A program made the position numbers and the translations under genes. Positions 1-64,000 of a stretch of DNA of 64,000 nucleotides are shown here, piece by piece; position 1 is the stretch's first letter, and each line of letters opens with the position of its first letter. Origin of the DNA: Thermodesulfobacteriota bacterium (GTDB taxonomy: Bacteria > Desulfobacterota > GWC2-55-46); contig CP129479.1 in the NCBI GenBank assembly GCA_030583865.1, positions 818,744 to 882,743 on the forward strand, written 5' to 3'. The notes under the pieces were generated by a model. The model was not told where the DNA came from. It saw only the letters and a list, made by a program, of their open reading frames with translations, and made no database searches.

Positions 1-807
1 ATGCATTTTCTCGCGCGGGGGGACATGCGGGTATTCAAGGGAAAGATATCCGTAATAATGCCTGCCTACAACGAGGGGCATCACATATACGAAAACCTCA
101 GGGAGACCCATTCGGTCTTCAAAAGGTCGGGACGGAGGTTCGAGATAATACTCGTCGACGACGGGAGCCCGGACGCGACCTATGACCAGGCCCAGAAGGC
201 CGCGCGGGAGCTGGGGAGCATCATCCCCGTTAGATTATGCGAGAACGGCGGAAAGGGCAATGCCCTTCGCGAGGGCTTCAAGCGCTCCGAGGGCGACCTC
301 GTGATTTTCCTCGACGCCGACCTGGACCTCCATCCCGGACAGGTAATAAGCCTTTTCAGGGCCATGCTGGACACAGGGGCCGACGTGGTCATCGGCTCCA
401 AGCACCACCCCGGCTCCAGGATAAGCTATCCTTCGTCAAGGAAGGCCCTGAGCCGGGCATACGCCCTGGCGCTCAAGGCGCTCTTCGGGATGCCCCTCAT
501 GGACACGCAGACGGGGCTTAAGGTCTTCACCCGCAGGGCTCTTGAAGAGGCCTTTCCCAGGGTGGTCTGCGGGAGATACGCGTTCGACGTCGAGCTGCTT
601 GCCCACGCGCAGGAGGCTGGCTTCAGTGTCACCGAGGCCCCTGTCATCATGACCTTCAGAAGATCTGCCGCGTGGGGGAGGATACGGACAACGGACGTCG
701 CAAGGATGGGGTTAGACACGCTCGCGATATTCCTGCGGCTCCATATAATACGGCATTACGGGACCGCCTTCGAATCCGGCACCTTCGCAATGGAGGGCGT
801 CGTGTGA
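1..807 (+). CDS. Family 2 glycosyltransferase, dolichyl-phosphate sugar synthase-like
   Basis: Probable GT-A fold glycosyltransferase that moves an activated sugar to a lipid phosphate or glycan at the inner face of the membrane. The nucleotide-binding start (SVIMPAYNEG, about residue 17), VDDGSPD (about 52) and the metal-binding DAD at residues 105-107 are visible, as in DPM1/GtrB-like enzymes. No C-terminal membrane helices are seen, so it is the short soluble form. The frame is open from base 1, so the true start may lie before the window; an internal ATG at 25 is an alternative. The stop overlaps the next ATG (ATGA), so it is translationally coupled to the flippase that follows. The acceptor and donor sugars cannot be told from sequence. 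Confidence 0.85.
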   Translation: MHFLARGDMRVFKGKISVIMPAYNEGHHIYENLRETHSVFKRSGRRFEIILVDDGSPDATYDQAQKAARELGSIIPVRLCENGGKGNALREGFKRSEGDLVIFLDADLDLHPGQVISLFRAMLDTGADVVIGSKHHPGSRISYPSSRKALSRAYALALKALFGMPLMDTQTGLKVFTRRALEEAFPRVVCGRYAFDVELLAHAQEAGFSVTEAPVIMTFRRSAAWGRIRTTDVARMGLDTLAIFLRLHIIRHYGTAFESGTFAMEGVV

Positions 808-2060
808 TGGACGCCTTGAAGAGCGGCACCGTGCTCTTTTTCGCCACCCTCTCCGGCGGGGCCTTCAATTTTCTCTTTCAGGTCTTCATGGGCAGGGCGC
901 TAACCGTAGAGGACTTCGGCTCGATGAACGCGTTTTTTTCGGTAATCCTCATAACAGGCATCCCGGCTGCCGCGATGGTGACGGCGCTCTCAAAAAAGAT
1001 TTCGTCTTTGAACGCAGGCGGGCGGACAGGGGAGGCAGGGCGCCTTTACAGGGCCTCGTTCATCAGGATGGCCGTTTGCGGCGGCGTAGTCCTCAGCGTA
1101 TCTGCGCTCCTGAGAGGGCCCATATCCAGGGCATTCGGGCTCGGGAGCGAATGGGTCCCGGTCATCGCTGGGGCCGGGCTCTTGTTTGCCTTCGTCCTTG
1201 CCGCCAATCTCGGGGTATTGCAGGGCCTGAGGAGATACCGTTACTTCGGGGCCGGGATCGGCCTTTTAAGCCCCCTTAAGCTCCTTATAGGCGGGTTCCT
1301 GGCTGCCGCCGGCTTCGGAGTAGGGGGCGCTGTCGCCGGGTTTTCATGCGCCATCCTGGCCGTTTTTTTCCTCACCATCATGCCGGTCCTTCGGCTCATT
1401 TCCTCCAGCAGCTGCATAGGAAGACCGGCAGCCCAAGCCCCGTGGCTAAGCTTTCAACAACTCGCATATGCTGCCGCCTTCGCGTTCGTAACGAACATCG
1501 ACATGATAATGGTAAAGCTCTATTTCCCGGCAAGGGAGGCAGGGCTCTATGCAGCCGCGTCGGTCCTGGGCAAGGCCGTCCTCTACGCGTCCTCGTTCTC
1601 AACGGGGTCTTTCTTCGGGGGGTCATTCCATAAAAAGGTGCACGCGTTTAAGCTCCTGGACAGGGGCCTTTTCCGCACGTTCGCTGTATTCCTTCTTGTC
1701 GCTCCGGTCTTCGTGCTATTCCCGGGTCACTTGCTGGGCATGCTATTCGGCCCGGCCTTTTATGAAGCCGCCCCTGTGCTCAGGTATTATGCGGTCGCCG
1801 CCGGGTTTATGTCCATGGCAGGGCTCTTTATGGCCTACGGCGCATCGCGTCGGAACGCGGGCTTTCTCTTCAGGCTGATTGTCGTCTCAGCGCTTTTGCC
1901 GTTTGCGATAGCCGCGCTGCCGCAATCCCTGACCGCCGTCGTCCTGGCAGCCGGGACGGCGGCGTTTGCCCTCTCGGCCGCGGGCCTTGCGGCGGCAATA
2001 AGAGAGAGGCGATCCTTTAACGGGACGCAGGCGAAGCTGGAGGGCATAGCCGGAAGATGA
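807..2060 (+). CDS. Polysaccharide flippase (MOP superfamily, Wzx/MATE-like)
   Basis: Predicted 417-residue polytopic inner-membrane protein with about 12 hydrophobic segments, typical of lipid-linked oligosaccharide flippases. The N-terminal pattern (LKSGTVLFFATLSGGAFNF, then GRALTVEDFG) matches the first helix and loop of O-antigen/teichuronic acid exporters. I start it at the ATG overlapping the upstream stop rather than at the longer in-frame opening from 672, which lies within the glycosyltransferase gene. It overlaps the next gene by ATGA. A second flippase lies at 5684, so the block may serve two glycan products. The substrate is unknown. Confidence 0.82.
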   Translation: MDALKSGTVLFFATLSGGAFNFLFQVFMGRALTVEDFGSMNAFFSVILITGIPAAAMVTALSKKISSLNAGGRTGEAGRLYRASFIRMAVCGGVVLSVSALLRGPISRAFGLGSEWVPVIAGAGLLFAFVLAANLGVLQGLRRYRYFGAGIGLLSPLKLLIGGFLAAAGFGVGGAVAGFSCAILAVFFLTIMPVLRLISSSSCIGRPAAQAPWLSFQQLAYAAAFAFVTNIDMIMVKLYFPAREAGLYAAASVLGKAVLYASSFSTGSFFGGSFHKKVHAFKLLDRGLFRTFAVFLLVAPVFVLFPGHLLGMLFGPAFYEAAPVLRYYAVAAGFMSMAGLFMAYGASRRNAGFLFRLIVVSALLPFAIAALPQSLTAVVLAAGTAAFALSAAGLAAAIRERRSFNGTQAKLEGIAGR

Positions 2061-3025
2061 ACCCGACCGTATCCATAATAATACCGGTAAAGGAGATAAA
2101 CGATTACATACGGGAGTCGGTCCCCCACATGCTCGCCCTGGACTACGATGATTTCGAGGTCGTCATTTTCCCGGATTCGGCTTCGGGTGACGCCTTCCCC
2201 GGGACGAGGATAATCCCTACGGGTCCGGCCGGCCCAGCCGAGAAAAGGGATCTGGCCCTTAAATACGCAAGGGGCGAGGTGTTCGCGTTCCTGGATGACG
2301 ACGCGTACCCGGCCCGGGACTGGCTGAGGAAAGCGGTGCGGCATTTCAGACGACCGGACGTTGCTGCCGTCGGCGGGCCGGCCGTCACCCCCGGGCACGA
2401 TTCGGTATGGCAGAAGGCCTCGGGGAGCGTCTTTTCATCATGGCTTGCAAGCGGCAGGTACGGCTACAGGTACCTGCCCGAGGGCGGGCTTAGAGAAGTG
2501 GACGATTTCCCGACCGTCAACCTGATCATAAGAAGGAGCTCCTTCGAGCGCGCCGGCGGCTTCGATACCGCCTATTGGCCTGGAGAGGACACGAAGCTCT
2601 GCCACGACCTCACGAAAAAACTCGGAGAGAGGATAATCTACGACCCCGAGGCGCTGGTATTCCACCACAGGCGGCCTCTATTTTCCGGCCATTTGAGACA
2701 GGTCGGCAGGTACGCGTTCCACCGGGGGCTATTCGCCAAGGCCCTGCCTGACACCTCTTTGAGACTTCAGTATTTCGTGCCGAGCCTCTTTGTCCTGTGG
2801 CTCGCGGCGGGCGGCCCGGCTTCCTTTATCTCAAGCTCGATGGGCGCTCTTTATATATCGCTTCTTTCCATCTACATCCTCCTCGTCTCGTCGGAATCCG
2901 TAAGGATAGGCCTCAAGGAGCGGGACTTCCGGGTTGGCGCGCTCTCGGCGCCGGGCATAATACTCACGCACCTCGTCTACGGGCTCAGGTTCATGCAGGG
3001 GTTCGCCTCGCGGAGGGGAAAATGA
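2057..3025 (+). CDS. Family 2 glycosyltransferase with C-terminal membrane segments
   Basis: Predicted 322-residue GT2 enzyme. The N-terminus has VSIIIPVKEIND, a metal-binding FLDDDAYP near residue 77, and a PGEDTKLCHD stretch near residue 175 resembling the ED acid/base region of rhamnosyl/galactosyl transferases. The last 90 residues are hydrophobic (for example SLFVLWLAAGG and ALYISLLSIYILLV), suggesting membrane attachment. It overlaps the flippase before and the radical SAM gene after by four bases each, so the first four genes look like one translationally coupled operon. It probably extends the same lipid-linked glycan; the specificity is unknown. Confidence 0.85.
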   Translation: MNPTVSIIIPVKEINDYIRESVPHMLALDYDDFEVVIFPDSASGDAFPGTRIIPTGPAGPAEKRDLALKYARGEVFAFLDDDAYPARDWLRKAVRHFRRPDVAAVGGPAVTPGHDSVWQKASGSVFSSWLASGRYGYRYLPEGGLREVDDFPTVNLIIRRSSFERAGGFDTAYWPGEDTKLCHDLTKKLGERIIYDPEALVFHHRRPLFSGHLRQVGRYAFHRGLFAKALPDTSLRLQYFVPSLFVLWLAAGGPASFISSSMGALYISLLSIYILLVSSESVRIGLKERDFRVGALSAPGIILTHLVYGLRFMQGFASRRGK

Positions 3026-4530
3026 AAATCGCAATCTCCTACCCGCCTCTCGGGGACGGCTCCCGCGTGCCTCTCCTTACCCAGAACAGGCAGTTCCAGT
3101 GGTTTAAAAACCCCACATACATCTATCCGATGGTCCCGGCTTATGCGGCAACGCTCCTTAAAAAGGAGGGCTTCAGCGTATTCTGGGACGACGCCATAGC
3201 AGAGGGGCTCTCATTCGACGAATGGCTGGCCAGGATACGGAAGAAAAGGCCTGAAGTCATCGCTTTCGAGACCAAAACGCCGGTCGTAAAGAGACACTGG
3301 GCCATAATCAGCCTCCTGAAGGCCGAGGCGGCGAGGTCCTCATGGGACTTGAAGACCGTTCTCATGGGCGACCACGTCACGGCGCTTCCCGAGGAGTCTC
3401 TACGTAACTCTCCCGTAGACTTCGTGATAGCCGGCGGGGACTATGATTTCCAGCTCCTTAGCCTCGCGAAGGCGCTCGCGGCCTCCTCTGCCGCGCTTGC
3501 CGGTCTTGAGGCCGGCATATGGCTCAGGGAGAACGGCAGGCTCGTCAATACTAAGAATGCCGTAAAAAGGCGCGACCTCGATACGCTGCCGTTCATAGAC
3601 AGGGACCTCACGAGATGGGAGCTCTACAGCTCGAAAAACGGGAACTTCAAGAGGAAGCCCGGCACCTACACCATGGCCGGAAGGGACTGCTGGTGGGGGA
3701 GGTGCAGCTTCTGCTCGTGGACGACCATGTATCCGGGCAGGGACTTCAGGAGCGTATCCCCGGAAAGGCTCCTTGACGAGGTTGGGGTCCTCATCGGGAA
3801 GTACGGCGTGAGGGAGATCTTCGACGACAGCGGGACCTTCCCCGCTTGCGAATGGCTCGAGGCCTTCTGCAAGGGCATGATAGAGCGCGGCTACGGGCGG
3901 AAAGTCTCCTTCGGCTGCAACATGAGGATAAACGCGCTCGGGATGCCAGAGTACAGGCTGATGGCAAAGGCGGGCTTCAGGTTCGTGCTCTTCGGGCTCG
4001 AATCCATGAACCGCGCCACACTTTCGCGGCTCGACAAGGGCCTCCGGCCCGAGCAGATAGCGAGGGGCTTCAGGATGGCAAAGGAGGCCGGGCTCGAACC
4101 GCACGTGACGGCCATGGTCGGCTATCCCTGGGAGACGAAGGAGGACGCGGAAGAGACCATAGCCTTCGCAAGGGAGATGTTCAGGAAAGGGTACATAGAC
4201 TCGCTCCAGGCGACGATAGTTGTCCCGTATCCCGGCACGCCGCTTTTCGAGGAGGCGAGGAATAACGGCTGGCTTCTGACCGAGGACTGGGACAGATATG
4301 ACATGAGCGGCTCGGTCTGGCGCTCCCCGCTCTCCGACGAGGACGCGATGAGGCTTACGCGGGGGCTCTACAAGGCGGCGCTCAACCCGGCGTTCCTGGC
4401 GAGGAAGGTCATGGGCATAAGGAGCATGGAAGACCTCAAGTTCCTGGTGAGCGCGGGCTTCAAGCTACTCGGCCATCTCTCGGACTTCAGGGCAAGGCCC
4501 AAGGGGCTCGGGAAAGACACGGCCACGTAG
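3022..4530 (+). CDS. B12-binding-type radical SAM protein
   Basis: Predicted 502-residue protein with an N-terminal Rossmann-like B12-binding domain (about residues 1-170, including MGDHVTALPEE) and a radical SAM TIM-barrel domain. The cluster cysteines are C223, C228 and C231 in GRDCWWGRCSFC, spaced C-x4-C-x2-C rather than the usual C-x3-C-x2-C. The DxHxxG cobalamin motif is not obvious, so B12 may be bound base-off without a histidine ligand. The start is the ATG overlapping the upstream stop. Within a glycan cluster it could methylate or rearrange a sugar or lipid carrier, but that is inference from context only. Confidence 0.85.
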   Translation: MKIAISYPPLGDGSRVPLLTQNRQFQWFKNPTYIYPMVPAYAATLLKKEGFSVFWDDAIAEGLSFDEWLARIRKKRPEVIAFETKTPVVKRHWAIISLLKAEAARSSWDLKTVLMGDHVTALPEESLRNSPVDFVIAGGDYDFQLLSLAKALAASSAALAGLEAGIWLRENGRLVNTKNAVKRRDLDTLPFIDRDLTRWELYSSKNGNFKRKPGTYTMAGRDCWWGRCSFCSWTTMYPGRDFRSVSPERLLDEVGVLIGKYGVREIFDDSGTFPACEWLEAFCKGMIERGYGRKVSFGCNMRINALGMPEYRLMAKAGFRFVLFGLESMNRATLSRLDKGLRPEQIARGFRMAKEAGLEPHVTAMVGYPWETKEDAEETIAFAREMFRKGYIDSLQATIVVPYPGTPLFEEARNNGWLLTEDWDRYDMSGSVWRSPLSDEDAMRLTRGLYKAALNPAFLARKVMGIRSMEDLKFLVSAGFKLLGHLSDFRARPKGLGKDTAT

Positions 4531-4536
4531 GTGCAG

Positions 4537-4599
4537 GCTGCTGAAAGAGCCTTTGGGGGAGACTTTCTACAGAAAGTCTCCCCCAAAAGGTTTTTCAGC
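4537..4599. repeat. Dispersed hairpin repeat, ACTTTCTACAGAAAGT family
   Basis: A 14-bp perfect stem (4555-4568 with 4571-4584) sits inside outer arms CTGCTGAAA and TTTTTCAGC. The same core with G-A changed to A-A occurs at about 63193-63222, again inside CTGCTGAAA/TTTCAGCAG arms. It lies between the radical SAM gene and a glycosyltransferase, so it may also attenuate transcription. Confidence 0.75.
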
Positions 4600-4638
4600 G
4601 CTCTGATACGGCATCGGCATAGCGCGAAGGAGGGCCGC

Positions 4639-5673
4639 ATGGAAAGCAATGCAGTGTTCCCGTCGGTTTCGGTCGTGGTACCGACCCTTAATTCCGGGAA
4701 GACCCTGGATGAGTGCCTGAAAAGCATCTCAGGGCAGGACTGGCCGGCAGATATGCTGGAGATAGTCATAGCCGACGGCGGCTCTACTGACTCTACCCTC
4801 GATATAGTGAGGCTCTCCGCGTCAAAAAGCCCTTTCGATGTCAGGGTGGTTCGGAACCCTTTGAAGACCGGCGAGGCCGGGAAGGCAGTTGGTATCAAGG
4901 AGGCCAGGGGGGAGCTCATCGCCTTCATAGACTCGGATAACGTCCTACCGGACAGGGGCTGGCTTAATAGGATGGCCGAGCCGTTCGCCGACCCCGACGT
5001 GGTCGGCGCGGAGCCGCTCGAATACGCGTGCAGGGCGGGCGACGGCTTCATAACGCGGTACTGCTCGCACCTCGGGATGAACGACCCTTTCTGCCTCTTC
5101 GCGGGCAACTACGACAGGTACTCGGCAGTCACCGGAAGGTGGACCGAGATGCCCTACAGGGCGGAGGACAAGGGGGGGTGGTTCAAGCTCGAATTAGACC
5201 CGGCCCGCTACCCGACGATGGGCGCGAACGGCTTCATCGTGCGTAAGCGCGCCCTCGAAGGCGCAGGCGAGTATTTTTTCGATATAGACATGGTGCGCGG
5301 TCTACTCAAAAAGAACCCGGGGTCGCGCCTTGCCAAGGTCAGGACAGGGATCGTCCATATCTTTTCAGGCGATACACGGACGTTCATAAGGAAGCAGATG
5401 AGGAGGATACGGGACTTCCGCCATTACGAGAGGCTCGGCATGAGGGAGTACCCCTGGAAAGGGGTAGGGAGGCATGCTGTCGCAAGGTTCGTCTTCTCAT
5501 GCCTTACTGTATTGCCATTGATATCGCAGGCCGCGCGGGGGTACTGCCGAAAGCCCGACATAGCCTGGCTTTTTCACCCGGTAGCCTGCTGGCTTACGCT
5601 TATCGTATACGGCCTTGGCAGCCTGCCTTTTTTTACCGGGGAGTTCAAGCGGGAGGGCTGGGGCAATAACTGA
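4639..5673 (+). CDS. Family 2 glycosyltransferase
   Basis: Predicted 344-residue GT2 enzyme: VSVVVPTLNSGKTLDEC at the N-terminus, ADGGSTDSTLDIV near residue 45, and FIDSDNVLP near residue 97 for the nucleotide-sugar and metal sites. A hydrophobic C-terminal third (for example FVFSCLTVLPLIS) suggests membrane association. I chose the ATG at 4639 because AAGGAGG ends six bases upstream; the longer frame opening at 4531 would read through the hairpin repeat just before it. The spacing to the next gene is only 10 bases. The donor and acceptor are not predictable. Confidence 0.85.
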   Translation: MESNAVFPSVSVVVPTLNSGKTLDECLKSISGQDWPADMLEIVIADGGSTDSTLDIVRLSASKSPFDVRVVRNPLKTGEAGKAVGIKEARGELIAFIDSDNVLPDRGWLNRMAEPFADPDVVGAEPLEYACRAGDGFITRYCSHLGMNDPFCLFAGNYDRYSAVTGRWTEMPYRAEDKGGWFKLELDPARYPTMGANGFIVRKRALEGAGEYFFDIDMVRGLLKKNPGSRLAKVRTGIVHIFSGDTRTFIRKQMRRIRDFRHYERLGMREYPWKGVGRHAVARFVFSCLTVLPLISQAARGYCRKPDIAWLFHPVACWLTLIVYGLGSLPFFTGEFKREGWGNN

Positions 5674-5683
5674 AAGCCGCTTG

Positions 5684-7108
5684 ATGGACAGAGTCTTTAA
5701 AAACACATTCTGGATGCTCCTTCCGAGCGCCTTCAACAAGGCCTCGAGCATATTGCTCGTTATTGTGCTGGCCCGCCACCTGGGAGCCGCAGGTTTCGGC
5801 TTGTTCTCCTTCGCTTTTTTCTATATCGTATTTTTCAGCGCCGTTACCGAGGCTGGGCTTACTACGGTCATGATACGGCGCATGAGGGCCGAGCCACAAA
5901 AGTCGGGGGATGTCTACCGTAAGGGGCTCAGGCTCGGCGCCGTCTCGACGCTTGCGGCTATTTCGGCGGCCATAGGGGGCGGAGCGGCGCTCGGTTTTGA
6001 AAAAGACGCGCTCTTGCTTACGGCCCTGGCCTCGCTGGGGCTCGTCTTCTCTTTCAGGGACGTGACCTTCAGGTGGTTCCTTGAGACGCCTTTCAGGGCG
6101 TCTCTCAGGATGCGCGTAAGCGCATTGCTTGGGATCGCCTCCGAAGGCCTCGGCCTTTTGGCTGTATTGGGGGCCGTTTACAGGGGCGCCGGTGTAGAAG
6201 CCATAACTGCAGTCTACGTCCTCTCGAACCTCCCCGGATTCGTGCTCCTCGGCGTCCTTTCATACAGGGCAGCCCCGGGCTCTACCGGGGAAAAGGTATC
6301 ATACGCGGGTTTGCTCAGGGAGGCCCTGCCCATAGGGCTCTCCAACTCGCTCAATACGTTCTATCTCATGCTCGGCTCTGTCGTCCTCTTCCTCTACGGA
6401 AGTATAGAGGTGATGGGGTATTACGCGCTCGCGTTCAGGCTTACGACATCCCTCAGGATAATCCCCGAGGCCCTTATGCATTCGTTTTTCCCGCTCATGG
6501 CCTCTCAATCCGGCCAGGCGGGCCAGGCGGGATTGAACGCCTATTTGAGGAAGAGCGCCGGCATAATGGCGTTCACGGCCATGCCGCTGGCAATCGGGAC
6601 TGCCGCGCTCTCGGACGATATTACCCGGCTCCTCGGAGGCGGCTCGTTCGGTCCGGCCTCGCTGGCCCTGAGCGTCCTCATATGGGCGACCGCGCTTTCT
6701 TTCTTCAATACATGCGCGAGGGCCGCGCTGAACGCGGCTGCCCACGGGCAGAGCAATCTCGCGGCCTCTTCGGTAATGGCGGCAGCTTCGGTTGCGCTGT
6801 GCTTCATTCTGATACCGGGATGGGGGCTTTCGGGCGCGGCCTGGTCGCTCGTGCTCGCGGAGGGGGCGGGGCTCGCGGCATATTCGGCGGTCATAGGGAG
6901 GCTGGGACTTGCTTTTCCGCTCCGGTTCACGGGGAAATGCCTCCTGGCAGGAGCCTGCATGTACGGCTGCATGACGCTATTGGACGGGCCGCTACTTAAG
7001 CTCTCTTTCGGCTTGGCTGCCTATCTCGCGGCTACAGCGCTGATGACCGGGACAGGACCAATCCGGGCCGCGAGGGCGCTTTCTCAAAAAGAGCCTACTT
7101 TTTTATAA
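5684..7108 (+). CDS. Polysaccharide flippase (MOP superfamily)
   Basis: Predicted 474-residue membrane protein with 12-14 hydrophobic helices. It begins FKNTFWMLLPSAFNKASS, then LARHLGAAGFGLFSFAF, the usual first helix and loop of Wzx/O-antigen flippases. It differs clearly from the flippase at 807, so the two are not recent duplicates. The ATG at 5684 follows the upstream stop by 10 bases; a longer opening from 5615 overlaps the glycosyltransferase and lacks a ribosome site. The 3' end overlaps the opposing treY gene by 14 bases, closing the glycan block without an obvious terminator. Confidence 0.83.
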   Translation: MDRVFKNTFWMLLPSAFNKASSILLVIVLARHLGAAGFGLFSFAFFYIVFFSAVTEAGLTTVMIRRMRAEPQKSGDVYRKGLRLGAVSTLAAISAAIGGGAALGFEKDALLLTALASLGLVFSFRDVTFRWFLETPFRASLRMRVSALLGIASEGLGLLAVLGAVYRGAGVEAITAVYVLSNLPGFVLLGVLSYRAAPGSTGEKVSYAGLLREALPIGLSNSLNTFYLMLGSVVLFLYGSIEVMGYYALAFRLTTSLRIIPEALMHSFFPLMASQSGQAGQAGLNAYLRKSAGIMAFTAMPLAIGTAALSDDITRLLGGGSFGPASLALSVLIWATALSFFNTCARAALNAAAHGQSNLAASSVMAAASVALCFILIPGWGLSGAAWSLVLAEGAGLAAYSAVIGRLGLAFPLRFTGKCLLAGACMYGCMTLLDGPLLKLSFGLAAYLAATALMTGTGPIRAARALSQKEPTFL

Positions 7109-9881
7109 GGAGCGCGATCGGGAAGGATTGGAGCGCGGCCCCGGCCTCCTGTACCCCGTTCAATGCCAATTCACGCCCGGTAAACGCGTCCTGCCACGAG
7201 GCGTCCCTGAGCCCCTCTGGCAGCCTCAGGAAGGTGCCCTCCCACACGTCCGGGCCTAATGGCCATTCCCGCTCGGGCACGACCCGGGCCATGAGGCGCG
7301 GGGCCACGACTATTGCCGCCTCTTCGCCGAGCACCCTTGCAAAGGCGGCGAGATGCCTCCTTAGCGCCCCTTCAGCCTCGATCGGCTCGTACGAGCCGTC
7401 CCTGAAAAGCCCGTGATGCGACCTTCTTTCATTAAGGGCCGCGTGGGTTGCGAATAGCTTGACCCTGCCGTCCTCGGGGGAGGCGAGCATCTCTTTTATA
7501 AGCGCACCCCGGTCCTCGGCGGCCCTGTTTCTTATCCCGTCAAGCAGGGCCTTTCTCAGTCCGAAGTCGACCGGGCGGCGGTTGTCGGGGTCCACGAGGC
7601 TCAAGTCCCAGAGCTCGGTCCCCTGGTAGAGGTCCGGCACCCCGGGCGAGGCGGCCTTGATGACGAGCTGGGATAGCGAGTTTATCATCCCGTACCATGC
7701 GGCCTTTCTCTGAAGAGGAAGGAACTCCTTCAGGAACCCGTTGTCAGGCGAGCCGAGTATGCCGTCTATGAACCGCATGAAGCCCTCTTCGTACTCAGTG
7801 TCGGGCCGCAGCCACGCGGTGTGTATCTTGGCCTCGCGGACGGCTTTTTTCATATAAGCCTTTATGCGTTCGCGGTATTCGGGGAGGCCCCCCTCCTCGA
7901 ACGGGAAGCTGCCCAAAAGGGTCTGGTATAGGAAGTATTCGTCGTTCCTGTCAGGCACGCCGAGCCCCCCGGCCCTTTGCTTCTTTTTCCTGTTCACGGC
8001 GCTCCACCTGCGGAGGGCCGCTTCCCATTCGCCTGGCAGCTCGGAGAGGACGTTTATGCGCGCCCGCGCGTCCTCGCCCCTTTTCGTGTCATGGGTGGAG
8101 GTCGCGTTCATCGAATGCGGGCGTTCTTCGGCGGCCCTCCTGTTCCTCGAATGGAATTCCTCAAGGGTCATGCCGAATTGTCCCGGAGATGAGCCTACCT
8201 CGTTGAGGGAGATGAGCCTGTTGTAGACGTAAAAGAGCGTGTCCTCGATGCCCTTGGCCATGAGCGGCCCGGTGAACTGCTGGAACCGCATAACGAACTT
8301 GAGCCATTCGCCCTTTTCCTCCTCGCCCTGGTATTCCCTGAAATCCAGGGCCAGGACCTTCCCGATGAAGGAAAGCTCGTTGTAGAGGGCCGGGTTCCCG
8401 GCGATGGCGCTCTCGACGGCCTCCCTGATGTATTTCAAATCCGTCCCGGTGACCGACTCCGCGCATATGTATGTCCTGTAGACCGGGAACGCGGCCATTA
8501 CCTCGACTATGGCCCTCTTGAGGCCGGGGAGAGTGATGTCGCTTCCGTGCCTGTCGCGGCTCAGGGTAAGCTTCAGGAGCTGCGCGAGGTTCGATACGTC
8601 GCTTGTCATGTCCATCTCTGTGATGAGCTTTTTCTTCTCGTGGAAGAGGTAGTTGTACCTGGATTTTATCCCGGTGAAGCTCGAGTATATGCGCGTCAGT
8701 CTCGATTCGTGGGTCGTATCGCATAAGACGCCGTTAAGGGCCGACATGAAATCATAGCCTGTCGTGCCCTCGACCGGCCATATCTCAGGCAGGGCCTCGC
8801 CGCTCCCGAGTATCTTCTCGACTATGATGTAGGCGTCCCCGGCCCGGTCCCTGAGCTTCCGTAGGTACTCAAGAGGGTTCTTCAGGCCGTCTATGTGGTC
8901 TATCCTCACGCCGGTAGCCCCGCTGTGGAGGAGCCGCAAAAGGAGGGCGTGCGTCTTCTCGAAGACCTCTTCGTCATCTGTCCGGAGCGTAATGAGGCCG
9001 TTTATGTTGAAGAACCTCCGGTAGTTCGTCTCCTCTGCAGCCACCTTCCAGAACGAGAGCTTGAAGGACTGCTCGGAGAGGAGCTTGTCGAGGAGGTTGT
9101 AGCTCTCCGGGTCGCCCGGAGAGCCGTTGAAGGCCGAGAGGCTCTCGTCGAGCTGCGACCTGAAATCCCGGTTCCCGGCATATAGCTCCCAGAGCATCCT
9201 CTTTACGAAAAGGGCCTGGTCCTCGATCTCGGCCTCGCCGCCCGCGGCAAGGGTCTTCAGGACGTACCGTATCCCGAGAAGCTTGACGTAGTCGGGGTGT
9301 TCCTTGCCGAGTTTCGTTACGAGCTTCCTGGAGAGGTGCGAGAGAAAGGCCTGGTAGGAGTCGATCTTAAGGGGGAAGCTCGTCTCATAGTATTTCACCT
9401 TCAGGCCGTCGTCCGAGTAATCGAGCCGTATCTCGCCACCTTCGAGCGCCTCGCCGTATATGCGGCCGAGGAAAGGGGCCAGCACCTTTTCCTTTATACC
9501 CTCGTACGGATGGTCCCATTCGATATCGAAGAAGCCCGAGTACTTCGATGCCCGCCCCTTTTCGAGCACGTCCATGAGGAACCGATTCTCGCCGTCGTAG
9601 GCCATGTGGTTGGGCACGAAGTCCTGGACCCATCCCATGCCGAAACCCCTGAGCCTGCCGAAAAGCGATTCAAGCTCCTCGATGGTCCCGACCTCGGGGT
9701 TGAGGCTCCCGTGATCCACGATGTCGTAGCCGTGCAGGCTCCCCTTCCGGGCCCTGAAGACCGGCGAGGCGTATACGTCCGATATGCCGAGGCTATCTAG
9801 GTAATCGATGATGCCTGAGGCGTTTTTGAAGCGGAAAGAAGCGTTGAACTGCAGCCTGTATGTGGAGGAGGGGACCCGCAT
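7095..9881 (-). CDS. treY: Maltooligosyl trehalose synthase (TreY)
   Basis: Converts the reducing-end glucose of malto-oligosaccharides to a trehalose-type alpha,alpha-1,1 bond in the cytoplasm. The 928 residues are a normal TreY length. GH13 signatures are seen: PSSTYRLQFN at the start, GVRIDHIDGL (nucleophile Asp), YIIVEKILG (acid/base Glu) and NATSTHDTKRGED (third catalytic Asp). It is the last gene of the treZ-GH57-treY operon, starting one base after the upstream stop. TreZ in the same operon releases free trehalose from its product. Its 3' end overlaps the flippase on the other strand. Confidence 0.95.
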   Translation of the reverse strand: MRVPSSTYRLQFNASFRFKNASGIIDYLDSLGISDVYASPVFRARKGSLHGYDIVDHGSLNPEVGTIEELESLFGRLRGFGMGWVQDFVPNHMAYDGENRFLMDVLEKGRASKYSGFFDIEWDHPYEGIKEKVLAPFLGRIYGEALEGGEIRLDYSDDGLKVKYYETSFPLKIDSYQAFLSHLSRKLVTKLGKEHPDYVKLLGIRYVLKTLAAGGEAEIEDQALFVKRMLWELYAGNRDFRSQLDESLSAFNGSPGDPESYNLLDKLLSEQSFKLSFWKVAAEETNYRRFFNINGLITLRTDDEEVFEKTHALLLRLLHSGATGVRIDHIDGLKNPLEYLRKLRDRAGDAYIIVEKILGSGEALPEIWPVEGTTGYDFMSALNGVLCDTTHESRLTRIYSSFTGIKSRYNYLFHEKKKLITEMDMTSDVSNLAQLLKLTLSRDRHGSDITLPGLKRAIVEVMAAFPVYRTYICAESVTGTDLKYIREAVESAIAGNPALYNELSFIGKVLALDFREYQGEEEKGEWLKFVMRFQQFTGPLMAKGIEDTLFYVYNRLISLNEVGSSPGQFGMTLEEFHSRNRRAAEERPHSMNATSTHDTKRGEDARARINVLSELPGEWEAALRRWSAVNRKKKQRAGGLGVPDRNDEYFLYQTLLGSFPFEEGGLPEYRERIKAYMKKAVREAKIHTAWLRPDTEYEEGFMRFIDGILGSPDNGFLKEFLPLQRKAAWYGMINSLSQLVIKAASPGVPDLYQGTELWDLSLVDPDNRRPVDFGLRKALLDGIRNRAAEDRGALIKEMLASPEDGRVKLFATHAALNERRSHHGLFRDGSYEPIEAEGALRRHLAAFARVLGEEAAIVVAPRLMARVVPEREWPLGPDVWEGTFLRLPEGLRDASWQDAFTGRELALNGVQEAGAALQSFPIALLIKK

Positions 9882-9882
9882 G

Positions 9883-12306
9883 TCATGAGACGCTTACGTG
9901 GAAGTAGTTCCCGAGGTCCTCGAACGCCTCGACCCACCTCCCCGCGGCCTCGTCCCCTTCGGCGGCCTTCTCGCGGGCTTCGGCCAGCACCTTCCTCCCG
10001 AGCGCGAAGTAAAGGTTCTGCGCCTTCCAGAGCTTGAGCTTCACGGGCGTTGTACGGAGGAGCTTCAAGGCGTCCCTCAGCTTCTCTATCTCATCGAGCC
10101 TCATCGAGTCCCCGCTCACCTCCTCCATGCGCCCGGTCACCCACGCGCTCGCGAAGTAGCCTATGTCCTCGGGGTCTACCTGGACGGCAAGGTGCCTGGA
10201 TTTCTTGATTATCCCGCGGAACTTCTCAAGGTTAAGCTCTTTCTCCTTCAGCACCTCTTCGAGGTCGTGGTTGAGGATGAATTCCGCCGAGACCCCGAGT
10301 GGCCTCGGGAGCGGCACCCCGAGCTTCCTGAGGAAGTCCATGGTGCCGTAATTGCTCTCGAATATCTGCCTGTGGAAGCCCTCGATGTCGCGGCTCGTCA
10401 TGTGGAGTATCTCGTTCACGATCTTCCTCTGCTCGTCCCTGAAGAGGTGCCAGAGGGAATAGTTCGCCGCGCCGAAATGCCTGTCCATCAGCCTTATGGC
10501 CTCCGGTATTTCACCCCGGTCGAAGGCGGCCCTGAGCTCCTGCTCGGCGGCCATGAACTCCTCATCGCTCCTGAAGAACCTTATCCCGCAGTTTACGCTC
10601 ATCTCGCCGAGGTGGAGCACCGCGGAGGAGAGCAGCGCCTCCTCCCACGAGACCCTCGACCTTATGACCGTCTTCCCGATTGCGAGCTTGTGCTTGCCGG
10701 CCTCTATCTTTTCGTAGAACTCGTTTTCGGCCTCGAAGGCGTATATGGAGGTCTTCTTCGAGTATTCCTCGAAGAGCGACGATATCGCGTGGTGCGCCCC
10801 GACCCTCAAGAGGTCGACACGGGAGGCCTTCACGAACCTGTCGTAAGCGTTCCCGGCGTTGCCGAAGACGTTGCTGGGAGTGCGCTCCAGTCTCGCTTTG
10901 AACCCGGATTCCAGAGAGACCCCGGCGGCCTCATCCGCGAGCTGCATGGCCATTGAGGCGTACATGATCACCTGGACGCCTTCTATGCCGGAGACCTCGT
11001 CGAAGAACCAGCCGCAGCTCGTGTACATGAGCTGGGAGTTCCTCTGCATCTCGAGGAGCTTGAGGGTACGCACCTTTTCGTCCTTCCCGAGCTGCCTCGC
11101 CGCGTGCCTTTTCAGGAAGGCCTCCACGTTCTCCCTGGACCTGTCGTTTATGACGTCTATGTACTCGTCCCTGGCGGCCCAGGGGTCGGCAAAAAGGGCC
11201 GAGGCCTCCCTTTCGTAAACCGGGGCGAGGGTGTCCCTCAGCCAGTCGAAAGCCTCCCTGAGCGGCCCCCTCCATGACTGGTTCCAGAGGGGGTATCCTC
11301 CCGTATTGCAGCCGCAGTCGGCCCTCCAGCGCTCCACTCCGTGTACGCAGCTCCAGGACGAGTTCTCGTGTATCTCGACCAGGTTTTCCGGCGGGAACTT
11401 CTCAAGGTACTCGCCGTAGTTTGTCAGCCTGGCAAGCCCCTTGGTCTCTATGTGGTAGAGGCAGTAGGAGAGCGCCATGTCGCCGTGCCTGTGGTGGTGG
11501 CCGTACGATTCCCCGTCGGTGGCTATGTGCACGAGGGCCGCTTCCCTTCCGTCCGACGGGAAGGCGTCCTCGAGCCTCTGCGCGAAGTTCTCGCCGTTGT
11601 CGAGGAGGTTCCCGAACCCCACGTCCCGCGATATCTGCCCGTTGTAGAAGAAGACGGCTATCGACCTCCCCGACGGCAGGTTGCAGAGGTACGGCGCCGT
11701 AGTGTCAACGTCCTCGCCCGATAGCTCCTTCCACCTTGCGCCCTTCTGGTTCTTCCTTATCCTCCGGGCCTGCCTCGGGGCGAGTATCGTGAACTTCATC
11801 CCGAGCTCGGAGAGGACCTCGAGCGTTTCGACGTCAACGGCTGTCTCCGGAAGCCACATGCCTTCCGGTTCCCTCCCGAACCGGGATACGAAATCCCTTA
11901 TGCCCCAGACGGCCTGAGTGCGCTTGTCCGTTCTCGTAGCGAGCGGCATTATCATATGGTTGTAGACCTGGGCCATGGCGGAGCCCCGTCCCCCGTAGTT
12001 GCCCACGCTCATCCGGTCGGCCTCGATGATGTTCCTGTATACATCGGGGCTGTCGTTCTGCATGCTGTAGAGGAGGGTGGGGCCGAAATTGAAGCTTATC
12101 TTCGAATAGTTGTTTATAATTTCGATGATCTTGAAGTCCGGGCCGAGTATGCGGGCTGCCGAATTGGGCTCGTAGCATTCCTCGGTAATCCTCTGGTTCC
12201 AGTCGTGGTATGGGTGCGCCGAGTCCTGGAGCTCAATTCTTTCGAGCCAGGGGTTTTCCCTCGGGGGCTGGTAGAAGTGGCCGTGTATGCAGATGTATTT
12301 TTCCAA
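9883..12306 (-). CDS. Glycoside hydrolase family 57 protein with DUF3536
   Basis: Predicted 807-residue cytoplasmic alpha-glucan-active enzyme. The N-terminus ICIHGHFYQPPRENPW is the GH57 substrate-site start; GMWLPETAVD probably holds the nucleophile Glu and HIATDGESYGHHH the acid/base Asp. The C-terminal half matches the DUF3536 region usual in this subfamily. The start codon is TTG, directly abutting the treZ stop. Lying between treZ and treY, it probably trims or debranches glycogen-type glucan to feed the trehalose pathway. The exact activity (amylase, branching or debranching) is not known for this subfamily. Confidence 0.88.
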   Translation of the reverse strand: MEKYICIHGHFYQPPRENPWLERIELQDSAHPYHDWNQRITEECYEPNSAARILGPDFKIIEIINNYSKISFNFGPTLLYSMQNDSPDVYRNIIEADRMSVGNYGGRGSAMAQVYNHMIMPLATRTDKRTQAVWGIRDFVSRFGREPEGMWLPETAVDVETLEVLSELGMKFTILAPRQARRIRKNQKGARWKELSGEDVDTTAPYLCNLPSGRSIAVFFYNGQISRDVGFGNLLDNGENFAQRLEDAFPSDGREAALVHIATDGESYGHHHRHGDMALSYCLYHIETKGLARLTNYGEYLEKFPPENLVEIHENSSWSCVHGVERWRADCGCNTGGYPLWNQSWRGPLREAFDWLRDTLAPVYEREASALFADPWAARDEYIDVINDRSRENVEAFLKRHAARQLGKDEKVRTLKLLEMQRNSQLMYTSCGWFFDEVSGIEGVQVIMYASMAMQLADEAAGVSLESGFKARLERTPSNVFGNAGNAYDRFVKASRVDLLRVGAHHAISSLFEEYSKKTSIYAFEAENEFYEKIEAGKHKLAIGKTVIRSRVSWEEALLSSAVLHLGEMSVNCGIRFFRSDEEFMAAEQELRAAFDRGEIPEAIRLMDRHFGAANYSLWHLFRDEQRKIVNEILHMTSRDIEGFHRQIFESNYGTMDFLRKLGVPLPRPLGVSAEFILNHDLEEVLKEKELNLEKFRGIIKKSRHLAVQVDPEDIGYFASAWVTGRMEEVSGDSMRLDEIEKLRDALKLLRTTPVKLKLWKAQNLYFALGRKVLAEAREKAAEGDEAAGRWVEAFEDLGNYFHVSVS

Positions 12307-14142
12307 TCAGGGCCCCTTTTTAAGATAAAGGGCGAAGCTCGTCGGGTGCAGGACGAAGTCCAGGTCATGAGCGCCGGATTCAAAAACCGCAGGCAGGAAC
12401 GAGCCCGGCCCGTCCCATTCCTTCCCGGATGACTCAAGGACCCTGGCCCATTTCCCTTCTGGAAGCGTCCGGCTCATCCTTGCCTCGTCCGGGCTGAAAT
12501 TGAAGGCCGCGAATACGGCCTCTCCGTCCGCCTCTCTTACAAGGAGCATCGCCTTCCCGACCTCGAGCGCGGTCGCTTTTACGCGCCCCTTTCCGGCCGC
12601 CAGGGCGGGGAATTCGCGGCGGAGCCTTATGAGCGTCCTGTAGAATCCGAGAAGGGTCCTGTAGCGTCCCGTGTCCCTCTTTTCCCAGTCTATTTTGGAT
12701 GCAAGGAACGTCCCGATGCCTGCCGGGTCAGGCGGGTCCGCGCCCCATTCGAAGGCCTCGAACTCCTTTTTCCTCCCCTCCCTCACGGCGCTGACGAGCT
12801 CCTCGCCCTTGTGGTCCATGAAGTAAAGGAAGGGCGCATCCTCGCCGTATTCTTCCCCCATGAAGAGGAGCGGTATGCAGGGCGAGAGTAGGAGGAGGCC
12901 GGCGGCGAGCTTGAGCCCCTCGAAGGAGACGAGCCTCGAGAGCCTTTCTCCGAGCATCCGGTTTCCGACCTGGTCATGGTTCTGGACCGAGACTATGAAG
13001 CGGTCCTTCGGTATGCCCGCCGAGGGTCTGCCGAAGCAACGGCCCCTGTACTCGGAATACTGTCCCGAGTAGGTGAAGCCCTCGTTTGCCGCCTTCGCAA
13101 GGTGCCTGGCCTCTCCGAAGTCGGCATAATAGCCGCCCCGCTCGCCTGTTATGAGCGCGTGGACGGAGTGGTGAAAGTCGTCGGACCAGAGCGCGTCAAG
13201 GCCCAGGCCGTACTCGCCTTTTGATACCACCCTGGTGTCGTTCAGGTCGCTCTCTGCGAAAAGGCGGAATGCGCGCCCCTTTTTTGACGAATATCCGGCG
13301 ACCCTGTCTGAGAGCGCCCGGAGGAACGGGTTCGCGCTCATGTCTATTATGGCGTGTATCGCGTCGAGCCGGAGCGCGTCGATGTGATAGTTTTCGAACC
13401 AGTGGATGGCGTTCCTTATGAAGAATTCCCGGACGTGGTCGCTCCCCCTGCCGTCGAAGTTGACGGCCTTTCCCCAGGGCGTCCTGTACCTGTCCGTGAA
13501 GTAAGGGCCGAATTCGGCTGTGTAGTTCCCCTCGGGGCCGAAGTGGTTGTAGACAACGTCCAGTATCACTGCAATGCCAAGCATGTGGCATTCGTTAACG
13601 AGGCGCTTGAGCGCCTCCGGGCCGCCGTAGGTGTTCTGGACCGCGAAAGGGAATACGCCGTCATATCCCCAGTTCCTTTCGCCCGGGAACTGGGCGACAG
13701 GCATGAGCTCTAGCGCGTTCACTCCGAGTTCCTTGATCGATTCGAGCCTCGGGACAATGGAGTCCAGGTCCCCTTCGCGGGTGAAAGCGCCGGGGTGGAC
13801 CTCGTAGATGACCATCTCGGCCGGCTCCGGGCAAACCCATGCGCCGTCTTTCCAGCGGAACGACGCGTGGCCGACCACTTCCGAGGGGCCCTCGACCCCG
13901 AGCGGCTGGTAATGGGAGGCGGGATCAGCCCGTTCCCTGCCGCCGAGGGAGAAGCGATACCTTGTCCCGGCCCCGGCGCCCGTGACAAGTGTGCTCCAAT
14001 AACCGGACCCGTCCCTCTCCATCGTGACGGCGCGCCAGGGCCCCTCTCCCGTGGCCTGTATTACGAGGCCCAGTACCGGGGCTTCTGGAGCCCAGACCGT
14101 GAACCGGCATCCAGCTTCTTCAATGTTCGCACCTATGTCCAT
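12307..14142 (-). CDS. treZ: Maltooligosyl trehalose trehalohydrolase (TreZ)
   Basis: Hydrolyses the bond next to the trehalosyl end made by TreY, releasing trehalose. The 611 residues include an N-terminal immunoglobulin-like domain (CRFTVWAPEAP) and a GH13 barrel with EVHPGAF, ALRLDAIHAI (nucleophile), LFAESDLND (acid/base) and VQNHDQVGNR. This is the first gene of a tight three-gene operon. The upstream 126 bases contain a possible promoter with an inverted repeat touching its -35 region. Confidence 0.95.
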   Translation of the reverse strand: MDIGANIEEAGCRFTVWAPEAPVLGLVIQATGEGPWRAVTMERDGSGYWSTLVTGAGAGTRYRFSLGGRERADPASHYQPLGVEGPSEVVGHASFRWKDGAWVCPEPAEMVIYEVHPGAFTREGDLDSIVPRLESIKELGVNALELMPVAQFPGERNWGYDGVFPFAVQNTYGGPEALKRLVNECHMLGIAVILDVVYNHFGPEGNYTAEFGPYFTDRYRTPWGKAVNFDGRGSDHVREFFIRNAIHWFENYHIDALRLDAIHAIIDMSANPFLRALSDRVAGYSSKKGRAFRLFAESDLNDTRVVSKGEYGLGLDALWSDDFHHSVHALITGERGGYYADFGEARHLAKAANEGFTYSGQYSEYRGRCFGRPSAGIPKDRFIVSVQNHDQVGNRMLGERLSRLVSFEGLKLAAGLLLLSPCIPLLFMGEEYGEDAPFLYFMDHKGEELVSAVREGRKKEFEAFEWGADPPDPAGIGTFLASKIDWEKRDTGRYRTLLGFYRTLIRLRREFPALAAGKGRVKATALEVGKAMLLVREADGEAVFAAFNFSPDEARMSRTLPEGKWARVLESSGKEWDGPGSFLPAVFESGAHDLDFVLHPTSFALYLKKGP

Positions 14143-14224
14143 CCGCCGGAATGTGGGCTGCGCAAAGAGGAAAAGTCCGCGCCATAAAGGGCCGAGCCCC
14201 TGTTGTTTACGTATAGTCTATATC

Positions 14225-14242
14225 CTAATCGGGATTAGTCAA
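14225..14242 (-). promoter_or_regulatory. Possible operator and -35 element upstream of treZ
   Basis: Read on the minus strand, TTGACT (14242-14237) overlaps a perfect inverted repeat CTAATC-GG-GATTAG (14225-14238). No well-spaced -10 box is convincing: TATACG is 21 bases on. A repressor site for the trehalose operon is a guess from position. Confidence 0.3.
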
Positions 14243-14268
14243 ACGGACACAACGGGGCGCGGGCGAAA

Positions 14269-16677
14269 CTATCTCCCGCCCGCGCGGGCCTGCCATTTCC
14301 ATTCCAGTATCTCGGGCGGGTCTACTCCGTAGCGGTCTATGTATGAGCTGTGGTCAAGGAGCTTTTTCGTATATTTCATGATGAGCTTTTCGGCAAGCCC
14401 GGCCCTTCCGGGGCTCACGAGCGCAATCTTTTCAGCGGCCTGGAGTACCAGGTGATAGCGGCTCGTCCGGTTCCGTACGTGCATGTCAAAGGGGGTCGTG
14501 GTGGTGCCCTCCTCCCTGTAGCCGTTTATGTCGAACCTGTCGTTTCCGGGTCTTTCCCATACGAGCTGCTTTATGGCCGCCGTATACCCGTGGAAGTTGA
14601 AGAGGACGGGGCAGCCGAGCGGGAATATCCTCTGGAACCGCGCCTCGTCGAGGCCGCCGGGGTATTTCTGTGGTATCCCGAGGACGAGTATGTCGACGAC
14701 GTTCACGACCCTTATGCGCCAGTCCGGGGCCTCCTCGCGGAGTATCTGAGCGGCGGCCATGGCCTCGAGGGTGAGGTTATTCCCGCTTGCGGCAAGCACG
14801 AGTTCCGGGTCCTCGCCGCCGTTTGTGGAGGCCCAGTCCCAGATGCCAATGCCGGCCCTGCAGTTCTCGGCCGCCTCGGTCATGGTGAGCCACTGCACCA
14901 TTGGCTGCTTGCTCGCTATGACGAGGTTTATCTGGTCGGTTGATTTCAAGCAGTTGTACATGGTGCAGAGGAGCGTATTGGCGTCGGGCGGCAGGAATAT
15001 GCGGTATATGTGCCCTTTCTTGGTGAGGAGGTTATTTATGAAGCCCGGCCCCTGGTGGGAATAGCCGTTGTGCTCCTGCCTCCACGCCTCGGATGTGAGT
15101 ATGAAGTTAAGGGACGATATGGGTTTTCTCCAGGGCACTTCAAGCGATGATTTGAGGAACTTGGAATATTGGTTCGCCATGCCGTCGACTATCTGGAGAA
15201 AGGCCTCGTAGCACGGGAAAACCCCGTGCCTGCCTGTAAGGAGATAGCCCTGGAGCCAGCCCTGGCAGTTGTGCTCGCTCAAGACCTCCAGCACCATGCC
15301 CTCGGGGCCTATCTTCTCCGAGCCGGGGGGGACCGGCCAGGCGTACTGCCTGCTGGTCACGTCCAGAACGGCCTCGAGCCTGTTCGATTCGAGCTCGTCA
15401 GGGCAGACGATGCGGAAGTTGCGCTCGCTGCGGTTCTCGACCATCAGCTCCTTGAAATAGCGGCCCAGGACCTCCATGGCGCTCGCCTCCTTCACGCCCT
15501 TTGCCTCCACCTTGACCCAGTGCTCGTCGAGACGGGGCATCCTGAGGGGGACCCTCCTTTCGCCGCCGAAGCTATGCGGGTTCATGGACATCCGGAGGTC
15601 GCCCTCCGGGCACTGTGAAAGTATGTCATCGGCGGGCCTGCCGTCCTTGTCAAAGAGCTCCCAGGGCCTGTAGGAGCGGAGCCACTCCTCGACCGCCTTG
15701 AGATGGGCGGGGTTTTTCTTGAGGTCCTTTCCCGGGACCTGGTGCGACCTGAATGAGCCTTCTACCATCTTGCCGTCCAGTTTCTTCGGGCCTGTCCAGC
15801 CCTTTGGCGTTTTAAGTATTATCATAGGCCATGAAGGCCGCTCCGGCCTCCTGCCTTTCTTTGAGTCTTCCTGGAGCTTCCGTATGGCTGCGTACGCCCG
15901 TTCGAGTGCGGCGTCAAATTCCTCGTGCACCCGGGGCCCCGCGGAGACTATCTCCACGGAATGCCCGTAGCCGGTGAAGAGGTCCGTAAGCTCCTTGTCT
16001 GTCATGGTGCCGAATATGGTAGGAGAGGAGATCTTGAAGCCGTTCAGATGCAGTATCGGCAGCACCGCGCCGTCGGTAGACGGGTTTATGAACTTGTTCA
16101 TGTGCCATGCCCCGGCCGTCGGGCCGGTCTCCGCCTCCCCGTCGCCCACGAGGCACGCTGTTATGAGGCCGGGGTTGTCGAGGACTGTCCCGTATGACGT
16201 TGAGAGGGCGTACCCGAGCTCCCCGCCCTCGTGTATGACCCCCGGAAGGGCCGGGTTCAGGTGGCTCGGGAATTTGTCGGGCCAGGAGAACCATTTTATG
16301 AGCTTCCCGAGGCCTTCCCTATCGAGCGTAAGCTCGGGGTAGAAGGGCGTAAGCGCCCCTTCGAGGTACATGTTGGCGAGGTTCGCGGCAGCGCCGTGCC
16401 CCGGGCCGGTCACGAGGAGCACGCTCGCGCTTGTCTTGAGTATAAGCCTGTTGAGGTGCAGGCAGGTGAGGTTGATTCCGGGCGCCGTGCCCCAATGCCC
16501 CAGGAGCCGCTCCTTGATGTGCTCAAGCTTGAGCGGCTCCTCCATGAGCGGGTTGTCCTTCAGGTATATCTGGGCGGCCGCTATGTAATTTGCAGCCCTG
16601 AAATACCGCTCCGGGGCAGACGTCTTCGCATCAGCGCCCTTTCTCCCTGCCGCTCCTTTTCCAGCTCTCCCTTTCAT
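14269..16677 (-). CDS. xfp: Phosphoketolase (xylulose-5-phosphate/fructose-6-phosphate)
   Basis: Thiamine-diphosphate enzyme that splits xylulose 5-phosphate (and often fructose 6-phosphate) with phosphate to acetyl phosphate plus an aldose phosphate. The 802 residues are the usual length. Visible signatures are GHWGTAPGINLTCLHLNRLI near the N-terminus, VTGPGHGAAANLA, and the ThDP-binding GDGEAETGPTAGAWH with HLNGFKIS. It is separated from treZ by 126 bases and probably has its own promoter. It would give an ATP-sparing route from sugar phosphate to acetyl phosphate; no acetate kinase is present in the window. Confidence 0.95.
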   Translation of the reverse strand: MKGRAGKGAAGRKGADAKTSAPERYFRAANYIAAAQIYLKDNPLMEEPLKLEHIKERLLGHWGTAPGINLTCLHLNRLILKTSASVLLVTGPGHGAAANLANMYLEGALTPFYPELTLDREGLGKLIKWFSWPDKFPSHLNPALPGVIHEGGELGYALSTSYGTVLDNPGLITACLVGDGEAETGPTAGAWHMNKFINPSTDGAVLPILHLNGFKISSPTIFGTMTDKELTDLFTGYGHSVEIVSAGPRVHEEFDAALERAYAAIRKLQEDSKKGRRPERPSWPMIILKTPKGWTGPKKLDGKMVEGSFRSHQVPGKDLKKNPAHLKAVEEWLRSYRPWELFDKDGRPADDILSQCPEGDLRMSMNPHSFGGERRVPLRMPRLDEHWVKVEAKGVKEASAMEVLGRYFKELMVENRSERNFRIVCPDELESNRLEAVLDVTSRQYAWPVPPGSEKIGPEGMVLEVLSEHNCQGWLQGYLLTGRHGVFPCYEAFLQIVDGMANQYSKFLKSSLEVPWRKPISSLNFILTSEAWRQEHNGYSHQGPGFINNLLTKKGHIYRIFLPPDANTLLCTMYNCLKSTDQINLVIASKQPMVQWLTMTEAAENCRAGIGIWDWASTNGGEDPELVLAASGNNLTLEAMAAAQILREEAPDWRIRVVNVVDILVLGIPQKYPGGLDEARFQRIFPLGCPVLFNFHGYTAAIKQLVWERPGNDRFDINGYREEGTTTTPFDMHVRNRTSRYHLVLQAAEKIALVSPGRAGLAEKLIMKYTKKLLDHSSYIDRYGVDPPEILEWKWQARAGGR

Positions 16678-17166
16678 CCGGCCCTCCTTCTGGCGTTCAG
16701 TGCGGTTGCCAAGGTCAACCGTCTTTCATATAAAGATAACTCTATCACATTTCATCGGGGCAAGTTATGCGGGGAAGGCGGTCCTGGGGGTTCCCTGCTA
16801 TACTGTTTACCGTAAAAAATTCACAGGCATGAATACGCCCCAGAAATGGATTGATAACGGAAAGGGGAAATGTTAAAAAGGAACATCATCCAGAGTTCCG
16901 GGGCGGTATCTCCGTCTCCCCTCCGTTACAGCTACTTGCCGCCCAGAGAAAGCGTTTAAGCTCAATTGCATATTGTCGCTTAGCAACGCAGGTCCTTTAA
17001 CGTAATTCAGAACAAACGAAAAAACAGCCACTTGTCACAGGAGAGAATCCGGTCAACTGATTGATGCGGCATCGCGGTTCCAGTTGTTCCGTTTTTTTTG
17101 CATGGCAGTGTCTCAATCGTACCAAGAGCAGTGTTCCACCATCCTTCAGCAAAGGAGAACCGGTAG
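16678..17166. other. Intergenic region between divergent xfp and hppA
   Basis: About 490 bases that should hold both divergent promoters. An inverted repeat CGGTTG-N7-CAACCG lies at 16703-16721, about 26 bases before the xfp start, and AAAGGAG (17151-17157) is the hppA ribosome site. I see no fluoride riboswitch, tRNA or conserved ORF here. Confidence 0.5.
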
Positions 17167-19212
17167 ATGGAAAGCTCTACAATGACTATCCTCTTTGCGC
17201 TGGGAGCAGCGGTGCTGGGCATTGTCTACGCGGCCTGGCTCGCGTTCTGGGTAAGGGGGCTCGATAGCGGCACGCCTGAGATGAGGAGGATCCAGGCGGC
17301 GATCCATGAAGGCGCAAGCGCCTACATGAAAAGGCAGTTCAAAACAGTAGGGGTGGTTGCGGCCATCCTTTTCGTCCTCCTCTGGGTGGCGGGCTCATGG
17401 TCCGGGCATTTCGGGCTCTTGACCGCCTGCGGCTTCCTGGTGGGCGGCGCGGCCTCCGGTATTTCGGGCTATGTCGGCATGATGGTGGCCGTAAGGGCCA
17501 ACGCCAAGACCGCTCAGGCGGCACACAAGGGGCTTAACGCCGCGCTGGTGGTCGCATTCAGGGGCGGGGCCGTCACGGGGCTCCTTCTCATCGGCCTCGG
17601 GCTCCTCGCGGTCACCGGTTTCTACGCCGTGGCTATACGGGTAACCGACGAGACGCACGCCATAGCGTCGCTCCTTTCGCTGGGGCTCGGCGGAAGCCTC
17701 ATATCGCTCTTCGCCAGGGTAGGGGGCGGCATATACACCAAGGCCGCCGACGTCGGTGCGGACCTCGTGGGCAAGGTCGAGGCCGGCATACCCGAGGACG
17801 ACCCGAGGAACCCGGCGGTCATAGCCGACAACGTGGGCGACAACGTCGGCGACTGCGCAGGCATGGCCGCGGACCTCTTCGAGACATACGCCGTTACGAC
17901 CGTCGCGACCATGGCGCTCGCGCACATCCTTTTCCCGGGCTCGGAGAACGCCATGCTCTTCCCGCTCGTGCTCGGCGGCGCGGCGATAATAATGACCATC
18001 ATCGGGAGCTGGTTCGTTAGGCTCGGCTCCTCCAACAATATAATGACCGCGCTCTACAAGGGGTTCGTGGCAACCGCCGTCCTCGCGGCCGTGGCCTTCT
18101 TCCCGGTCGCGTACTATCTCATGGACGGGGTAGGGGGGGTGGGCTGGAGCAACTACTATCTATGCGCCCTTATAGGGCTGGCGGTCACCATATCGCTCGT
18201 CGTCATAACCGACTATTACACCGCCAAGCATTACAGCCCGGTCCAGCACATAGCCAACGCGTCCATCTCCGGGCACGCGACCAACATAATCGCGGGGCTC
18301 GCCATAGGCAAGGAGGCAACGGCCCTGCCCGTACTCGTTATCGCCGGGGCCATACTGGCGAGCTATGAGCTGGCGGGCCTCTTCGGAGTCGCGGTATCCG
18401 CCGAGGCGATGCTGACAATGGCAGGGATCGTCGTGGCCATAGACTCCTTCGGGCCGATAACCGACAACGCCGGCGGCATAGCCGAGATGGCCGACATGGG
18501 GGCCGGGGTGCGCGGCGTGACCGACCCGCTGGACGCCGTCGGCAATACGACAAAGGCCGTCACCAAGGGCTACGCCATAGGCTCGGCGGGGCTCGCGGCA
18601 ATAGTCCTTTTCGCCGAATACACCCGGACCATATCGGCCGGAGGGGCGCAGGTCATCTTCGACCTCTCGGACCCGATGGTCCTCGTGGGCCTCTTCATAG
18701 GAGGCATGCTGCCCTTCTATTTCGCCGCCCTCCTCATGAAGGCCGTGGGAAAGGCCGCAGGCTCTATAGTGGACGAGGTAAGGAGGCAGTTCAGGGAGAT
18801 TAAGGGCATAATGGACGGGAGTGCAAGGCCGGAGTACGGCAAGTGCGTGGACATAGTCACCTCAGCCGCCCTGCAGAAGATGATAGTCCCGTCGCTCATA
18901 CCCGTTATCGCGCCGGTGCTCGTGGGCGTAATCCTAGGGCAGAAGGCACTCGGGGGCGTGCTCGTCGGAAGCATCGTGACCGGCCTTTTCGTCGCGATAA
19001 AGATGACCTCAGGCGGGGCCGCCTGGGACAACGCCAAGAAGTTCATAGAGGAGGGCAACCACGGCGGCAAGCACAAGCCCGCTCACCAGGCCGCGGTCAC
19101 GGGCGACACCGTCGGCGACCCCTACAAGGACACGGCAGGGCCCGGCATAAACCCGATGATCAAGGTCATAAACCTGGTCGCGGTCCTTTTCGGGATACTC
19201 CTGTACTCGTAG
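17167..19212 (+). CDS. hppA: Membrane H+-translocating pyrophosphatase, K+-independent type
   Basis: Integral membrane pyrophosphatase coupling PPi hydrolysis to proton pumping; 681 residues and about 16 membrane segments. Catalytic motifs include [32 protein letters not shown] (about residue 220) and [12 protein letters not shown]. In [17 protein letters not shown] the residue after GNTT is Lys (K463), with Thr at +3. Known work on the family links this Lys to independence from K+, where K+-dependent pumps have Ala. A ribosome site AAAGGAG lies nine bases upstream, and a strong terminator follows. It stands alone as a transcription unit. Confidence 0.95.
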
Positions 19213-19224
19213 GACTGGTTTTGC

Positions 19225-19261
19225 AAAACGCGCCGGGGTTTTCCCCCGGCGCGTTTTTTTT
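19225..19261 (+). terminator. Rho-independent terminator of hppA
   Basis: A GC-rich stem AAAACGCGCCGGGG/CCCCGGCGCGTTTT with a short T-rich loop is followed by a run of T, 13 bases after the hppA stop. Confidence 0.9.
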
Positions 19262-19805
19262 GTAGTAGCTATTTTGCAAAGGCCTTTTCCGCGCTTCCGC
19301 GCGGTTTTTGAGGGTAAGACTCGCTTGCTCGCCGCCTCCCCCATCCCGTGAACACACAAAAGCGAGCAGAGACCCGAGTTTTATGGGGTCGAGCGAGCGG
19401 ATGCAAATCCGGAAAACTTCCTCTTGTGTCGGAGATTCCCGGCGGAATGCCGGGAATCTTCAACGGGCCCCCAAAGTCGCTTTGCTCCTGACTTCCCCGA
19501 CCCGTTCACGCTCTTCCTCCCTAAGGCTACGCTCGCCTTACCCTCCGGGGTTTGTTAAAGACAAAAAAAAATCTCACAACACTTTTGTTTTTGCATTTAA
19601 AACAACCCGGGGCATAAGGCGGAGCGAACATAGGGATGGAGGAGGGGCGGACGAGGCGGGGCAGCAGGAGCGAGGCCAAAGGCCGAGCGACATAAAGGGC
19701 CGAGCCCGGAGGATGGAGGCGAAAGAGAGCGGAGCCTTATGCCCAAAAATAGCGCGGCAGCGCGCAAAAGGCCTTTTGCAGAGAGGTGTAAAGGAATGAA
19801 AGCCC
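19262..19805. other. Structured non-coding region bounded by imperfect inverted repeats
   Basis: No convincing gene lies in this 544-base stretch, but it is rich in self-complementary sequence. Outer arms of about 38 bases (19272-19309 and 19745-19783, both holding GCAAAGGCC/GGCCTTTTGC and GCGCGG blocks) are inverted. Inner arms GGCATAAGG (19611-19619) and CCTTATGCC (19735-19743) are also inverted. A perfect 11-bp hairpin lies at 19433-19459. The right half is unusually purine-rich on the top strand. It could be a decayed mobile element or a large structured RNA. Confidence 0.6.
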
Positions 19806-20447
19806 TCAGGCTGGCTGGCGGCGCGCCCTTACGAACTCGATGATGCCGGGCATTATGGAAAGCACTATTATGGCGAGGATCACCATGGTGAAGTTCTCTT
19901 TTACGAGAGGTATGCTGCCGAAGTAGTAGCCAGCGAGCACGAATATGAGTATCCAGGCTATCGCCCCGGTAACGTTGTAGAAGAGGAACCTGCCGTAGGA
20001 CATCGCGCCCACGCCGGCCACGAACGGCGCGAAGGTGCGGACGATTGGGACGAACCTGGCTATGACTATGGTCCTTGCGCCGTACTTCTGGTAGAACCTG
20101 TGCGTCTTGTCGAGGTATTCCTTCCTGAATATCAGGCTGTCCTTCCTGGAGAAGACCTTCGGCCCGAGGTAATGCCCGATCGCGTAGTTTACCGAGTCGC
20201 CCAATATCGCCGCTACGGTAAGCCCGGCTATCACGTACTCCACTTCCAGATACCCCATCGCGGCGAAGGTGCCGATGGCGAAAAGGAGCGAGTCGCCAGG
20301 GAGTAGCGGCGTTACCACAAGCCCCGTTTCGCAGAAGATTATGAGGAAGAGGATGAGATAGGTCCAGGCCCCGTAGGCCTGTATGACAGCCCCCAGGTGC
20401 TTGTCTATGTGCATGAATATGTCTATGAACTCTTTTAGAAGCTCCAT
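19806..20447 (-). CDS. DedA family membrane protein
   Basis: Predicted 213-residue inner-membrane protein of the DedA/SNARE-associated family (PF09335), now linked to flipping of undecaprenyl phosphate or phosphatidyl lipids. Visible signatures are FCETGLVVTPLLPGDSLLFA near residue 40 and RFVPIVRTFAPFVAG followed by M-x-Y-x-x-F near residue 135. Both re-entrant loops and the conserved Arg are present, so it should be functional. It is monocistronic and diverges from a strong promoter at 20538. Confidence 0.9.
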   Translation of the reverse strand: MELLKEFIDIFMHIDKHLGAVIQAYGAWTYLILFLIIFCETGLVVTPLLPGDSLLFAIGTFAAMGYLEVEYVIAGLTVAAILGDSVNYAIGHYLGPKVFSRKDSLIFRKEYLDKTHRFYQKYGARTIVIARFVPIVRTFAPFVAGVGAMSYGRFLFYNVTGAIAWILIFVLAGYYFGSIPLVKENFTMVILAIIVLSIMPGIIEFVRARRQPA

Positions 20448-20537
20448 CGCCTTTTCACGGAAATCCGAAGGTATAGATTATATCAGGCCGCCTGAAAAGG
20501 CAACAAATAAGCGTTTGGAATCGTACGCGCGGCTGAT

Positions 20538-20565
20538 TTGACATGGGTTGCCCCCAATATATAAT
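20538..20565 (+). promoter_or_regulatory. Strong sigma-70-type promoter
   Basis: A perfect TTGACA (20538-20543) and a perfect TATAAT (20560-20565) are separated by 16 bases. It points at the DUF1328 gene and would place the family A palindromic repeat (20587-20727) inside the 5' untranslated RNA. Confidence 0.75.
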
Positions 20566-20586
20566 CAAATAAGACGGAATCCTTAT

Positions 20587-20727
20587 GGCAACCTCTAAAC
20601 ATTGATCTTTTCCCCGGACTCTGCGTAGTTACGGGAATAAAAATGCTCACATATTGTCATATATGCTCCGCTTTTTATTCCCGGCCTTCCTTGATTTCGG
20701 GAAAAATCTCAAATTTTAGAGATTGCC
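20587..20727 (+). repeat. Family A palindromic repeat, full copy
   Basis: It starts GGCAACCTCTAAA and ends TTTTAGAGATTGCC, with the conserved core AAAAATGCTCACATAT then ATGCTCCGCTTTTTATTCCC. The whole unit can fold on itself. Related copies lie at 32913, 34308, 58441 and 59507, with decayed ones at 47204 and 53627. Confidence 0.85.
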
Positions 20728-20801
20728 TATGTTGCAGGGGCTCTGCCCTCCAAGACGCCCGGCCGCCGGAAGCGCGCGCCGGGGGAAAGAAGGTGGCTCG
20801 A

Positions 20802-20969
20802 ATGCTTTCATGGGCGATAACCTTCCTCATAATAGCCGTAATCGCGGCGGTCCTGGGCTTTGCAGGGGTCGCGGGGACCGCGGCATGGATCGCAAAGGTG
20901 CTCTTCGTCGTATTCCTGGTGCTTTTCGTAGTCTCTCTCATCGCTGGCCGGGGCAGGCCGGCGGCATGA
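20802..20969 (+). CDS. DUF1328 small membrane protein
   Basis: A 55-residue protein with two hydrophobic helices ([21 protein letters not shown] and [21 protein letters not shown], allowing for breaks), the standard length and pattern of the DUF1328/YtjA family found across Proteobacteria. I start at the ATG at 20802 because AAGAAGG lies eight bases upstream; the same frame opens earlier through the palindromic repeat, which is not expected to be coding. The molecular function is unknown; family members are often stress-induced. The strong promoter at 20538 is its likely driver. Confidence 0.8.
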
Positions 20970-21063
20970 GGACAGGCGGACAGGCATAGAAAACGAAATA
21001 GATGGTCCATGATGCCGGAGGCGGCCTGCGCGAGTTTCCGGCATTCATTTGAGCGCGGCATAA

Positions 21064-21100
21064 AAAAGAGGTTACGGTCGTCCCGTAACCTCTTTTGTTT
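21064..21100 (+). terminator. Rho-independent terminator after DUF1328 gene
   Basis: A perfect 14-bp stem AAAAGAGGTTACGG/CCGTAACCTCTTTT with a 5-base loop and flanking T-rich tail. The symmetry and A-run on the left mean it may work in both directions. Confidence 0.85.
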
Positions 21101-21167
21101 GAAGCGGGTCCGGGGCTCATGTTATATTGTCCCAATCGACGACAGGCCGGACCGGGACAAAAGCCCT

Positions 21168-21217
21168 TTTCAAACCGAGGTTTTCAGGTTTGAAAGAGGG
21201 GCGTAATATGGTATGAT
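21168..21217 (+). promoter_or_regulatory. Promoter with overlapping 9-bp inverted-repeat operator
   Basis: TTGAAA (21190-21195), a 16-base spacer and TATGAT (21212-21217) form a plausible promoter 100 bases before the AAA protease gene. The perfect inverted repeat TTTCAAACC (21168-21176) and GGTTTGAAA (21187-21195), arms 10 bases apart, covers the -35 box, as expected for a repressor or activator dimer site. A weaker candidate promoter, TTGAAG-N18-TATATT with an extended TG, lies at 21099-21128. Confidence 0.5.
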
Positions 21218-21319
21218 GTTCTGAGCTGCCCGGGCTCCCAGGCAGGCCCGCTTCGGAAATGCTGCATCCTCGTCCTTGAGGCTCTAATTTAACCGGACCG
21301 TCTGAAAGGTGCGCCTTAT

Positions 21320-23455
21320 ATGAACGCCAGGGACTTCGAAAACGAGATACGGATACACGTCGAGGCCAGGTATCCCATACTCTGGCTCGTCTCCTTCGAG
21401 GAGAGAAGGGTCGAGAGGATAGTGGAGTCGCTATGCGACTCCATGAAGCTCAATTTCTGGTCATGGTCGGTTTCCAGGGGCCTCTACGGGGGCGAGAAGA
21501 AGAAACGGGAGCCAATGGGCCGGGAAAAGATACTCTCGGTCATAGAGGAGAAGATAACGAAGGGCGAGAACGTAAGCAACCTCTTCCTTTTAAAGGACAT
21601 AGCCTCGTATTTCAACTCCCACGAGTTCCTCCGCAGGTTCAGAGACCTCCCGGCCATAATAGACGAGCGCCACACCGTCAATACCGTCTTCATCCTTTCG
21701 CCCACGCTCGGCGAGATACCGCCCGAGCTCGAAGAGGACATAGTGGTCCTGGAGCTCTCGCTCCCGGACTACGACGAGATAGCCGACCTGGTCTCCCGGA
21801 CTTACGGCCACCTCATCCCGTCGAGCTGGCACGCCTCCACCAGGTCGATACTCTACAAGTCCCTCCAGGGCCTTTCCCTCGACAACATAAGGAGGGTCAT
21901 AAGGAAGGCCATCAGCCTCAATAACGGCTTCCTCAACGAGGACTGCATATCCTACATACAGGACGAGAAGCAGCAGATAATAAAAAAGCAGAAGATACTC
22001 GACTACTATCCCCACAGGGAGAACATAGAGAACATCGGGGGCCTTAGCGAGATAAAGAAGTGGTTCATCGAGAGGGAGAACGTATTCAGGCTTTCGAGGG
22101 ACAAGATAACGACCCTGGGCCTGGACATCCCCAAGGGCCTCCTTCTCATAGGCGTGCCCGGCTCGGGCAAGAGCCTCTGCTGCAAGGCGCTCGCCGGCAT
22201 ATGGAACCTCCCGCTCCTCCGGCTCGACGTCGGCAGGCTCTTCGGCTCTACGGTGGGCGAGTCGGAAAAGAACATCAGGCGGTGCATACAGCTTGCCGAG
22301 GCGGTAAGCCCGTGTATACTCTGGATAGACGAGATTGACAAGGCCTTCGGCGGCATCGGGGGCTATCAGGGCGACTCGGGCACGCAGATGAGGGTCTTCG
22401 GAACCTTCATCACCTGGCTGCAGGAGAAAGAGCACCCTGTCTTCGTCATCTCCACCGCCAACGAGCCCAGGAACCTCCCGCCCGAGCTCTGGAGGAAGGG
22501 GAGATACGACGAGGTCTTTTTCGTCGACCTCCCGAGCCAGGAGGAGAGGGAGGAGATATACAGGATCCACCTCGAGAGGAGGATACAGAACCTTTCGAAG
22601 ATGGACGTGAAGGAGCTTTCCCAGAACAGCCAGGGCTTTACCGGCGCGGAGATAGAGCAGGCCGTAAAGGACGCGGTCGTCTCGACCTTCAACCACCTTC
22701 AGGAGGAGCACGCGGGAAGGAACATGGAAGAGGTCGTGGACGGGCTTCTCGCTCTCGACGTGACCCAGGAAAGGCTTCTTAAGTCCATACGTCACATAAC
22801 CCCGCTCTCGGTACTGAAAAAGGAGGAGATAGAGGAGCTCAGGGCATGGAGCCACCAGAGGGCCAGGCCCGCGTCCAAGTCCCTCTTCCTCCAGAGGGCG
22901 GAGTCGCTTTCGGAGACCGAGAAGAGGAACATCGCCCTGCACGAGGCCGGGCACGCGGTCCTCATGAAGCGGTACTTCAACCGCACCCCGGCGTTCGTCA
23001 GCATAGACAACTACAAGCCCTACTCGGCCTTCATACCGGTCGACGAGGCCATAAGGACGACCTACACCAAGAGCGACCTCGAAAAGGAGATAGGCGTCAT
23101 ACTCGGCGGCATGGTCGCGGAGGACGAGCTCATAGGGAACGACTCGAAGACCGTCGGCGCCTCACACGACCTCATCCAGGCGACCGGCATAGCCCGGAAG
23201 ATGGTCATAGAATACGGCTTCGGCGAAATAATGAGGAACAAGTCCCTCATGGTCCTCCAGGACTACGCCCTTACCTCGGGCGGGGACGTGCTCGACGACA
23301 TACAGAAGATCCTCGATTCCGCCAAGGAGTCGACCTCCAAGGTCATCTCCGAGAACAAGGAGGTCATCCATGCGCTCGTCGAGAAGCTCATGAAGGAAGT
23401 CCTCATTAACGGCGAAGGGCTCAACCGGTTCTTCAGGGAAAACCCCGTGCAATAA
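21320..23455 (+). CDS. AAA+ ATPase fused to M41 (FtsH-type) peptidase, Ycf46-like N-terminus
   Basis: A 711-residue predicted soluble ATP-dependent protease. The N-terminal 250 residues resemble the Ycf46 AAA family (FENEIRIHVEARYPILWLVS) and carry no membrane helices, unlike true FtsH. The AAA module has Walker A GVPGSGKS (278-285), Walker B ILWIDEID with D337/E338 and the arginine-finger region LWRKGRYDEVF. A C-terminal M41-type domain has the zinc motif HEAGH (541-545) and the third ligand D617 in VGASHDL, 76 residues on, nearly the same spacing as in FtsH. Catalytic residues are intact. It heads a block with Ycf35, DUF2997, radical SAM and Hsp70 genes, so it may be the processing engine of a dedicated proteostasis system; substrates are unknown. 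Confidence 0.85.
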   Translation: MNARDFENEIRIHVEARYPILWLVSFEERRVERIVESLCDSMKLNFWSWSVSRGLYGGEKKKREPMGREKILSVIEEKITKGENVSNLFLLKDIASYFNSHEFLRRFRDLPAIIDERHTVNTVFILSPTLGEIPPELEEDIVVLELSLPDYDEIADLVSRTYGHLIPSSWHASTRSILYKSLQGLSLDNIRRVIRKAISLNNGFLNEDCISYIQDEKQQIIKKQKILDYYPHRENIENIGGLSEIKKWFIERENVFRLSRDKITTLGLDIPKGLLLIGVPGSGKSLCCKALAGIWNLPLLRLDVGRLFGSTVGESEKNIRRCIQLAEAVSPCILWIDEIDKAFGGIGGYQGDSGTQMRVFGTFITWLQEKEHPVFVISTANEPRNLPPELWRKGRYDEVFFVDLPSQEEREEIYRIHLERRIQNLSKMDVKELSQNSQGFTGAEIEQAVKDAVVSTFNHLQEEHAGRNMEEVVDGLLALDVTQERLLKSIRHITPLSVLKKEEIEELRAWSHQRARPASKSLFLQRAESLSETEKRNIALHEAGHAVLMKRYFNRTPAFVSIDNYKPYSAFIPVDEAIRTTYTKSDLEKEIGVILGGMVAEDELIGNDSKTVGASHDLIQATGIARKMVIEYGFGEIMRNKSLMVLQDYALTSGGDVLDDIQKILDSAKESTSKVISENKEVIHALVEKLMKEVLINGEGLNRFFRENPVQ

Positions 23456-23466
23456 GGAGGAGGCAG

Positions 23467-23802
23467 ATGTCCTTCTATACCGTCATAAAGACCGAGCTCT
23501 CTGTAAGGAAGTACCTGATATGCGCCCTCGAGGAGCTCAAGAAGCGCGGCGAGATAACGAGTTTCGTCGCAAGCGAGCGCAAGGACACGATCGAGGTGGA
23601 CAGGGACGGCGACATCATCAATATCTCCAGGGAGAAGACAGGCTACCAGCTCGGCGGCGACAACCGCGTCGTGAACTCTTTTTCCAACAGGCTTAAGCAG
23701 ATGTACGCATACGAGTCCATAAAGGACAACCTCCCGCTCGATTTCGAGATATCGAGCGAGACCGAGACAGCGGGCGAGATACAGATAGTCCTGAAAGGCT
23801 AG
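23467..23802 (+). CDS. DUF1257 (Ycf35-like) protein
   Basis: A 111-residue protein starting MSFYTVIKTELSVRKYLICA with no signal peptide or membrane helix. Length and N-terminus match DUF1257, known in plastids and cyanobacteria as Ycf35. A very strong ribosome site (AAGGAGGAGG) overlaps the upstream protease stop, so the two are made together. Function is unknown in all organisms that I am aware of. Its repeated association with a Ycf46-like ATPase and a DUF2997 protein suggests an adaptor or substrate-binding role, which is inference. Confidence 0.8.
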   Translation: MSFYTVIKTELSVRKYLICALEELKKRGEITSFVASERKDTIEVDRDGDIINISREKTGYQLGGDNRVVNSFSNRLKQMYAYESIKDNLPLDFEISSETETAGEIQIVLKG

Positions 23803-23810
23803 GGGGCTCT

Positions 23811-23996
23811 ATGGACAGGCAGATACGGATACGCATAACGCCTGACGGCAAGGTGGAGATAGATTCGAGCGTCTACAACGACTGCAGGGAAGTGGCCAAG
23901 CAGCTCACTAAGCACCTCGGCACGATGGAGAAGTTCGTCGAGAAGGACGAAGTCTTCGGCGGCGAGGTCCGGATAAAGCTCGAATCCGGGGATTAG
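23811..23996 (+). CDS. DUF2997 small protein
   Basis: A 61-residue protein (MDRQIRIRITPDGKVEIDSS then REVAKQLTKHLG) matching DUF2997 in size and N-terminal beta-hairpin pattern. It starts eight bases after the Ycf35-like gene and is followed by 91 non-coding bases holding a short GGTGTTG-AA-AACACC repeat remnant. DUF2997 genes commonly sit next to DUF1257 genes. It has no cysteines or obvious active site, so a structural or adaptor role is more likely than an enzyme. Confidence 0.75.
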   Translation: MDRQIRIRITPDGKVEIDSSVYNDCREVAKQLTKHLGTMEKFVEKDEVFGGEVRIKLESGD

Positions 23997-24087
23997 GGCC
24001 GCAGGGCGGCCCTGTCCCGCTATATCCTTGCGCATTGTTCTCCGCGCACGCGCGTTAGCAGGGTGTTGAAAAACACCTTAGACTCCG

Positions 24088-24657
24088 ATGGACAGCACCC
24101 TTCTTAACATACACGCCATTCTGCCCGGCTCCAGGGTGAACGGCCCCGGCCTGCGGCTCGTCGTCTTTTTCCAGGGCTGCCTTAGGGGATGCGACGGCTG
24201 CTTCAACCCTGCCACGCACTCCTTCGAGGAAAAGGAGCTTTTGCCCGCGGCCTCGCTCATCGACGGGCGCATGGCGCCGGGTGTCGAGGGCTTGACCGTA
24301 AGCGGCGGCGAGCCGTTCCTCCAGCCCCGGGGCCTAAGGGAGCTCCTTGCCGCCGCAAGGGCCAGGGGCCTTTCGACGCTCGTATACACAGGCTTTACGC
24401 TCGAAGAGCTTGAGGCCGGCCTTCTCACGAGGGAATGCCTCCCGCTCATAGACGTCCTTGTGGACGGGCCTTATCGAATTGACATGCCCGAGAAGACGCT
24501 CCTCCCGCGGGGCTCCACGAACCAGAGGTTCCATTTCCTTACCGACCGGTACTCCTTGAACGACCTCATGCTGCCCGGCAGGGTCGAGCTGTTCATCTCC
24601 GGCGACGGGACCGTGAAGGAGACCGGGTTCGGCAGCCTGACCCGGACGGTTTTATGA
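24088..24657 (+). CDS. Radical SAM protein, NrdG/activase-like single-cluster family
   Basis: A 189-residue radical SAM enzyme of the minimal activase type. It has the cluster motif C-x3-C-x2-C in QGCLRGCDGC near residue 30, followed by TVSGGEPFLQP (SAM-binding GGE) and LVYTGFTLEEL. The size and layout are those of anaerobic ribonucleotide reductase and glycyl-radical activases, but no glycyl-radical enzyme lies nearby. The stop overlaps the Hsp70 start (ATGA), so the two are coupled. It may modify a protein of this block; alternatively it is an NrdG that has been recruited here. Confidence 0.8.
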   Translation: MDSTLLNIHAILPGSRVNGPGLRLVVFFQGCLRGCDGCFNPATHSFEEKELLPAASLIDGRMAPGVEGLTVSGGEPFLQPRGLRELLAAARARGLSTLVYTGFTLEELEAGLLTRECLPLIDVLVDGPYRIDMPEKTLLPRGSTNQRFHFLTDRYSLNDLMLPGRVELFISGDGTVKETGFGSLTRTVL

Positions 24658-27308
24658 AGACGAGCCTCGAAGCCCCGAGACAGTATTTGAGCATAGCCAG
24701 GGGCACTGACGACAAGTCCGCCATCCGGAGCCTCATCGTGCGCGCCGGCAGGGAGCTTCCGAAGACCCCCGAGGCCCTCGATCTCTTCGCTTCCGCGTTC
24801 GAGCTCCTCGACCGGATAGAAGACCCCGCCGAAAAGAGGCTCGCACTCCTCGATTTCGCAAAAGAGGTCCCTTGCACCCCGGCCTTCAGCAGGTTCTATT
24901 TCAAGGCCGCCGAAGCTGCCGTTATCGCTGCCGACGCGCTGGACGAGAAGCAGAGGAGGATAACGGAGCTCCTCCGGCTCGCCAACGAGATCCCGAAGGC
25001 CCCGGAGTTCACCGGACTCCGCCTCCTCGCGTGGAGGCTCGCCCTGGGACTTCCGGACAGGCCCAGGTTCGCGGAGCCCGACATAGAGAGGATGGCGAGC
25101 GAGCTCCCCAAGGCGAGCGACATCTCGTTTTTCGCCGGATATGCCCTCCTGGGCGTTGCGAGATTGATGCCAAAGGACGGGCCGTTCCTCCCTGTTTACA
25201 AAGAGGCGATGGAGCTCGCGATACGGGCCGCGGACGCGATAGCCGAGCCGTACTACAGGAGGTACGCCTGTTTGTCCATAGGCGACGAGCTCCCCAAAGA
25301 CGGGGAGTTCGAGGCGCTCCGCTTGAAGGCCTTTGAGGGCGCGTACAGGGCCACCCTCGCCGTCGCCGACCCGTTCGGACGTGAATACTGCCTTATAGAG
25401 CTCTTCCAGGCCACCCCGAAGATGCGCGACTTTTTCCCTCTCATACAGAAGATAATAGAGGACGCGCTCTCCTTCTTCACGGTGCGGAAATGGATGGAGG
25501 ACGTCGAGGTCTTCGACGTGGTCGATTATATACTGTCGGCCGAGGACAACGATATATCGGACTCCAAGAAGAACAGGTTCTCGCGCGAGAAGTACTCCAA
25601 GGCCATGTCGAGGGAGCTCCTTAAATTCGGCGAATCCCTTAACGACACCCGTTTCATAGAGACGCTCAGGCCTTATACGCACGTCTGGATACGCCCCCAG
25701 GCGCTCCGCGATTCCGTCAAAAAAGTCGTGGCCCGCCTCGAGTCCCTGAAGTCCACCTACCACGGGGCCGAGGTCGAGAGGCCGGTCTTCGTATCGGAGC
25801 TGCACCCTGAAACCGGCGTTGCGGTCGTCAAGCAGAAGGACCTTGCGCCGAGGGAGTGCATCTCCATAGACCTCGGGGCGACCAATACCGTCGTCATGCG
25901 GAAAAAGAAGGACGAGGCCCCGGATTTCATGCACCTGGGCTCCATATGCAGGCAGTACGATTCCATCCACATCGTGCCGACGCTCCTTAGCACGGAGACC
26001 AACAACATAGGCGCGGAGGCCTCCGGAGGCAACCCGGTCTCAAACATGAAACAGATGCTCCTGGAGGGGAACCCCAGGGGCAGGGAGCACATGGAGAGGT
26101 TCATAAGGATACTCTACCAGCACATGAAGAAGGCTGCCGTAAATACCGGCTGGTTCTCGATCCTACCCAGGAACGCAGCCGAGGTCGTCTACATGACCGT
26201 GCCGGTCGGCTACCAGGACTACAGCTCCGCGGTCCGCGAGATAGCCTCGAAGGTCATGAGGGGCGCAAGGGTGGAGCTGATCGAGGAGCCGCTCGCCGCT
26301 GCCGTGGGCTACCAGGTGGCCGACGACAGGGACAGGCTCATAATGGTCATCGACTTCGGCGGAAGCACGCTCAATACGATGGTCGTAAGGCTCAACATGG
26401 ACGAGGTCCATATAGTGGCAAAGCCCGAGAGGGCGCTCATGCTGGGCGGCCACGACATCGACCACTGGCTCGCCGGGCACCTCTCGGCAAAGGCCGGCAT
26501 AACCGGCGCTTCCCGCGAAAGCCTCCGCCTCGCGGCGGAGGAGGTGAAGATTAGGCTCTCCGAGAGGAGCGAGGCGCCGTTCGTATGGGACGGCATGGAG
26601 GCAGCCAAGGTCACGAGGGACGAATTCGAGGAGGTCCTCGAAAAAAGGGAGTTCTACGCGACAGTCGACCGCGCCATCATAAACGTCATAAAGAGGGCTG
26701 AGAAGGTCGGCGTGAGGAAGGAGGCCATAGAGGCCATACTTCTGACGGGCGGCTCGTCGCAGATACCGTCATTCAAGGACAAGATAGGCGACATTTTCCC
26801 TGAGCTCAGGGCAGGAAACCTCATCTACGACCACAGCCCGCTGACGGCGGTCGGCATGGGGGCGGCCTTCTACGGCACAAGGGACGTGACGGACAGGCAC
26901 CTTGCGATGGCGTACGCCCTACGCTACGCGCCGCACGAGAAGGACGTAACGCACTCCTTCTGCATCGTGCTTGAGAAAGGCGAGCAGCTCCCGCTCGAGA
27001 AGGCGTTCAGGCTCAGGCCCGCAAGGAAGCTCGGACTGCAAAGGGAGATAACCCTGGAGCTCTTCGAGATACCCGAGAGGCTCCTTGCGAGGAGATGGGT
27101 GGTCGAGGACGGCATAGAGTACCTTAAGCAGGAGCTTAAGGAGACGGCCGGGGAGGCCCTTCCCGGGCTCAAGCCCTTTACGCTTGTTTTCGATGAGGCC
27201 GTTCCCGACGAGGTACACGTGGCATTTTGCGTCAGCGGGTCGGGAGAGGTTTCCCTCAAGTACGGCCCGCACGGAAATACCGTGGAAACCGGCCTCAAGC
27301 TCCAGTAA
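24654..27308 (+). CDS. Hsp70-family ATPase with N-terminal helical-repeat domain
   Basis: An 884-residue fusion. Residues 1 to about 390 form an all-helical region with at least five recurrences of a PK-centred motif (ELPKTPE, EIPKAPE, ELPKASD, LMPKDGP, ELPKDGE), suggesting tandem helical hairpins. From C402 an Hsp70/actin ATPase core follows: phosphate 1 SIDLGATNT, VELIEEPLAAAVGYQ, phosphate 2 MVIDFGGSTLNT, and adenosine motif LLTGGSSQIPS. The C-terminal 150 residues are too short and divergent for a DnaK peptide-binding domain. The helical region may replace it as the client-binding part. Coupling to a radical SAM enzyme and an AAA protease is unusual. Confidence 0.85.
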   Translation: MKTSLEAPRQYLSIARGTDDKSAIRSLIVRAGRELPKTPEALDLFASAFELLDRIEDPAEKRLALLDFAKEVPCTPAFSRFYFKAAEAAVIAADALDEKQRRITELLRLANEIPKAPEFTGLRLLAWRLALGLPDRPRFAEPDIERMASELPKASDISFFAGYALLGVARLMPKDGPFLPVYKEAMELAIRAADAIAEPYYRRYACLSIGDELPKDGEFEALRLKAFEGAYRATLAVADPFGREYCLIELFQATPKMRDFFPLIQKIIEDALSFFTVRKWMEDVEVFDVVDYILSAEDNDISDSKKNRFSREKYSKAMSRELLKFGESLNDTRFIETLRPYTHVWIRPQALRDSVKKVVARLESLKSTYHGAEVERPVFVSELHPETGVAVVKQKDLAPRECISIDLGATNTVVMRKKKDEAPDFMHLGSICRQYDSIHIVPTLLSTETNNIGAEASGGNPVSNMKQMLLEGNPRGREHMERFIRILYQHMKKAAVNTGWFSILPRNAAEVVYMTVPVGYQDYSSAVREIASKVMRGARVELIEEPLAAAVGYQVADDRDRLIMVIDFGGSTLNTMVVRLNMDEVHIVAKPERALMLGGHDIDHWLAGHLSAKAGITGASRESLRLAAEEVKIRLSERSEAPFVWDGMEAAKVTRDEFEEVLEKREFYATVDRAIINVIKRAEKVGVRKEAIEAILLTGGSSQIPSFKDKIGDIFPELRAGNLIYDHSPLTAVGMGAAFYGTRDVTDRHLAMAYALRYAPHEKDVTHSFCIVLEKGEQLPLEKAFRLRPARKLGLQREITLELFEIPERLLARRWVVEDGIEYLKQELKETAGEALPGLKPFTLVFDEAVPDEVHVAFCVSGSGEVSLKYGPHGNTVETGLKLQ

Positions 27309-27512
27309 AGCAGTGATTTCAATGGGTTGCGCCATCTTTTAACCGTTCCACCCCTTCCCCTTTTGTTGCTACGGCCTCCCTTTTGTGACTACGGTCACTT
27401 AAATAAATCCGGCCCTGGTTTATAAGAAATACAGAGATTCACCTTCGGTTTTCGGTCTCCCCTTCATGCATGAGCGGCATCGGTTTTCAGATAATTCCAG
27501 AGGAGGACTATT
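27309..27512. other. Intergenic region before TPR gene
   Basis: It contains a TTTTGTGACTACGGTCAC stretch with GTGACTACGGTCAC forming a small inverted repeat near 27383. I see no terminator for the Hsp70 gene and no clear promoter. AGGAGG near 27500 is the ribosome site of the next gene. Confidence 0.4.
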
Positions 27513-27944
27513 ATGAGCACTGAGGTTATCGAAAAGGGGATAGGGCTTGCGCGAGAGGGGCTCTTCGATGACGCTGTCAAGGTTTTCGACCAGGACCTCT
27601 GCTTCACGCAGCACCCGACCGCAATGTCGTATTACGCCGTGAGCCTCGCCAACTCGGAGGGCAACTTCGACAAGGCCATATCGCTCTGCCTCATGGCGGC
27701 GGAGAAGGAGTTCTATAACCCCGAGATATACCTTAACCTCGGGAGGATATTCCTCCTTAACGGGCAGAAGTCCGTTGCAGTGAGGGCCTTCAGGAAGGGC
27801 CTCAAGCTCGATAACGACAACTTCGCCCTCCTTAGCGAGCTTAAGAGGCTGGGCGTAAGGAGAAAGCCGGTCCTTACGTTCCTTCCAAGGCAGAACCCGG
27901 TCAACAAGCTGCTTGGCATGCTCGCCTGCAGGGTTACGCGCTGA
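27513..27944 (+). CDS. Small TPR-repeat protein
   Basis: A 143-residue cytoplasmic protein with about three tetratricopeptide units (EGLFDDAVKVFDQDL, EGNFDKAISLCLMAAEKEFY, PEIYLNLGRIFLLNGQKSVA) and a basic tail (VRRKPVLTFLPRQ). An AGGAGG ribosome site lies eight bases upstream and a terminator follows. It could be a scaffold for the chaperone/protease block just upstream, being on the same strand 204 bases on, but nothing in the sequence proves a link. TPR proteins of this size are common and mostly uncharacterised. Confidence 0.8.
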   Translation: MSTEVIEKGIGLAREGLFDDAVKVFDQDLCFTQHPTAMSYYAVSLANSEGNFDKAISLCLMAAEKEFYNPEIYLNLGRIFLLNGQKSVAVRAFRKGLKLDNDNFALLSELKRLGVRRKPVLTFLPRQNPVNKLLGMLACRVTR

Positions 27945-27955
27945 AAAAGCGCTTG

Positions 27956-27991
27956 AAGCCCCGCGCCCTTGTGGGCAGCGGGGCTTTTTTT
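27956..27991 (+). terminator. Rho-independent terminator, TPR gene
   Basis: Stem AGCCCCGC/GCGGGGCT (27957-27964 with 27978-27985) followed by seven T. It ends at the opposing hemW stop. Confidence 0.85.
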
Positions 27992-29171
27992 ATTGCATCC
28001 TGGCCGTGACCTCGTTAAGGAGGAGAAGCCCGGATTCGGTGGCCAGTACGTCCTCCCCCCTTTTACGGACCAGGCCTTCCTTAATAAGCGCTTCAAGGCC
28101 GGGAAGGGCCTCGCCCGGATATAGCCCGAACTTTTCCCGGAATTTTTCGCCGCTTACGCCATCGTCCACCATCCGGAGCCCCAGCATTACGGCTTCGAGC
28201 ATGGCCTCTTCCCTTCCGAGTTCCTCTCCTCCGGCTGAGGCGTCCATGACGGCCTCGACCCTTTTCATATACTCTTCAGCGCTGGTCTCGTTCCACCATC
28301 TCCGGCCCCAGCCCGGCCAGGGGAGGTATGAATGGGCGCCGGCCCCTATGCCGATATACGGGGCCCCTTTCCAGTAGAGGGTGTTGTGGACGCTTTCGCG
28401 CCCGGGGAGCGCGAAGTTCGAGACCTCGTAATGCCTGTACCCGGCTGACTTGAGAATTTTTATTGCCATGGTGAACATCCCGGCTTCGGCCTCCTCGCCG
28501 GGAAGTCCGGTCTTTCCGGGTCCGTACCTGCGGTGAAACGGGGTGCCTTCCTCGATGGTCATCCCGTAAAGCGAGATGTGCTCGGGTTTCAGGAGAGCGG
28601 CCTCTGAAAGCTCCTCTTCCCATCTGGCATGGTCCTGGCCGGGAGTACCGAAGATGAGGTCTATGCCGATATTGTCGAAGCCGGCGTCCCTGCCCCAATT
28701 GAATGCCTGGGTTGCCCTTCCGGCGGTATGGGTCCTGCCGAGCGCGGCGAGCCTGGCGTCATCGAGCGACTGGAACCCGACGGAGAGCCGGTTTACGCCA
28801 TGCTGCCTGTATCCGGCGAGCCTGGACGGGGAAAGTGTGTCCGGGTTGGCCTCGAGCGTGGCCTCGATCCCGTGCGAGCCGGCAATCCCGAAGAGCTTGA
28901 TTGCGGAGGACAAGAGCTTCCCTATTGCCTCAGGGGAGAAGAGGGTCGGGGTGCCGCCGCCGATATAGAAGGTGCGGAGCGGGCCCGGAATGCCCTCTTT
29001 GCCGGCCCTCGCCCCGAGCTCCTTTAAAAGGCATTCCACGTACCTGTTTTCGTATGCCCGTGCGTCTCCAGCGGCGACCGAGTTGAACGCGCAGTACGGG
29101 CATTTGCTGAGGCAAAAGGGTATGTGGGCGTAGACGCCTATCCCTTTTTCTTTTTTTCCGAGTAGTCCCAC
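27990..29171 (-). CDS. hemW: Radical SAM heme chaperone HemW
   Basis: A 393-residue HemN-superfamily protein. The cluster motif reads HIPFCLSKCPYCAF, with Phe after the third cysteine plus one; true coproporphyrinogen dehydrogenases (HemN) have a fourth Cys there, so the heme-transfer chaperone HemW is the better call. Other family motifs are FYIGGGTPTLF and DNIGIDLIFGTPGQ. The start is GTG at 29171, giving a 34-base overlap with the CBS gene upstream. HemW delivers heme to membrane respiratory proteins in the organisms where it has been studied. Confidence 0.88.
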   Translation of the reverse strand: MGLLGKKEKGIGVYAHIPFCLSKCPYCAFNSVAAGDARAYENRYVECLLKELGARAGKEGIPGPLRTFYIGGGTPTLFSPEAIGKLLSSAIKLFGIAGSHGIEATLEANPDTLSPSRLAGYRQHGVNRLSVGFQSLDDARLAALGRTHTAGRATQAFNWGRDAGFDNIGIDLIFGTPGQDHARWEEELSEAALLKPEHISLYGMTIEEGTPFHRRYGPGKTGLPGEEAEAGMFTMAIKILKSAGYRHYEVSNFALPGRESVHNTLYWKGAPYIGIGAGAHSYLPWPGWGRRWWNETSAEEYMKRVEAVMDASAGGEELGREEAMLEAVMLGLRMVDDGVSGEKFREKFGLYPGEALPGLEALIKEGLVRKRGEDVLATESGLLLLNEVTARMQ

Positions 29172-29611
29172 AGCCTCCTGAAAACGTCCCAGGGCGATAT
29201 TATCCCGAGCAGCCGGTTCCCGTCGTCCACCACTAAGACCGAGTCCGCGTGCTTTCCGGGGTTTACGAGCAGGGCAGCGACTTCCATCGTCGATGTCTCC
29301 GGCCGGACGGCGACGAAGTCCCGCTCCATGAGGTCAACGACCTTTTTCAAGGCAAGCGAATCGATGTTCCTTATGAAATCCGGGAGCTCAGGAGCGAACT
29401 TTACGTCAGCGACAAGCCCGTCGCTTACGTATTTCGGCAGTATCGCCTTCATGAGCGCGCGCGGGGTTATGACCCCCATGACCCTGTTTTGCCCGTCAAG
29501 GACGGGTATCTGCCTTACTTTTTTTTCCTTCAGGAGCCTGAATGCGTCGAGCATGGTCCCGGAACCCGGTATCGTAAGGACCTCTTTGGTCATTATGCCT
29601 GCGGCCGTCAT
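29138..29611 (-). CDS. Tandem CBS-domain protein
   Basis: A 157-residue protein made of two CBS domains (about residues 5-60 with MTKEVLTIPGSGTMLDAF and 85-150 with MERDFVAVRPETSTMEVAALL), forming a Bateman module that would sense adenine nucleotides or SAM. It overlaps hemW by 34 bases and starts 22 bases after the ArsB/NhaD-type permease, so permease, CBS protein and HemW probably share one transcript. It may regulate the permease. No other domain is attached. Confidence 0.9.
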   Translation of the reverse strand: MTAAGIMTKEVLTIPGSGTMLDAFRLLKEKKVRQIPVLDGQNRVMGVITPRALMKAILPKYVSDGLVADVKFAPELPDFIRNIDSLALKKVVDLMERDFVAVRPETSTMEVAALLVNPGKHADSVLVVDDGNRLLGIISPWDVFRRLWDYSEKKKKG

Positions 29612-29633
29612 CTCGATTCCCTCCTCCCGGGCT

Positions 29634-30914
29634 CTATCCCAGGTACCTTATATACATGTAGGCCGTCGCGATTGCTATCGAAAAAAGCATGAGCGGATAA
29701 GCAAGCAGCATGAACTTTACAAACCCTATCCCGTGCCCGTTCCTGTGCGCAATCCCGGCAACCACCACATTGGCCGAGGCGCCGATGATCGTGCCGTTCC
29801 CTCCGAGGCACGCGCCCAGCGAGAGCGACCACCAGAGCGGCAGCACCGCCGCGTCTCCCCCGAAGGACGGGGCCATGCCATTTATGAGCGGTATCATCGT
29901 CGCGACGAACGGGATATTGTCCACTATGGACGATGCGATAGCGGACCCCCAGAGTATCACGAACCCTGTCGTAATCAACCGCCCGCCGGTCGCCTCAAGC
30001 ATCATGTCCGCCATGAGCCTTATGAAGCCCACCTCTATAAGACCGCGCACGACTATGAACAGTCCTATGAAGAAGAATATGGAGGTCCACTCGACCTTCT
30101 CCATGACGCCGTGCAGGTCCTCCTTCGATATCATGAGCAGTACCGCTGCCCCGAAGAGGGCTGTCGTGGCCGGCTCGAGGTGGAGATGGCGCTGGAGCAT
30201 GAAGCCGCCTATGACCATCCCGAGGACCGCGAGGCACTTCATCATCAGGGGCCTGTCGGTCAGGGCCTCCGCTTCCCTGAACTCCATTATCCGCTTCTTC
30301 CTTTCATCCGAGACCCTGAAGGACTTGCCGTATATGAGCCTCAAGGGTATCAGCGTGCCGACGGCCACGAGAGGCACGACAGGCCCCACTCCGAAGACGA
30401 AGTCCATGAAGGTGAGCCCGGTTGCGCTACCTATCATGATGTTCGGCGGGTCGCCGATAAGGGTCGCCGTGCCGCCTATGTTGGACATGAGTATCTGGGA
30501 GACCAGGAACGGATCAGGGCTTACTTCCAGCTCCTCGGTTATGAGTAGCGTGATGGGGACGGTTAGGAGCACAGTCGTCACGTTGTCGAGGAGGGCCGAA
30601 AGGACCGCGGTCACGACCGAGAGGGACACGAGTATCCTCCAGGGGTCGCCCCTGGACATCTTGGCCCCTTTTATCGCCATGTACTGGAACATCCCCGTCT
30701 TCTGCGAGATGAAGACTATTATCATCATACCGATGAGGAGGCCGATGGTGTTGAAGTCGATCCCCTCGATTGCGGCCTCCTGGCTGATGACTCCGAAGAC
30801 TATGAGTGCCGTTGCCCCCAGGAGCGCGACAACCGCCCTGTTGAGCTTGTCCCAGATGAGGAGGGCATACACCAGCGTGAATATCGCGATTGCGATATAG
30901 AAGTTGAACTCCAT
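29634..30914 (-). CDS. ArsB/NhaD-superfamily ion permease
   Basis: A 426-residue inner-membrane protein with 11-12 helices in two inverted halves. The first half holds LLDNVTTVLLTVP and GDPPNIMIGSATG, the second SSIVDNIPFVATMIP and GGNGTIIGASANVV: the DN and GxxxN re-entrant motifs of the ion transporter superfamily. It could be an Na+/H+ antiporter, arsenite pump or dicarboxylate carrier; no arsenic genes are nearby, which weakens the arsenite idea. The CBS protein directly downstream may act as its regulatory subunit. Confidence 0.85.
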   Translation of the reverse strand: MEFNFYIAIAIFTLVYALLIWDKLNRAVVALLGATALIVFGVISQEAAIEGIDFNTIGLLIGMMIIVFISQKTGMFQYMAIKGAKMSRGDPWRILVSLSVVTAVLSALLDNVTTVLLTVPITLLITEELEVSPDPFLVSQILMSNIGGTATLIGDPPNIMIGSATGLTFMDFVFGVGPVVPLVAVGTLIPLRLIYGKSFRVSDERKKRIMEFREAEALTDRPLMMKCLAVLGMVIGGFMLQRHLHLEPATTALFGAAVLLMISKEDLHGVMEKVEWTSIFFFIGLFIVVRGLIEVGFIRLMADMMLEATGGRLITTGFVILWGSAIASSIVDNIPFVATMIPLINGMAPSFGGDAAVLPLWWSLSLGACLGGNGTIIGASANVVVAGIAHRNGHGIGFVKFMLLAYPLMLFSIAIATAYMYIRYLG

Positions 30915-31001
30915 AGACCAAATACTCCGGATTATCGGGAGTTTTTGAAGAGGGTTGTATTTGACGGTATTTTGACATTAAAAAGCTGTAAAATCAAGCA
31001 C

Positions 31002-31877
31002 TTATAGCTCGCGATTGCCTTTGGACACCCTGTATTTCCTAACGAACCCTGTCGGCCTGTAGCTCATCTTGGCTTTCCGGAGCCCAGCGAGGCCCAGGTC
31101 CTGCTCCCTGTTTATGAGCTCGTATTTCTCCGGGAGTATGGAGGCGAAGCTCTTGTTCACGAACTGGAGGAGCCCCTTGAAGCCGGGCGCCCCCTTTTCG
31201 AAGTGTATGACGAATGTGCGGGTGTTGAGCTCTTCGCCCAGCGTGTATGCGGCGGGCCTGCCCTCGACGAAGTATATCCCGCCGCAAAGCCCGAGCTCCT
31301 CCGAGAGCTCGAGCCCCTCCCTCGCCGCCTCGTAGTCGCCGGGGCCGTCCTCTCCTGCCCGCCACTCCTCCAATATGGCGAGGGCGTCTTTCCCGTGTTC
31401 GGGAAGAAGAGGCCCGGCCTCGTACCTGTATCGCCCCGTAAAGTAGTTCACAAGGTTCTTCTTCCTGTGATACCTACGGCCTGCAAGGCTTGAAAGCTCT
31501 TGCCGCGAGTACAGGTAGTCGAAATTGTCCCTGTCCTCGGCAACACTGAAGCCCAGCTCCGAGAGCTCCTTCGCGCGATTTTCCGTAACGCACTTCATCG
31601 AGCCGAACCTCCGGAAAAGGTCTGCGAGCAGTTCGATCGGGGGAAGGACCGCGGGCAGGATGAAGAATGCTGCCCCGTCGTCTTCCCCGGATATGACCGG
31701 GCTGCCGTCAGGGAGCGCGGATAGCATGTACCCGTGGGCCTTCCTGAAGAGATAAAGGTTTGCGAAGGTGAGCTCAGAGACCTCCGGCTCAAGCGCCTTG
31801 AGCGCCGGTTGCAGGAAATCTCTTGCCTCCCGGTTCAATCCTGCGAACTTTGGGTATTTGGGCGGGGTAAACGGCAA
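31002..31877 (-). CDS. DUF2156 / phosphatidylglycerol lysyltransferase-like protein
   Basis: A 291-residue GNAT-fold protein of the DUF2156 family (related to the C-terminal domain of MprF). The C-terminal half has LCGGIYFVEGRPAAYTLGEE and YELINREQDLGLAGLRKAK, the conserved end of the family. I start at TTG 31877: minus-strand AAAAGGAG lies seven bases upstream, and the alternative ATG at 31934 adds a basic, poorly conserved leader. No membrane domain is attached, so it is a soluble form. It would transfer an aminoacyl group to an unknown acceptor. A 14-bp direct repeat brackets the gene. Confidence 0.78.
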   Translation of the reverse strand: MPFTPPKYPKFAGLNREARDFLQPALKALEPEVSELTFANLYLFRKAHGYMLSALPDGSPVISGEDDGAAFFILPAVLPPIELLADLFRRFGSMKCVTENRAKELSELGFSVAEDRDNFDYLYSRQELSSLAGRRYHRKKNLVNYFTGRYRYEAGPLLPEHGKDALAILEEWRAGEDGPGDYEAAREGLELSEELGLCGGIYFVEGRPAAYTLGEELNTRTFVIHFEKGAPGFKGLLQFVNKSFASILPEKYELINREQDLGLAGLRKAKMSYRPTGFVRKYRVSKGNREL

Positions 31878-32156
31878 TAGGTGTCTCCTTTTCGGACGCG
31901 CTCCAGGCAAGGAGAGATGCCCCCTGCCATCCATATTATTCTATCGCATGCAAAAACAGGTAGTCTACGGGTATTAATACGGAGGGCTTTATTATATCTT
32001 TGGTATAACCCTTGAAATTCAAGCACTTATAGGCCAAAAACCCTTAATCTTGTCTTGAGTTTTTTCCTTGTTTTGTGACCCATGTCACTGCCGGTTGCGT
32101 GATTGCGGTGATATAACATGGGCGTGTCATAAAATGTAAAGGAGGATAGATGGGCC
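31878..32156. other. Intergenic region between DUF2156 and secreted protein genes
   Basis: It holds the second copy (32019-32032) of TCAAGCACTTATAG, whose first copy is at 30994-31007 beyond the DUF2156 gene, and the ribosome site AAAGGAGG at 32138-32145. No RNA gene is seen. Confidence 0.5.
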
Positions 32157-32594
32157 ATGAAGAGAATTAGCCGGTTTTTCGCCCTCTCAACCCTGTTCCT
32201 GTTCGGAGCTCCCGCAATCGCCGGCGCGGAGCTTGTCACGATCTATGGTCCCGTCTATGTGGCGAAGACGAATAAAGACGCGAGGAGCGGCACCAAGGAG
32301 GCCAATTTCGTTTTCACGGCCCCGGTCCCCGGAAACGGAAAGGTTATCGTCAGAAACGGCGGCGACGCCGGCAGGAAGTCCAGGGTCAGCAGCGCTACGA
32401 TAGACCTGAACGGCGAAGGAGTCGCCGGCAGGAGCGACTTCAACAACACCGTCGAGAGCCTCGATTACGACGTTGTGCTACTTCCCGATAACAACATGGC
32501 AGTCAGGGTGAATGCCTGCAACGCTTGCGAGCTTGAGATAACGGTACTCGGAGAAAAGCCTGCTCCCCCGCCCATAACCAGGTGGGTAAGGTAG
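32157..32594 (+). CDS. Small exported protein of unknown function
   Basis: A 145-residue protein with a clear Sec signal peptide (basic MKRISR, hydrophobic FFALSTLFLFGAPA, cleavage likely after IAGA). The mature part is beta-rich (VTIYGPVYVAKT, KVIVRNGG, YDVVLLPDN) with a single CNAC near the C-terminus and a proline-rich tail. The length suggests one beta-sandwich domain in the periplasm or on the surface. I do not recognise the family. The ATG at 32150 is out of frame and stops at once, so 32157 is used. Confidence 0.75.
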   Translation: MKRISRFFALSTLFLFGAPAIAGAELVTIYGPVYVAKTNKDARSGTKEANFVFTAPVPGNGKVIVRNGGDAGRKSRVSSATIDLNGEGVAGRSDFNNTVESLDYDVVLLPDNNMAVRVNACNACELEITVLGEKPAPPPITRWVR

Positions 32595-32675
32595 CGTCCA
32601 GTTTTTTTTGACCGTCCTCCAAAACCTTCATCGCCTGAGCTGACGACGGCTCCAGCTCTTCAGAACACCCTCACA

Positions 32676-32717
32676 GGCCCCGCGCCCACACCCCCCTGAG
32701 TCAAAGGGCGCGGGGCC
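32676..32717. terminator. GC-rich hairpin downstream of secreted protein gene
   Basis: A perfect 12-bp stem GGCCCCGCGCCC/GGGCGCGGGGCC with an 18-base loop. It is followed by C and mixed pyrimidines rather than a clean T run, so intrinsic termination is possible but not certain. Confidence 0.5.
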
Positions 32718-32845
32718 TGCCCCCCCCTTTCTTTTCGGCAGGCATGAAACACCCGGCATTGGAAGCTCGCGAAAGACTTTTGGGCCTTTCGGTTCCGGCA
32801 CGCCGACGGGCCTGTGCAAGGGGCCTCGCATCACGCCCTTCTCGC

Positions 32846-32905
32846 TTGACAAGCATTTTAGCGGCTGTTATTTTTGTTGGGCTATTCGGGGGAATCGTAT
32901 ATAAT
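32846..32905 (+). promoter_or_regulatory. Tandem candidate promoters for hrcA operon
   Basis: Promoter 1 is TTGACA (32846-32851), 17 bases, TATTTT (32869-32874). Promoter 2 is TTGGGC (32877-32882), 17 bases, TATAAT (32900-32905). Both would transcribe through a family A repeat and the inverted-pair repeat before hrcA. No CIRCE element (TTAGCACTC-N9-GAGTGCTAA) is visible. Confidence 0.5.
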
Positions 32906-32912
32906 TGATTAA

Positions 32913-33056
32913 GGCAACCTCTGAAAATTGCTATTTTCCCCGGACTCAGCGTAGGTTACGTTAATAAAAATGCTCACATATTCACATATATGCCTCCGCT
33001 TTTTATTCCCGGCCTTCCGGGAAAAGCGGAAAAAATTTTAATTCTCAGAGGTTGCC
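32913..33056 (+). repeat. Family A palindromic repeat, full copy
   Basis: Ends GGCAACCTCTGAAAATT and AATTCTCAGAGGTTGCC are matched terminal inverted repeats, including a compensated A-to-G/T-to-C change that keeps pairing. The core AATAAAAATGCTCACATAT is conserved. Confidence 0.88.
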
Positions 33057-33102
33057 TTAATTGATACATCGCGGGCAAAATGGTTGCCCGGCAAGGCTTT
33101 AG

Positions 33103-33254
33103 CGGGGTGTTGAAAATACCCCGCTCAGGCAATCCATGGATGGATTGCCAAATTGCGAAGACTATCCAAGTCGAGCAATTTGTGAGGCTTGGACGTATTC
33201 ATTCCGGCCAAGCCGTGGTTGAAAAAGCCCAGGAAGGACTTTTTCAACATCCTG
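33103..33254 (+). repeat. Inverted-pair repeat, copy 1
   Basis: About 152 bases nearly identical to the reverse complement of 37841-37996. It contains hairpins GGCAATCCATGGATGGATTGCC-like (two arms around ATCC) and GTTGAAAAAG/CTTTTTCAAC. It sits 24 bases before the hrcA start and happens to be open in the hrcA frame. Confidence 0.88.
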
Positions 33255-33277
33255 ATAGGGTTCCCGGAGGGGCCGTC

Positions 33278-34303
33278 ATGCAGGGATTTTCACAACGCAC
33301 AAGCAATGTCCTTAGGGCGATTGTACAGGACTTCATCAGGACCGCGGAGCCGGTAAGCTCCAAGGCCATCTCCACGAACTATTCCCTCGGCATAAGCCCG
33401 GCCACCATAAGGAACATCATGGCCGAGCTCGAGGTCCACGGGTATTTGAAGCAGCCGCACACGTCAGCCGGAAGGATACCCACGGAAAAGAGCTTCAGGT
33501 ACTATATCGACGGCATGCGGGAGCTCCGTGAGCCGGAGAAGGAGGACAAGGACCTCTTAAGGAAGAGCTGCGAGCGGGCCGCCGGCCTCGAAGAGATGCT
33601 CTCGGACACCGCAAAGGCGCTCTCGTCCATAACCAGCTGCGCCGGGCTCATGTTCATTCCCAGGAGGGAGAGTTTCGTAATAAAGCACATAAGCCTCCTC
33701 CCCATAGACGCGTCCGGTGTCATAGTGCTCCTGGTCTCGAGGCACGGGCAGGTCGAGAGCAAGATCGTCCGCATGGAAGGGATAGCGAAGCTCGAGCTTG
33801 AGAGGATATCCAATTACCTGAACTCCTTTGCCGGCGGGCTTACCCTCAAGGGCCTCCGGGCCCGGATAATCGACGAGATGCAGAGGGACAAGAACCTCTA
33901 TGACGAGCTCCTCCTGAAGGCCCTGCGCCTCGGGGCCGAGGCGCTCGAAGACAGCGGCAGGGCCGGGGAGAACGACATAGTGGTCGAGGGAAAGATCAAT
34001 GTCCTGGAGCAGCCGGAGTTCAGGGACGACGTCGAGAGGATGAAGAAGATATTCTCCGCCTTCGAGGAGAAGAGCCTGCTTGTAAAGCTTCTGGACAAGA
34101 GCCTTGACGAGAGCGGCATCCGCATATACCTCGGCTCCGAGAGCGCGGTCGAGGAGTTCGAGGGGCTGGGCTTCGTTACGGCCCCCTACGGCAGCAGGGA
34201 AGCGCTCGGCACGCTCGGCGTGGTCGGCCCGGTCCGCATGGACTACTCCAGGATAATACCCCTGGTGGACTACGCCTCCGGACTGCTTACGAAGGTCCTT
34301 TAG
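33278..34303 (+). CDS. hrcA: Heat-inducible transcription repressor HrcA
   Basis: A 341-residue repressor that controls class I heat-shock genes by binding CIRCE sites. The winged-helix start (QRTSNVLRAIVQDFIRTAEP, then SPATIRNIMAELE and HTSAGRIPTEKSFRYYID) is canonical. I start at ATG 33278 (GGAGG seven bases upstream). The frame stays open another 66 codons upstream, but those are made by the dispersed repeat at 33103 and do not belong to the family. It is followed by grpE and dnaJ, but not dnaK. No CIRCE site was seen around it. Confidence 0.95.
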   Translation: MQGFSQRTSNVLRAIVQDFIRTAEPVSSKAISTNYSLGISPATIRNIMAELEVHGYLKQPHTSAGRIPTEKSFRYYIDGMRELREPEKEDKDLLRKSCERAAGLEEMLSDTAKALSSITSCAGLMFIPRRESFVIKHISLLPIDASGVIVLLVSRHGQVESKIVRMEGIAKLELERISNYLNSFAGGLTLKGLRARIIDEMQRDKNLYDELLLKALRLGAEALEDSGRAGENDIVVEGKINVLEQPEFRDDVERMKKIFSAFEEKSLLVKLLDKSLDESGIRIYLGSESAVEEFEGLGFVTAPYGSREALGTLGVVGPVRMDYSRIIPLVDYASGLLTKVL

Positions 34304-34307
34304 CCCG

Positions 34308-34449
34308 GGCGACCTCTAAAAATTGATCTTTTCCTCTGACTCTGTGTCAGGCCGGGCATAAAAATGCTCACATATTTTCATATATGCTCCGCTTTTTATT
34401 CCCGGTCTTCCTTGATTCAGTGAAAAATCTCCAATTTTTAGAGGTCGCC
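34308..34449 (+). repeat. Family A palindromic repeat, full copy
   Basis: Between hrcA and grpE. Ends GGCGACCTCTAAAAATT and AATTTTTAGAGGTCGCC again show a compensated change in both arms (GGCAACC to GGCGACC and GGTTGCC to GGTCGCC), so the ability to pair is maintained. Confidence 0.88.
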
Positions 34450-34583
34450 ATTAACGTTTTTGTTCCAGGGGCGCGCCTCCCGGGTTGATTTTCCGGGCGC
34501 ACGGCACTAAATTTTATTCTGATTCCGAGCGGGGCCATTTTTTGCCGCCCCGGCATGACTAAAAAACAAGAAAAGGGATTGTG

Positions 34584-35153
34584 ATGGACAGGGACGAAGG
34601 CACGGAAAAAGAGGCCCGGAGGGATGAGGGCGCGGCGGATGAAGGCGCGCCGATTGCCGAGACGCCGGAGGAGGAGATAAGGCGCTTAAGCGACCAGCTC
34701 GAGGCCAAGTCACTGGAGGCCGCGGGGAACTACGACAAGTACCTGAGGGCGCTCGCGGACCTCGAGAACTACAGGAAAAGGGCCGAGAGGGAGAAGGCCG
34801 AGGCCATAAGCTTCGCGAACGAGAGCCTCATGGAGGAGATACTGCCCATAGTGGACAATTTCGAGAGGGCCCTTGCCCACGCGAACGGCGAGGGTAGTAC
34901 GGAGTCGCTCAGGCAGGGAGTGAAGCTCACCGTGGACCAGGTCTACGGCGCGCTCAGGAAATTCGGACTTCAGGAGATAAAGGCGGCAGGGGAGAAGTTC
35001 GACCCCGCGCTGCATCACGCGATATCCGAGGAGGAGACAGGGGAGGCCGAGCCCGGGACGGTCGTGAAGGAGTTCCAGAAGGGCTATCTTTTGAAAGGGA
35101 GGCTCTTGAGGCCGGCCATGGTGGCCGTTGCCAGGCGCCCGGCCGGCTCATAA
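34584..35153 (+). CDS. grpE: Nucleotide exchange factor GrpE
   Basis: A 189-residue co-chaperone that releases ADP from DnaK. It has an acidic N-terminal tail, a long coiled-coil helix (LSDQLEAKSLEAAGNYDKYL, ALADLENYRKRAEREK), then the family signature region PALHHAISEEETGE and VVKEFQKGYLLKGRLLRPA. A GTG three bases upstream is in frame; the ATG is preferred with AAAAGGG before it. It is separated from hrcA by a family A repeat and coupled closely (3 bases) to dnaJ. Its DnaK partner must be encoded elsewhere. Confidence 0.95.
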   Translation: MDRDEGTEKEARRDEGAADEGAPIAETPEEEIRRLSDQLEAKSLEAAGNYDKYLRALADLENYRKRAEREKAEAISFANESLMEEILPIVDNFERALAHANGEGSTESLRQGVKLTVDQVYGALRKFGLQEIKAAGEKFDPALHHAISEEETGEAEPGTVVKEFQKGYLLKGRLLRPAMVAVARRPAGS

Positions 35154-35156
35154 AAG

Positions 35157-36272
35157 ATGATGGACGAAAAGGATTTCTATAAGATACTCGGCGTTTCCAG
35201 GGACGCGACCGTTGACGAGATAAAGAAGGCGTACCGGAAGCTCGCGCACCAGTACCACCCCGACAAGCACGCCGGGGACAAGGAAAAAGAGGACAGGTTC
35301 AAGCTCATAAACGAGGCCTACGAAACGCTCAAGGACCCGCAGAAAAAGGCCAATTACGACAGGTTCGGCTATGCCGGTTCCGGCGCGGGCTTTGGCGGGG
35401 GCGGAGCCCCCGGCGGCTTTGGCGCGGACTTCCAGGACATCTTCGGCGAGGTCTTCTCCGACTTCTTCGGCGGAGGCGGAAGGAGGCGGCCCGGGCCGGA
35501 GCGCGGGGCGGATCTCCGCTTCGACCTCGAGATAAGCTTCGACGAGGCGGCCTTCGGGACGGAGAAGACCGTGAAGGTGGAGCGTACCGTCGCCTGCTCC
35601 GCCTGCTCCGGGAGCGGCGCAAAGCCCGGCACCCATCCGGTGACCTGCTCGACCTGCGGCGGGGCCGGCCAGGTCAGGTTCCAGCAGGGGTTTTTCAGCA
35701 TAGCCAGGACCTGCCCGGCGTGCCAGGGGCAGGGGAGCGTCATAAAGGACCCCTGCGGCGAGTGCAGGGGGAGCGGCAAGACCAGGTCGGTTGCGCCGCT
35801 TACTATCAAGATACCCGGCGGGGTCGATACAGGCTCGAGGTTAAGACTGGCCGGCGAAGGCGAGTACGGCGACAGGAACGGTCCGTCCGGGGACCTGTAC
35901 ATCTTCATCACGGTCAGGCCGCACCCGATATTCAGGCGCGAGAAGGACGACGTAATCTGCGAGGTGCCGATAAGCTTCAGCCAGGCCGGGCTCGGCGCCG
36001 AGATAGAGGTGCCCACCATAGAGGGCCCGGCCAAGCTCAAGGTGCCTGCCGGCACCCAGTCCGGGAAGTTGTTCAGGCTCCCGGGCAGGGGCATAGCCTC
36101 GGTGCACACCGGAAGGCGCGGCGACGAGCAGGTCATTATAAAGGTAGAGACGCCGACAAAGCTCAACAAGAGGCAGAAGGAGCTCCTCCAGGAGTTCGCG
36201 GAGATAAGCGGCGAGGACACGACCCCGCTGAGAAAAAACTTCTTCTCAAAGGTCAAGGAAATCTTCGAATGA
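35157..36272 (+). CDS. dnaJ: Chaperone DnaJ
   Basis: A 371-residue class A J-protein that stimulates the DnaK ATPase. It has the J-domain (DFYKILGVSRDATVDEIKKA, HPD in YHPDKH), a Gly/Phe-rich linker (AGSGAGFGGGG), four zinc motifs CSACSGSG, CSTCGGAG, CPACQGQG and CGECRGSG, and the C-terminal substrate-binding sandwich. A second ATG follows at once (35160). It overlaps the next gene by ATGA, so the LpoA-like envelope protein is translated with it. All functional parts are intact. Confidence 0.96.
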   Translation: MMDEKDFYKILGVSRDATVDEIKKAYRKLAHQYHPDKHAGDKEKEDRFKLINEAYETLKDPQKKANYDRFGYAGSGAGFGGGGAPGGFGADFQDIFGEVFSDFFGGGGRRRPGPERGADLRFDLEISFDEAAFGTEKTVKVERTVACSACSGSGAKPGTHPVTCSTCGGAGQVRFQQGFFSIARTCPACQGQGSVIKDPCGECRGSGKTRSVAPLTIKIPGGVDTGSRLRLAGEGEYGDRNGPSGDLYIFITVRPHPIFRREKDDVICEVPISFSQAGLGAEIEVPTIEGPAKLKVPAGTQSGKLFRLPGRGIASVHTGRRGDEQVIIKVETPTKLNKRQKELLQEFAEISGEDTTPLRKNFFSKVKEIFE

Positions 36273-37840
36273 GAAAAGCCATAATAGCCTTTCTGGCGCT
36301 CCTTCTCCTGGCCCCCGGGGCCGACGCCTTCTGGTTCAGCGACAAAACGAAGACTGACGACCTCCTGGTGATTTTCGAGGAACTCGACCTGAAGGGCGCG
36401 GACGCCGAGACGGTCCGCAAGCTCGAGGGCTACGTGGACTCGAACCCCCGGTCCGACTACATGGACGAGGCGCTCCTCAGGCTCGGCCGCATTTACAGGG
36501 ACAGGAAGGAGCTCCCGAAGGCCGCCGAGACGTACAGGCTGCTCCTTTTCAGTTTCCCCGCGAGCAAGTTCAGGCACGACGCCTCGATAGAGCTCGGGTT
36601 AATCGAATACAGGACAGGCAGGCTCGACCAGGCAAGGGAGGCGTTCGAGGCGGTCAGGAAGGACAGGGACGCTTCCATCGCGCAGCGCGCCAAGGCCGCA
36701 AGGTTCCTGTCTGAAATAGAAAAGGCCTCGTTCGGAATAACCGTCCCCTCGAACCTCCCGGCGATCGGGGTGCTCCTTCCCTTAAGCGGCGATTACGCGT
36801 CGTTCGGAGAGGAGGCGCTCTCGGGCATCCTCCTCGCGTCCGGCATATTCGGCCCGAGGGCCCGGCAGGTGGAGGTCATAGTGAAAGACGTCTCGGACCC
36901 GGCCTCGGTATCCGGGGCGGTCCAGGAGCTCGCCTCGAACCCGAGGGTCCTGGGCCTCATAGGGCCGCTCCTAAGCACCAACGCGCTCGATGTCGCAAGG
37001 CAGGCCCAGATGAACAGGCTTCCGGTAATCACCCTTTCGCAGAGGGAGGGGGTCACCGACGCCGGAGACTACGTATTCAGGAACTTCCTCACCCCCGAGG
37101 ACCAGGCGCGGGCGCTCGCCGCGCACGCGTCAAAGGAGCTGGGCGCCAGGCGTTTCGCCGTGCTCCATCCGCAGAGCTCCTATGGGACCGAGCTTGCCAG
37201 GCACTTCGAGATGGCCGTAAAGGAGAACGGAGGCACAGTCGTCCGTAAGGCCTCCTACCCCCAAGGCACCGCGGATTTCACCGACACCGTGAGAAGGATT
37301 TTCGGCGTGCAGACGAAGGAGCGGAAGGAAGGTAGGCGCGTAATAAGGGAGTTCGAGCCGACTATCCAGGCGGACGCGCTCTTCATCCCCGATTCCCACG
37401 AGCAGGCCGCTCTCATCGCGCCGTACCTCGAATACTTCAGCATCAAGGGCGTGAGGCTCCTCGGCTCGAACGGCTGGAACTCGCCGAGGCTCGTGGAGCT
37501 TGCCGGCAGGAACGTCGAGGGCGCGGTCTTCGTGGACGGGTTCTACGCCACGAGCAGGAGGGGCGGGACCGAGGAGTTCGCGCGCGACTACAACGCGACC
37601 TTCGGGAAGAGCCCCGGCATACTCTCGGCCCACGCCTTCGACTCGGCCCGCATGCTCCTCCATGCCGTCGCGGGATCAGGCCCCGGCTACGGCAGGGATG
37701 ACGTGAGGGACAGGCTGAAGGGGCTTAAGGAGTTCAGGGGCGCAACGGGCGCCATTTCCTTCAACCCGAGGAGGGAGGCCGTAAAAAGGCTCTTCATCCT
37801 CACGGTTGAGAACGGCCGCATCGTGGAGGCGGGCTACTAG
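36269..37840 (+). CDS. Periplasmic LpoA-like / type 1 periplasmic-binding protein with TPR region
   Basis: A 523-residue exported protein. A signal peptide (MRKAIIAFLALLLLAPGADA) lacks a lipobox Cys, so it is soluble in the periplasm or signal-anchored. Residues 30-150 form TPR-like helices (DYMDEALLRLGRIYRDRKEL), and residues 155-510 a two-lobed periplasmic-binding fold (AIGVLLPLSGDYASFGEEA, LGLIGPLLSTNAL). This is the layout of LpoA, an activator of penicillin-binding proteins, though binding of amino acids is possible. Translational coupling to dnaJ is unusual. It ends right at the second inverted-pair repeat. Confidence 0.82.
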   Translation: MRKAIIAFLALLLLAPGADAFWFSDKTKTDDLLVIFEELDLKGADAETVRKLEGYVDSNPRSDYMDEALLRLGRIYRDRKELPKAAETYRLLLFSFPASKFRHDASIELGLIEYRTGRLDQAREAFEAVRKDRDASIAQRAKAARFLSEIEKASFGITVPSNLPAIGVLLPLSGDYASFGEEALSGILLASGIFGPRARQVEVIVKDVSDPASVSGAVQELASNPRVLGLIGPLLSTNALDVARQAQMNRLPVITLSQREGVTDAGDYVFRNFLTPEDQARALAAHASKELGARRFAVLHPQSSYGTELARHFEMAVKENGGTVVRKASYPQGTADFTDTVRRIFGVQTKERKEGRRVIREFEPTIQADALFIPDSHEQAALIAPYLEYFSIKGVRLLGSNGWNSPRLVELAGRNVEGAVFVDGFYATSRRGGTEEFARDYNATFGKSPGILSAHAFDSARMLLHAVAGSGPGYGRDDVRDRLKGLKEFRGATGAISFNPRREAVKRLFILTVENGRIVEAGY

Positions 37841-37996
37841 CAGGATGTTGAAAAAGTCCTTCCTGGACTTTTTCAACCACGGCTTGGCCGGAATGAATCC
37901 GTCCAAGCCTCACAAATTGCTCGACTTGGATAGTCTTCGCAATTTGGCAATCCATCCGTGGATTGCCTAACAGGGTGTTTTTCAACACCCTGTTAG
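37841..37996 (-). repeat. Inverted-pair repeat, copy 2
   Basis: Reverse-complement copy of 33103-33254, differing at few positions. Its ends are GTTGAAAAAG-rich hairpins and AGGGTGTT-x-AACACCCT. Together the two copies bracket hrcA, grpE, dnaJ and the LpoA-like gene as a 4.9 kb inverted-repeat-flanked unit. Confidence 0.88.
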
Positions 37997-38060
37997 GCGC
38001 GGTCCCGGGCGGCCTGGACGGGGGTCGCGGCCGGCGGATTGCCGAAAATTCAAATCTCAT

Positions 38061-38182
38061 GCAGGCCGCTCAAAAGGCTCAAGGTGCAAGGATTCGAAAA
38101 ATGAGGAATGAGGCGTACTTTTTTGTACGCCGGAGTGTCCAATTTTGAAGGCGACGCATTCAAGGCCTTTTTCAGCAGCCTG
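38061..38182 (+). repeat. Family B repeat (GTACGCC hairpin)
   Basis: Contains GGCGTACTTTTTTGTACGCC, then GGAGTGTCCAATTTTGAAG, bounded by GCAGGCCGCTCAAAA and TTTTTCAGCAGCCTG ends. Related copies lie at 58601 (same strand) and 46961 (opposite strand, more diverged). It is immediately next to copy 2 of the inverted pair. Confidence 0.82.
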
Positions 38183-38211
38183 AGGCTTTATTGCGTAAAG
38201 GAGGGCTTCAG

Positions 38212-38685
38212 ATGGCTCTTACCCACATAGACGGGCGCGGAAAGGCCCGCATGGTAGACGTGACGGCCAAGGACGTGACCGAGAGGGTCGCGACGGCAAG
38301 GGGACGCGTGCTTATGAAAAAGGAGACCCTGGACCTCGTCCTCGCGAACGAGGTGAAAAAAGGGGACGTCCTCGGCGTCGCAAGGGTGGCTGGCATAATG
38401 GCGGCCAAGAGGACAGGCGAGCTCATACCGCTCTGCCATCCTCTTAACATTACGAGCGTGGATGTGGAGTTCGAGCCGGTAATGGACCCGCCTGGCATCG
38501 ACATCTCGGCGACAGCCAGGGTGGCCTCAAAGACCGGCGTTGAGATGGAGGCGCTCACGGCAGTGTCTGTCGCGGCCCTTACCATATACGACATGTGCAA
38601 GGCAGCCGACAAGGGCATGGAGCTCACCGACATAAGGCTTGTAAGCAAGACCGGCGGCAAGAGCGGCGATTACACCCGCGAGTGA
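38212..38685 (+). CDS. moaC: Cyclic pyranopterin monophosphate synthase MoaC
   Basis: Molybdenum cofactor enzyme acting after MoaA to make cyclic pyranopterin monophosphate. The 157 residues are the full length, with the signatures [29 protein letters not shown] and a KTGGKSGDY-type end. I start at ATG 38212 with AAAGGAGGG eight bases upstream, not at the longer TTG opening. No other moa gene is in the window. A family B repeat ends 29 bases before the start, so the promoter must lie in or before the repeat. Confidence 0.95.
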
Positions 38686-38790
38686 GCCCGTCGCGTTTTT
38701 TTTCTTTCACAAGGCCGCGCAAGTCGGCGAAATTAAAGAACATAGATTATTATTTACATCAGGAGGCCTTTTCAGTTATACTCTTTGATT

Positions 38791-39153
38791 ATGGAAAGGG
38801 ACAGGCTCGAGTACTTCAAGATCCTCCTCAACGAAAAATTCGAAGAGCTCTTGAGCGAGGCGGGAAAGACCGTTTCAGGGATGAGCGGAAAGGAAGAGAA
38901 CTTCCCGGACCCGACCGACCGCGCCTCCCTTGAGACGGACAGGAACTTCCTGCTCCGCGTCAAGGACAGGGAAAGAAAGCTCATAACCAAAATCAAGGAG
39001 GCCCTGAAGAGGATAGACGACGGCAGTTACGGCGTCTGCGAACTCTGCGGCGAGGACATATCGGAGAAGAGGCTCGAGGCAAGACCGGTCACCACCTGCT
39101 GCATAGAATGCAAGAAGGAAGAAGAGGAATTCGAAAAAGCGAGAAATGCTTAA
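38791..39153 (+). CDS. DksA/TraR-family zinc-finger regulator
   Basis: A 120-residue protein predicted to bind the RNA polymerase secondary channel. The coiled-coil part (KILLNEKFEELLSEAGKTVSG, KLITKIKEALKRIDDGSYG) leads to a four-cysteine zinc finger, CELC-x17-CIEC. Near its tip is PTDRASLETDRN, the position of the DksA acidic tip (D..DxA). The start is uncertain: TTG at 38785 and ATG at 38791 are both possible, and the AGGAGG at 38761 is too far for either. It may mediate stringent-type control. Confidence 0.85.
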   Translation: MERDRLEYFKILLNEKFEELLSEAGKTVSGMSGKEENFPDPTDRASLETDRNFLLRVKDRERKLITKIKEALKRIDDGSYGVCELCGEDISEKRLEARPVTTCCIECKKEEEEFEKARNA

Positions 39154-39238
39154 CCAGTAACCGGCTCTCCCTCGATCCATTCGTCTCCAGGCTCCCGCAC
39201 ACCTCCTCAAATCGCCTCTTTTTCCGCGGGGAAAAATA

Positions 39239-40237
39239 ATGCCAGAATTAAGAAAAGACCCGATTGTCGGAAGATGGGTCATCATCTCGACCGAGCGCGG
39301 AAAGCGCCCGTCGGAGTTCGAGTTCACCCAGCCTACGCTTAAGGCAGGCTTCTGCCCGTTCTGCCCGGGGAACGAACCGAAGACCCCGTCCGAGGTGCTC
39401 GCGTACAGGAAGAACGGGGGTTCTCCCAATTCCTCCGGCTGGCACGTGCGCGTGGTCCCGAACAAGTACCCGGCCTTGAAAGTGGAGGGCGAGCTCAACA
39501 GGGAGGGCGACGGCGTCTACGACAAGATGAGCGGCGTGGGGGCCCACGAGGTAATAATAGAGTCGCCGCAGCACACGGACACCCTCGCCCGCATAGCGCC
39601 GCAGCAGTTCGAGGAGGTGCTGTGGGCTTACAGGGACAGGATAATAGACTTGAAGAAGGACCAGCGCCTCCGCTATATACTGATATTCAAGAACCACGGC
39701 GAGGCGGCCGGCGCCACCCTTGAGCACAGCCACTCGCAGCTCATTGCGCTCCCCATCATACCCAAGAGGGTAGCCGAGGAGCTCGACGGCTCGCTCGAAT
39801 ACTTCAACTTCAAGGAGCGGTGCGTCTTCTGCGACATAATAAGGCAGGAGACGATGCAGGGCGTGCGCGTGGTCTCGGAGAACAGGGACTTCCTGGCCAT
39901 AACCCCCTACGCGCCGAAGGCACCCTTCGAAATATGGATAATGCCCAAGGTCCACGAATCGAGCTTCGAGAACTCGCAGAAGCACCAGTACGAGAACCTC
40001 GCGCTCATTTTCTCGGACGTCCTGAAGAGAATAGACAAGGTCCTTAACTTCCCGCCGTACAACTTCATCCTGCACGCCGCGCCCGTAAAGGACGGCTCGT
40101 CCCAGTTCTACCATTGGCATTTCGAGCTTATACCGAAGCTTACGAAGCTGGCGGGCTTCGAGTGGGGCTCGGGCTTTTACATCAACCCGACCCCGCCGGA
40201 GGAGGCGGCCAAGTTCCTAAGAGAGGCTAAGGTCTGA
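39239..40237 (+). CDS. galT: Galactose-1-phosphate uridylyltransferase
   Basis: A 332-residue HIT-superfamily nucleotidyltransferase moving UMP between UDP-glucose and galactose 1-phosphate. N-terminal PELRKDPIVGRWVIISTERG, the zinc pair CPFC, the active-site LEHSHSQLIALP (second His is the nucleophile) and C-terminal FYHWHFELIP are present. Length matches bacterial GalT of the short type. No galK or galE flanks it; some relatives use other sugar 1-phosphates or ADP-sugars. Product sugar nucleotides would feed the glycan genes elsewhere in the window. Confidence 0.9.
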   Translation: MPELRKDPIVGRWVIISTERGKRPSEFEFTQPTLKAGFCPFCPGNEPKTPSEVLAYRKNGGSPNSSGWHVRVVPNKYPALKVEGELNREGDGVYDKMSGVGAHEVIIESPQHTDTLARIAPQQFEEVLWAYRDRIIDLKKDQRLRYILIFKNHGEAAGATLEHSHSQLIALPIIPKRVAEELDGSLEYFNFKERCVFCDIIRQETMQGVRVVSENRDFLAITPYAPKAPFEIWIMPKVHESSFENSQKHQYENLALIFSDVLKRIDKVLNFPPYNFILHAAPVKDGSSQFYHWHFELIPKLTKLAGFEWGSGFYINPTPPEEAAKFLREAKV

Positions 40238-40273
40238 CGCCCCGTTTCCGAACCGCTGTAGGCCGTGGTTTCA

Positions 40274-41515
40274 ATGGAATATGATATAATAGAGAAAGTA
40301 AACGAGCTCGCCGCTTCCGGCGGAAAGCTCGAAGAGAGGCTTGAAAGCGCAGCCAGGCTCTTTGCCCTGAAGTTCCATTTCGACGAGTGCCTTTTTTTCC
40401 TGGCAGGCGAGGGCGGTGCTCTCAAGCTCGCCGCCTCGTCGAGCGGGCTTTGCACGACGGGGGTCCTCTCCTACGGAAAGGGCGAGGGGCTTCCGGCGTT
40501 AGCGGTCGAAAGAGGGGCCCTGGTCGAGGCGCAGAAGGAGCCCCGGGGGGCCGAGTGGGAGGGGATACCGGACCGCGGCCTCGAGGGCGTCAGTACCGCG
40601 CTCGTATATCCCCTCGGCGGCAAGGCGCCGTTTGGCGTCATTTATCTGAAGTCGAGGGAGAGGACGAGGCCCTCGCTCGTAAAAAAGCAGCTCCTTAAGG
40701 TCGCGGCGATACAGGCGTCGCTCATGGTAAGGAACGCGGCGCTCATCGAGGACCATAGAAAGGCCCATTCGGAGCTGATGGAGATACAGGCCAGGCTAGC
40801 AAGCTCCGAGAAGCTCCTTGCGCTGGGCGACATGGCGGCCACGATGGCGCACGAGATACGGAACCCGCTTCTGAGCATCGGCGGCTATGCGGCCAGGCTC
40901 AAAAGGCAGCTCCCGCCAGGCTCCCCCGGCCTTGTCTATCTCGACAAGATGTCGCACGAGATAGGCCGTATCGAGAAGATAATGAACGGCATCATCCGGT
41001 TCCTCAAGGACAACCTCGTGGAGCTTAAGCCGGATGACCTGAACGGCATACTTGACGAGGCGCTTAACGTCTTTGCCGACGAGTTTTCGGCCCACGGCAT
41101 AACCGTCGAGAGGCGCTCCAGGCATGCGCCGCTTCCGGTGCTCGCGGACAGGGAGCAGATGAAGATAGCTTTTGACAACATAATAGCCAATGCGATACAG
41201 TCGATGGAAAAGGGAGGCGCGCTCAGGGTGGTGACCTCCCGCTCGGGCGATTTCGCGGTCGCGGAGGTCTCGGACACCGGCGGCGGCATCGACCCGAAGC
41301 ACATCGGGAACATCTTCAACCCCTTCTTCACCACGAAAAAGCACGGCACCGGCCTTGGTCTGCCGATAGCCAACTCCATCATAACGAGGCACAGAGGGGG
41401 GATCGAGGTCCGTAACGAGGGCCGCGGGGCCTCTTTCACCATTAAGCTTCCGTATTCGGGCGCGGCTCGGCCGGGCGCCGGCGTCCCGCCAGTAGAGGCG
41501 GGCCGGGCGGTCTGA
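40274..41515 (+). CDS. Sensor histidine kinase with GAF-like domain
   Basis: A 413-residue cytoplasmic kinase. Residues 10-150 look like a GAF domain; a short coiled coil (IEDHRKAHSELMEIQARLAS) leads to the dimerisation/phospho-acceptor helix with H193 in MAHEIRNPLLSIGG, and the ATPase part has N-box NIIANAIQSM, DTGGGI and HGTGLGLPIANS. No membrane segment is present, so the signal is internal. A GTG nine bases earlier is an alternative start. It is followed in 31 bases by a receiver-only response regulator that is its probable partner. Confidence 0.9.
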   Translation: MEYDIIEKVNELAASGGKLEERLESAARLFALKFHFDECLFFLAGEGGALKLAASSSGLCTTGVLSYGKGEGLPALAVERGALVEAQKEPRGAEWEGIPDRGLEGVSTALVYPLGGKAPFGVIYLKSRERTRPSLVKKQLLKVAAIQASLMVRNAALIEDHRKAHSELMEIQARLASSEKLLALGDMAATMAHEIRNPLLSIGGYAARLKRQLPPGSPGLVYLDKMSHEIGRIEKIMNGIIRFLKDNLVELKPDDLNGILDEALNVFADEFSAHGITVERRSRHAPLPVLADREQMKIAFDNIIANAIQSMEKGGALRVVTSRSGDFAVAEVSDTGGGIDPKHIGNIFNPFFTTKKHGTGLGLPIANSIITRHRGGIEVRNEGRGASFTIKLPYSGAARPGAGVPPVEAGRAV

Positions 41516-41546
41516 CCCGCCGCGGATTTCACGGAATGGAGTTTTT

Positions 41547-41909
41547 ATGAAGAAAAGGATCCTTGTTGTCGACGACGAAGAGGGGCTCCGGCTCCTTTAC
41601 AAGGAGGAGCTCGAGGACGAGGGCTGGGAAGTCGACCTGGCCGCCTCGGGCGAAGAGTCGCTGGAGAAGCTCGAAAAGGACTCGATAGACCTGGTGCTCC
41701 TTGACATCAAGATGCCGGGCATGGACGGGGTCGAGGTGCTCCGCCGCGTCAAGGAGAAATGGAAGGACCTGCCCGTGATACTCTGCACGGCATACCCGCA
41801 CTACAAGCACGACTTCGGCACATGGGCGTCCGACGCCTACATCACGAAGTCGTCCGACCTTACGGAACTCAAGCAGACCATCAAGGAAATCCTCGGAAAG
41901 AAACGATGA
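41547..41909 (+). CDS. Single-domain response regulator
   Basis: A 120-residue CheY-like receiver without an output domain. Acidic pocket VVDDEE near the start, phospho-acceptor D53 in LLDIKMPG, Thr in ILCTAYP and Lys in AYITKSSD are all in place. It follows the histidine kinase and overlaps the epimerase gene by ATGA, so the three form an operon. It may act in a phosphorelay or bind a target directly. Confidence 0.92.
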   Translation: MKKRILVVDDEEGLRLLYKEELEDEGWEVDLAASGEESLEKLEKDSIDLVLLDIKMPGMDGVEVLRRVKEKWKDLPVILCTAYPHYKHDFGTWASDAYITKSSDLTELKQTIKEILGKKR

Positions 41910-42793
41910 TCCTCGTTACCGGCGGAACAGGTTTCGTCGGTAGCAGCCTGGCAAAGGAACTCCTCCGCGACGGAAGGAGCGTGCGCTGCCTCTCAAGGCG
42001 CCCGGAAAGGGCGGCTGGGCTAAGGGAGGCCGGGTGCGAGCTCTTCAGGGGCGACGTTACGAGCATCTCGACGGTATTGAAGGCCATAACGCCTGAGGTG
42101 GAGGCAGTCGTCCACCTCGTCGGCATACTGAACGAGTCTAGGGGCTCCACCTACAGGGCCGTCCACGTCGACGGGACGCGTAACGTTATCGACGCCTGCA
42201 GGGGGATGGGGGTTTCCCGGCTCATACACATGAGCGCGCTCGGGGCCAGGGCCTCGTCCGGTAGCGTTTACCACAGGACCAAGTGGGAAGCAGAGGAGCT
42301 GGTACGCTCGTCGGGGCTCGACTACACCATATTCAGGCCCTCCGTGATATTCGGCAGGGGGGACCATTTCACGACCGTCTTCGCCAGGGCCATGTCGTGC
42401 CTGCCGGCTGTATTCGTGCCAGGGGACGGCAGGAGCAGGATGCAGCCCGTGTCCGTAAACGACGTCTCCCGCGCGTTCGCAATGTCCCTCGCGAAGAAGC
42501 AGGCGAAAGTGAAAACTCTCGACCTGGCGGGGCTGGAAGCTCTCACGCTCGACGAGGTAATCGACAGGATAGGCGCAACGATCGGCAGGAAAAGGAGAAA
42601 GGTCCACGTGCCCATGCTCCTTATGGACATTAACGCCTTCCTTCTGGAAAAGATCCTTCCCAGGCCCCCCGTCTCAAGGGAATCGCTCAAGATGCTCCTT
42701 GAGGACAATACCACCTCGATGAACGCCATAGTAGAGGTGTTCGGCATGGTCCCTGAAAGCCTTGAAACCGGGATGAAGGCGTATCTCAACTGA
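41906..42793 (+). CDS. NAD(P)-binding epimerase/NDUFA9-like oxidoreductase
   Basis: A 295-residue atypical short-chain dehydrogenase. The nucleotide-binding GGTGFVGSSLAKELL begins at residue 6; VYHRTKWEAEELVRSSGLDY carries the Tyr/Lys-like region seen in complex I NDUFA9-type proteins, and YTIFRPSVIFGRGD follows. I start at the ATG overlapping the response-regulator stop. Such proteins often bind NADPH structurally or act on quinone or sugar-nucleotide substrates. Why it is coupled to a two-component pair is unclear. Confidence 0.85.
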   Translation: MILVTGGTGFVGSSLAKELLRDGRSVRCLSRRPERAAGLREAGCELFRGDVTSISTVLKAITPEVEAVVHLVGILNESRGSTYRAVHVDGTRNVIDACRGMGVSRLIHMSALGARASSGSVYHRTKWEAEELVRSSGLDYTIFRPSVIFGRGDHFTTVFARAMSCLPAVFVPGDGRSRMQPVSVNDVSRAFAMSLAKKQAKVKTLDLAGLEALTLDEVIDRIGATIGRKRRKVHVPMLLMDINAFLLEKILPRPPVSRESLKMLLEDNTTSMNAIVEVFGMVPESLETGMKAYLN

Positions 42794-42952
42794 CCTCGGG
42801 CCCGTGACCCTGGCTTTCGCCCATTCGGAATCATGTCTTTCTACTCCCAGACTCCACTCGTACCATAACCGCATTCTTTTTGCCCGGACCGGCCCAATAA
42901 ACACTTGCGGGGATTCCTTTTTTTTGATAAGAATAGCTATTGTGTCTTTCCC

Positions 42953-43028
42953 GGGGGGTTAGCTCAGATGGGAGAGCGGCTGGTTCGCAATCAGCAGGCC
43001 ACCGGTTCGATCCCGGTACCCTCCACCA
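42953..43028 (+). tRNA. tRNA-Ala (anticodon CGC)
   Basis: 76 bases with encoded CCA. The acceptor stem GGGGGGT/ACCCTCC includes the G3-U70 wobble pair that defines alanine identity. The D-arm is GCTC/GAGC, the anticodon stem GCTGG/TCAGC encloses loop TTCGCAA (anticodon CGC, reading GCG), and the T-arm is ACCGG-TTCGATC-CCGGT. Confidence 0.95.
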
Positions 43029-43037
43029 GACCTTTCC

Positions 43038-43067
43038 CGCGCCCGAAGAGGGTGTCTTTCGGGCGCG
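43038..43067 (+). terminator. Hairpin downstream of tRNA-Ala
   Basis: Stem CGCGCCCGAA/TTCGGGCGCG with a 10-base loop starts ten bases after the tRNA. The following sequence is only moderately T-rich, so it may be a processing or weak termination signal. Confidence 0.55.
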
Positions 43068-43151
43068 CTCAGATACTTCTTGTCATATTTTAAAAGCGGG
43101 TGAAGTCATCCTGAAAACCGTGCCCTGGCCCGCAAGAATGTGAACTAACCG

Positions 43152-44840
43152 ATGGCGGTCAAAAAAATAGGCGAAATCCTCGTCGAGTCCGGGCTCTTGA
43201 GCAGGGACCAGATCGAAGAGGCGCTTAAAGAGAGCAGGCGCAAGGGTAAGCGGCTCGGCAGCATACTCGTGAGCAAGGGGTATGCGACCGAAATGGACAT
43301 CGCCCAGACGCTCTCATTCCAGCTCAACCTGCCCTACATAGACATCGATTCGGCGATAGACCCTGAAGCCCTCAAGCTCGTCCCCGAGTCCATAAGCAAG
43401 AAGTACCTCCTCATCCCGCTCTCCAGGGATGGGAAGGTCCTGAACGTAGCCATGTCGGACCCCCTGAACCTCAACGCGATAGACGACCTGCGTTTCTCGA
43501 CCAGCCTGGAAGTGAAGCCCCATGTCGCGACCATCGCGGACGTTACGACCTCCATAAACAGGTATTACCGCCTGAACGAGCCCATAGAGAACCTTGTCCA
43601 GGACCTGAGGAAGGACCAGTACGTCGAGGTGGTGCACGAGCCGGAGTTCGACGACCTCTCGAACTTCATACAGAAGAGCACCACCCCTCCCATCATCAAG
43701 ATGGTGGACTCCATAATCATCCAGGCAATAGACCTCCGGGCGAGCGACATTCATATCGAGCCCCAGGAGAACTTTGTAAGGCTCAGGTTCAGGATAGACG
43801 GCATCATGAGGGAGATAATGCAGCTCCCGAAATGGGTCAGCGGGCCGGCGGTCTCCAGGATAAAGGTGATGGCCAAGATGGACATCGCCGAGAGGAGGAC
43901 CTCCCAGGACGGGAGGATAAAGGTGAGGCTCGGGAAGAAATCCCTGGACCTGAGGGTCTCCACCCTCCCCACGCAGTACGGCGAGACGGTCGTAATGAGG
44001 GTCCTCGACCCAAAGGCCGCGGCCCTCGGCATAGACAGGCTGGGCTTCTCCAAGACCGACTCGAAGCGCCTCCTCGGCATAATAAAGAGGCCGCAGGGTG
44101 TGGTCATAGTGACTGGCCCCACGGGTAGCGGGAAGTCCTCGTCGCTCTACGCGATGGTCTCCCACATAAAGAACGACAAGATCAACATAATCACCATAGA
44201 GGACCCGATAGAGTACGAGCTCAGGGACGTTAGCCAGGTGGCCGTGCACGAAAAGGCCGGGCTGACCTTCGCCCACACGCTGAGATCGGTCCTCAGGCAG
44301 GACCCCGACGTGATACTCGTGGGCGAGATGAGGGACGAGGAGACCGCGCTCATTGCCCACCAGGCCTCCATGACGGGTCACCTCGTCTTCTCGACGCTAC
44401 ACACCAACGACGCGGTCTCCTCGGTTACGAGGCTCAAGAACATGGGGATACCGGGGTACATGGTGGCCTCGGCCCTGAACGGCATAGTCGCGCAGAGGCT
44501 GGTAAGAAGGATATGCGACCACTGCAAGGCCCCGTACGCGCCCGCGCCCGACGAGGCCGCGTATTTCCCGCCGAAGACCAGGCTTTTCCGCGGAAAGGGC
44601 TGCGGCAGGTGCGGAGGGAGCGGCTTTTACGGCAGGGTCGGCGTTTTCGAGATACTGGTAATGGACCGGAAACTAAGGAAGCTCATATCAGCCGACGCGC
44701 CCGAGGAGGAACTCTATGAAGCCGCCCTGGAAGGTGGAATGGTAACCCTCCAGAAGGACGGGTTCCAGAAGGTGCTTGAGGGCGTTACCACGCTCGACGA
44801 GCTCGGAAGGGTCGTGTATCTGAACGAGGACAGGGAATAG
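43152..44840 (+). CDS. GspE/PilB-type secretion or pilus assembly ATPase
   Basis: A 562-residue hexameric motor of the type II secretion/type IV pilus family. The N-terminal MshEN-type domain has RLGSILVSKGYATEMDIAQT then LSFQLNLPYIDID, a pattern associated with cyclic-di-GMP binding. The motor has VIVTGPTGSGKSSSLYA (Walker A about 322-329), an Asp box IITIEDPIEY, Walker B ILVGEMRDEETA and a His box TGHLVFSTLHTNDA. Zinc cysteines CDHC and CGRC are present. It stands alone: no pilin, pilC or gsp genes are nearby. The ribosome site is weak. Confidence 0.93.
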   Translation: MAVKKIGEILVESGLLSRDQIEEALKESRRKGKRLGSILVSKGYATEMDIAQTLSFQLNLPYIDIDSAIDPEALKLVPESISKKYLLIPLSRDGKVLNVAMSDPLNLNAIDDLRFSTSLEVKPHVATIADVTTSINRYYRLNEPIENLVQDLRKDQYVEVVHEPEFDDLSNFIQKSTTPPIIKMVDSIIIQAIDLRASDIHIEPQENFVRLRFRIDGIMREIMQLPKWVSGPAVSRIKVMAKMDIAERRTSQDGRIKVRLGKKSLDLRVSTLPTQYGETVVMRVLDPKAAALGIDRLGFSKTDSKRLLGIIKRPQGVVIVTGPTGSGKSSSLYAMVSHIKNDKINIITIEDPIEYELRDVSQVAVHEKAGLTFAHTLRSVLRQDPDVILVGEMRDEETALIAHQASMTGHLVFSTLHTNDAVSSVTRLKNMGIPGYMVASALNGIVAQRLVRRICDHCKAPYAPAPDEAAYFPPKTRLFRGKGCGRCGGSGFYGRVGVFEILVMDRKLRKLISADAPEEELYEAALEGGMVTLQKDGFQKVLEGVTTLDELGRVVYLNEDRE

Positions 44841-44929
44841 GGGTTCTTAAAAGGCGGAGAAGAAAGCTCATATTGACACCGCCCTGCCTCGAATCGTGAA
44901 ACATGTCTGATTTTTAGAAATCCATTCAG

Positions 44930-44958
44930 GGGCGCGGACCATCCCGCGCCCTTTTTTT
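44930..44958 (+). terminator. Rho-independent terminator of the GspE/PilB gene
   Basis: Stem GGGCGCGG/CCGCGCCC (44930-44937 with 44944-44951) with a 6-base loop, then seven T. Confidence 0.9.
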
Positions 44959-44978
44959 GCAGCAGCCCTACTTCCCTT

Positions 44979-45437
44979 TCAGTCCGCGGGCTTGGCCTGC
45001 ACCTTCGAGTAGACCAGGAGCCCGATTACCAGCACCAGCACTATAAGCGCGTGGACCGAGAGCTGTATGACGGCGGTCTGCCAGTCAGCCTCGCCGAGCC
45101 CGAGGCTCATCTGGGTAAGGAGCAGGCCCCTGATGCTCGCGATGACGCCTATGTAGATGAACGGGTTTAGCGAAAAAGCCTGCCTGTTTATCTGGCGCAT
45201 CACCTGCCTGAAGAGCTCCATTATTATAAGCACGAACATGAGGTCGCTTATGATGTGTGGGATGGAATGGTCCGACAGGTAGACAAAGTCGCTTGCCGCC
45301 TCGACCAGGAGCAACACGGCGGCAGCGATTATGCCCAGGGCGACCGCCACCAGTATGAGATCGTCGAGGCGGGGTAGATATTTGTAAACCAGCGGCAATA
45401 ATGTGCCATTTCCTTTTTCAATCCTGATTTCTGCCAT
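44979..45437 (-). CDS. PsiE-family membrane protein
   Basis: A 152-residue inner-membrane protein with four predicted helices (for example LILVAVALGIIAAAVLLLVEA and DLMFVLIIMELFRQV), matching the phosphate-starvation-inducible PsiE family (PF06146). Conserved IRGLLL is present in the third segment. The function is unknown. It stands alone between two terminators, and there is no recognisable pho box upstream, so phosphate control is not supported by what I can see. Confidence 0.85.
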   Translation of the reverse strand: MAEIRIEKGNGTLLPLVYKYLPRLDDLILVAVALGIIAAAVLLLVEAASDFVYLSDHSIPHIISDLMFVLIIMELFRQVMRQINRQAFSLNPFIYIGVIASIRGLLLTQMSLGLGEADWQTAVIQLSVHALIVLVLVIGLLVYSKVQAKPAD

Positions 45438-45514
45438 AAGCCCCCTCTTTAAGGTTTCGTTCCCTCCGGCTCCATCTATATTTTATTACTTACGGACAGG
45501 GAATTCAAATAAAT

Positions 45515-45545
45515 GAGGGGGCGCGGGTTTTGCCCGCGCCCCCTC
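45515..45545 (-). terminator. Terminator for thioredoxin-like gene
   Basis: Perfect 13-bp stem GAGGGGGCGCGGG/CCCGCGCCCCCTC with a 5-base loop, 25 bases beyond the stop. Read on the minus strand the tail ATTTATTTG is only moderately T-rich. Confidence 0.75.
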
Positions 45546-45569
45546 TGTGCGCCTGTTATCCTCGCCCGC

Positions 45570-46202
45570 TCAGTAGGCGCCGCTCCCCGCGGACCCGCCT
45601 CCGTCGTACCCGACGAAGGGCCGGAGGTAATTCGAGTCGCGGCCCCAGAGGGAGCACCTTTTAGTCCAGGTGCTCTCCGGGTGCGTCATAATGAGGTCGC
45701 GGCAGACCTCCGTGAGCTTGTTGGTCTCGCCCGTGAGCTTGAAAGTCGCCGCGCCGAGATAGTACTCGGCCTCGGGGACGAGCTCGGAGCGCGGATAGTC
45801 CTCGACCAGCATATTGAACTCCCTGGCGGCCTCCTCGTGCCTGCCGAGGTGGAAGGCGGAGAGGCCCTTGGCGAGGATGAGCTGCGGGATGAAGTCCTCA
45901 GCCGGGATATACCCTTCCCAGCGCTCGAGGGCGTTCCCTTCCTCGTCGCAGACCACGAAAGCCGGAGTCCAGCCTACCCTGAAGCGCTCGGCCATCTCGT
46001 TGTTCTCTTCCACGTCTATCCGGACCGGCACGCACTCGCGCTCGATCGCGGCTATGACGGACTCGTTGGTCAGCACCTCGTTCATGGTCTTCTCTGAGCC
46101 CGCGCAACCCTTGGCGGTGAAGACCATCAACGGGAGCCTCGTGCCCCCCCTTGCCTCATCAATAGCCTCGGAAAGGCTTCTTTTCCACTCAAGGCTTCTC
46201 AT
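45570..46202 (-). CDS. Thioredoxin-fold protein with TPR-like tail
   Basis: A 210-residue cytoplasmic protein. Residues 1-105 form a thioredoxin-like domain (LPLMVFTAKGCAGSEKT, VPVRIDVEEN, VGWTPAFVVCDEEGN with the cis-Pro). The redox motif is CAGS rather than CxxC, so it has at most one catalytic Cys and cannot act as a simple disulfide reductase. Residues 115-180 are TPR-like (LSAFHLGRHEEAAREFNML). A strong GGAGGTGG ribosome site precedes the ATG. It may be a one-cysteine isomerase/transferase or a protein-binding module. Confidence 0.8.
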   Translation of the reverse strand: MRSLEWKRSLSEAIDEARGGTRLPLMVFTAKGCAGSEKTMNEVLTNESVIAAIERECVPVRIDVEENNEMAERFRVGWTPAFVVCDEEGNALERWEGYIPAEDFIPQLILAKGLSAFHLGRHEEAAREFNMLVEDYPRSELVPEAEYYLGAATFKLTGETNKLTEVCRDLIMTHPESTWTKRCSLWGRDSNYLRPFVGYDGGGSAGSGAY

Positions 46203-46553
46203 AACCCACCTCCGTTTGAAAAAGGAAAAATCGGCTTGTGTCGATATTGAAAGTCATTTTCATTATATCGCCAGCCCAGAGGTTGTCAAATACCGTCAAA
46301 ACCGTAACCGGGCACTGAGCCCCGGCCAGCCGTTAACGGCTTGGCAGGGCCGGCCCCCCTTGACATATCCCGCCGGATGTCTATAATTTGAACGAAAACC
46401 GCCTCGATAAAAAACCCTTGGACCACATCAGAAGAGCCCTTCATCCAGAGCCCATATTCTTCCATGCAGATTTCAAAAATATCGAGCAGGGCGGAAGAGT
46501 CCGCGTGGGAAGAAGTTAATTCGAGATATCCCCGGGACGAGACCGGAGGCCCA

Positions 46554-46931
46554 GTGTCGGAAACGAAGCAAAGGAAGATACTTGTCGTCGACGACGAGGA
46601 GACCGTGGGCCTCGGGATGAGCGAGATATTGAGGGATGAGGGGTTCGACGCCGCATACGCCGTGAACGGCAAGGAGGCGATAGAGGCGGTGAAGGACAGC
46701 CCCTACTCGCTCATCTTCATGGATATAATCATGCCCGGGATGAACGGCCTCGAGACCTTCAGGGAGATAAAGAAGATAAGGCCCGCCGCCAAGGTCGTCC
46801 TTTTTACCGGGTACTTCAGAGACGCAGAGGACGCGATACTCCAGGGCGTGAGGGAGGGCATGATAGACGAGTTCATAAGGAAGCCGTATTTCGCCGACGA
46901 GATAGTGCGCTCGGCAAACAAGTACGCCTGA
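46554..46931 (+). CDS. Single-domain response regulator
   Basis: A CheY-like receiver with no output domain, 125 residues from this start. LVVDDEE, phospho-acceptor D57 in FMDIIMPG, Thr in VLFTGYF and Lys in EFIRKPYFADE are intact. I use GTG 46554, preceded by GGAGG four bases away, because the receiver begins directly after; an in-frame ATG at 46464 would add 30 weakly conserved residues and has no ribosome site. No kinase is adjacent. Confidence 0.85.
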   Translation: MSETKQRKILVVDDEETVGLGMSEILRDEGFDAAYAVNGKEAIEAVKDSPYSLIFMDIIMPGMNGLETFREIKKIRPAAKVVLFTGYFRDAEDAILQGVREGMIDEFIRKPYFADEIVRSANKYA

Positions 46932-46960
46932 AGAACCCTTCCGGGAAGACCTTTTCACCT

Positions 46961-47095
46961 AACAGGCTGCTCAGAAAGTCATCTGCTTCGAAGGCTACGT
47001 CGCTGGCTACGAAGGCGTACACGAAAAGTACGCCTTATTCCTCGCTCCCCTGTTCCAACGGGGGCCTCGCATCTGGAGCTTTTTGAGCAGCCTGA
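46961..47095 (-). repeat. Family B repeat, diverged, opposite orientation
   Basis: Bounded by AGGCTGCTCAGAAAG and TTTTTGAGCAGCCTG inverted ends, with GGCGTACACGAAAAGTACGCC in the middle. A second small hairpin, AAAACGGAGTTTTTCAGCA, follows at about 47098. Confidence 0.78.
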
Positions 47096-47203
47096 ATAAA
47101 AACGGAGTTTTTCAGCAAGCTGCTTATCTAATCGTTTGAGAATCCTTCCACCCCATGCTATACTGCCGGACGCCTGAAGGCCCTGGGAACCCCCACGGCC
47201 TTC

Positions 47204-47297
47204 AATTTTTTTGCTCACATATTTTCATACATGCTCCGTTTTTTATTCCCGGCCTTCCGGAAAAAGCGGAAAAAATCACAAATTTTTAGAGGCTGCC
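47204..47297 (+). repeat. Family A repeat, right-hand fragment
   Basis: It begins at TTTTTTTGCTCACATAT and retains the core and right end AATTTTTAGAGGCTGCC, but the left terminal arm has been lost. Confidence 0.78.
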
Positions 47298-47345
47298 TTT
47301 TATCATATACGGGTCAAATTCCCGGCACTTGCTGCGCTGTTTTTA

Positions 47346-47433
47346 ACTCCTCCCCCTTGATGGGGGAGGCCGGGGAGGGGGTGAAGGATAAGTCACCCGT
47401 CCCTCCATCCCCTCCCATCAAGGGAGGAGAGGT
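47346..47433. repeat. CTCCCCCTTGATGGGGGAGG-type palindromic element
   Basis: Two arms, CTCCTCCCCCTTGATGGGGG at the left and CCTCCCATCAAGGGAGGAG at the right, are inverted around a GGTGAAGGATAAGTCACC centre. This looks like the widely scattered CTTGATGGG palindrome seen in many bacterial genomes; the rest of 47100-47561 holds no gene. Confidence 0.7.
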
Positions 47434-47561
47434 TTGAAGATACTCCGGAGCTTCCTGCGGGGGGATTCAATTTTTTTTTGATACCGCAATATCGAGCTTC
47501 CGGAAAGCGGACCTCCGGGTATGGGATTAGAATTGAGTAATCCGGGAATATTGGGGGAGAG

Positions 47562-48605
47562 ATGGGGAGAGCTGTCATACACCTGGACCTTGACGCGTTC
47601 TTCGCGTCGGTCGAGATAAAAAAGAACCCTGAGCTGCGCGGCAGGCCCGTGGTGGTCGGGGCCGACGGCGACCCGTCGAAGAGGGGGGTCGTCTCCGCCG
47701 CCTCCTACGAGGCAAGGAAAGACGGGGTAAAGGCGGGGATGCCTTTGAGGCAAGCGCTGAGGCGTTCTCCTTCGGCGGTCTTCCTGCCCGTTGATTTCGC
47801 ATCATACGAGCGCGAATCGGAAAGGTTCATGGCTATCCTCCGGGACTATAGCCCGCTTGTAGAGTCCTTCGGCCTGGACGAGGCCTTTGTCGAGCTTGCG
47901 CCCATGCCCGGAGAGGACCCGTTTCCCGCCGCGATACGCCTTGCGAGGGAGATGAAGGGGCGCATAAGGAGGGAGCTCGGGCTTTCGGTATCGGCGGGCA
48001 TCGCGCCGAATAAGCTTTTGGCGAAGATGGCCTCGGAAGCCGGAAAGCCCGACGGCTTTTTCGTAATCGAGGAGGCGGGTGTCGGGAAGTTCCTGAGGGA
48101 CCTGCCGGTAAGGAGGCTCTTCGGGGTAGGCCCGGCTACCGAAAAGAGGCTTAAGGACCTCGGCATCGAAACCGTCGGCGAGCTCGCTAGGACCCCGGTC
48201 CGGCACCTTGAGAGGAACTTCGGGCCGGAGCGGGGGAAGACCCTCAACGAGCACGCAAGGGGGCTGGACGAAAGCCCTGTCGTGCCTTTCCACGAGCCGT
48301 CGTCACTGAGCCGCGAGGTCACGTTCGATGAGGACGCCTCGGACCTGCATATCATAAAGGAAACCCTCAACGAGCTCACGCAGGACCTGGTCAGGAGGCT
48401 TAAGGCCGGGAGGCACAAGGCGCGCTCCGTGGGCATAAAGGTCCGGTTCAATAACTTCAGGACCATCACCAGGTCCGAGGCCCTGGAGTCCGCCTCGGAC
48501 TCGCAAAACGACATCCGGGCCACGGCATTGAGGCTCATCGATTCTGTGGACATGGAGAGGCCGGTCCGGCTGGTGGGCGTGAAGATTTCGAGGCTCGAGG
48601 CTTGA
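47562..48605 (+). CDS. dinB: DNA polymerase IV (Y-family)
   Basis: A 347-residue translesion polymerase. IHLDLDAFFASVE carries the first metal Asp, ESFGLDEAFVEL the catalytic acidic pair, and SAGIAPNKLLAKMASEAGKP the family fingerprint. A little-finger domain follows (SLSREVTFDEDASD). It ends without a clear beta-clamp-binding motif at the C-terminus. A GGGGGAGAG ribosome site precedes the ATG. No LexA box was recognised in the repeat-filled 600 bases upstream. Confidence 0.95.
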   Translation: MGRAVIHLDLDAFFASVEIKKNPELRGRPVVVGADGDPSKRGVVSAASYEARKDGVKAGMPLRQALRRSPSAVFLPVDFASYERESERFMAILRDYSPLVESFGLDEAFVELAPMPGEDPFPAAIRLAREMKGRIRRELGLSVSAGIAPNKLLAKMASEAGKPDGFFVIEEAGVGKFLRDLPVRRLFGVGPATEKRLKDLGIETVGELARTPVRHLERNFGPERGKTLNEHARGLDESPVVPFHEPSSLSREVTFDEDASDLHIIKETLNELTQDLVRRLKAGRHKARSVGIKVRFNNFRTITRSEALESASDSQNDIRATALRLIDSVDMERPVRLVGVKISRLEA

Positions 48606-48725
48606 TAAACCGGAAAACGGGATTATACTTTTTTGTAATGCGCAGCGCACGGTAACTTGCAGGAGGTATTTGCCGGCCAGCAGCGTCCAGAGACGGATGC
48701 GAAAAACTTTCAACCGGAGGCGAGC

Positions 48726-49343
48726 ATGCTAAGAGCGACCTTTGCGCTGGTGGTTGGCTGTATTTTTGCATTTTCTGTCCCGGCCCACGCGGAGCCTTAT
48801 GTCGCCGCCTATTTCGGCGCGGCGATGCCGCATGATTCTGACGCGAGCGACAACGCAGGACTGGGTTTCAGAGGCGAGTTTACCTTTGACACGGGGATTG
48901 CCGCAGGCGCAAAGATAGGCTGGATGGCGAGGGTCGCAGGGTTGGAGCTGGACCTTAACTGGCACGAGTCCGACCTAGACGAGATAACAACCGACAGCTT
49001 CGGTGTAGGCGTGGACGCGGATATGAAGGTCTACTCGGCTACGGCGAACCTGATTTTCCGCTACCCCGGTGAGATAATAAGGCCGTATATCGGGGCCGGC
49101 GGTGGCTATTTCCGCGGAAAGATCAATAACGTCGGAGTCCAGGGAGAGACTTTCGCCGGAGATGACGACGAGGAATGGGGCTGGCAGGCGCTGGCCGGCA
49201 TAGATTTCCTTATTACTCCCAGTCTCTCGCTCTTCGCTGAGTACAAATACAGCCGTGTCGATTTCAGCTTCGGAGGCGAGATAGAGGTCGACCTCGATTA
49301 CGAGGCAAGCCAGGCCTACGGGGGTATTTCGTATCATTTCTGA
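48726..49343 (+). CDS. Outer-membrane beta-barrel protein
   Basis: A 205-residue exported protein. The signal peptide MLRATFALVVGCIFAFSVPAHA is followed by an eight-strand barrel pattern of alternating aromatic and small residues (EPYVAAYFGAAMP, GLELDLNWHESD, IIRPYIGAGGGYF, LSLFAEYKYSRVDF) ending in YHF, the terminal Phe recognised by the BAM machinery. ATG 48726 has GGAGG five bases upstream; the longer frame from 48657 would bury the signal peptide. It resembles OmpA/OmpW-like porin-type small barrels of unknown ligand. Confidence 0.85.
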   Translation: MLRATFALVVGCIFAFSVPAHAEPYVAAYFGAAMPHDSDASDNAGLGFRGEFTFDTGIAAGAKIGWMARVAGLELDLNWHESDLDEITTDSFGVGVDADMKVYSATANLIFRYPGEIIRPYIGAGGGYFRGKINNVGVQGETFAGDDDEEWGWQALAGIDFLITPSLSLFAEYKYSRVDFSFGGEIEVDLDYEASQAYGGISYHF

Positions 49344-49375
49344 AAATGAACAGGCTTCTACGGCTGGAAATGTGA

Positions 49376-49406
49376 AAAAGGCCGCCCCATCGGGCGGCCT
49401 TTTTTA
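49376..49406. terminator. Bidirectional terminator between barrel gene and hflX
   Basis: Stem AAGGCCGCCC/GGGCGGCCTT with a CATC loop, A-rich on the left and T-rich on the right; it reaches the last bases of the opposing hflX gene. Confidence 0.88.
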
Positions 49407-51053
49407 GTTTGCGGCTGACGACTCGGGGGCCTCTCCGGGCCAGAGCCGTTTTTCGAGCTCCTTAAGGAGCGGCCCGAGCGTCCGCGGGTCTGTCGCGGAT
49501 ATGGCGACCGCGCCGAACCTCCGGGCAAGGTTATTGGCGACCTCCGGGTCCATGAGGTCGATTTTGTTGAATACCAGCAGGCGAGGTATATCCTTAAGCC
49601 CTATCTCGTCCAAAATCTTCTCGACCGTCTCCATCCTGGCCTCGAACGCCGGGCTGCTCGCGTCAACGACATGCATTATGAGGTCCGCGTCCTCCATCTC
49701 CTCAAGAGTGGCCTTGAAGGCCTTGAAGAGGTCGGCAGGCAGGTCCCTTATGAAGCCGACAGTGTCGGTAATGACCGCGTCGCGCTCCCTCGGGAAACGG
49801 AGCCTCCTGGAGGCGGTATCGAGGGTGGCGAAGAGCTTGTCCTCGGCCAGTGTCGAGCTTCTGGTAAGGGCGTTAAGGAGCGTAGATTTGCCCGCGTTCG
49901 TGTAGCCTGCAATGGATATTATCGGTATGCCGCTCCCGGCCCGCCGCCTTCTCCTCTCGAACCTGCCGCGGCTCAACGACTTGAGCTCCTTTTCAAGGTG
50001 CGCGATCCTGTCCTGCACCCGCCTCCGGTCCACCTCCAATTTCGTCTCGCCCGGGCCCCTTCCGCCGATTCCGCCCATGAGCCTGGATAGCGAAGTGCCC
50101 TTTCCGGTGAGCTTCGGGAGGAGGTACTTGAGCTGCGCGAGCTCGACCTGCACCTTGCCGTCCCTCGAGTGCGCCCGTCTCGCGAATATGTCGAGTATGA
50201 GCTGGGTCCGGTCGATTACCTTAAGCTCCGTTATCTCGCCGAGCTCCCTCGTCTGCGTGGGCGTAAGCTCCTGGTCGAAGATGATGAGGGTCGCGTTCTT
50301 CTGGAGGGCCTTTATTATGAGCTCCTTTATCTTCCCCGTGCCCATCAGGTACTTGGGGTTGAGGCGCTCGGGCCTCTGGCAGACCATGTCCAGGACGTCC
50401 ACCTGGTCGGTCCTGGCGAGCTCCTTGAGTTCTTCAAGAGACTCCATCTGCTCGTCTTTCGGACGGGTAGCCACGCTCACCAGTATGGCCCGCTCCCTCC
50501 TGTCGCTTACGTCCCTTGTGACCGCGCGCCCCATCTCCTCCTCAAGGGAGACGATGAAGCTCTCGGCGTCCGTGTCGAGGGAGTGGAACGGCACCGGGGG
50601 ACCTGCATCGTACGTCGGGCCGTCCGGGTAATAGGGTAGGAGGTGCGCGGTATAGGCGTCGGCAGGGAGGCCGTCCTCTTTTACGCCTATGGCGGTCATG
50701 AGGTCGAGCCTGAGGAGCGCCAGGTCAGTGAGGTCGTCCTGCGTAAGGGGCTCGTTCTTCAAATGCGTATGCACGCACCGCAGGCCCCTCAAGAGCCTTC
50801 TTCCGAGGGGATAATCCGGGAGGACGGGGATGACGATCTCCCTTTCGTCTCCGATTATCACCGCGACCACGGCACCCCTGCGGTTTATGATTACGCCTAT
50901 CTGCCTCTTGATTTCCCTCGAAAGCCCCGCCATGTACCGGCCGAGCTCTGGGGTTATTACCCTCGAAGGCGGGACCCTCCGTTGATATATCCTCTCCGCG
51001 GCCTTGAGCTGGCCCGCTTTCAGGCCCGAAAGGTTTCCGAATAGCTGTGCTAT
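49404..51053 (-). CDS. hflX: GTPase HflX, probable AUA start
   Basis: A 549-residue ribosome-associated GTPase that splits stalled ribosomes. The N-terminal domain has [20 protein letters not shown]; the HflX domain has GTGKIKEL and [15 protein letters not shown]; the G domain has [19 protein letters not shown] and FNKID. No ATG, GTG or TTG lies at the family start; ATA at 51053 does, with GGAGG exactly seven bases upstream. In-frame TTG codons further out (for example 51188) would need translation across a TATAAT promoter at 51089-51084. So AUA initiation is the best reading, not proven. Confidence 0.85.
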
Positions 51054-51083
51054 TTGAGCGCCTCCGTGTAAACTTTTGAATAA

Positions 51084-51113
51084 ATTATAACACGACGGCC
51101 TCCGGAGGCGCAA
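51084..51113 (-). promoter_or_regulatory. hflX promoter
   Basis: On the minus strand TTGCGC (51113-51108), 18 bases, then a perfect TATAAT (51089-51084) with TGT just before it. Transcription would begin near 51077, about 24 bases before the proposed ATA start. Confidence 0.6.
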
Positions 51114-51206
51114 TGGCGGAGGGGGACGCGGACTGCCGGGGAAGTGTCCGCCGGGAAGGAACTCCAAAATGGATGTAAACTTTAACAAGTGTGAAAGGAG
51201 GTTCCC

Positions 51207-51770
51207 ATGATCAATAAAAATCCGCAGGAAATAGAGGAGTTGGGCCTTCCTGAGAGATGGAGCGTGCTCCTGTCTGAAGGTCTCCTCGCAATCGTATTCG
51301 GCATCATCATTCTGGCGTGGCCGGGCATATCGCTGCTGGTAATGGTCACGCTCTTCGGCATATACGCCATAATCGACGGCATATCCGCCATATGGCTCGG
51401 TATCACCGGAAAGCGCTCCTTTCTCTTCATGCTCGTAATCGGCCTCATAGGCGTGGGCGCGGGCCTGGTGATACTCGCATGGCCCGGGCTTACGCTCTTC
51501 GCGCTACTCGTCATCATGGCCGTATGGGCGATCGGCAAGGGGCTCGTCCAGGTCGTGAGCGCAATAAGCCGCCGGCAGGAGGAGAATTCCTGGCTGACCG
51601 GCGTTGCAGGCACGCTCTCTCTCGTTTTCGGCGTCCTGCTCCTGGCATGGCCCATAACCGGGTTGCTGGTGCTGGTCATGCTCACCGGCCTTTATCTCAT
51701 ACTCTTCGGGATCACGCTGGCGTTCACGTCCATCCAGCTTAAGCACATGAGAGAGGCGAAGGCGAGGTGA
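51207..51770 (+). CDS. HdeD/DUF308 family membrane protein
   Basis: A 187-residue inner-membrane protein with six helices in three pairs (for example [39 protein letters not shown]), the repeating WPG-ended pattern of the HdeD acid-resistance family (PF03729). An AAAGGAGG ribosome site precedes the ATG. It is divergently oriented from hflX, sharing about 150 bases. HdeD in E. coli helps acid resistance at high density; the role here is unknown. Confidence 0.88.
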
Positions 51771-52002
51771 TTCCCCGCGGCGCCGGGGCGAAGGCAGCGT
51801 ACGCTCTTGCCCCGCCCGCCCCTTTGCCGCCTTCTTCTTATCTCGAATGAATTGACGGGCGGGCTCTTTTTTGTTAAGAACTCGAGAGGGCCGGCTTGCG
51901 CGCGCCTGGAGGCTTTACATCAATACTTTTCCGGCGGGGATGCTTTTTGAGCGTACAGCATCAGCTCCGTAAAGGTGCAATCATTATTGTCGGGGGGACG
52001 GC

Positions 52003-52077
52003 ATGGAACAATATTTTCTGATAGCCACGATAGTGGTCGTTGCGATATTCTGGATAATAATCCACAGGCTAAAATGA
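52003..52077 (+). CDS. Possible 24-residue single-helix membrane protein
   Basis: A short frame, MEQYFLIATIVVVAIFWIII then HRLK, preceded by GGGGGA five bases upstream. It is one hydrophobic helix followed by a basic end, typical of bacterial small membrane proteins. It overlaps the extended in-frame region upstream of the aldehyde dehydrogenase only in the intergenic part. Coding status is unproven. Confidence 0.45.
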   Translation: MEQYFLIATIVVVAIFWIIIHRLK

Positions 52078-52161
52078 GCCTGTTTGCGGAAGCTCGCATG
52101 GGCCTGCCGCATCAATCTTTTAAGAGAAGGCAAGGTTTTTCAAGCCAGGGGGAGGTGCGAG

Positions 52162-53583
52162 ATGGTCGGGGATTTGAGCCTGCTTATCGGTGGAGAGCGG
52201 AAGACCTCAGGCGACGTGCTGGAGGTGAGGAGCCCTTATGACGGACGCCTCGTGGGAAAGACCTTCCTCGCGGACGACGCACAGATAGAGGTGGCGCTCG
52301 CATCATCCGAGGCCTCTTTCCAGAAGCTCAGGAAAATGCCCGCGTACAGGCGCTCGGAGATAACAGCCGCGGTCGCCCGCGGGATAGAGGAGCGGGGCGA
52401 TGAATTCGCCAGGACCATCTCCCTCGAATCCGGCAAGCCGATAAAGGAGGCCAGGGCAGAGGTCAAGAGGGCGGTAACGACCTTCCAGCTCGCCTCAGAG
52501 GAGGCGAAGAGGCTGGGCGGCGAGGTCATACCGCTCGATATAAGCCCGGGCTCAGAGGGGAGGTTCGGCATCGTAAGGAGGTTCCCGGTCGGGCCGGTCC
52601 TGGGGATATCCCCGTTCAACTTCCCCCTGAACCTCGTGGCCCACAAGGTCGCGCCGGCAATGGCTTCCGGGAACCCGATGCTCCTTAAGCCCTCGCCAAA
52701 GACCCCGCTTACGGCCCTCATGCTCGGGGAGATAGTGGCTGGTGCCGGCTGGCCGGCAGGAGGCCTGAACGTCATAAACTGCACGAACGAGCAGGCCGGG
52801 AGGATATGGAAGGACGAGCGGGTAAGGAAGCTCACCTTTACCGGGAGCGCGAAGGTGGGCTGGACCCTGAAGGCCCTCGCGGGGGAGAGGAAGGTCACTC
52901 TCGAGCTCGGCGGGAACGCCGGTGTCATCGTGCACGGGGACGCGGATATCGAGTCCGCCGCGAAGAGGTGCGCGCTGGGGGCCTTTTCCAACGCCGGCCA
53001 GGTATGTATATCGGTGCAGAGGATATATGTCGAAAAACGCATATTCGAGGAGTTCAGGGACAGGTTCCTGGCGAACTGCAAGGCATTGAAGGCAGGCGAC
53101 CCGCTCGACGAGACGACCGATATCGGCCCCATGATAGACGAGGCCTCGGCTAAAAGGGCCGAGGAATGGGTTATAGAGGCCGTTGCCGGCGGAGCGAGGA
53201 TAATCTCGGGCGGCAGGCGGAAAGGGAACATGATGGAACCCACCGTGCTTACGGGTACGAGCCCCTCCATGAAGGTCTGCTCAGAGGAAGTGTTCGCGCC
53301 GGTAGTATCCATTGAGCCTTATGTCTCTTTCGAGGAGGCGATAGGCAACGTGAACAGGGGGCGCTACGGGCTCCAGGCAGGGGTATTCACAAGGGACATG
53401 GGCAGGGTTTTCGAGGCCTTTGAGACGCTCGATGTCGGGGGGGTGATTGCCAATGACCTTCCTACCTACAGGGTGGACAACATGCCCTATGGAGGCGTAA
53501 AAATGAGCGGATTCGGCAGGGAAGGGGTAAGGTACGCGATAGAGGAGATGACAGAGCCGAGGCTCCTGGCCGTAAATTACTGA
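52162..53583 (+). CDS. NAD(P)-dependent aldehyde dehydrogenase
   Basis: A 473-residue ALDH-superfamily enzyme oxidising an aldehyde to its acid. GISPFNFPLNLVAHKVAPA, LTFTGSAKVGW, general base E248 in TLELGGN, nucleophile C282 in NAGQVCISVQR, and EEVFAPVVS are visible. I start at ATG 52162 with GGAGGTG before it; the same frame opens at 52084 without support. Closest-looking groups are lactaldehyde/succinate-semialdehyde or non-phosphorylating glyceraldehyde-3-phosphate dehydrogenases. The substrate cannot be fixed from sequence. Confidence 0.9.
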   Translation: MVGDLSLLIGGERKTSGDVLEVRSPYDGRLVGKTFLADDAQIEVALASSEASFQKLRKMPAYRRSEITAAVARGIEERGDEFARTISLESGKPIKEARAEVKRAVTTFQLASEEAKRLGGEVIPLDISPGSEGRFGIVRRFPVGPVLGISPFNFPLNLVAHKVAPAMASGNPMLLKPSPKTPLTALMLGEIVAGAGWPAGGLNVINCTNEQAGRIWKDERVRKLTFTGSAKVGWTLKALAGERKVTLELGGNAGVIVHGDADIESAAKRCALGAFSNAGQVCISVQRIYVEKRIFEEFRDRFLANCKALKAGDPLDETTDIGPMIDEASAKRAEEWVIEAVAGGARIISGGRRKGNMMEPTVLTGTSPSMKVCSEEVFAPVVSIEPYVSFEEAIGNVNRGRYGLQAGVFTRDMGRVFEAFETLDVGGVIANDLPTYRVDNMPYGGVKMSGFGREGVRYAIEEMTEPRLLAVNY

Positions 53584-53626
53584 TTGGAGGCAAGCTCTAT
53601 TTTACAGGCTGTTTTTTCAACCAACT

Positions 53627-53694
53627 GATAGAGATCGATAATTTCCCGGACTCTGCGTCAGGGCGGGAAAAATTCTCAAATTCGGAGTTTGCCT
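53627..53694 (+). repeat. Family A repeat, decayed copy
   Basis: GATCGATAATTTCCCGGACTC then TGCGTCAGGGCGGGAAAAATT keeps the left arm interior and right end, but the central GCTCACATAT core is deleted. The remainder of 53584-53924 has no gene; repeated GTATAC motifs lie at 53853-53866 just before the ferredoxin. Confidence 0.65.
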
Positions 53695-53921
53695 GCCTGA
53701 AGTCGCTCTTGCCCGGCGCCTGGAAAAAATCTCTTTTTCCAATCGGTATTGGTCGTTAAAGCTCAGTTTTCCATGCAAAAGCGGCAGGGAAATGGTATAA
53801 AGAGAGGAAAGCCTTCCAAAAAAAATGTTGTAATTCTTTTTTCGGTGGGTTAGTATACTGTATACAATGGAGCCTCGTCCCGAGGCTTGTCTTGAACAAA
53901 AATCCTGAAGGGTGGTGATAG

Positions 53922-54110
<189 letters not shown>

Positions 54111-54358
54111 GGCGTTATTCCCGGGCTCCGGGGCCTGCTCAATAATAAATCCTGAATACAAAAGAGCGGCGATAAACCGAAGCTTTTTATCCTGGCATTT
54201 AGCACCGAAACCCGGCCCTGCCGCAAGGCAGGGCCGGGCATAGTATGGTTTCCAGACGGCTGTTATGACCCCGGTTGCCGGGGTTCTTTTTTCTTTCGTG
54301 TAAGTTCCTCGTTCCTTTTTCGAGTTGCCGCCGGGCTAAGGCGGCGGAAGGCCGTGAA

Positions 54359-55306
54359 ATGAGAGAATTCGCTGTTTTCTGGGGCTGCACCATACAGGCC
54401 CGCTTCCCCTTCATTGAAAAGTCCACCCGCCTTGTCCTCGAGAGCTTCGGGCTCCCGTACAGGGACATAGACGGGTTTACCTGCTGTCCGGAGAAGTCGC
54501 TCGTCAACAACGTCGACCGGGGGGCCTTCGTGCTCACGGCCGCAAGGAACGTCGCCCTTGTGGACGAGCTCGGGCTTGACCTCGTAAGCCCCTGCACCGG
54601 CTGCGTTTCCAATCTCGCGACGGTCAAGGGCGAGCTTAACTCCGACCCCCGCGAAAAGGCCGAGGTGAACGGGCTTCTCCGCGAGGCGGGCCGCGAGTTC
54701 AAGGGGACCTCGAAGCTCCAGCACCTCGTCCCGTTTTTCCACGACACCGTGGGGATACACAGGATAAAGCAGAAGATAAAGAGGGACTTCAGCGGCATGA
54801 GGATAGCGCTCCATTACGGCTGTCACATGATACGGCCATCCCACGCGCTTAAGAACGACGACCCTCTGAACCCCGTAAAGTTCGACAACATCATACGGGG
54901 CCTTGGGGCCGAGAGCCTCCAGTTCATGACCAAGCTCATGTGCTGCGGCCAGGGCCTCGACAGGGTGGACGCCCACGACAGGGCCCTCGATTTCGCGCGC
55001 GTGAAGTTGAAGGAGCTGAAGGCCATAGGCGCGGACGCTCTGGTGCTCTGCTGCCCGTCGTGCTTCCTCCAGTTCGACAACAACCAATTTCTGATGGTCA
55101 AGGAAGGGGAGAAGCTCGGCGTGCCCATAATATACTTCACCGAGCTCCTGGGGCTGGCGCTCGGCTACGATGCCGCCGAGCTCGGGATGACGAGCCACAG
55201 GATAGATTGCTCCCCATTCATCGCCAAGTGGGAGGCGCTCGCCGGAAGGCCGTCGCCTTCCGCCGGCATAGAGGCCGGGCTTACGGGCCCGAGCGCGTTG
55301 GGCTAA
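54359..55306 (+). CDS. hdrB: HdrB-like heterodisulfide reductase subunit
   Basis: A 315-residue protein with two CCG-type cysteine sets: C in FWGCTIQ, CC in FTCCPEK and CTGC in SPCTGCVSN; then C in HYGCHMIRP, CC in MCCGQG and CPSC in LCCPSCFLQF. These bind the noncubane 4Fe-4S clusters of HdrB. The ATG at 54359 is preferred over an upstream in-frame opening that lacks a ribosome site. hdrC follows 15 bases later. No hdrA is present, so electrons must come from or go to another partner; glutamate synthase next door is the obvious candidate. Confidence 0.9.
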   Translation: MREFAVFWGCTIQARFPFIEKSTRLVLESFGLPYRDIDGFTCCPEKSLVNNVDRGAFVLTAARNVALVDELGLDLVSPCTGCVSNLATVKGELNSDPREKAEVNGLLREAGREFKGTSKLQHLVPFFHDTVGIHRIKQKIKRDFSGMRIALHYGCHMIRPSHALKNDDPLNPVKFDNIIRGLGAESLQFMTKLMCCGQGLDRVDAHDRALDFARVKLKELKAIGADALVLCCPSCFLQFDNNQFLMVKEGEKLGVPIIYFTELLGLALGYDAAELGMTSHRIDCSPFIAKWEALAGRPSPSAGIEAGLTGPSALG

Positions 55307-55321
55307 GGAGGTCTGAATCCG

Positions 55322-55801
55322 ATGCTCGAAAGAACGCTCAATTTCAAGCTCCTCGAGATGTGCTCCAAATGCGGCGCGTGCTATTCGATATGCCCGTCCT
55401 GCATGAACATACCGGGGTACGACCCCAGGGCTGTCATAAAGGACATACTCTCGGGCGACCACGAGAAGTGGCTCTCCTCCCGCCACATATGGGAGTGCCT
55501 CGAGTGCCACTATTGCGTCGAGATATGCTACCAGCATTACGGTTTCGAGAACGCCATGACAGCGCTCCGTAACATCGCCACGAGGAAGGGCATGCACCCG
55601 CCGCAGGTCAAGAGGGGCTGGGACATGTTCGTGAAGACCGGCAAGCTCGGCGAGCCGGCGCTCCCGGCAAGGAAGAAACTGGGCCTTCCGGAGCCCAAGG
55701 CCTCCGGCGGGGAGGAGCTTAAGAAGCTCTACTCGCTCCTCAAGGAGAGGCGCTCTGGCGAGGGCTCTGATATTACTGCAGAAGAAGGTGGAAAGCCGTG
55801 A
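55322..55801 (+). CDS. hdrC: HdrC-like iron-sulfur subunit
   Basis: A 159-residue protein with two [4Fe-4S] motifs, [14 protein letters not shown] and [11 protein letters not shown] (no Pro after the last Cys), and a helical C-terminus, the layout of HdrC. A strong AAGGAGG precedes the ATG. The stop overlaps the GTG start of the glutamine amidotransferase subunit (GTGA), so HdrC and the glutamate synthase are translationally coupled. This ties the Hdr pair to glutamate synthesis in this organism. Confidence 0.9.
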
Positions 55802-56874
55802 ACCATAACTACCAGAAGGACATATCGGGCTGCGGCCTCACAGGCCTCATAAGCAGGAAGAGGAGGAGGGTGAGCGGGAGCCACATAGTAAAATCGCTCT
55901 GCCTCATGACCGACAGGGGTAACGGCCTCGGCGCCGGATACGCCGCCTACGGCATATATCCGGAGTTCAAGGACTTCTACGCGTTCCACATAATGTACGA
56001 CGAGCCTTCGGTCAGGCGGACCGTCGAGGAGGTCCTCAAGGCCAGCTACCATATCGAGAAGATCGAGGAGATACCGACGAGCCCTGTAAAGACCATACCC
56101 ATAAGCCCGCTTCTCGTAAGGTACTTCGTCCAGCCGCTCAAGGAAAAGCTCGTGGGTGATGTGCTGGAATCGGACTTCGTGGTCTCAACGGTCATGAGGG
56201 TCAACTCCGAGATCGAGGGAGCCTACATATTCAGCTCCGGCAAGAACATGGGCGCATTCAAGGGCGTAGGAAACCCCTGCGACATCGCCGAGTTCTTCAG
56301 GATGGAGGAGTACGAGGGCTATATCTGGACCGCGCACACCAGGTTCCCGACGAATACGCCGGGCTGGTGGGGCGGCGCGCACCCGTTTACGCTCCTCGAC
56401 TGGTCCATAGTGCATAACGGCGAGATATCGTCATACGGGATAAACAAGAGATACCTCGAGATGTACGGCTACAAGCTTACGCTCCTTACCGATACCGAGG
56501 TCGCGGCCTATCTCCTGGATCTCCTCATAAGGAGGCACGGGCTTTCGATACCCGTTGCCTGCTCGGCGCTCGCCTCGCCCTTCTGGAAGAACATAGACCG
56601 CATGGACGAGGGTGAGAGGGAAGCGCTTACGGCATTGAGGCTCACCTACGGGAGCGCGCTCCTTAACGGCCCCTTTTCGATACTCTTCGGGCACAGTAAC
56701 GGGCTCGTCGGAATAAACGACAGGATAAAGCTCAGGCCGCTCGTGGCCGCCATAAAAGACGACATAACGTACATGGCCTCCGAGGAGTCGGCCATAAGGG
56801 CCATATGCCCAGCGCCCGAAAAGGTATGGGCTCCCAGGGCCGGAGACCCGGTCATAGTGGACCTCGAGGAATGA
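55798..56874 (+). CDS. Glutamate synthase, glutamine amidotransferase subunit (archaeal-type)
   Basis: A 358-residue class II amidotransferase releasing ammonia from glutamine. The nucleophile is probably C12 in [10 protein letters not shown]; other site residues are in [20 protein letters not shown] and VHNGEIS. Eleven residues precede the Cys, so a short leader must be cleaved if the Cys is to be N-terminal as in the family mechanism. The start is GTG within the hdrC stop. It partners the two following glutamate synthase parts, which in the large bacterial GltB are fused. Confidence 0.9.
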
Positions 56875-56929
56875 ATTCGCGGGCCGCTTTAAGGCGCGGC
56901 CCATTGAGCAATGCAGGAGGAATACGGTA

Positions 56930-58438
56930 ATGTTCAGAAGCCTTGCCCCGCCTGAGTATCTGGCGACTATAGACAGGGTAAAATGCATAAGGTGCAAAAG
57001 GTGCATCCAGAACTGCGGCTGGGGGGTATACTCCTGGGGCGGTGATAAGGTCCTCATCGACACCTTCAAGTGCGTCAAGTGCCTCAGGTGCTATCACTAC
57101 TGCCCCGAGGAGGCGATAGAGATAAAGGACAACCCCACCCGCTTCAAGCAGAACGCCTATTGGGGCTACAATAACATAAGGAACATCAAGAAGCAGGCCG
57201 AGACCGGCGGCATCCCGCTTACGGGCATGGGGAGCGACCTCCCGTACACGATACTTTTCGATAACCTGCTTATCGACGCCTGCCAGGTCACGAACCCCTC
57301 CATCGACCCGCTACGCGAGCCGATGGAGCTGCGGACCTACCTCGGCAAGAAGCCGTCGAGCGTGAAGATAGAGAAGGGGAAGGACGGCAAGCTCAAGCTG
57401 GCGGAGCCGGCCCCGCCCCAGATAAAGCTCGAGGTCCCGATAATCTTCTCCCCCATGTCCTACGGCTCAATAAGCCTCAACGCCCAGAAGGTGCTCGCGA
57501 CCGCCGCCAGGGAGTGCGGCATAGTGATGAACACTGGCGAGGGGGGGCTGCACGAGGACCTCGTGCCGTACAGGAAGAACATCATCGTGCAGGTCGCATC
57601 CGGCAGGTTCGGCGTTAACCCCGATTACCTGAACGCGGGCGTGGCCGTGGAGATAAAGATAGGCCAGGGCGCAAAGCCGGGCATAGGCGGCCACCTCCCC
57701 GGGGAAAAGATCCCGCTCGAGGTCGCGAAGACCAGGATGATACCCGTGGGAACGGACGCTCTCTCTCCGGCCCCGCAGCACGACATCTATTCGATCGAGG
57801 ATTTAAGGCAGCTCATATATGCCATAAAGGAAGCCACGAACTACAAGCCCGTGTCCGTAAAGATTGCCGCGGTGCATAACGTCGCGGCCATTGCCTCGGG
57901 AATAGTGCGGGCAGGCGCCGACATAGTGTACCTGGACGGCTTCAGGGGCGGCACCGGCGCCGCGCCCTCCATCATAAGGGACCACCTCGGCATACCCATT
58001 GAGCACGCGCTCGCGGCGGTCGACGACAGGCTCAGGCAGGAAGGCATAAGGAACGAGGCCTCCATCATAGCCGCGGGCGGCATAAGGTCGAGCGCTGATG
58101 TCGCCAAGGCCATAGCCCTCGGCGCTGACGCGGTCGGCATAGGCACAGCCGCCCTTATCACAATGGGCTGCACCACCTGCGGCAAGTGCTACACAGGGAA
58201 CTGCTCCTGGGGCATAACCACCCAGAGGCCCGAGCTTACGGCCAGGCTCGACCCCGAGGTCTACGCCGAGAGGCTCATAAACCTCATACACGCCTGGACG
58301 CATGAGCTTAAAGAGATACTCGGCGCCCTCGGCATAAACTCCATAGAGAGCCTGAGGGGTAACCGCGAAAGGCTCCGCGGAGTGGGGCTTGATTCCTTTA
58401 CTCTCGACATACTCGGCGTCAAGCCGGCGGGCAGATAG
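56930..58438 (+). CDS. Glutamate synthase FMN domain with N-terminal ferredoxin domain (archaeal-type)
   Basis: A 502-residue catalytic subunit. Residues 15-65 hold two [4Fe-4S] motifs (CIRCKRCIQNC, CVKCLRCYHYCP); residues 150-450 form the FMN barrel (FSPMSYGSISLNAQ, TGEGGLHEDL, PGIGGHLPGEKI, DGFRGGTGAAP), with the 3Fe-4S Cys region CTTCGKCYTGNCSW. It condenses 2-oxoglutarate with ammonia to glutamate. No NADPH-binding GltD gene is present, so reducing power probably arrives through ferredoxin or HdrBC. Confidence 0.93.
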   Translation: MFRSLAPPEYLATIDRVKCIRCKRCIQNCGWGVYSWGGDKVLIDTFKCVKCLRCYHYCPEEAIEIKDNPTRFKQNAYWGYNNIRNIKKQAETGGIPLTGMGSDLPYTILFDNLLIDACQVTNPSIDPLREPMELRTYLGKKPSSVKIEKGKDGKLKLAEPAPPQIKLEVPIIFSPMSYGSISLNAQKVLATAARECGIVMNTGEGGLHEDLVPYRKNIIVQVASGRFGVNPDYLNAGVAVEIKIGQGAKPGIGGHLPGEKIPLEVAKTRMIPVGTDALSPAPQHDIYSIEDLRQLIYAIKEATNYKPVSVKIAAVHNVAAIASGIVRAGADIVYLDGFRGGTGAAPSIIRDHLGIPIEHALAAVDDRLRQEGIRNEASIIAAGGIRSSADVAKAIALGADAVGIGTAALITMGCTTCGKCYTGNCSWGITTQRPELTARLDPEVYAERLINLIHAWTHELKEILGALGINSIESLRGNRERLRGVGLDSFTLDILGVKPAGR

Positions 58439-58440
58439 TT

Positions 58441-58582
58441 GGCAACCTCTAAAAATTGCTATTTTCCCCGGACTCTGCGTCAGGGCGTGAATAAAAATGC
58501 TCACATATTCACATATATGCTCCGCTTTTTATTCCCGCCCTTCCTTGATCGCGGGAAAAATTTCTAATTTTTAGAGGTTGCC
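58441..58582 (+). repeat. Family A palindromic repeat, full copy
   Basis: Best-preserved copy: perfect 17-bp terminal inverted repeats GGCAACCTCTAAAAATT and AATTTTTAGAGGTTGCC. It begins two bases after the glutamate synthase FMN subunit stop, inside the operon. Confidence 0.92.
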
Positions 58583-58600
58583 AGGTATTGATATTTAAGT

Positions 58601-58752
58601 TGCTGAAAAACTCAAAATCTCATTCAGGCTGCTTAAAAAGCTCAAGATGCAAGGAGTCGAATCAGGAGGAATGAGGCGTACTTTTATTGTACGCCGGAGT
58701 GTCCAATTTTGAAGACGACGCCTTGAAGCGGGCTTTTTCAGCAGCCTGTTAG
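58601..58752 (+). repeat. Family B repeat (GTACGCC hairpin)
   Basis: Same unit as at 38061: GAATGAGGCGTAC, TTTTATT, GTACGCCGGAGTGTCC, ending TTTTTCAGCAGCCTG. It directly follows the family A copy and ends 20 bases before the next subunit gene. Confidence 0.85.
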
Positions 58753-58772
58753 AACCCGAAGGGAATCGGAAG

Positions 58773-59504
58773 ATGGTCAAGATAGACGCAAAAGGGACAT
58801 ATTACCGCGACCTCAATAAAAAGGTCCGCGAGGCCGTCGAAAAGGGCGAGAAGGAGATAGTCCTCGAGAACGTGAACGGCCAATACTACATAGGCGACGG
58901 CTTGAGGGCCAAGGTCTCCATAACCGTTGAGGGCGTGCCTGGCAACGACCTCGCGGCTTTCATGGACGGCCCGACCATAAGGATAAAGTCCAACGCGCAG
59001 GACAATATAAGCAACACCATGAACAGCGGCAAGGTCATCATCGAAGGGCACGCCGGTGACGTCCTCGGCTACGGCATGAGGGGCGGGAAGCTCCACATAA
59101 GGGGAAACGTGGGCTACAGGGTCGGCATCCACATGAAGGGCGACAAAAGGCAGGGGCCTACCATAATAGTCGGCGGCACTGCGGGCGACTTTTTCGGCGA
59201 GTACATGGCCGGCGGGCTCCTCATACTCCTGGGCCTTGACGGCGACGGCCCGATCGTGGGCGATTACCTCGGCACCGGCATGCACGGCGGGACCATATTC
59301 GTACGGGGCGAGGTGGACGAGGATATGTGCGGTGCTGAGGTCGGGGTCATGGAACCTGACGAGGACGATATGAAGGTCCTGAAGGACGCGCTCACGGACT
59401 ACTGCGCCGACCTGGGCCTGAAGCTCGAGGACGTGATGGCGAAAGGGTTCAAGAAGCTCGCTCCGGTGTCGGCGAGGCCGTACGGCAACCTCTACGCTTA
59501 CTGA
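58773..59504 (+). CDS. Glutamate synthase GXGXG subunit (archaeal-type)
   Basis: A 243-residue right-handed beta-helix protein with the repeating G-x-x-G pattern of the GltB C-terminal domain (GHAGDVLGYGMRGGKLHIRG, GGTAGDFFGEYMAGG, GDYLGTGMHGGTIFVRG). It has a structural role in holding the ammonia channel with the other two subunits. It is separated from the FMN subunit by 334 bases filled by two repeats, so it may be transcribed at a different level. Two terminators follow after another family A repeat. Confidence 0.92.
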   Translation: MVKIDAKGTYYRDLNKKVREAVEKGEKEIVLENVNGQYYIGDGLRAKVSITVEGVPGNDLAAFMDGPTIRIKSNAQDNISNTMNSGKVIIEGHAGDVLGYGMRGGKLHIRGNVGYRVGIHMKGDKRQGPTIIVGGTAGDFFGEYMAGGLLILLGLDGDGPIVGDYLGTGMHGGTIFVRGEVDEDMCGAEVGVMEPDEDDMKVLKDALTDYCADLGLKLEDVMAKGFKKLAPVSARPYGNLYAY

Positions 59505-59506
59505 CA

Positions 59507-59653
59507 GGCTGCTGAAAAAGTAAAAATTGATCTTTTCCCCGGACTCTTCGTCAGGCCGGGAATAAAAATGCTCACATATTTTCATATATGCTCCGCTTTT
59601 TATTCCCAGCCTTCCTCGATTGCGGGAAAAATCTCTAATTTTTAGAGGTTGCC
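59507..59653 (+). repeat. Family A repeat with replaced left end
   Basis: Core and right end (AATTTTTAGAGGTTGCC) are intact, but the left terminal arm GGCAACCTC is replaced by AGGCTGCTGAAAAAG, which is the end sequence of family B. This is a junction of the two families. Confidence 0.85.
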
Positions 59654-59720
59654 ATTATCAAGGCCGCTTTTAGAGGCCTGGAACTCGTCAAATTCGGCCC
59701 GCATAAGCGAACCGGCCTGA

Positions 59721-59746
59721 AAACCCTCTGATCCGAGGGTTTTTTT
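59721..59746 (+). terminator. First terminator after glutamate synthase operon
   Basis: Stem AAACCCTC/GAGGGTTT with a 6-base loop, followed by further T residues. Confidence 0.85.
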
Positions 59747-59750
59747 GCGC

Positions 59751-59788
59751 CCTGCTGAGAGGAAATGCGGGCGCGCAGCAGGTTTTTT
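59751..59788 (+). terminator. Second terminator, tandem
   Basis: Stem CCTGCTG/CAGCAGG with a long loop, followed by six T. Confidence 0.65.
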
Positions 59789-59827
59789 CGGCCTCTCCGA
59801 GAGGGGTGGGAGCAAAACCTATTATCC

Positions 59828-59856
59828 TTGACTTGTCAGGTTGAAAAAAGTACCAT
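59828..59856 (+). promoter_or_regulatory. Candidate promoter for zapB-zapA-6S
   Basis: TTGACT (59828-59833), 17 bases, TACCAT (59851-59856). It lies 26 bases before the zapB-like ATG and after two terminators. Confidence 0.5.
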
Positions 59857-59881
59857 ATAAATGGACCGGAGGGTATTTTGA

Positions 59882-60112
59882 ATGGTGATCGAACAATTTG
59901 AAAGGCTGGAGGCAGGACTTCTCCGCCTTCTGGCCGCTCACGAGGCAGCTTCCGCCGAAAAAGAGGCCCTCAAGGCCGAAATCAGCTCCAAAGACATTGA
60001 AATAGCTGAATTAAAAAAGAACCTGAAGAGACTCGAAGGCGAGCGGGACCAGGTCCGGGAGAAGGTGGACGGGCTCCTCGCGAGGCTTGAAACCCTCATA
60101 CAGGGAGCGTGA
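59882..60112 (+). CDS. ZapB-like coiled-coil protein
   Basis: A 76-residue protein that is nearly all heptad repeat (LEAGLLRLLAAHEAASAEKE, IAELKKNLKRLEGERDQV), the size and composition of the cell-division factor ZapB. GGAGGG lies eight bases upstream. It is seven bases before zapA, which supports a role at the FtsZ ring. Coiled coils are easily confused by composition, so the call rests mainly on size and neighbour. Confidence 0.75.
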   Translation: MVIEQFERLEAGLLRLLAAHEAASAEKEALKAEISSKDIEIAELKKNLKRLEGERDQVREKVDGLLARLETLIQGA

Positions 60113-60119
60113 GGCGGAT

Positions 60120-60389
60120 TTGAAGAAGGTCGCTGAGCTCAAGATTTTCGGCCACAAGCTCCTTGTCAAAAGCGAAGAAGGCGAAGAATACATCCGCGCT
60201 GTCGAGGATTACCTGAACACTAAGATAGAGGAGGTAAAGGAGAACACAAAAGCCGTATCTACCTTGGACCTGGCGCTTTTAGCCGCCCTGAACATAACGG
60301 GCGAGGTCATCAAGACAAAGGAGATGCTCGAAAGGCTGGGAAGGAAATCCGAAGAGCTTGCTCAAAAGATAGACAGAAGGCTGGTTTAG
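60120..60389 (+). CDS. zapA: Cell division protein ZapA
   Basis: An 89-residue FtsZ-bundling protein. The globular head (VAELKIFGHKLLVKSEEGEEYIR as a split beta-alpha unit, about residues 4-40) is followed by a helical tail (LALLAALNITGEVIKTKEML). The start is TTG at 60120 with GAGG five bases upstream; a longer frame from 60087 overlaps the zapB-like gene. The order zapA, 6S RNA, fau is a known conserved arrangement in Proteobacteria. Confidence 0.88.
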   Translation: MKKVAELKIFGHKLLVKSEEGEEYIRAVEDYLNTKIEEVKENTKAVSTLDLALLAALNITGEVIKTKEMLERLGRKSEELAQKIDRRLV

Positions 60390-60393
60390 TTAA

Positions 60394-60584
60394 GCCTTCC
60401 CCCCTGCCGGGTTAGTGATCTGTCGGTATATTTAGAACCAACACTCTAAATGAGGGAGCCTTCACTGGCTCGCGGACGGCACGTCCCCCTGCGGGAAAGC
60501 CGGAAACATGCCACAGGGCGCCCACCTGTCTCTGACAGGTTCAAATTACAGTCGACACGGCCCGCGCGGGGGGGATTAAAAGGC
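60394..60584 (+). ncRNA. ssrS: 6S RNA
   Basis: About 190 bases between zapA and fau, the classic 6S location. The ends pair (CCTTCCCCCC with GGGGGGG...AAAAGG, and CCGGG with CCCGC), and an internal hairpin CACCTGTC-TCT-GACAGGT is followed by TCAAATTACAGTCGACACGGCC, matching the usual 3' half when split around the loop. 6S RNA binds the housekeeping RNA polymerase by mimicking an open promoter. The exact ends are estimated from pairing. Confidence 0.75.
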
Positions 60585-60788
60585 AAACCGACTTAAAGCA
60601 GGAAAAGTCGTTACAGATACATCGTTTTGAGGCCCTTAAAGGCCGCAATGTACAAAATCAAAGGAAGCAGTGAGGAAATAGAACGCCCTTAAGGTACGAA
60701 GCCCCGCGCCAGCCGGGCGCGTATCAGTCTATCCTTTCCGTTCCAGCAAAGCCCTTCCAGTTTTCCAACCAGTCCTTTCACAAGGTCA
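60585..60788. other. Region between 6S RNA and fau
   Basis: It contains GAGGCCCTTAAAGGCC-like pairing near 60630 and a GCCGGGCGCG stretch near 60713. I see no gene; AAGG at 60782 is the probable ribosome site of fau. Confidence 0.4.
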
Positions 60789-61430
60789 ATGGCGAGGTCT
60801 GCCGAAAAAGCGCTCCTTAGAAGCGAGCTTCTCGAAAAGAGAAGAAGGCTCCCGTTCGAGGAGGTCCGGAGGCTGAGCACGATGGTGGGGAAGCGGTTCC
60901 TGTCATCGGGTTACTACCGGGAATCGCGCCGTGTCGCCCTCTATTCGAGCTTCGGCAACGAGGTCCTTACGGACGATATCTTTGCCGCTGCCATGAGGGA
61001 CGGCAAGGAGGTCTTCTATCCTAGGATAGTCAGGCCGGGGGGCGTGGAATGCGGCTTCGAGAATGCACGCCGGTTAAGGTTCTTCAGGGTGCGGAGCCTT
61101 GATGAGCTCTCCACAGGGTCGTATGAGCTCAGCGAGCCTCCTGCCGGTAACCAGGCGTCCGATGCAAGCGGCCTGGACCTGATAGTCGTCCCGGGAGTGG
61201 CGTTCGACGAGCGGGGCGGAAGGCTCGGGTTCGGCAAAGGCTACTATGACGCGGCGCTCGCATCGGCCAATTGTCCTAAGATAGCACTGGCTTACGATTT
61301 TCAGGTATTAAAAGTGAATATCCCCCTCGAGCCCCACGACGTGCCAGTCTCGGCGATAGTGACCGAGAAACGGGTCATAGTGGCGAATGCTTCAGAGGGG
61401 GCGCAAAAGGGCGGAGCGCGGCGCGTTTAA
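60789..61430 (+). CDS. fau: 5-formyltetrahydrofolate cyclo-ligase
   Basis: A 213-residue ATP-dependent enzyme converting 5-formyl-THF to 5,10-methenyl-THF. It has the N-terminal basic helix LLRSELLEKRRRLP, central YSSFGNEVLTD, and the nucleotide-binding signature PGVAFDERGGRLGFGKGYYD near residue 140. The position after zapA and 6S RNA matches ygfA of E. coli, which is co-transcribed with 6S RNA. A short basic C-terminal extension (AQKGGARRV) is not conserved. Confidence 0.92.
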   Translation: MARSAEKALLRSELLEKRRRLPFEEVRRLSTMVGKRFLSSGYYRESRRVALYSSFGNEVLTDDIFAAAMRDGKEVFYPRIVRPGGVECGFENARRLRFFRVRSLDELSTGSYELSEPPAGNQASDASGLDLIVVPGVAFDERGGRLGFGKGYYDAALASANCPKIALAYDFQVLKVNIPLEPHDVPVSAIVTEKRVIVANASEGAQKGGARRV

Positions 61431-61480
61431 GCGGCGGCCCCGTACCCTATTAAATACACGGCAGAAGGGGGAAGTCCTGT

Positions 61481-63049
61481 ATGGAAATATCGACCATCGT
61501 CATCGTTGCGGTTATAGCTGTCTTTGCGATTATCATAGGGGTCGGGATCGGTTACGCCTTAAAAAGGAAGATGGATAACGCGAGCCTCGACGCCGGCAGG
61601 AAGACCGCCGAGGCTATCGTGGCCGACGCCAAGAAGGAGGCCGAGAACGTAAGGAAGTCGGCCGAGCTCGAGGCCAAGGACATATTGTTCGAGGGAAAGA
61701 GCGAATTCGAGAAAGAGACGAGGGAGAGGAGAAAGGAACTCCAGTCCCTTGAGAAAAGGGTCCAGCAGAAAGAGGAGAACCTCGACAAGAAATTCGAGGC
61801 AATAGACCGGAGGGACGCCGAGTTCCAGAAGCGGGAAAAGGCGCTCACCGCCCAGGAAAAGAAGATAAAGGACGACGAGGCCGAGATGGAGGCCCTCATC
61901 GCCGGGCAGAAGGCCAGGCTTGAGGCCCTGGCGGGCATATCCGCCGATGAGGCCAAGAGGATGCTCGTCGAACAGATGGAGAACGAGGCCAAGCACGAGG
62001 CCGGGAAGCTCATAAAGAGGATAGAGGAAGAGACCAAGGCCGAGGCCGACAAGAAGGCCAAGGACATAATCGCGCTCGCCATCCAGAGGTACTCCGGCGA
62101 GTACGTGGCCGAAAGGACCGTCTCGGTCGTGAACCTGCCGAACGACGAGATGAAGGGGCGCATCATAGGCAGGGAGGGCCGTAACATCCGCGCCATCGAG
62201 GCCGCGACAGGCATAGACGTCATAATAGACGACACGCCAGAGGCCGTCATACTCTCCGGCCACAACCCGGTGAGGAGGGAGATAGCCAAGCAGTCGCTAG
62301 AGCGCCTCATCACCGACGGCCGGATACACCCTTCGAGGATAGAGGAGATAGTCTCGAAGGTCGAATCAGAGGTCAACCAGGCCATAATGGAGGCCGGGGA
62401 GAGGGCGATATTCGACACGGGCCTCCACGGCATCCATAAGGAGATACAGAAGCTCATAGGAAGGCTCAAGTTCAGGACGAGCTACGCGCAGAACGTATAT
62501 TCGCATTCCATGGAAGTGGCCTTCATCTGCGGGGTAATGGCGTCCGAGCTCGGGCTCCCGGCAAAGACCGCAAGGAGGGTCGGGCTCCTGCATGACATCG
62601 GAAAGGCCGTGGACCACGAGGTCGAGGGGCCGCACGCCGCGATCGGGGCGGAGCTTGCCAAGAAATACGGCGAGTCAGCTAAGATTGTCGCCGCCATAGG
62701 CCAGCACCATGACGACACTCCGGAAAACATCTTCGGCATACTGGTGCAGGCCGCGGATACGCTCTCGGCGGCAAGGCCCGGCGCAAGAAGGGAGATGCTC
62801 GAGAGCTACATAAAGCGTCTTGACGACCTGGAGAAGATAGCAAAAGGATTCGGCGGAGTGGAGAAGGCGTACGCCCTGCAGGCCGGAAGGGAAGTCAGGG
62901 TAATAGTCGAGACCCAGACGGTGAACGACGACTCCGCCGTGGTACTCTCAAAAGACATAGCAAAGAAGATAGAAAAAGAGCTCACCTACCCCGGACAGAT
63001 AAAGGTCACCGTCATACGGGAATCCAGGGCAGTAGAGTTCGCGAAGTAA
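61481..63049 (+). CDS. rny: Ribonuclease Y
   Basis: A 522-residue membrane-anchored endoribonuclease that starts mRNA decay. An N-terminal helix ([21 protein letters not shown] split over residues 6-26) is followed by a long coiled coil (30-200), a KH domain with [16 protein letters not shown] near 230, and an HD domain with metal-binding [15 protein letters not shown] (H371/D372). A GGGGGAAG site precedes the ATG. The pairing with the ymdB gene downstream is conserved in many bacteria. Confidence 0.96.
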
Positions 63050-63052
63050 ACC

Positions 63053-63240
63053 AGGCTGCTGAAAAGACCTTGAGAGGACCTTTTTGTAAAAAGGTCCTCT
63101 CAAACTCTCCCCAAAAACTTTCAGTTCTTCCTGATAAGCACCCCCAAAAGGGGGTGCTATCAGGAACTAAAAGTCTTTGAAGGGGGCTTGGGGGGAACTT
63201 TCTACAGAAAGTTCCCCCCAAAGGACCTCTTTCAGCAGTC
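63053..63240. repeat. Composite of three hairpins with CTGCTGAAA ends
   Basis: Between outer arms AGGCTGCTGAAAAG and CTCTTTCAGCAG lie three stems: TTGAGAGGACCTTTTT/AAAAAGGTCCTCTCAA, TCCTGATA-x-GCACCCCC/GGGGGTGCTATCAGGA, and GGGGGGAACTTTCT/AGAAAGTTCCCCCC. The last is the same core as the 4537 repeat. It fills nearly all of the gap between rny and ymdB. Confidence 0.85.
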
Positions 63241-63258
63241 ATCGTCAAGGGCCGGGGG

Positions 63259-64000
63259 ATGGAAGAGGTAAAGGTATTATTCATAGGGGATATCGTGGGG
63301 CGGCCCGGGAGGCTTGCGGTCAGGGAGCTTTTGCCGAAGCTCGTTGGGAGGCATTCGCCTGATATCGTCATAGCGAACGGGGAGAACGCCGCGGGCGGCT
63401 TCGGCATAACGCCGGAGATAGCCGAGGAGCTTAAAAAGCTCGAGATAAGCGTCATAACCACCGGTAACCACATCTGGGACAAGAAGGAGATATACGACTA
63501 CATCCGCTCTGAGCCGCGGCTTATAAGGCCCGCCAACTACCCTCTCGGCGCGCCGGGGAACGGGTGGGGCGTCTACGAGACGCCCTCGGGCGTAAAGGTC
63601 GGCGTCGTAAACCTCATGGGCAGGGTCTTCATGGAGTGCCTTGAGTGCCCGTTCAAGGCAGGAGCGGATATCGTAAGGAGGCTCAAGGCCGAGACGCCGA
63701 TAGTCATTATCGACGTGCATGCCGAGACGACCTCCGAGAAGACGGCCCTGGCGTGGCACCTTGACGGGCTCGCAAGCGCGGTCATCGGCACGCACACCCA
63801 CGTGCAGACCTCGGATGAGAGGGTGCTCCCGGGCGGAACGGCGTTCATAACCGACGCGGGCATGACCGGCCCGACGGATTCCGTCATAGGGATGAAGAAG
63901 GAGACGGTACTCGAAAGGTTCCTGCGGCAGATGCCGGTAAAGTTCGACGTGGCGACCCGGGGGATCGAGCTGCAGGGCGTTGCCGTGACGATAGGCGCAT
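63259..64000 (+). CDS. ymdB: YmdB-family metallophosphoesterase (partial)
   Basis: The first 247 residues of a TIGR00282/YmdB-type metallophosphoesterase, running off the window end; the family is about 260-270 residues long, so little is missing. Metal ligands are in LFIGDIVGRPGR, NGENAAGG, TTGNHIWDKKEI, DVHAETTSEK and GTHTHVQTSDE. YmdB of Bacillus is a cyclic-nucleotide phosphodiesterase affecting RNase Y-linked gene expression and biofilm state. The rny-ymdB order is retained here, but a 188-base repeat separates them. Confidence 0.92.
   Translation, partial: MEEVKVLFIGDIVGRPGRLAVRELLPKLVGRHSPDIVIANGENAAGGFGITPEIAEELKKLEISVITTGNHIWDKKEIYDYIRSEPRLIRPANYPLGAPGNGWGVYETPSGVKVGVVNLMGRVFMECLECPFKAGADIVRRLKAETPIVIIDVHAETTSEKTALAWHLDGLASAVIGTHTHVQTSDERVLPGGTAFITDAGMTGPTDSVIGMKKETVLERFLRQMPVKFDVATRGIELQGVAVTIGA

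Follow-up and report, generated by a model that had tools for sequence, protein, structure and literature searches.

A conserved Ycf46-M41 fusion protein without a membrane anchor, encoded together with DUF1257, DUF2997, radical-SAM, and Hsp70-like genes

The known AAA proteases of the M41 family are bound to membranes, and Ycf46 is a widespread plastid and bacterial protein whose function is unclear. A gene in the 64,000-nucleotide stretch of Thermodesulfobacteriota contig CP129479.1 analyzed here (hereafter, the window) joins the two. The gene lies on the + strand at 21320..23455 (stop codon included), begins with ATG downstream of a plausible ribosome-binding sequence, and encodes a protein of 711 aa; this call rests on the open reading frame, Pfam matches, orthologues, and profiles. 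An initial annotation of the locus described a Ycf46-like ATPase with a complete M41 peptidase domain and no membrane anchor, and took it for either an evolutionary intermediate or an independent soluble M41 protease. Our literature search, in which subscription journals were mostly beyond reach, found no paper on a Ycf46-M41 protein.

Domain architecture and the Ycf46-M41 joint

Two Pfam domains score over their cut-offs in the 711-aa protein, namely AAA at residues 274-403 (E 4e-30) and Peptidase_M41 at residues 530-701 (79 bits against a cut-off of 29.9, E 5e-22). A whole-genome search identified 3 M41 proteins in the 2.75-Mb genome, i.e., the fusion and two ordinary membrane FtsH. We scored the fusion segment by segment with profiles built from 74 M41-less Ycf46 proteins and 50 FtsH proteins. 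The Ycf46 profile yielded 139 bits (E 3.5e-44) for residues 1-225, 297 bits for residues 226-405, and 86 bits for residues 406-520, and it did not match residues 521-711. The FtsH profile, in turn, yielded 81 bits for residues 521-711 and 70 bits for the AAA core, with no match to the N-terminus (residues 1-225). Profile searches of the two ends had been proposed in the initial annotation, and they indeed connect the N-terminal part to Ycf46 and the C-terminal part to Peptidase_M41. The Ycf46 likeness that it had placed at the N-terminus is present there but not confined to it, as it spans residues 1-520 including the AAA core (297 bits vs 70 for FtsH).

The sequence can be divided into four parts, all on the + strand. 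Residues 1-225 (21320..21994) form a Ycf46-type N-terminal, D1-like AAA domain, as judged from the Ycf46 profile and a superposition on p97; no Walker A motif (GxxxxGK[ST]) was found in these residues, and the N-terminal 227 residues searched alone against PDB sequences gave no credible match. They are followed by an active-type AAA core (residues 226-405; 21995..22534), recognized by Pfam AAA, profile bits, and invariant residues, in which Walker A occupies 278-285, the pore loop F308-G309, Walker B 333-340, and the arginines positions R392 and R395. Residues 406-520 (22535..22879) comprise a Ycf46-type lid and C-terminal helix (..LRAWSHQRARPAS), delimited by the end point of M41-less Ycf46 proteins. 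The Peptidase_M41 domain covers residues 521-711 (22880..23455), as supported by Pfam, the FtsH profile, and PDB alignments to YME1 and FtsH.

Among Ycf46 proteins without M41, the nearest (cyanobacterial, planctomycete, Sumerlaeota, and Deferrisomatales; ~38-43% identity) stop at ..LRxWxxxRARxAS or a close variant, which is the point directly before the M41 domain of the fusion. Since M41-less Ycf46 proteins end where M41 starts, the Ycf46 part appears to be complete and the peptidase a C-terminal addition; at the level of sequence, the protein is chimeric, and its joint is clear-cut. An artificial chimera, a frameshift, or an assembly artefact is ruled out by the 46 distinct family proteins known. 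In addition, the orthologues are 68-98% identical, nearly all are full length, and the fusion is present in ~43 of the 59 relatives searched, which places the arrangement far beyond chance.

Active site, solubility, and predicted fold

The M41 domain carries a predicted zinc-binding and catalytic motif, HEAGH, at residues 541-545 (22940..22954, + strand), and D617 (23168..23170, + strand) is the predicted third zinc ligand, aligned with the third-ligand column of FtsH. In the alignment, 76 residues separate H from D, vs 77 in Thermotoga maritima FtsH (3kds). The maximum hydropathy over 19 residues ranges from 1.17 to 1.34 across the fusion family, compared with 2.45 and 2.96 in the two FtsH of the same genome, and by this measure none of the 46 distinct family members has a hydrophobic stretch of membrane strength, in agreement with the absence of an anchor noted initially.

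The fusion peptidase looks active, and we consider it likely that the protein is a soluble, probably hexameric AAA+ zinc metalloprotease in which a Ycf46 motor feeds a C-terminal M41 ring, as part of a cytosolic module with its operon partners. It is unlikely, in our view, that M41 instead serves as an ATP-independent or limited-processing zinc peptidase that, e.g., matures an operon partner while the motor remodels a fixed complex instead of supplying a degradation chamber. This would be in keeping with the fact that most Ycf46 proteins act without a peptidase, that the operon partners are few and specific, and that the M41 domain of the fusion lacks the loop found between the C-terminal helices of FtsH. 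However, no variation occurs among the 46 members at K284/S285 of Walker A, D337/E338 of Walker B, F308-G309 of the pore loop, or R392/R395; the constancy of the pore loop and arginines argues against limited processing, as does the position of M41 after the AAA lid, the same order as in FtsH. A catalytically silent M41 scaffold resembling the FtsHi proteins is markedly less probable still. The M41 domain is strongly diverged and its PDB matches include inactive relatives of the FtsHi type, but H541, E542, H545, and D617 stay the same in all 46 distinct family members while pairwise identity between the M41 domains falls to 48%, and one would expect drift at a site that had fallen silent. The complete M41 active site initially described, with both zinc-ligand motifs at nearly FtsH spacing, is upheld by the family alignment and the alignment with 3kds.

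An AlphaFold2 model of the fusion, calculated from a 73-row alignment, reached a mean pLDDT of 82 and a pTM of 0.73; an earlier model from 17 close homologues was poor (pLDDT 60). The model can be superposed over residues 225-711 on Aquifex aeolicus FtsH, with 407 aligned residues, a Z of 28.2, and an rmsd of 5.9, and over residues 2-515 on the p97 D1-D2 tandem (e.g., Z 26.7, rmsd 4.2, 483 aligned). HEAGH falls within a predicted helix at 532-553 and D617 within another at 612-630. The model suggests the order D1-like AAA without Walker A, active AAA, and protease, and it is the model that supports a double-AAA plus FtsH-like fold. The FtsH-like portion of this fold shares some of its basis with the sequence evidence, because the underlying alignment (A2) includes FtsH rows.

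Distribution and origin of the fusion

The fusion is kept in many uncultured bacteria; beyond the relatives mentioned above, two other families of the phylum also have it. Among the matches listed, the hosts are Deltaproteobacteria and Nitrospirae MAGs, and there may be other host lineages besides these. In the Ycf46 tree, the M41-bearing proteins constitute one fully supported group, which is consistent with M41 having been gained once on Ycf46. The M41 tree, which is unrooted and samples FtsH through 46 M41 domains from several phyla, likewise places the fusion M41 domains in one group (support 100/100) apart from all 46 FtsH domains. The fusion M41 domains are very diverged: the branch leading to them is very long, at ~4 changes per site relative to the sampled FtsH. 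Given this separation, the fusion M41 was apparently not derived from the FtsH of its hosts, and descent from the host's own FtsH is unsupported by the tree; it may stem from a lineage that split off before the known FtsH diversified. A single group in the Ycf46 tree together with a separate M41 group indicates that the fusion is derived and arose on a Ycf46 motor already in existence, and that it is no step between Ycf46 and FtsH. The idea of an evolutionary intermediate is consequently not supported, and its counterpart, an independent and apparently soluble M41 AAA+ protease, accords with the separate M41 group and the lack of a membrane helix.

A mobile origin of the fusion was rejected, as no plasmid record covered 80% of the fusion query and four viral contigs match it only up to about residue 535, i.e., without M41.

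Several related proteins were encountered in these searches. M41-less Ycf46 homologues are found on plasmids (e.g., Pseudanabaena NZ_CP112875.1), one of them adjoining a DUF2997 gene, and the phage family PHROG 8638 matches fusion residues 3-545. A 1611-aa protein (L168 7288-12120) has a Ycf46-like region after >1000 residues without a Pfam match. The genome that carries the fusion also encodes, ~27 kb ahead of the window, an AAA protein of 323 aa that is neither FtsH nor Ycf46 (G000:C1:791215-791790, locus L046). In one MAG (L048 6001-8128, L007 1458-3585), the fusion gene is broken near its 5' end into frames of 84 aa and 677 aa, which reflects a frameshift or sequencing error.

Operon partners, proposed function, and known systems

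Four genes follow the fusion on the + strand. The first, at 23467..23802, starts 11 bases past the fusion stop codon and encodes a DUF1257 (Ycf35)-like protein of 111 aa; its direct Pfam match is weak (0.095), and an iterated profile links it to the DUF1257 protein of the M41-less locus L082, which itself matches Pfam at 3.5e-24. The second, at 23811..23996, encodes a DUF2997-like protein of 61 aa, under the Pfam cut-off (2.5e-4) and connected by profile to the DUF2997 protein of L082 (Pfam 2.7e-17). An orphan NrdG/activase-like radical-SAM protein with a CxxxCxxC motif is encoded at 24088..24657. The last gene, at 24654..27308, overlaps the radical-SAM stop codon by 4 bases and specifies an Hsp70/actin-fold ATPase (Pfam HSP70, 2.6e-19) that begins at about residue 400, behind a helical N-terminal half, and whose phosphate and adenosine motifs are invariant. 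The short spacings, together with the 4-base overlap of the radical-SAM and Hsp70-like genes, suggest a single transcript. The radical-SAM protein is NrdG/PflA-like. A search of the complete genome found no NrdD and no glycyl-radical domain, and an NrdG function was rejected on this ground.

The gene order Ycf46-M41, DUF1257, DUF2997, NrdG-like radical SAM, and Hsp70-like recurs across the clade, including the Nitrospirae MAGs. In the relatives, the AAA, DUF1257, and Hsp70 genes are either all present or all absent, and the cases that deviate come from fragmented or contig-edge assemblies; this conservation suggests that the operon neighbors share a pathway. Other families of the same phylum combine an M41-less Ycf46 with DUF1257, DUF2997, and an Hsp70-like protein, often with a HEAT-repeat protein, which implies that the peptidase was added to a pre-existing module. 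In the M41-less operons L082 and L159, separate HEAT-repeat and Hsp70-like genes take the place of the fused Hsp70 ATPase of the window. An IetA-type anti-phage AAA system is very improbable: the AAA domain matches IetA profiles (PADLOC 1.4e-31; NCBIfam 1.3e-29) and the radical-SAM protein weakly matches viperin profiles, but the NCBIfam IteA match reaches 103.6 bits against a cut-off of 510 and covers the generic AAA core only, no known defence partner was recognized in the operon, and the locus keeps one gene order through the whole lineage.

For the soluble protease that we favor, we infer a hexamer, ATP-driven proteolysis, a cytosolic location, and roles for the partners. A D1-like ring, predicted not to bind nucleotide, would stack onto the active ATPase ring, whose pore loop is aromatic, and may take over the assembly role of the FtsH membrane anchor. 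The Ycf46 motor would thread substrates into the C-terminal M41 ring with its HExxH...D zinc site, and the DUF1257 (Ycf35), DUF2997, orphan radical-SAM Fe-S, and Hsp70-like proteins probably select, prepare, or deliver those substrates. A Ycf46 unfoldase or remodelling factor would thus have gained its own peptidase in the fusion lineage. More tentatively, the fusion could define a new M41 AAA+ protease class, soluble and anchor-free, that uses a Ycf46 double-AAA motor in place of the membrane-anchored FtsH motor. It would act in redox-linked quality control with DUF1257, DUF2997, radical-SAM, and Hsp70-like partners, and its M41 may derive from a lineage predating FtsH diversification; this is a possibility that we regard as rather less than even.

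The conserved Ycf46-M41 fusion suggests that the poorly understood Ycf46 motor unfolds or remodels proteins, or works in their degradation, an idea that can be tested directly. Structural studies of M41 proteases may also gain from it a version free of an anchor; a passage in PMC5095350 describes the membrane anchor of YME1L as driving hexamerisation of the catalytic domains and names it as an obstacle to such studies.

Work on cyanobacteria and plastids gives a possible context. In Synechocystis, DUF2997 and ycf35 cluster with the ferredoxin gene fed7; the Fed7 protein is required during oxidative, metal, and iron-limitation stress and has a DnaJ-like protein as a binding partner (PMC4284462). 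Loss of ycf46 and ycf35 from red-algal plastids is related to habitat (PMC5940233). According to a passage in PMC7496141 citing Jiang et al. 2015, the gene slr0374 (Ycf46) sits in an operon that responds to stress, and EcaB carbonic anhydrase activity is reported to fall when the gene is inactivated. By analogy, the literature on fed7, ycf46/ycf35, and slr0374 would fit a redox- or Fe-S-linked quality-control or remodelling module.

Compared with known systems, the fusion is closest to Ycf46 of cyanobacteria and red-algal plastids (Synechocystis slr0374), which is homologous to residues 1-520 from end to end (~38-43% identity to the nearest) and shares the D1-like domain, AAA core, lid, and C-terminal helix as well as the linkage to DUF1257 and DUF2997 genes. 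Every other Ycf46 protein examined ends near residue 520, whereas the fusion continues into the M41 peptidase after the C-terminal helix, and we therefore class it as a fusion variant rather than a plain Ycf46. FtsH, i-AAA, and m-AAA proteases (MEROPS M41) have in common with it an AAA module followed by M41 with HExxH and a distal Asp; it differs from FtsH in lacking the membrane anchor and the C-terminal M41 loop, in its Ycf46-type AAA, and in an M41 domain outside all sampled FtsH, and it scores 181.9 bits with the FtsH model TIGR01241, below the cut-off of 600. The tandem AAA proteins p97/Cdc48 resemble it in the modeled D1-D2 arrangement of residues 2-515, but they bind nucleotide in two AAA domains, whereas the first AAA domain of the fusion is a fold match without Walker A; the fusion also has no p97-type N-domain and has a peptidase of its own. 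Finally, the cyanobacterial DUF2997-ycf35(DUF1257)-fed7 cluster (PMC4284462) likewise places DUF2997 and DUF1257 beside an Fe-S protein, and the chaperone link of Fed7 through its DnaJ-like partner has a counterpart in the Hsp70-like gene of the window operon, which differs in carrying a radical-SAM protein instead of a ferredoxin and in including an M41-bearing Ycf46.
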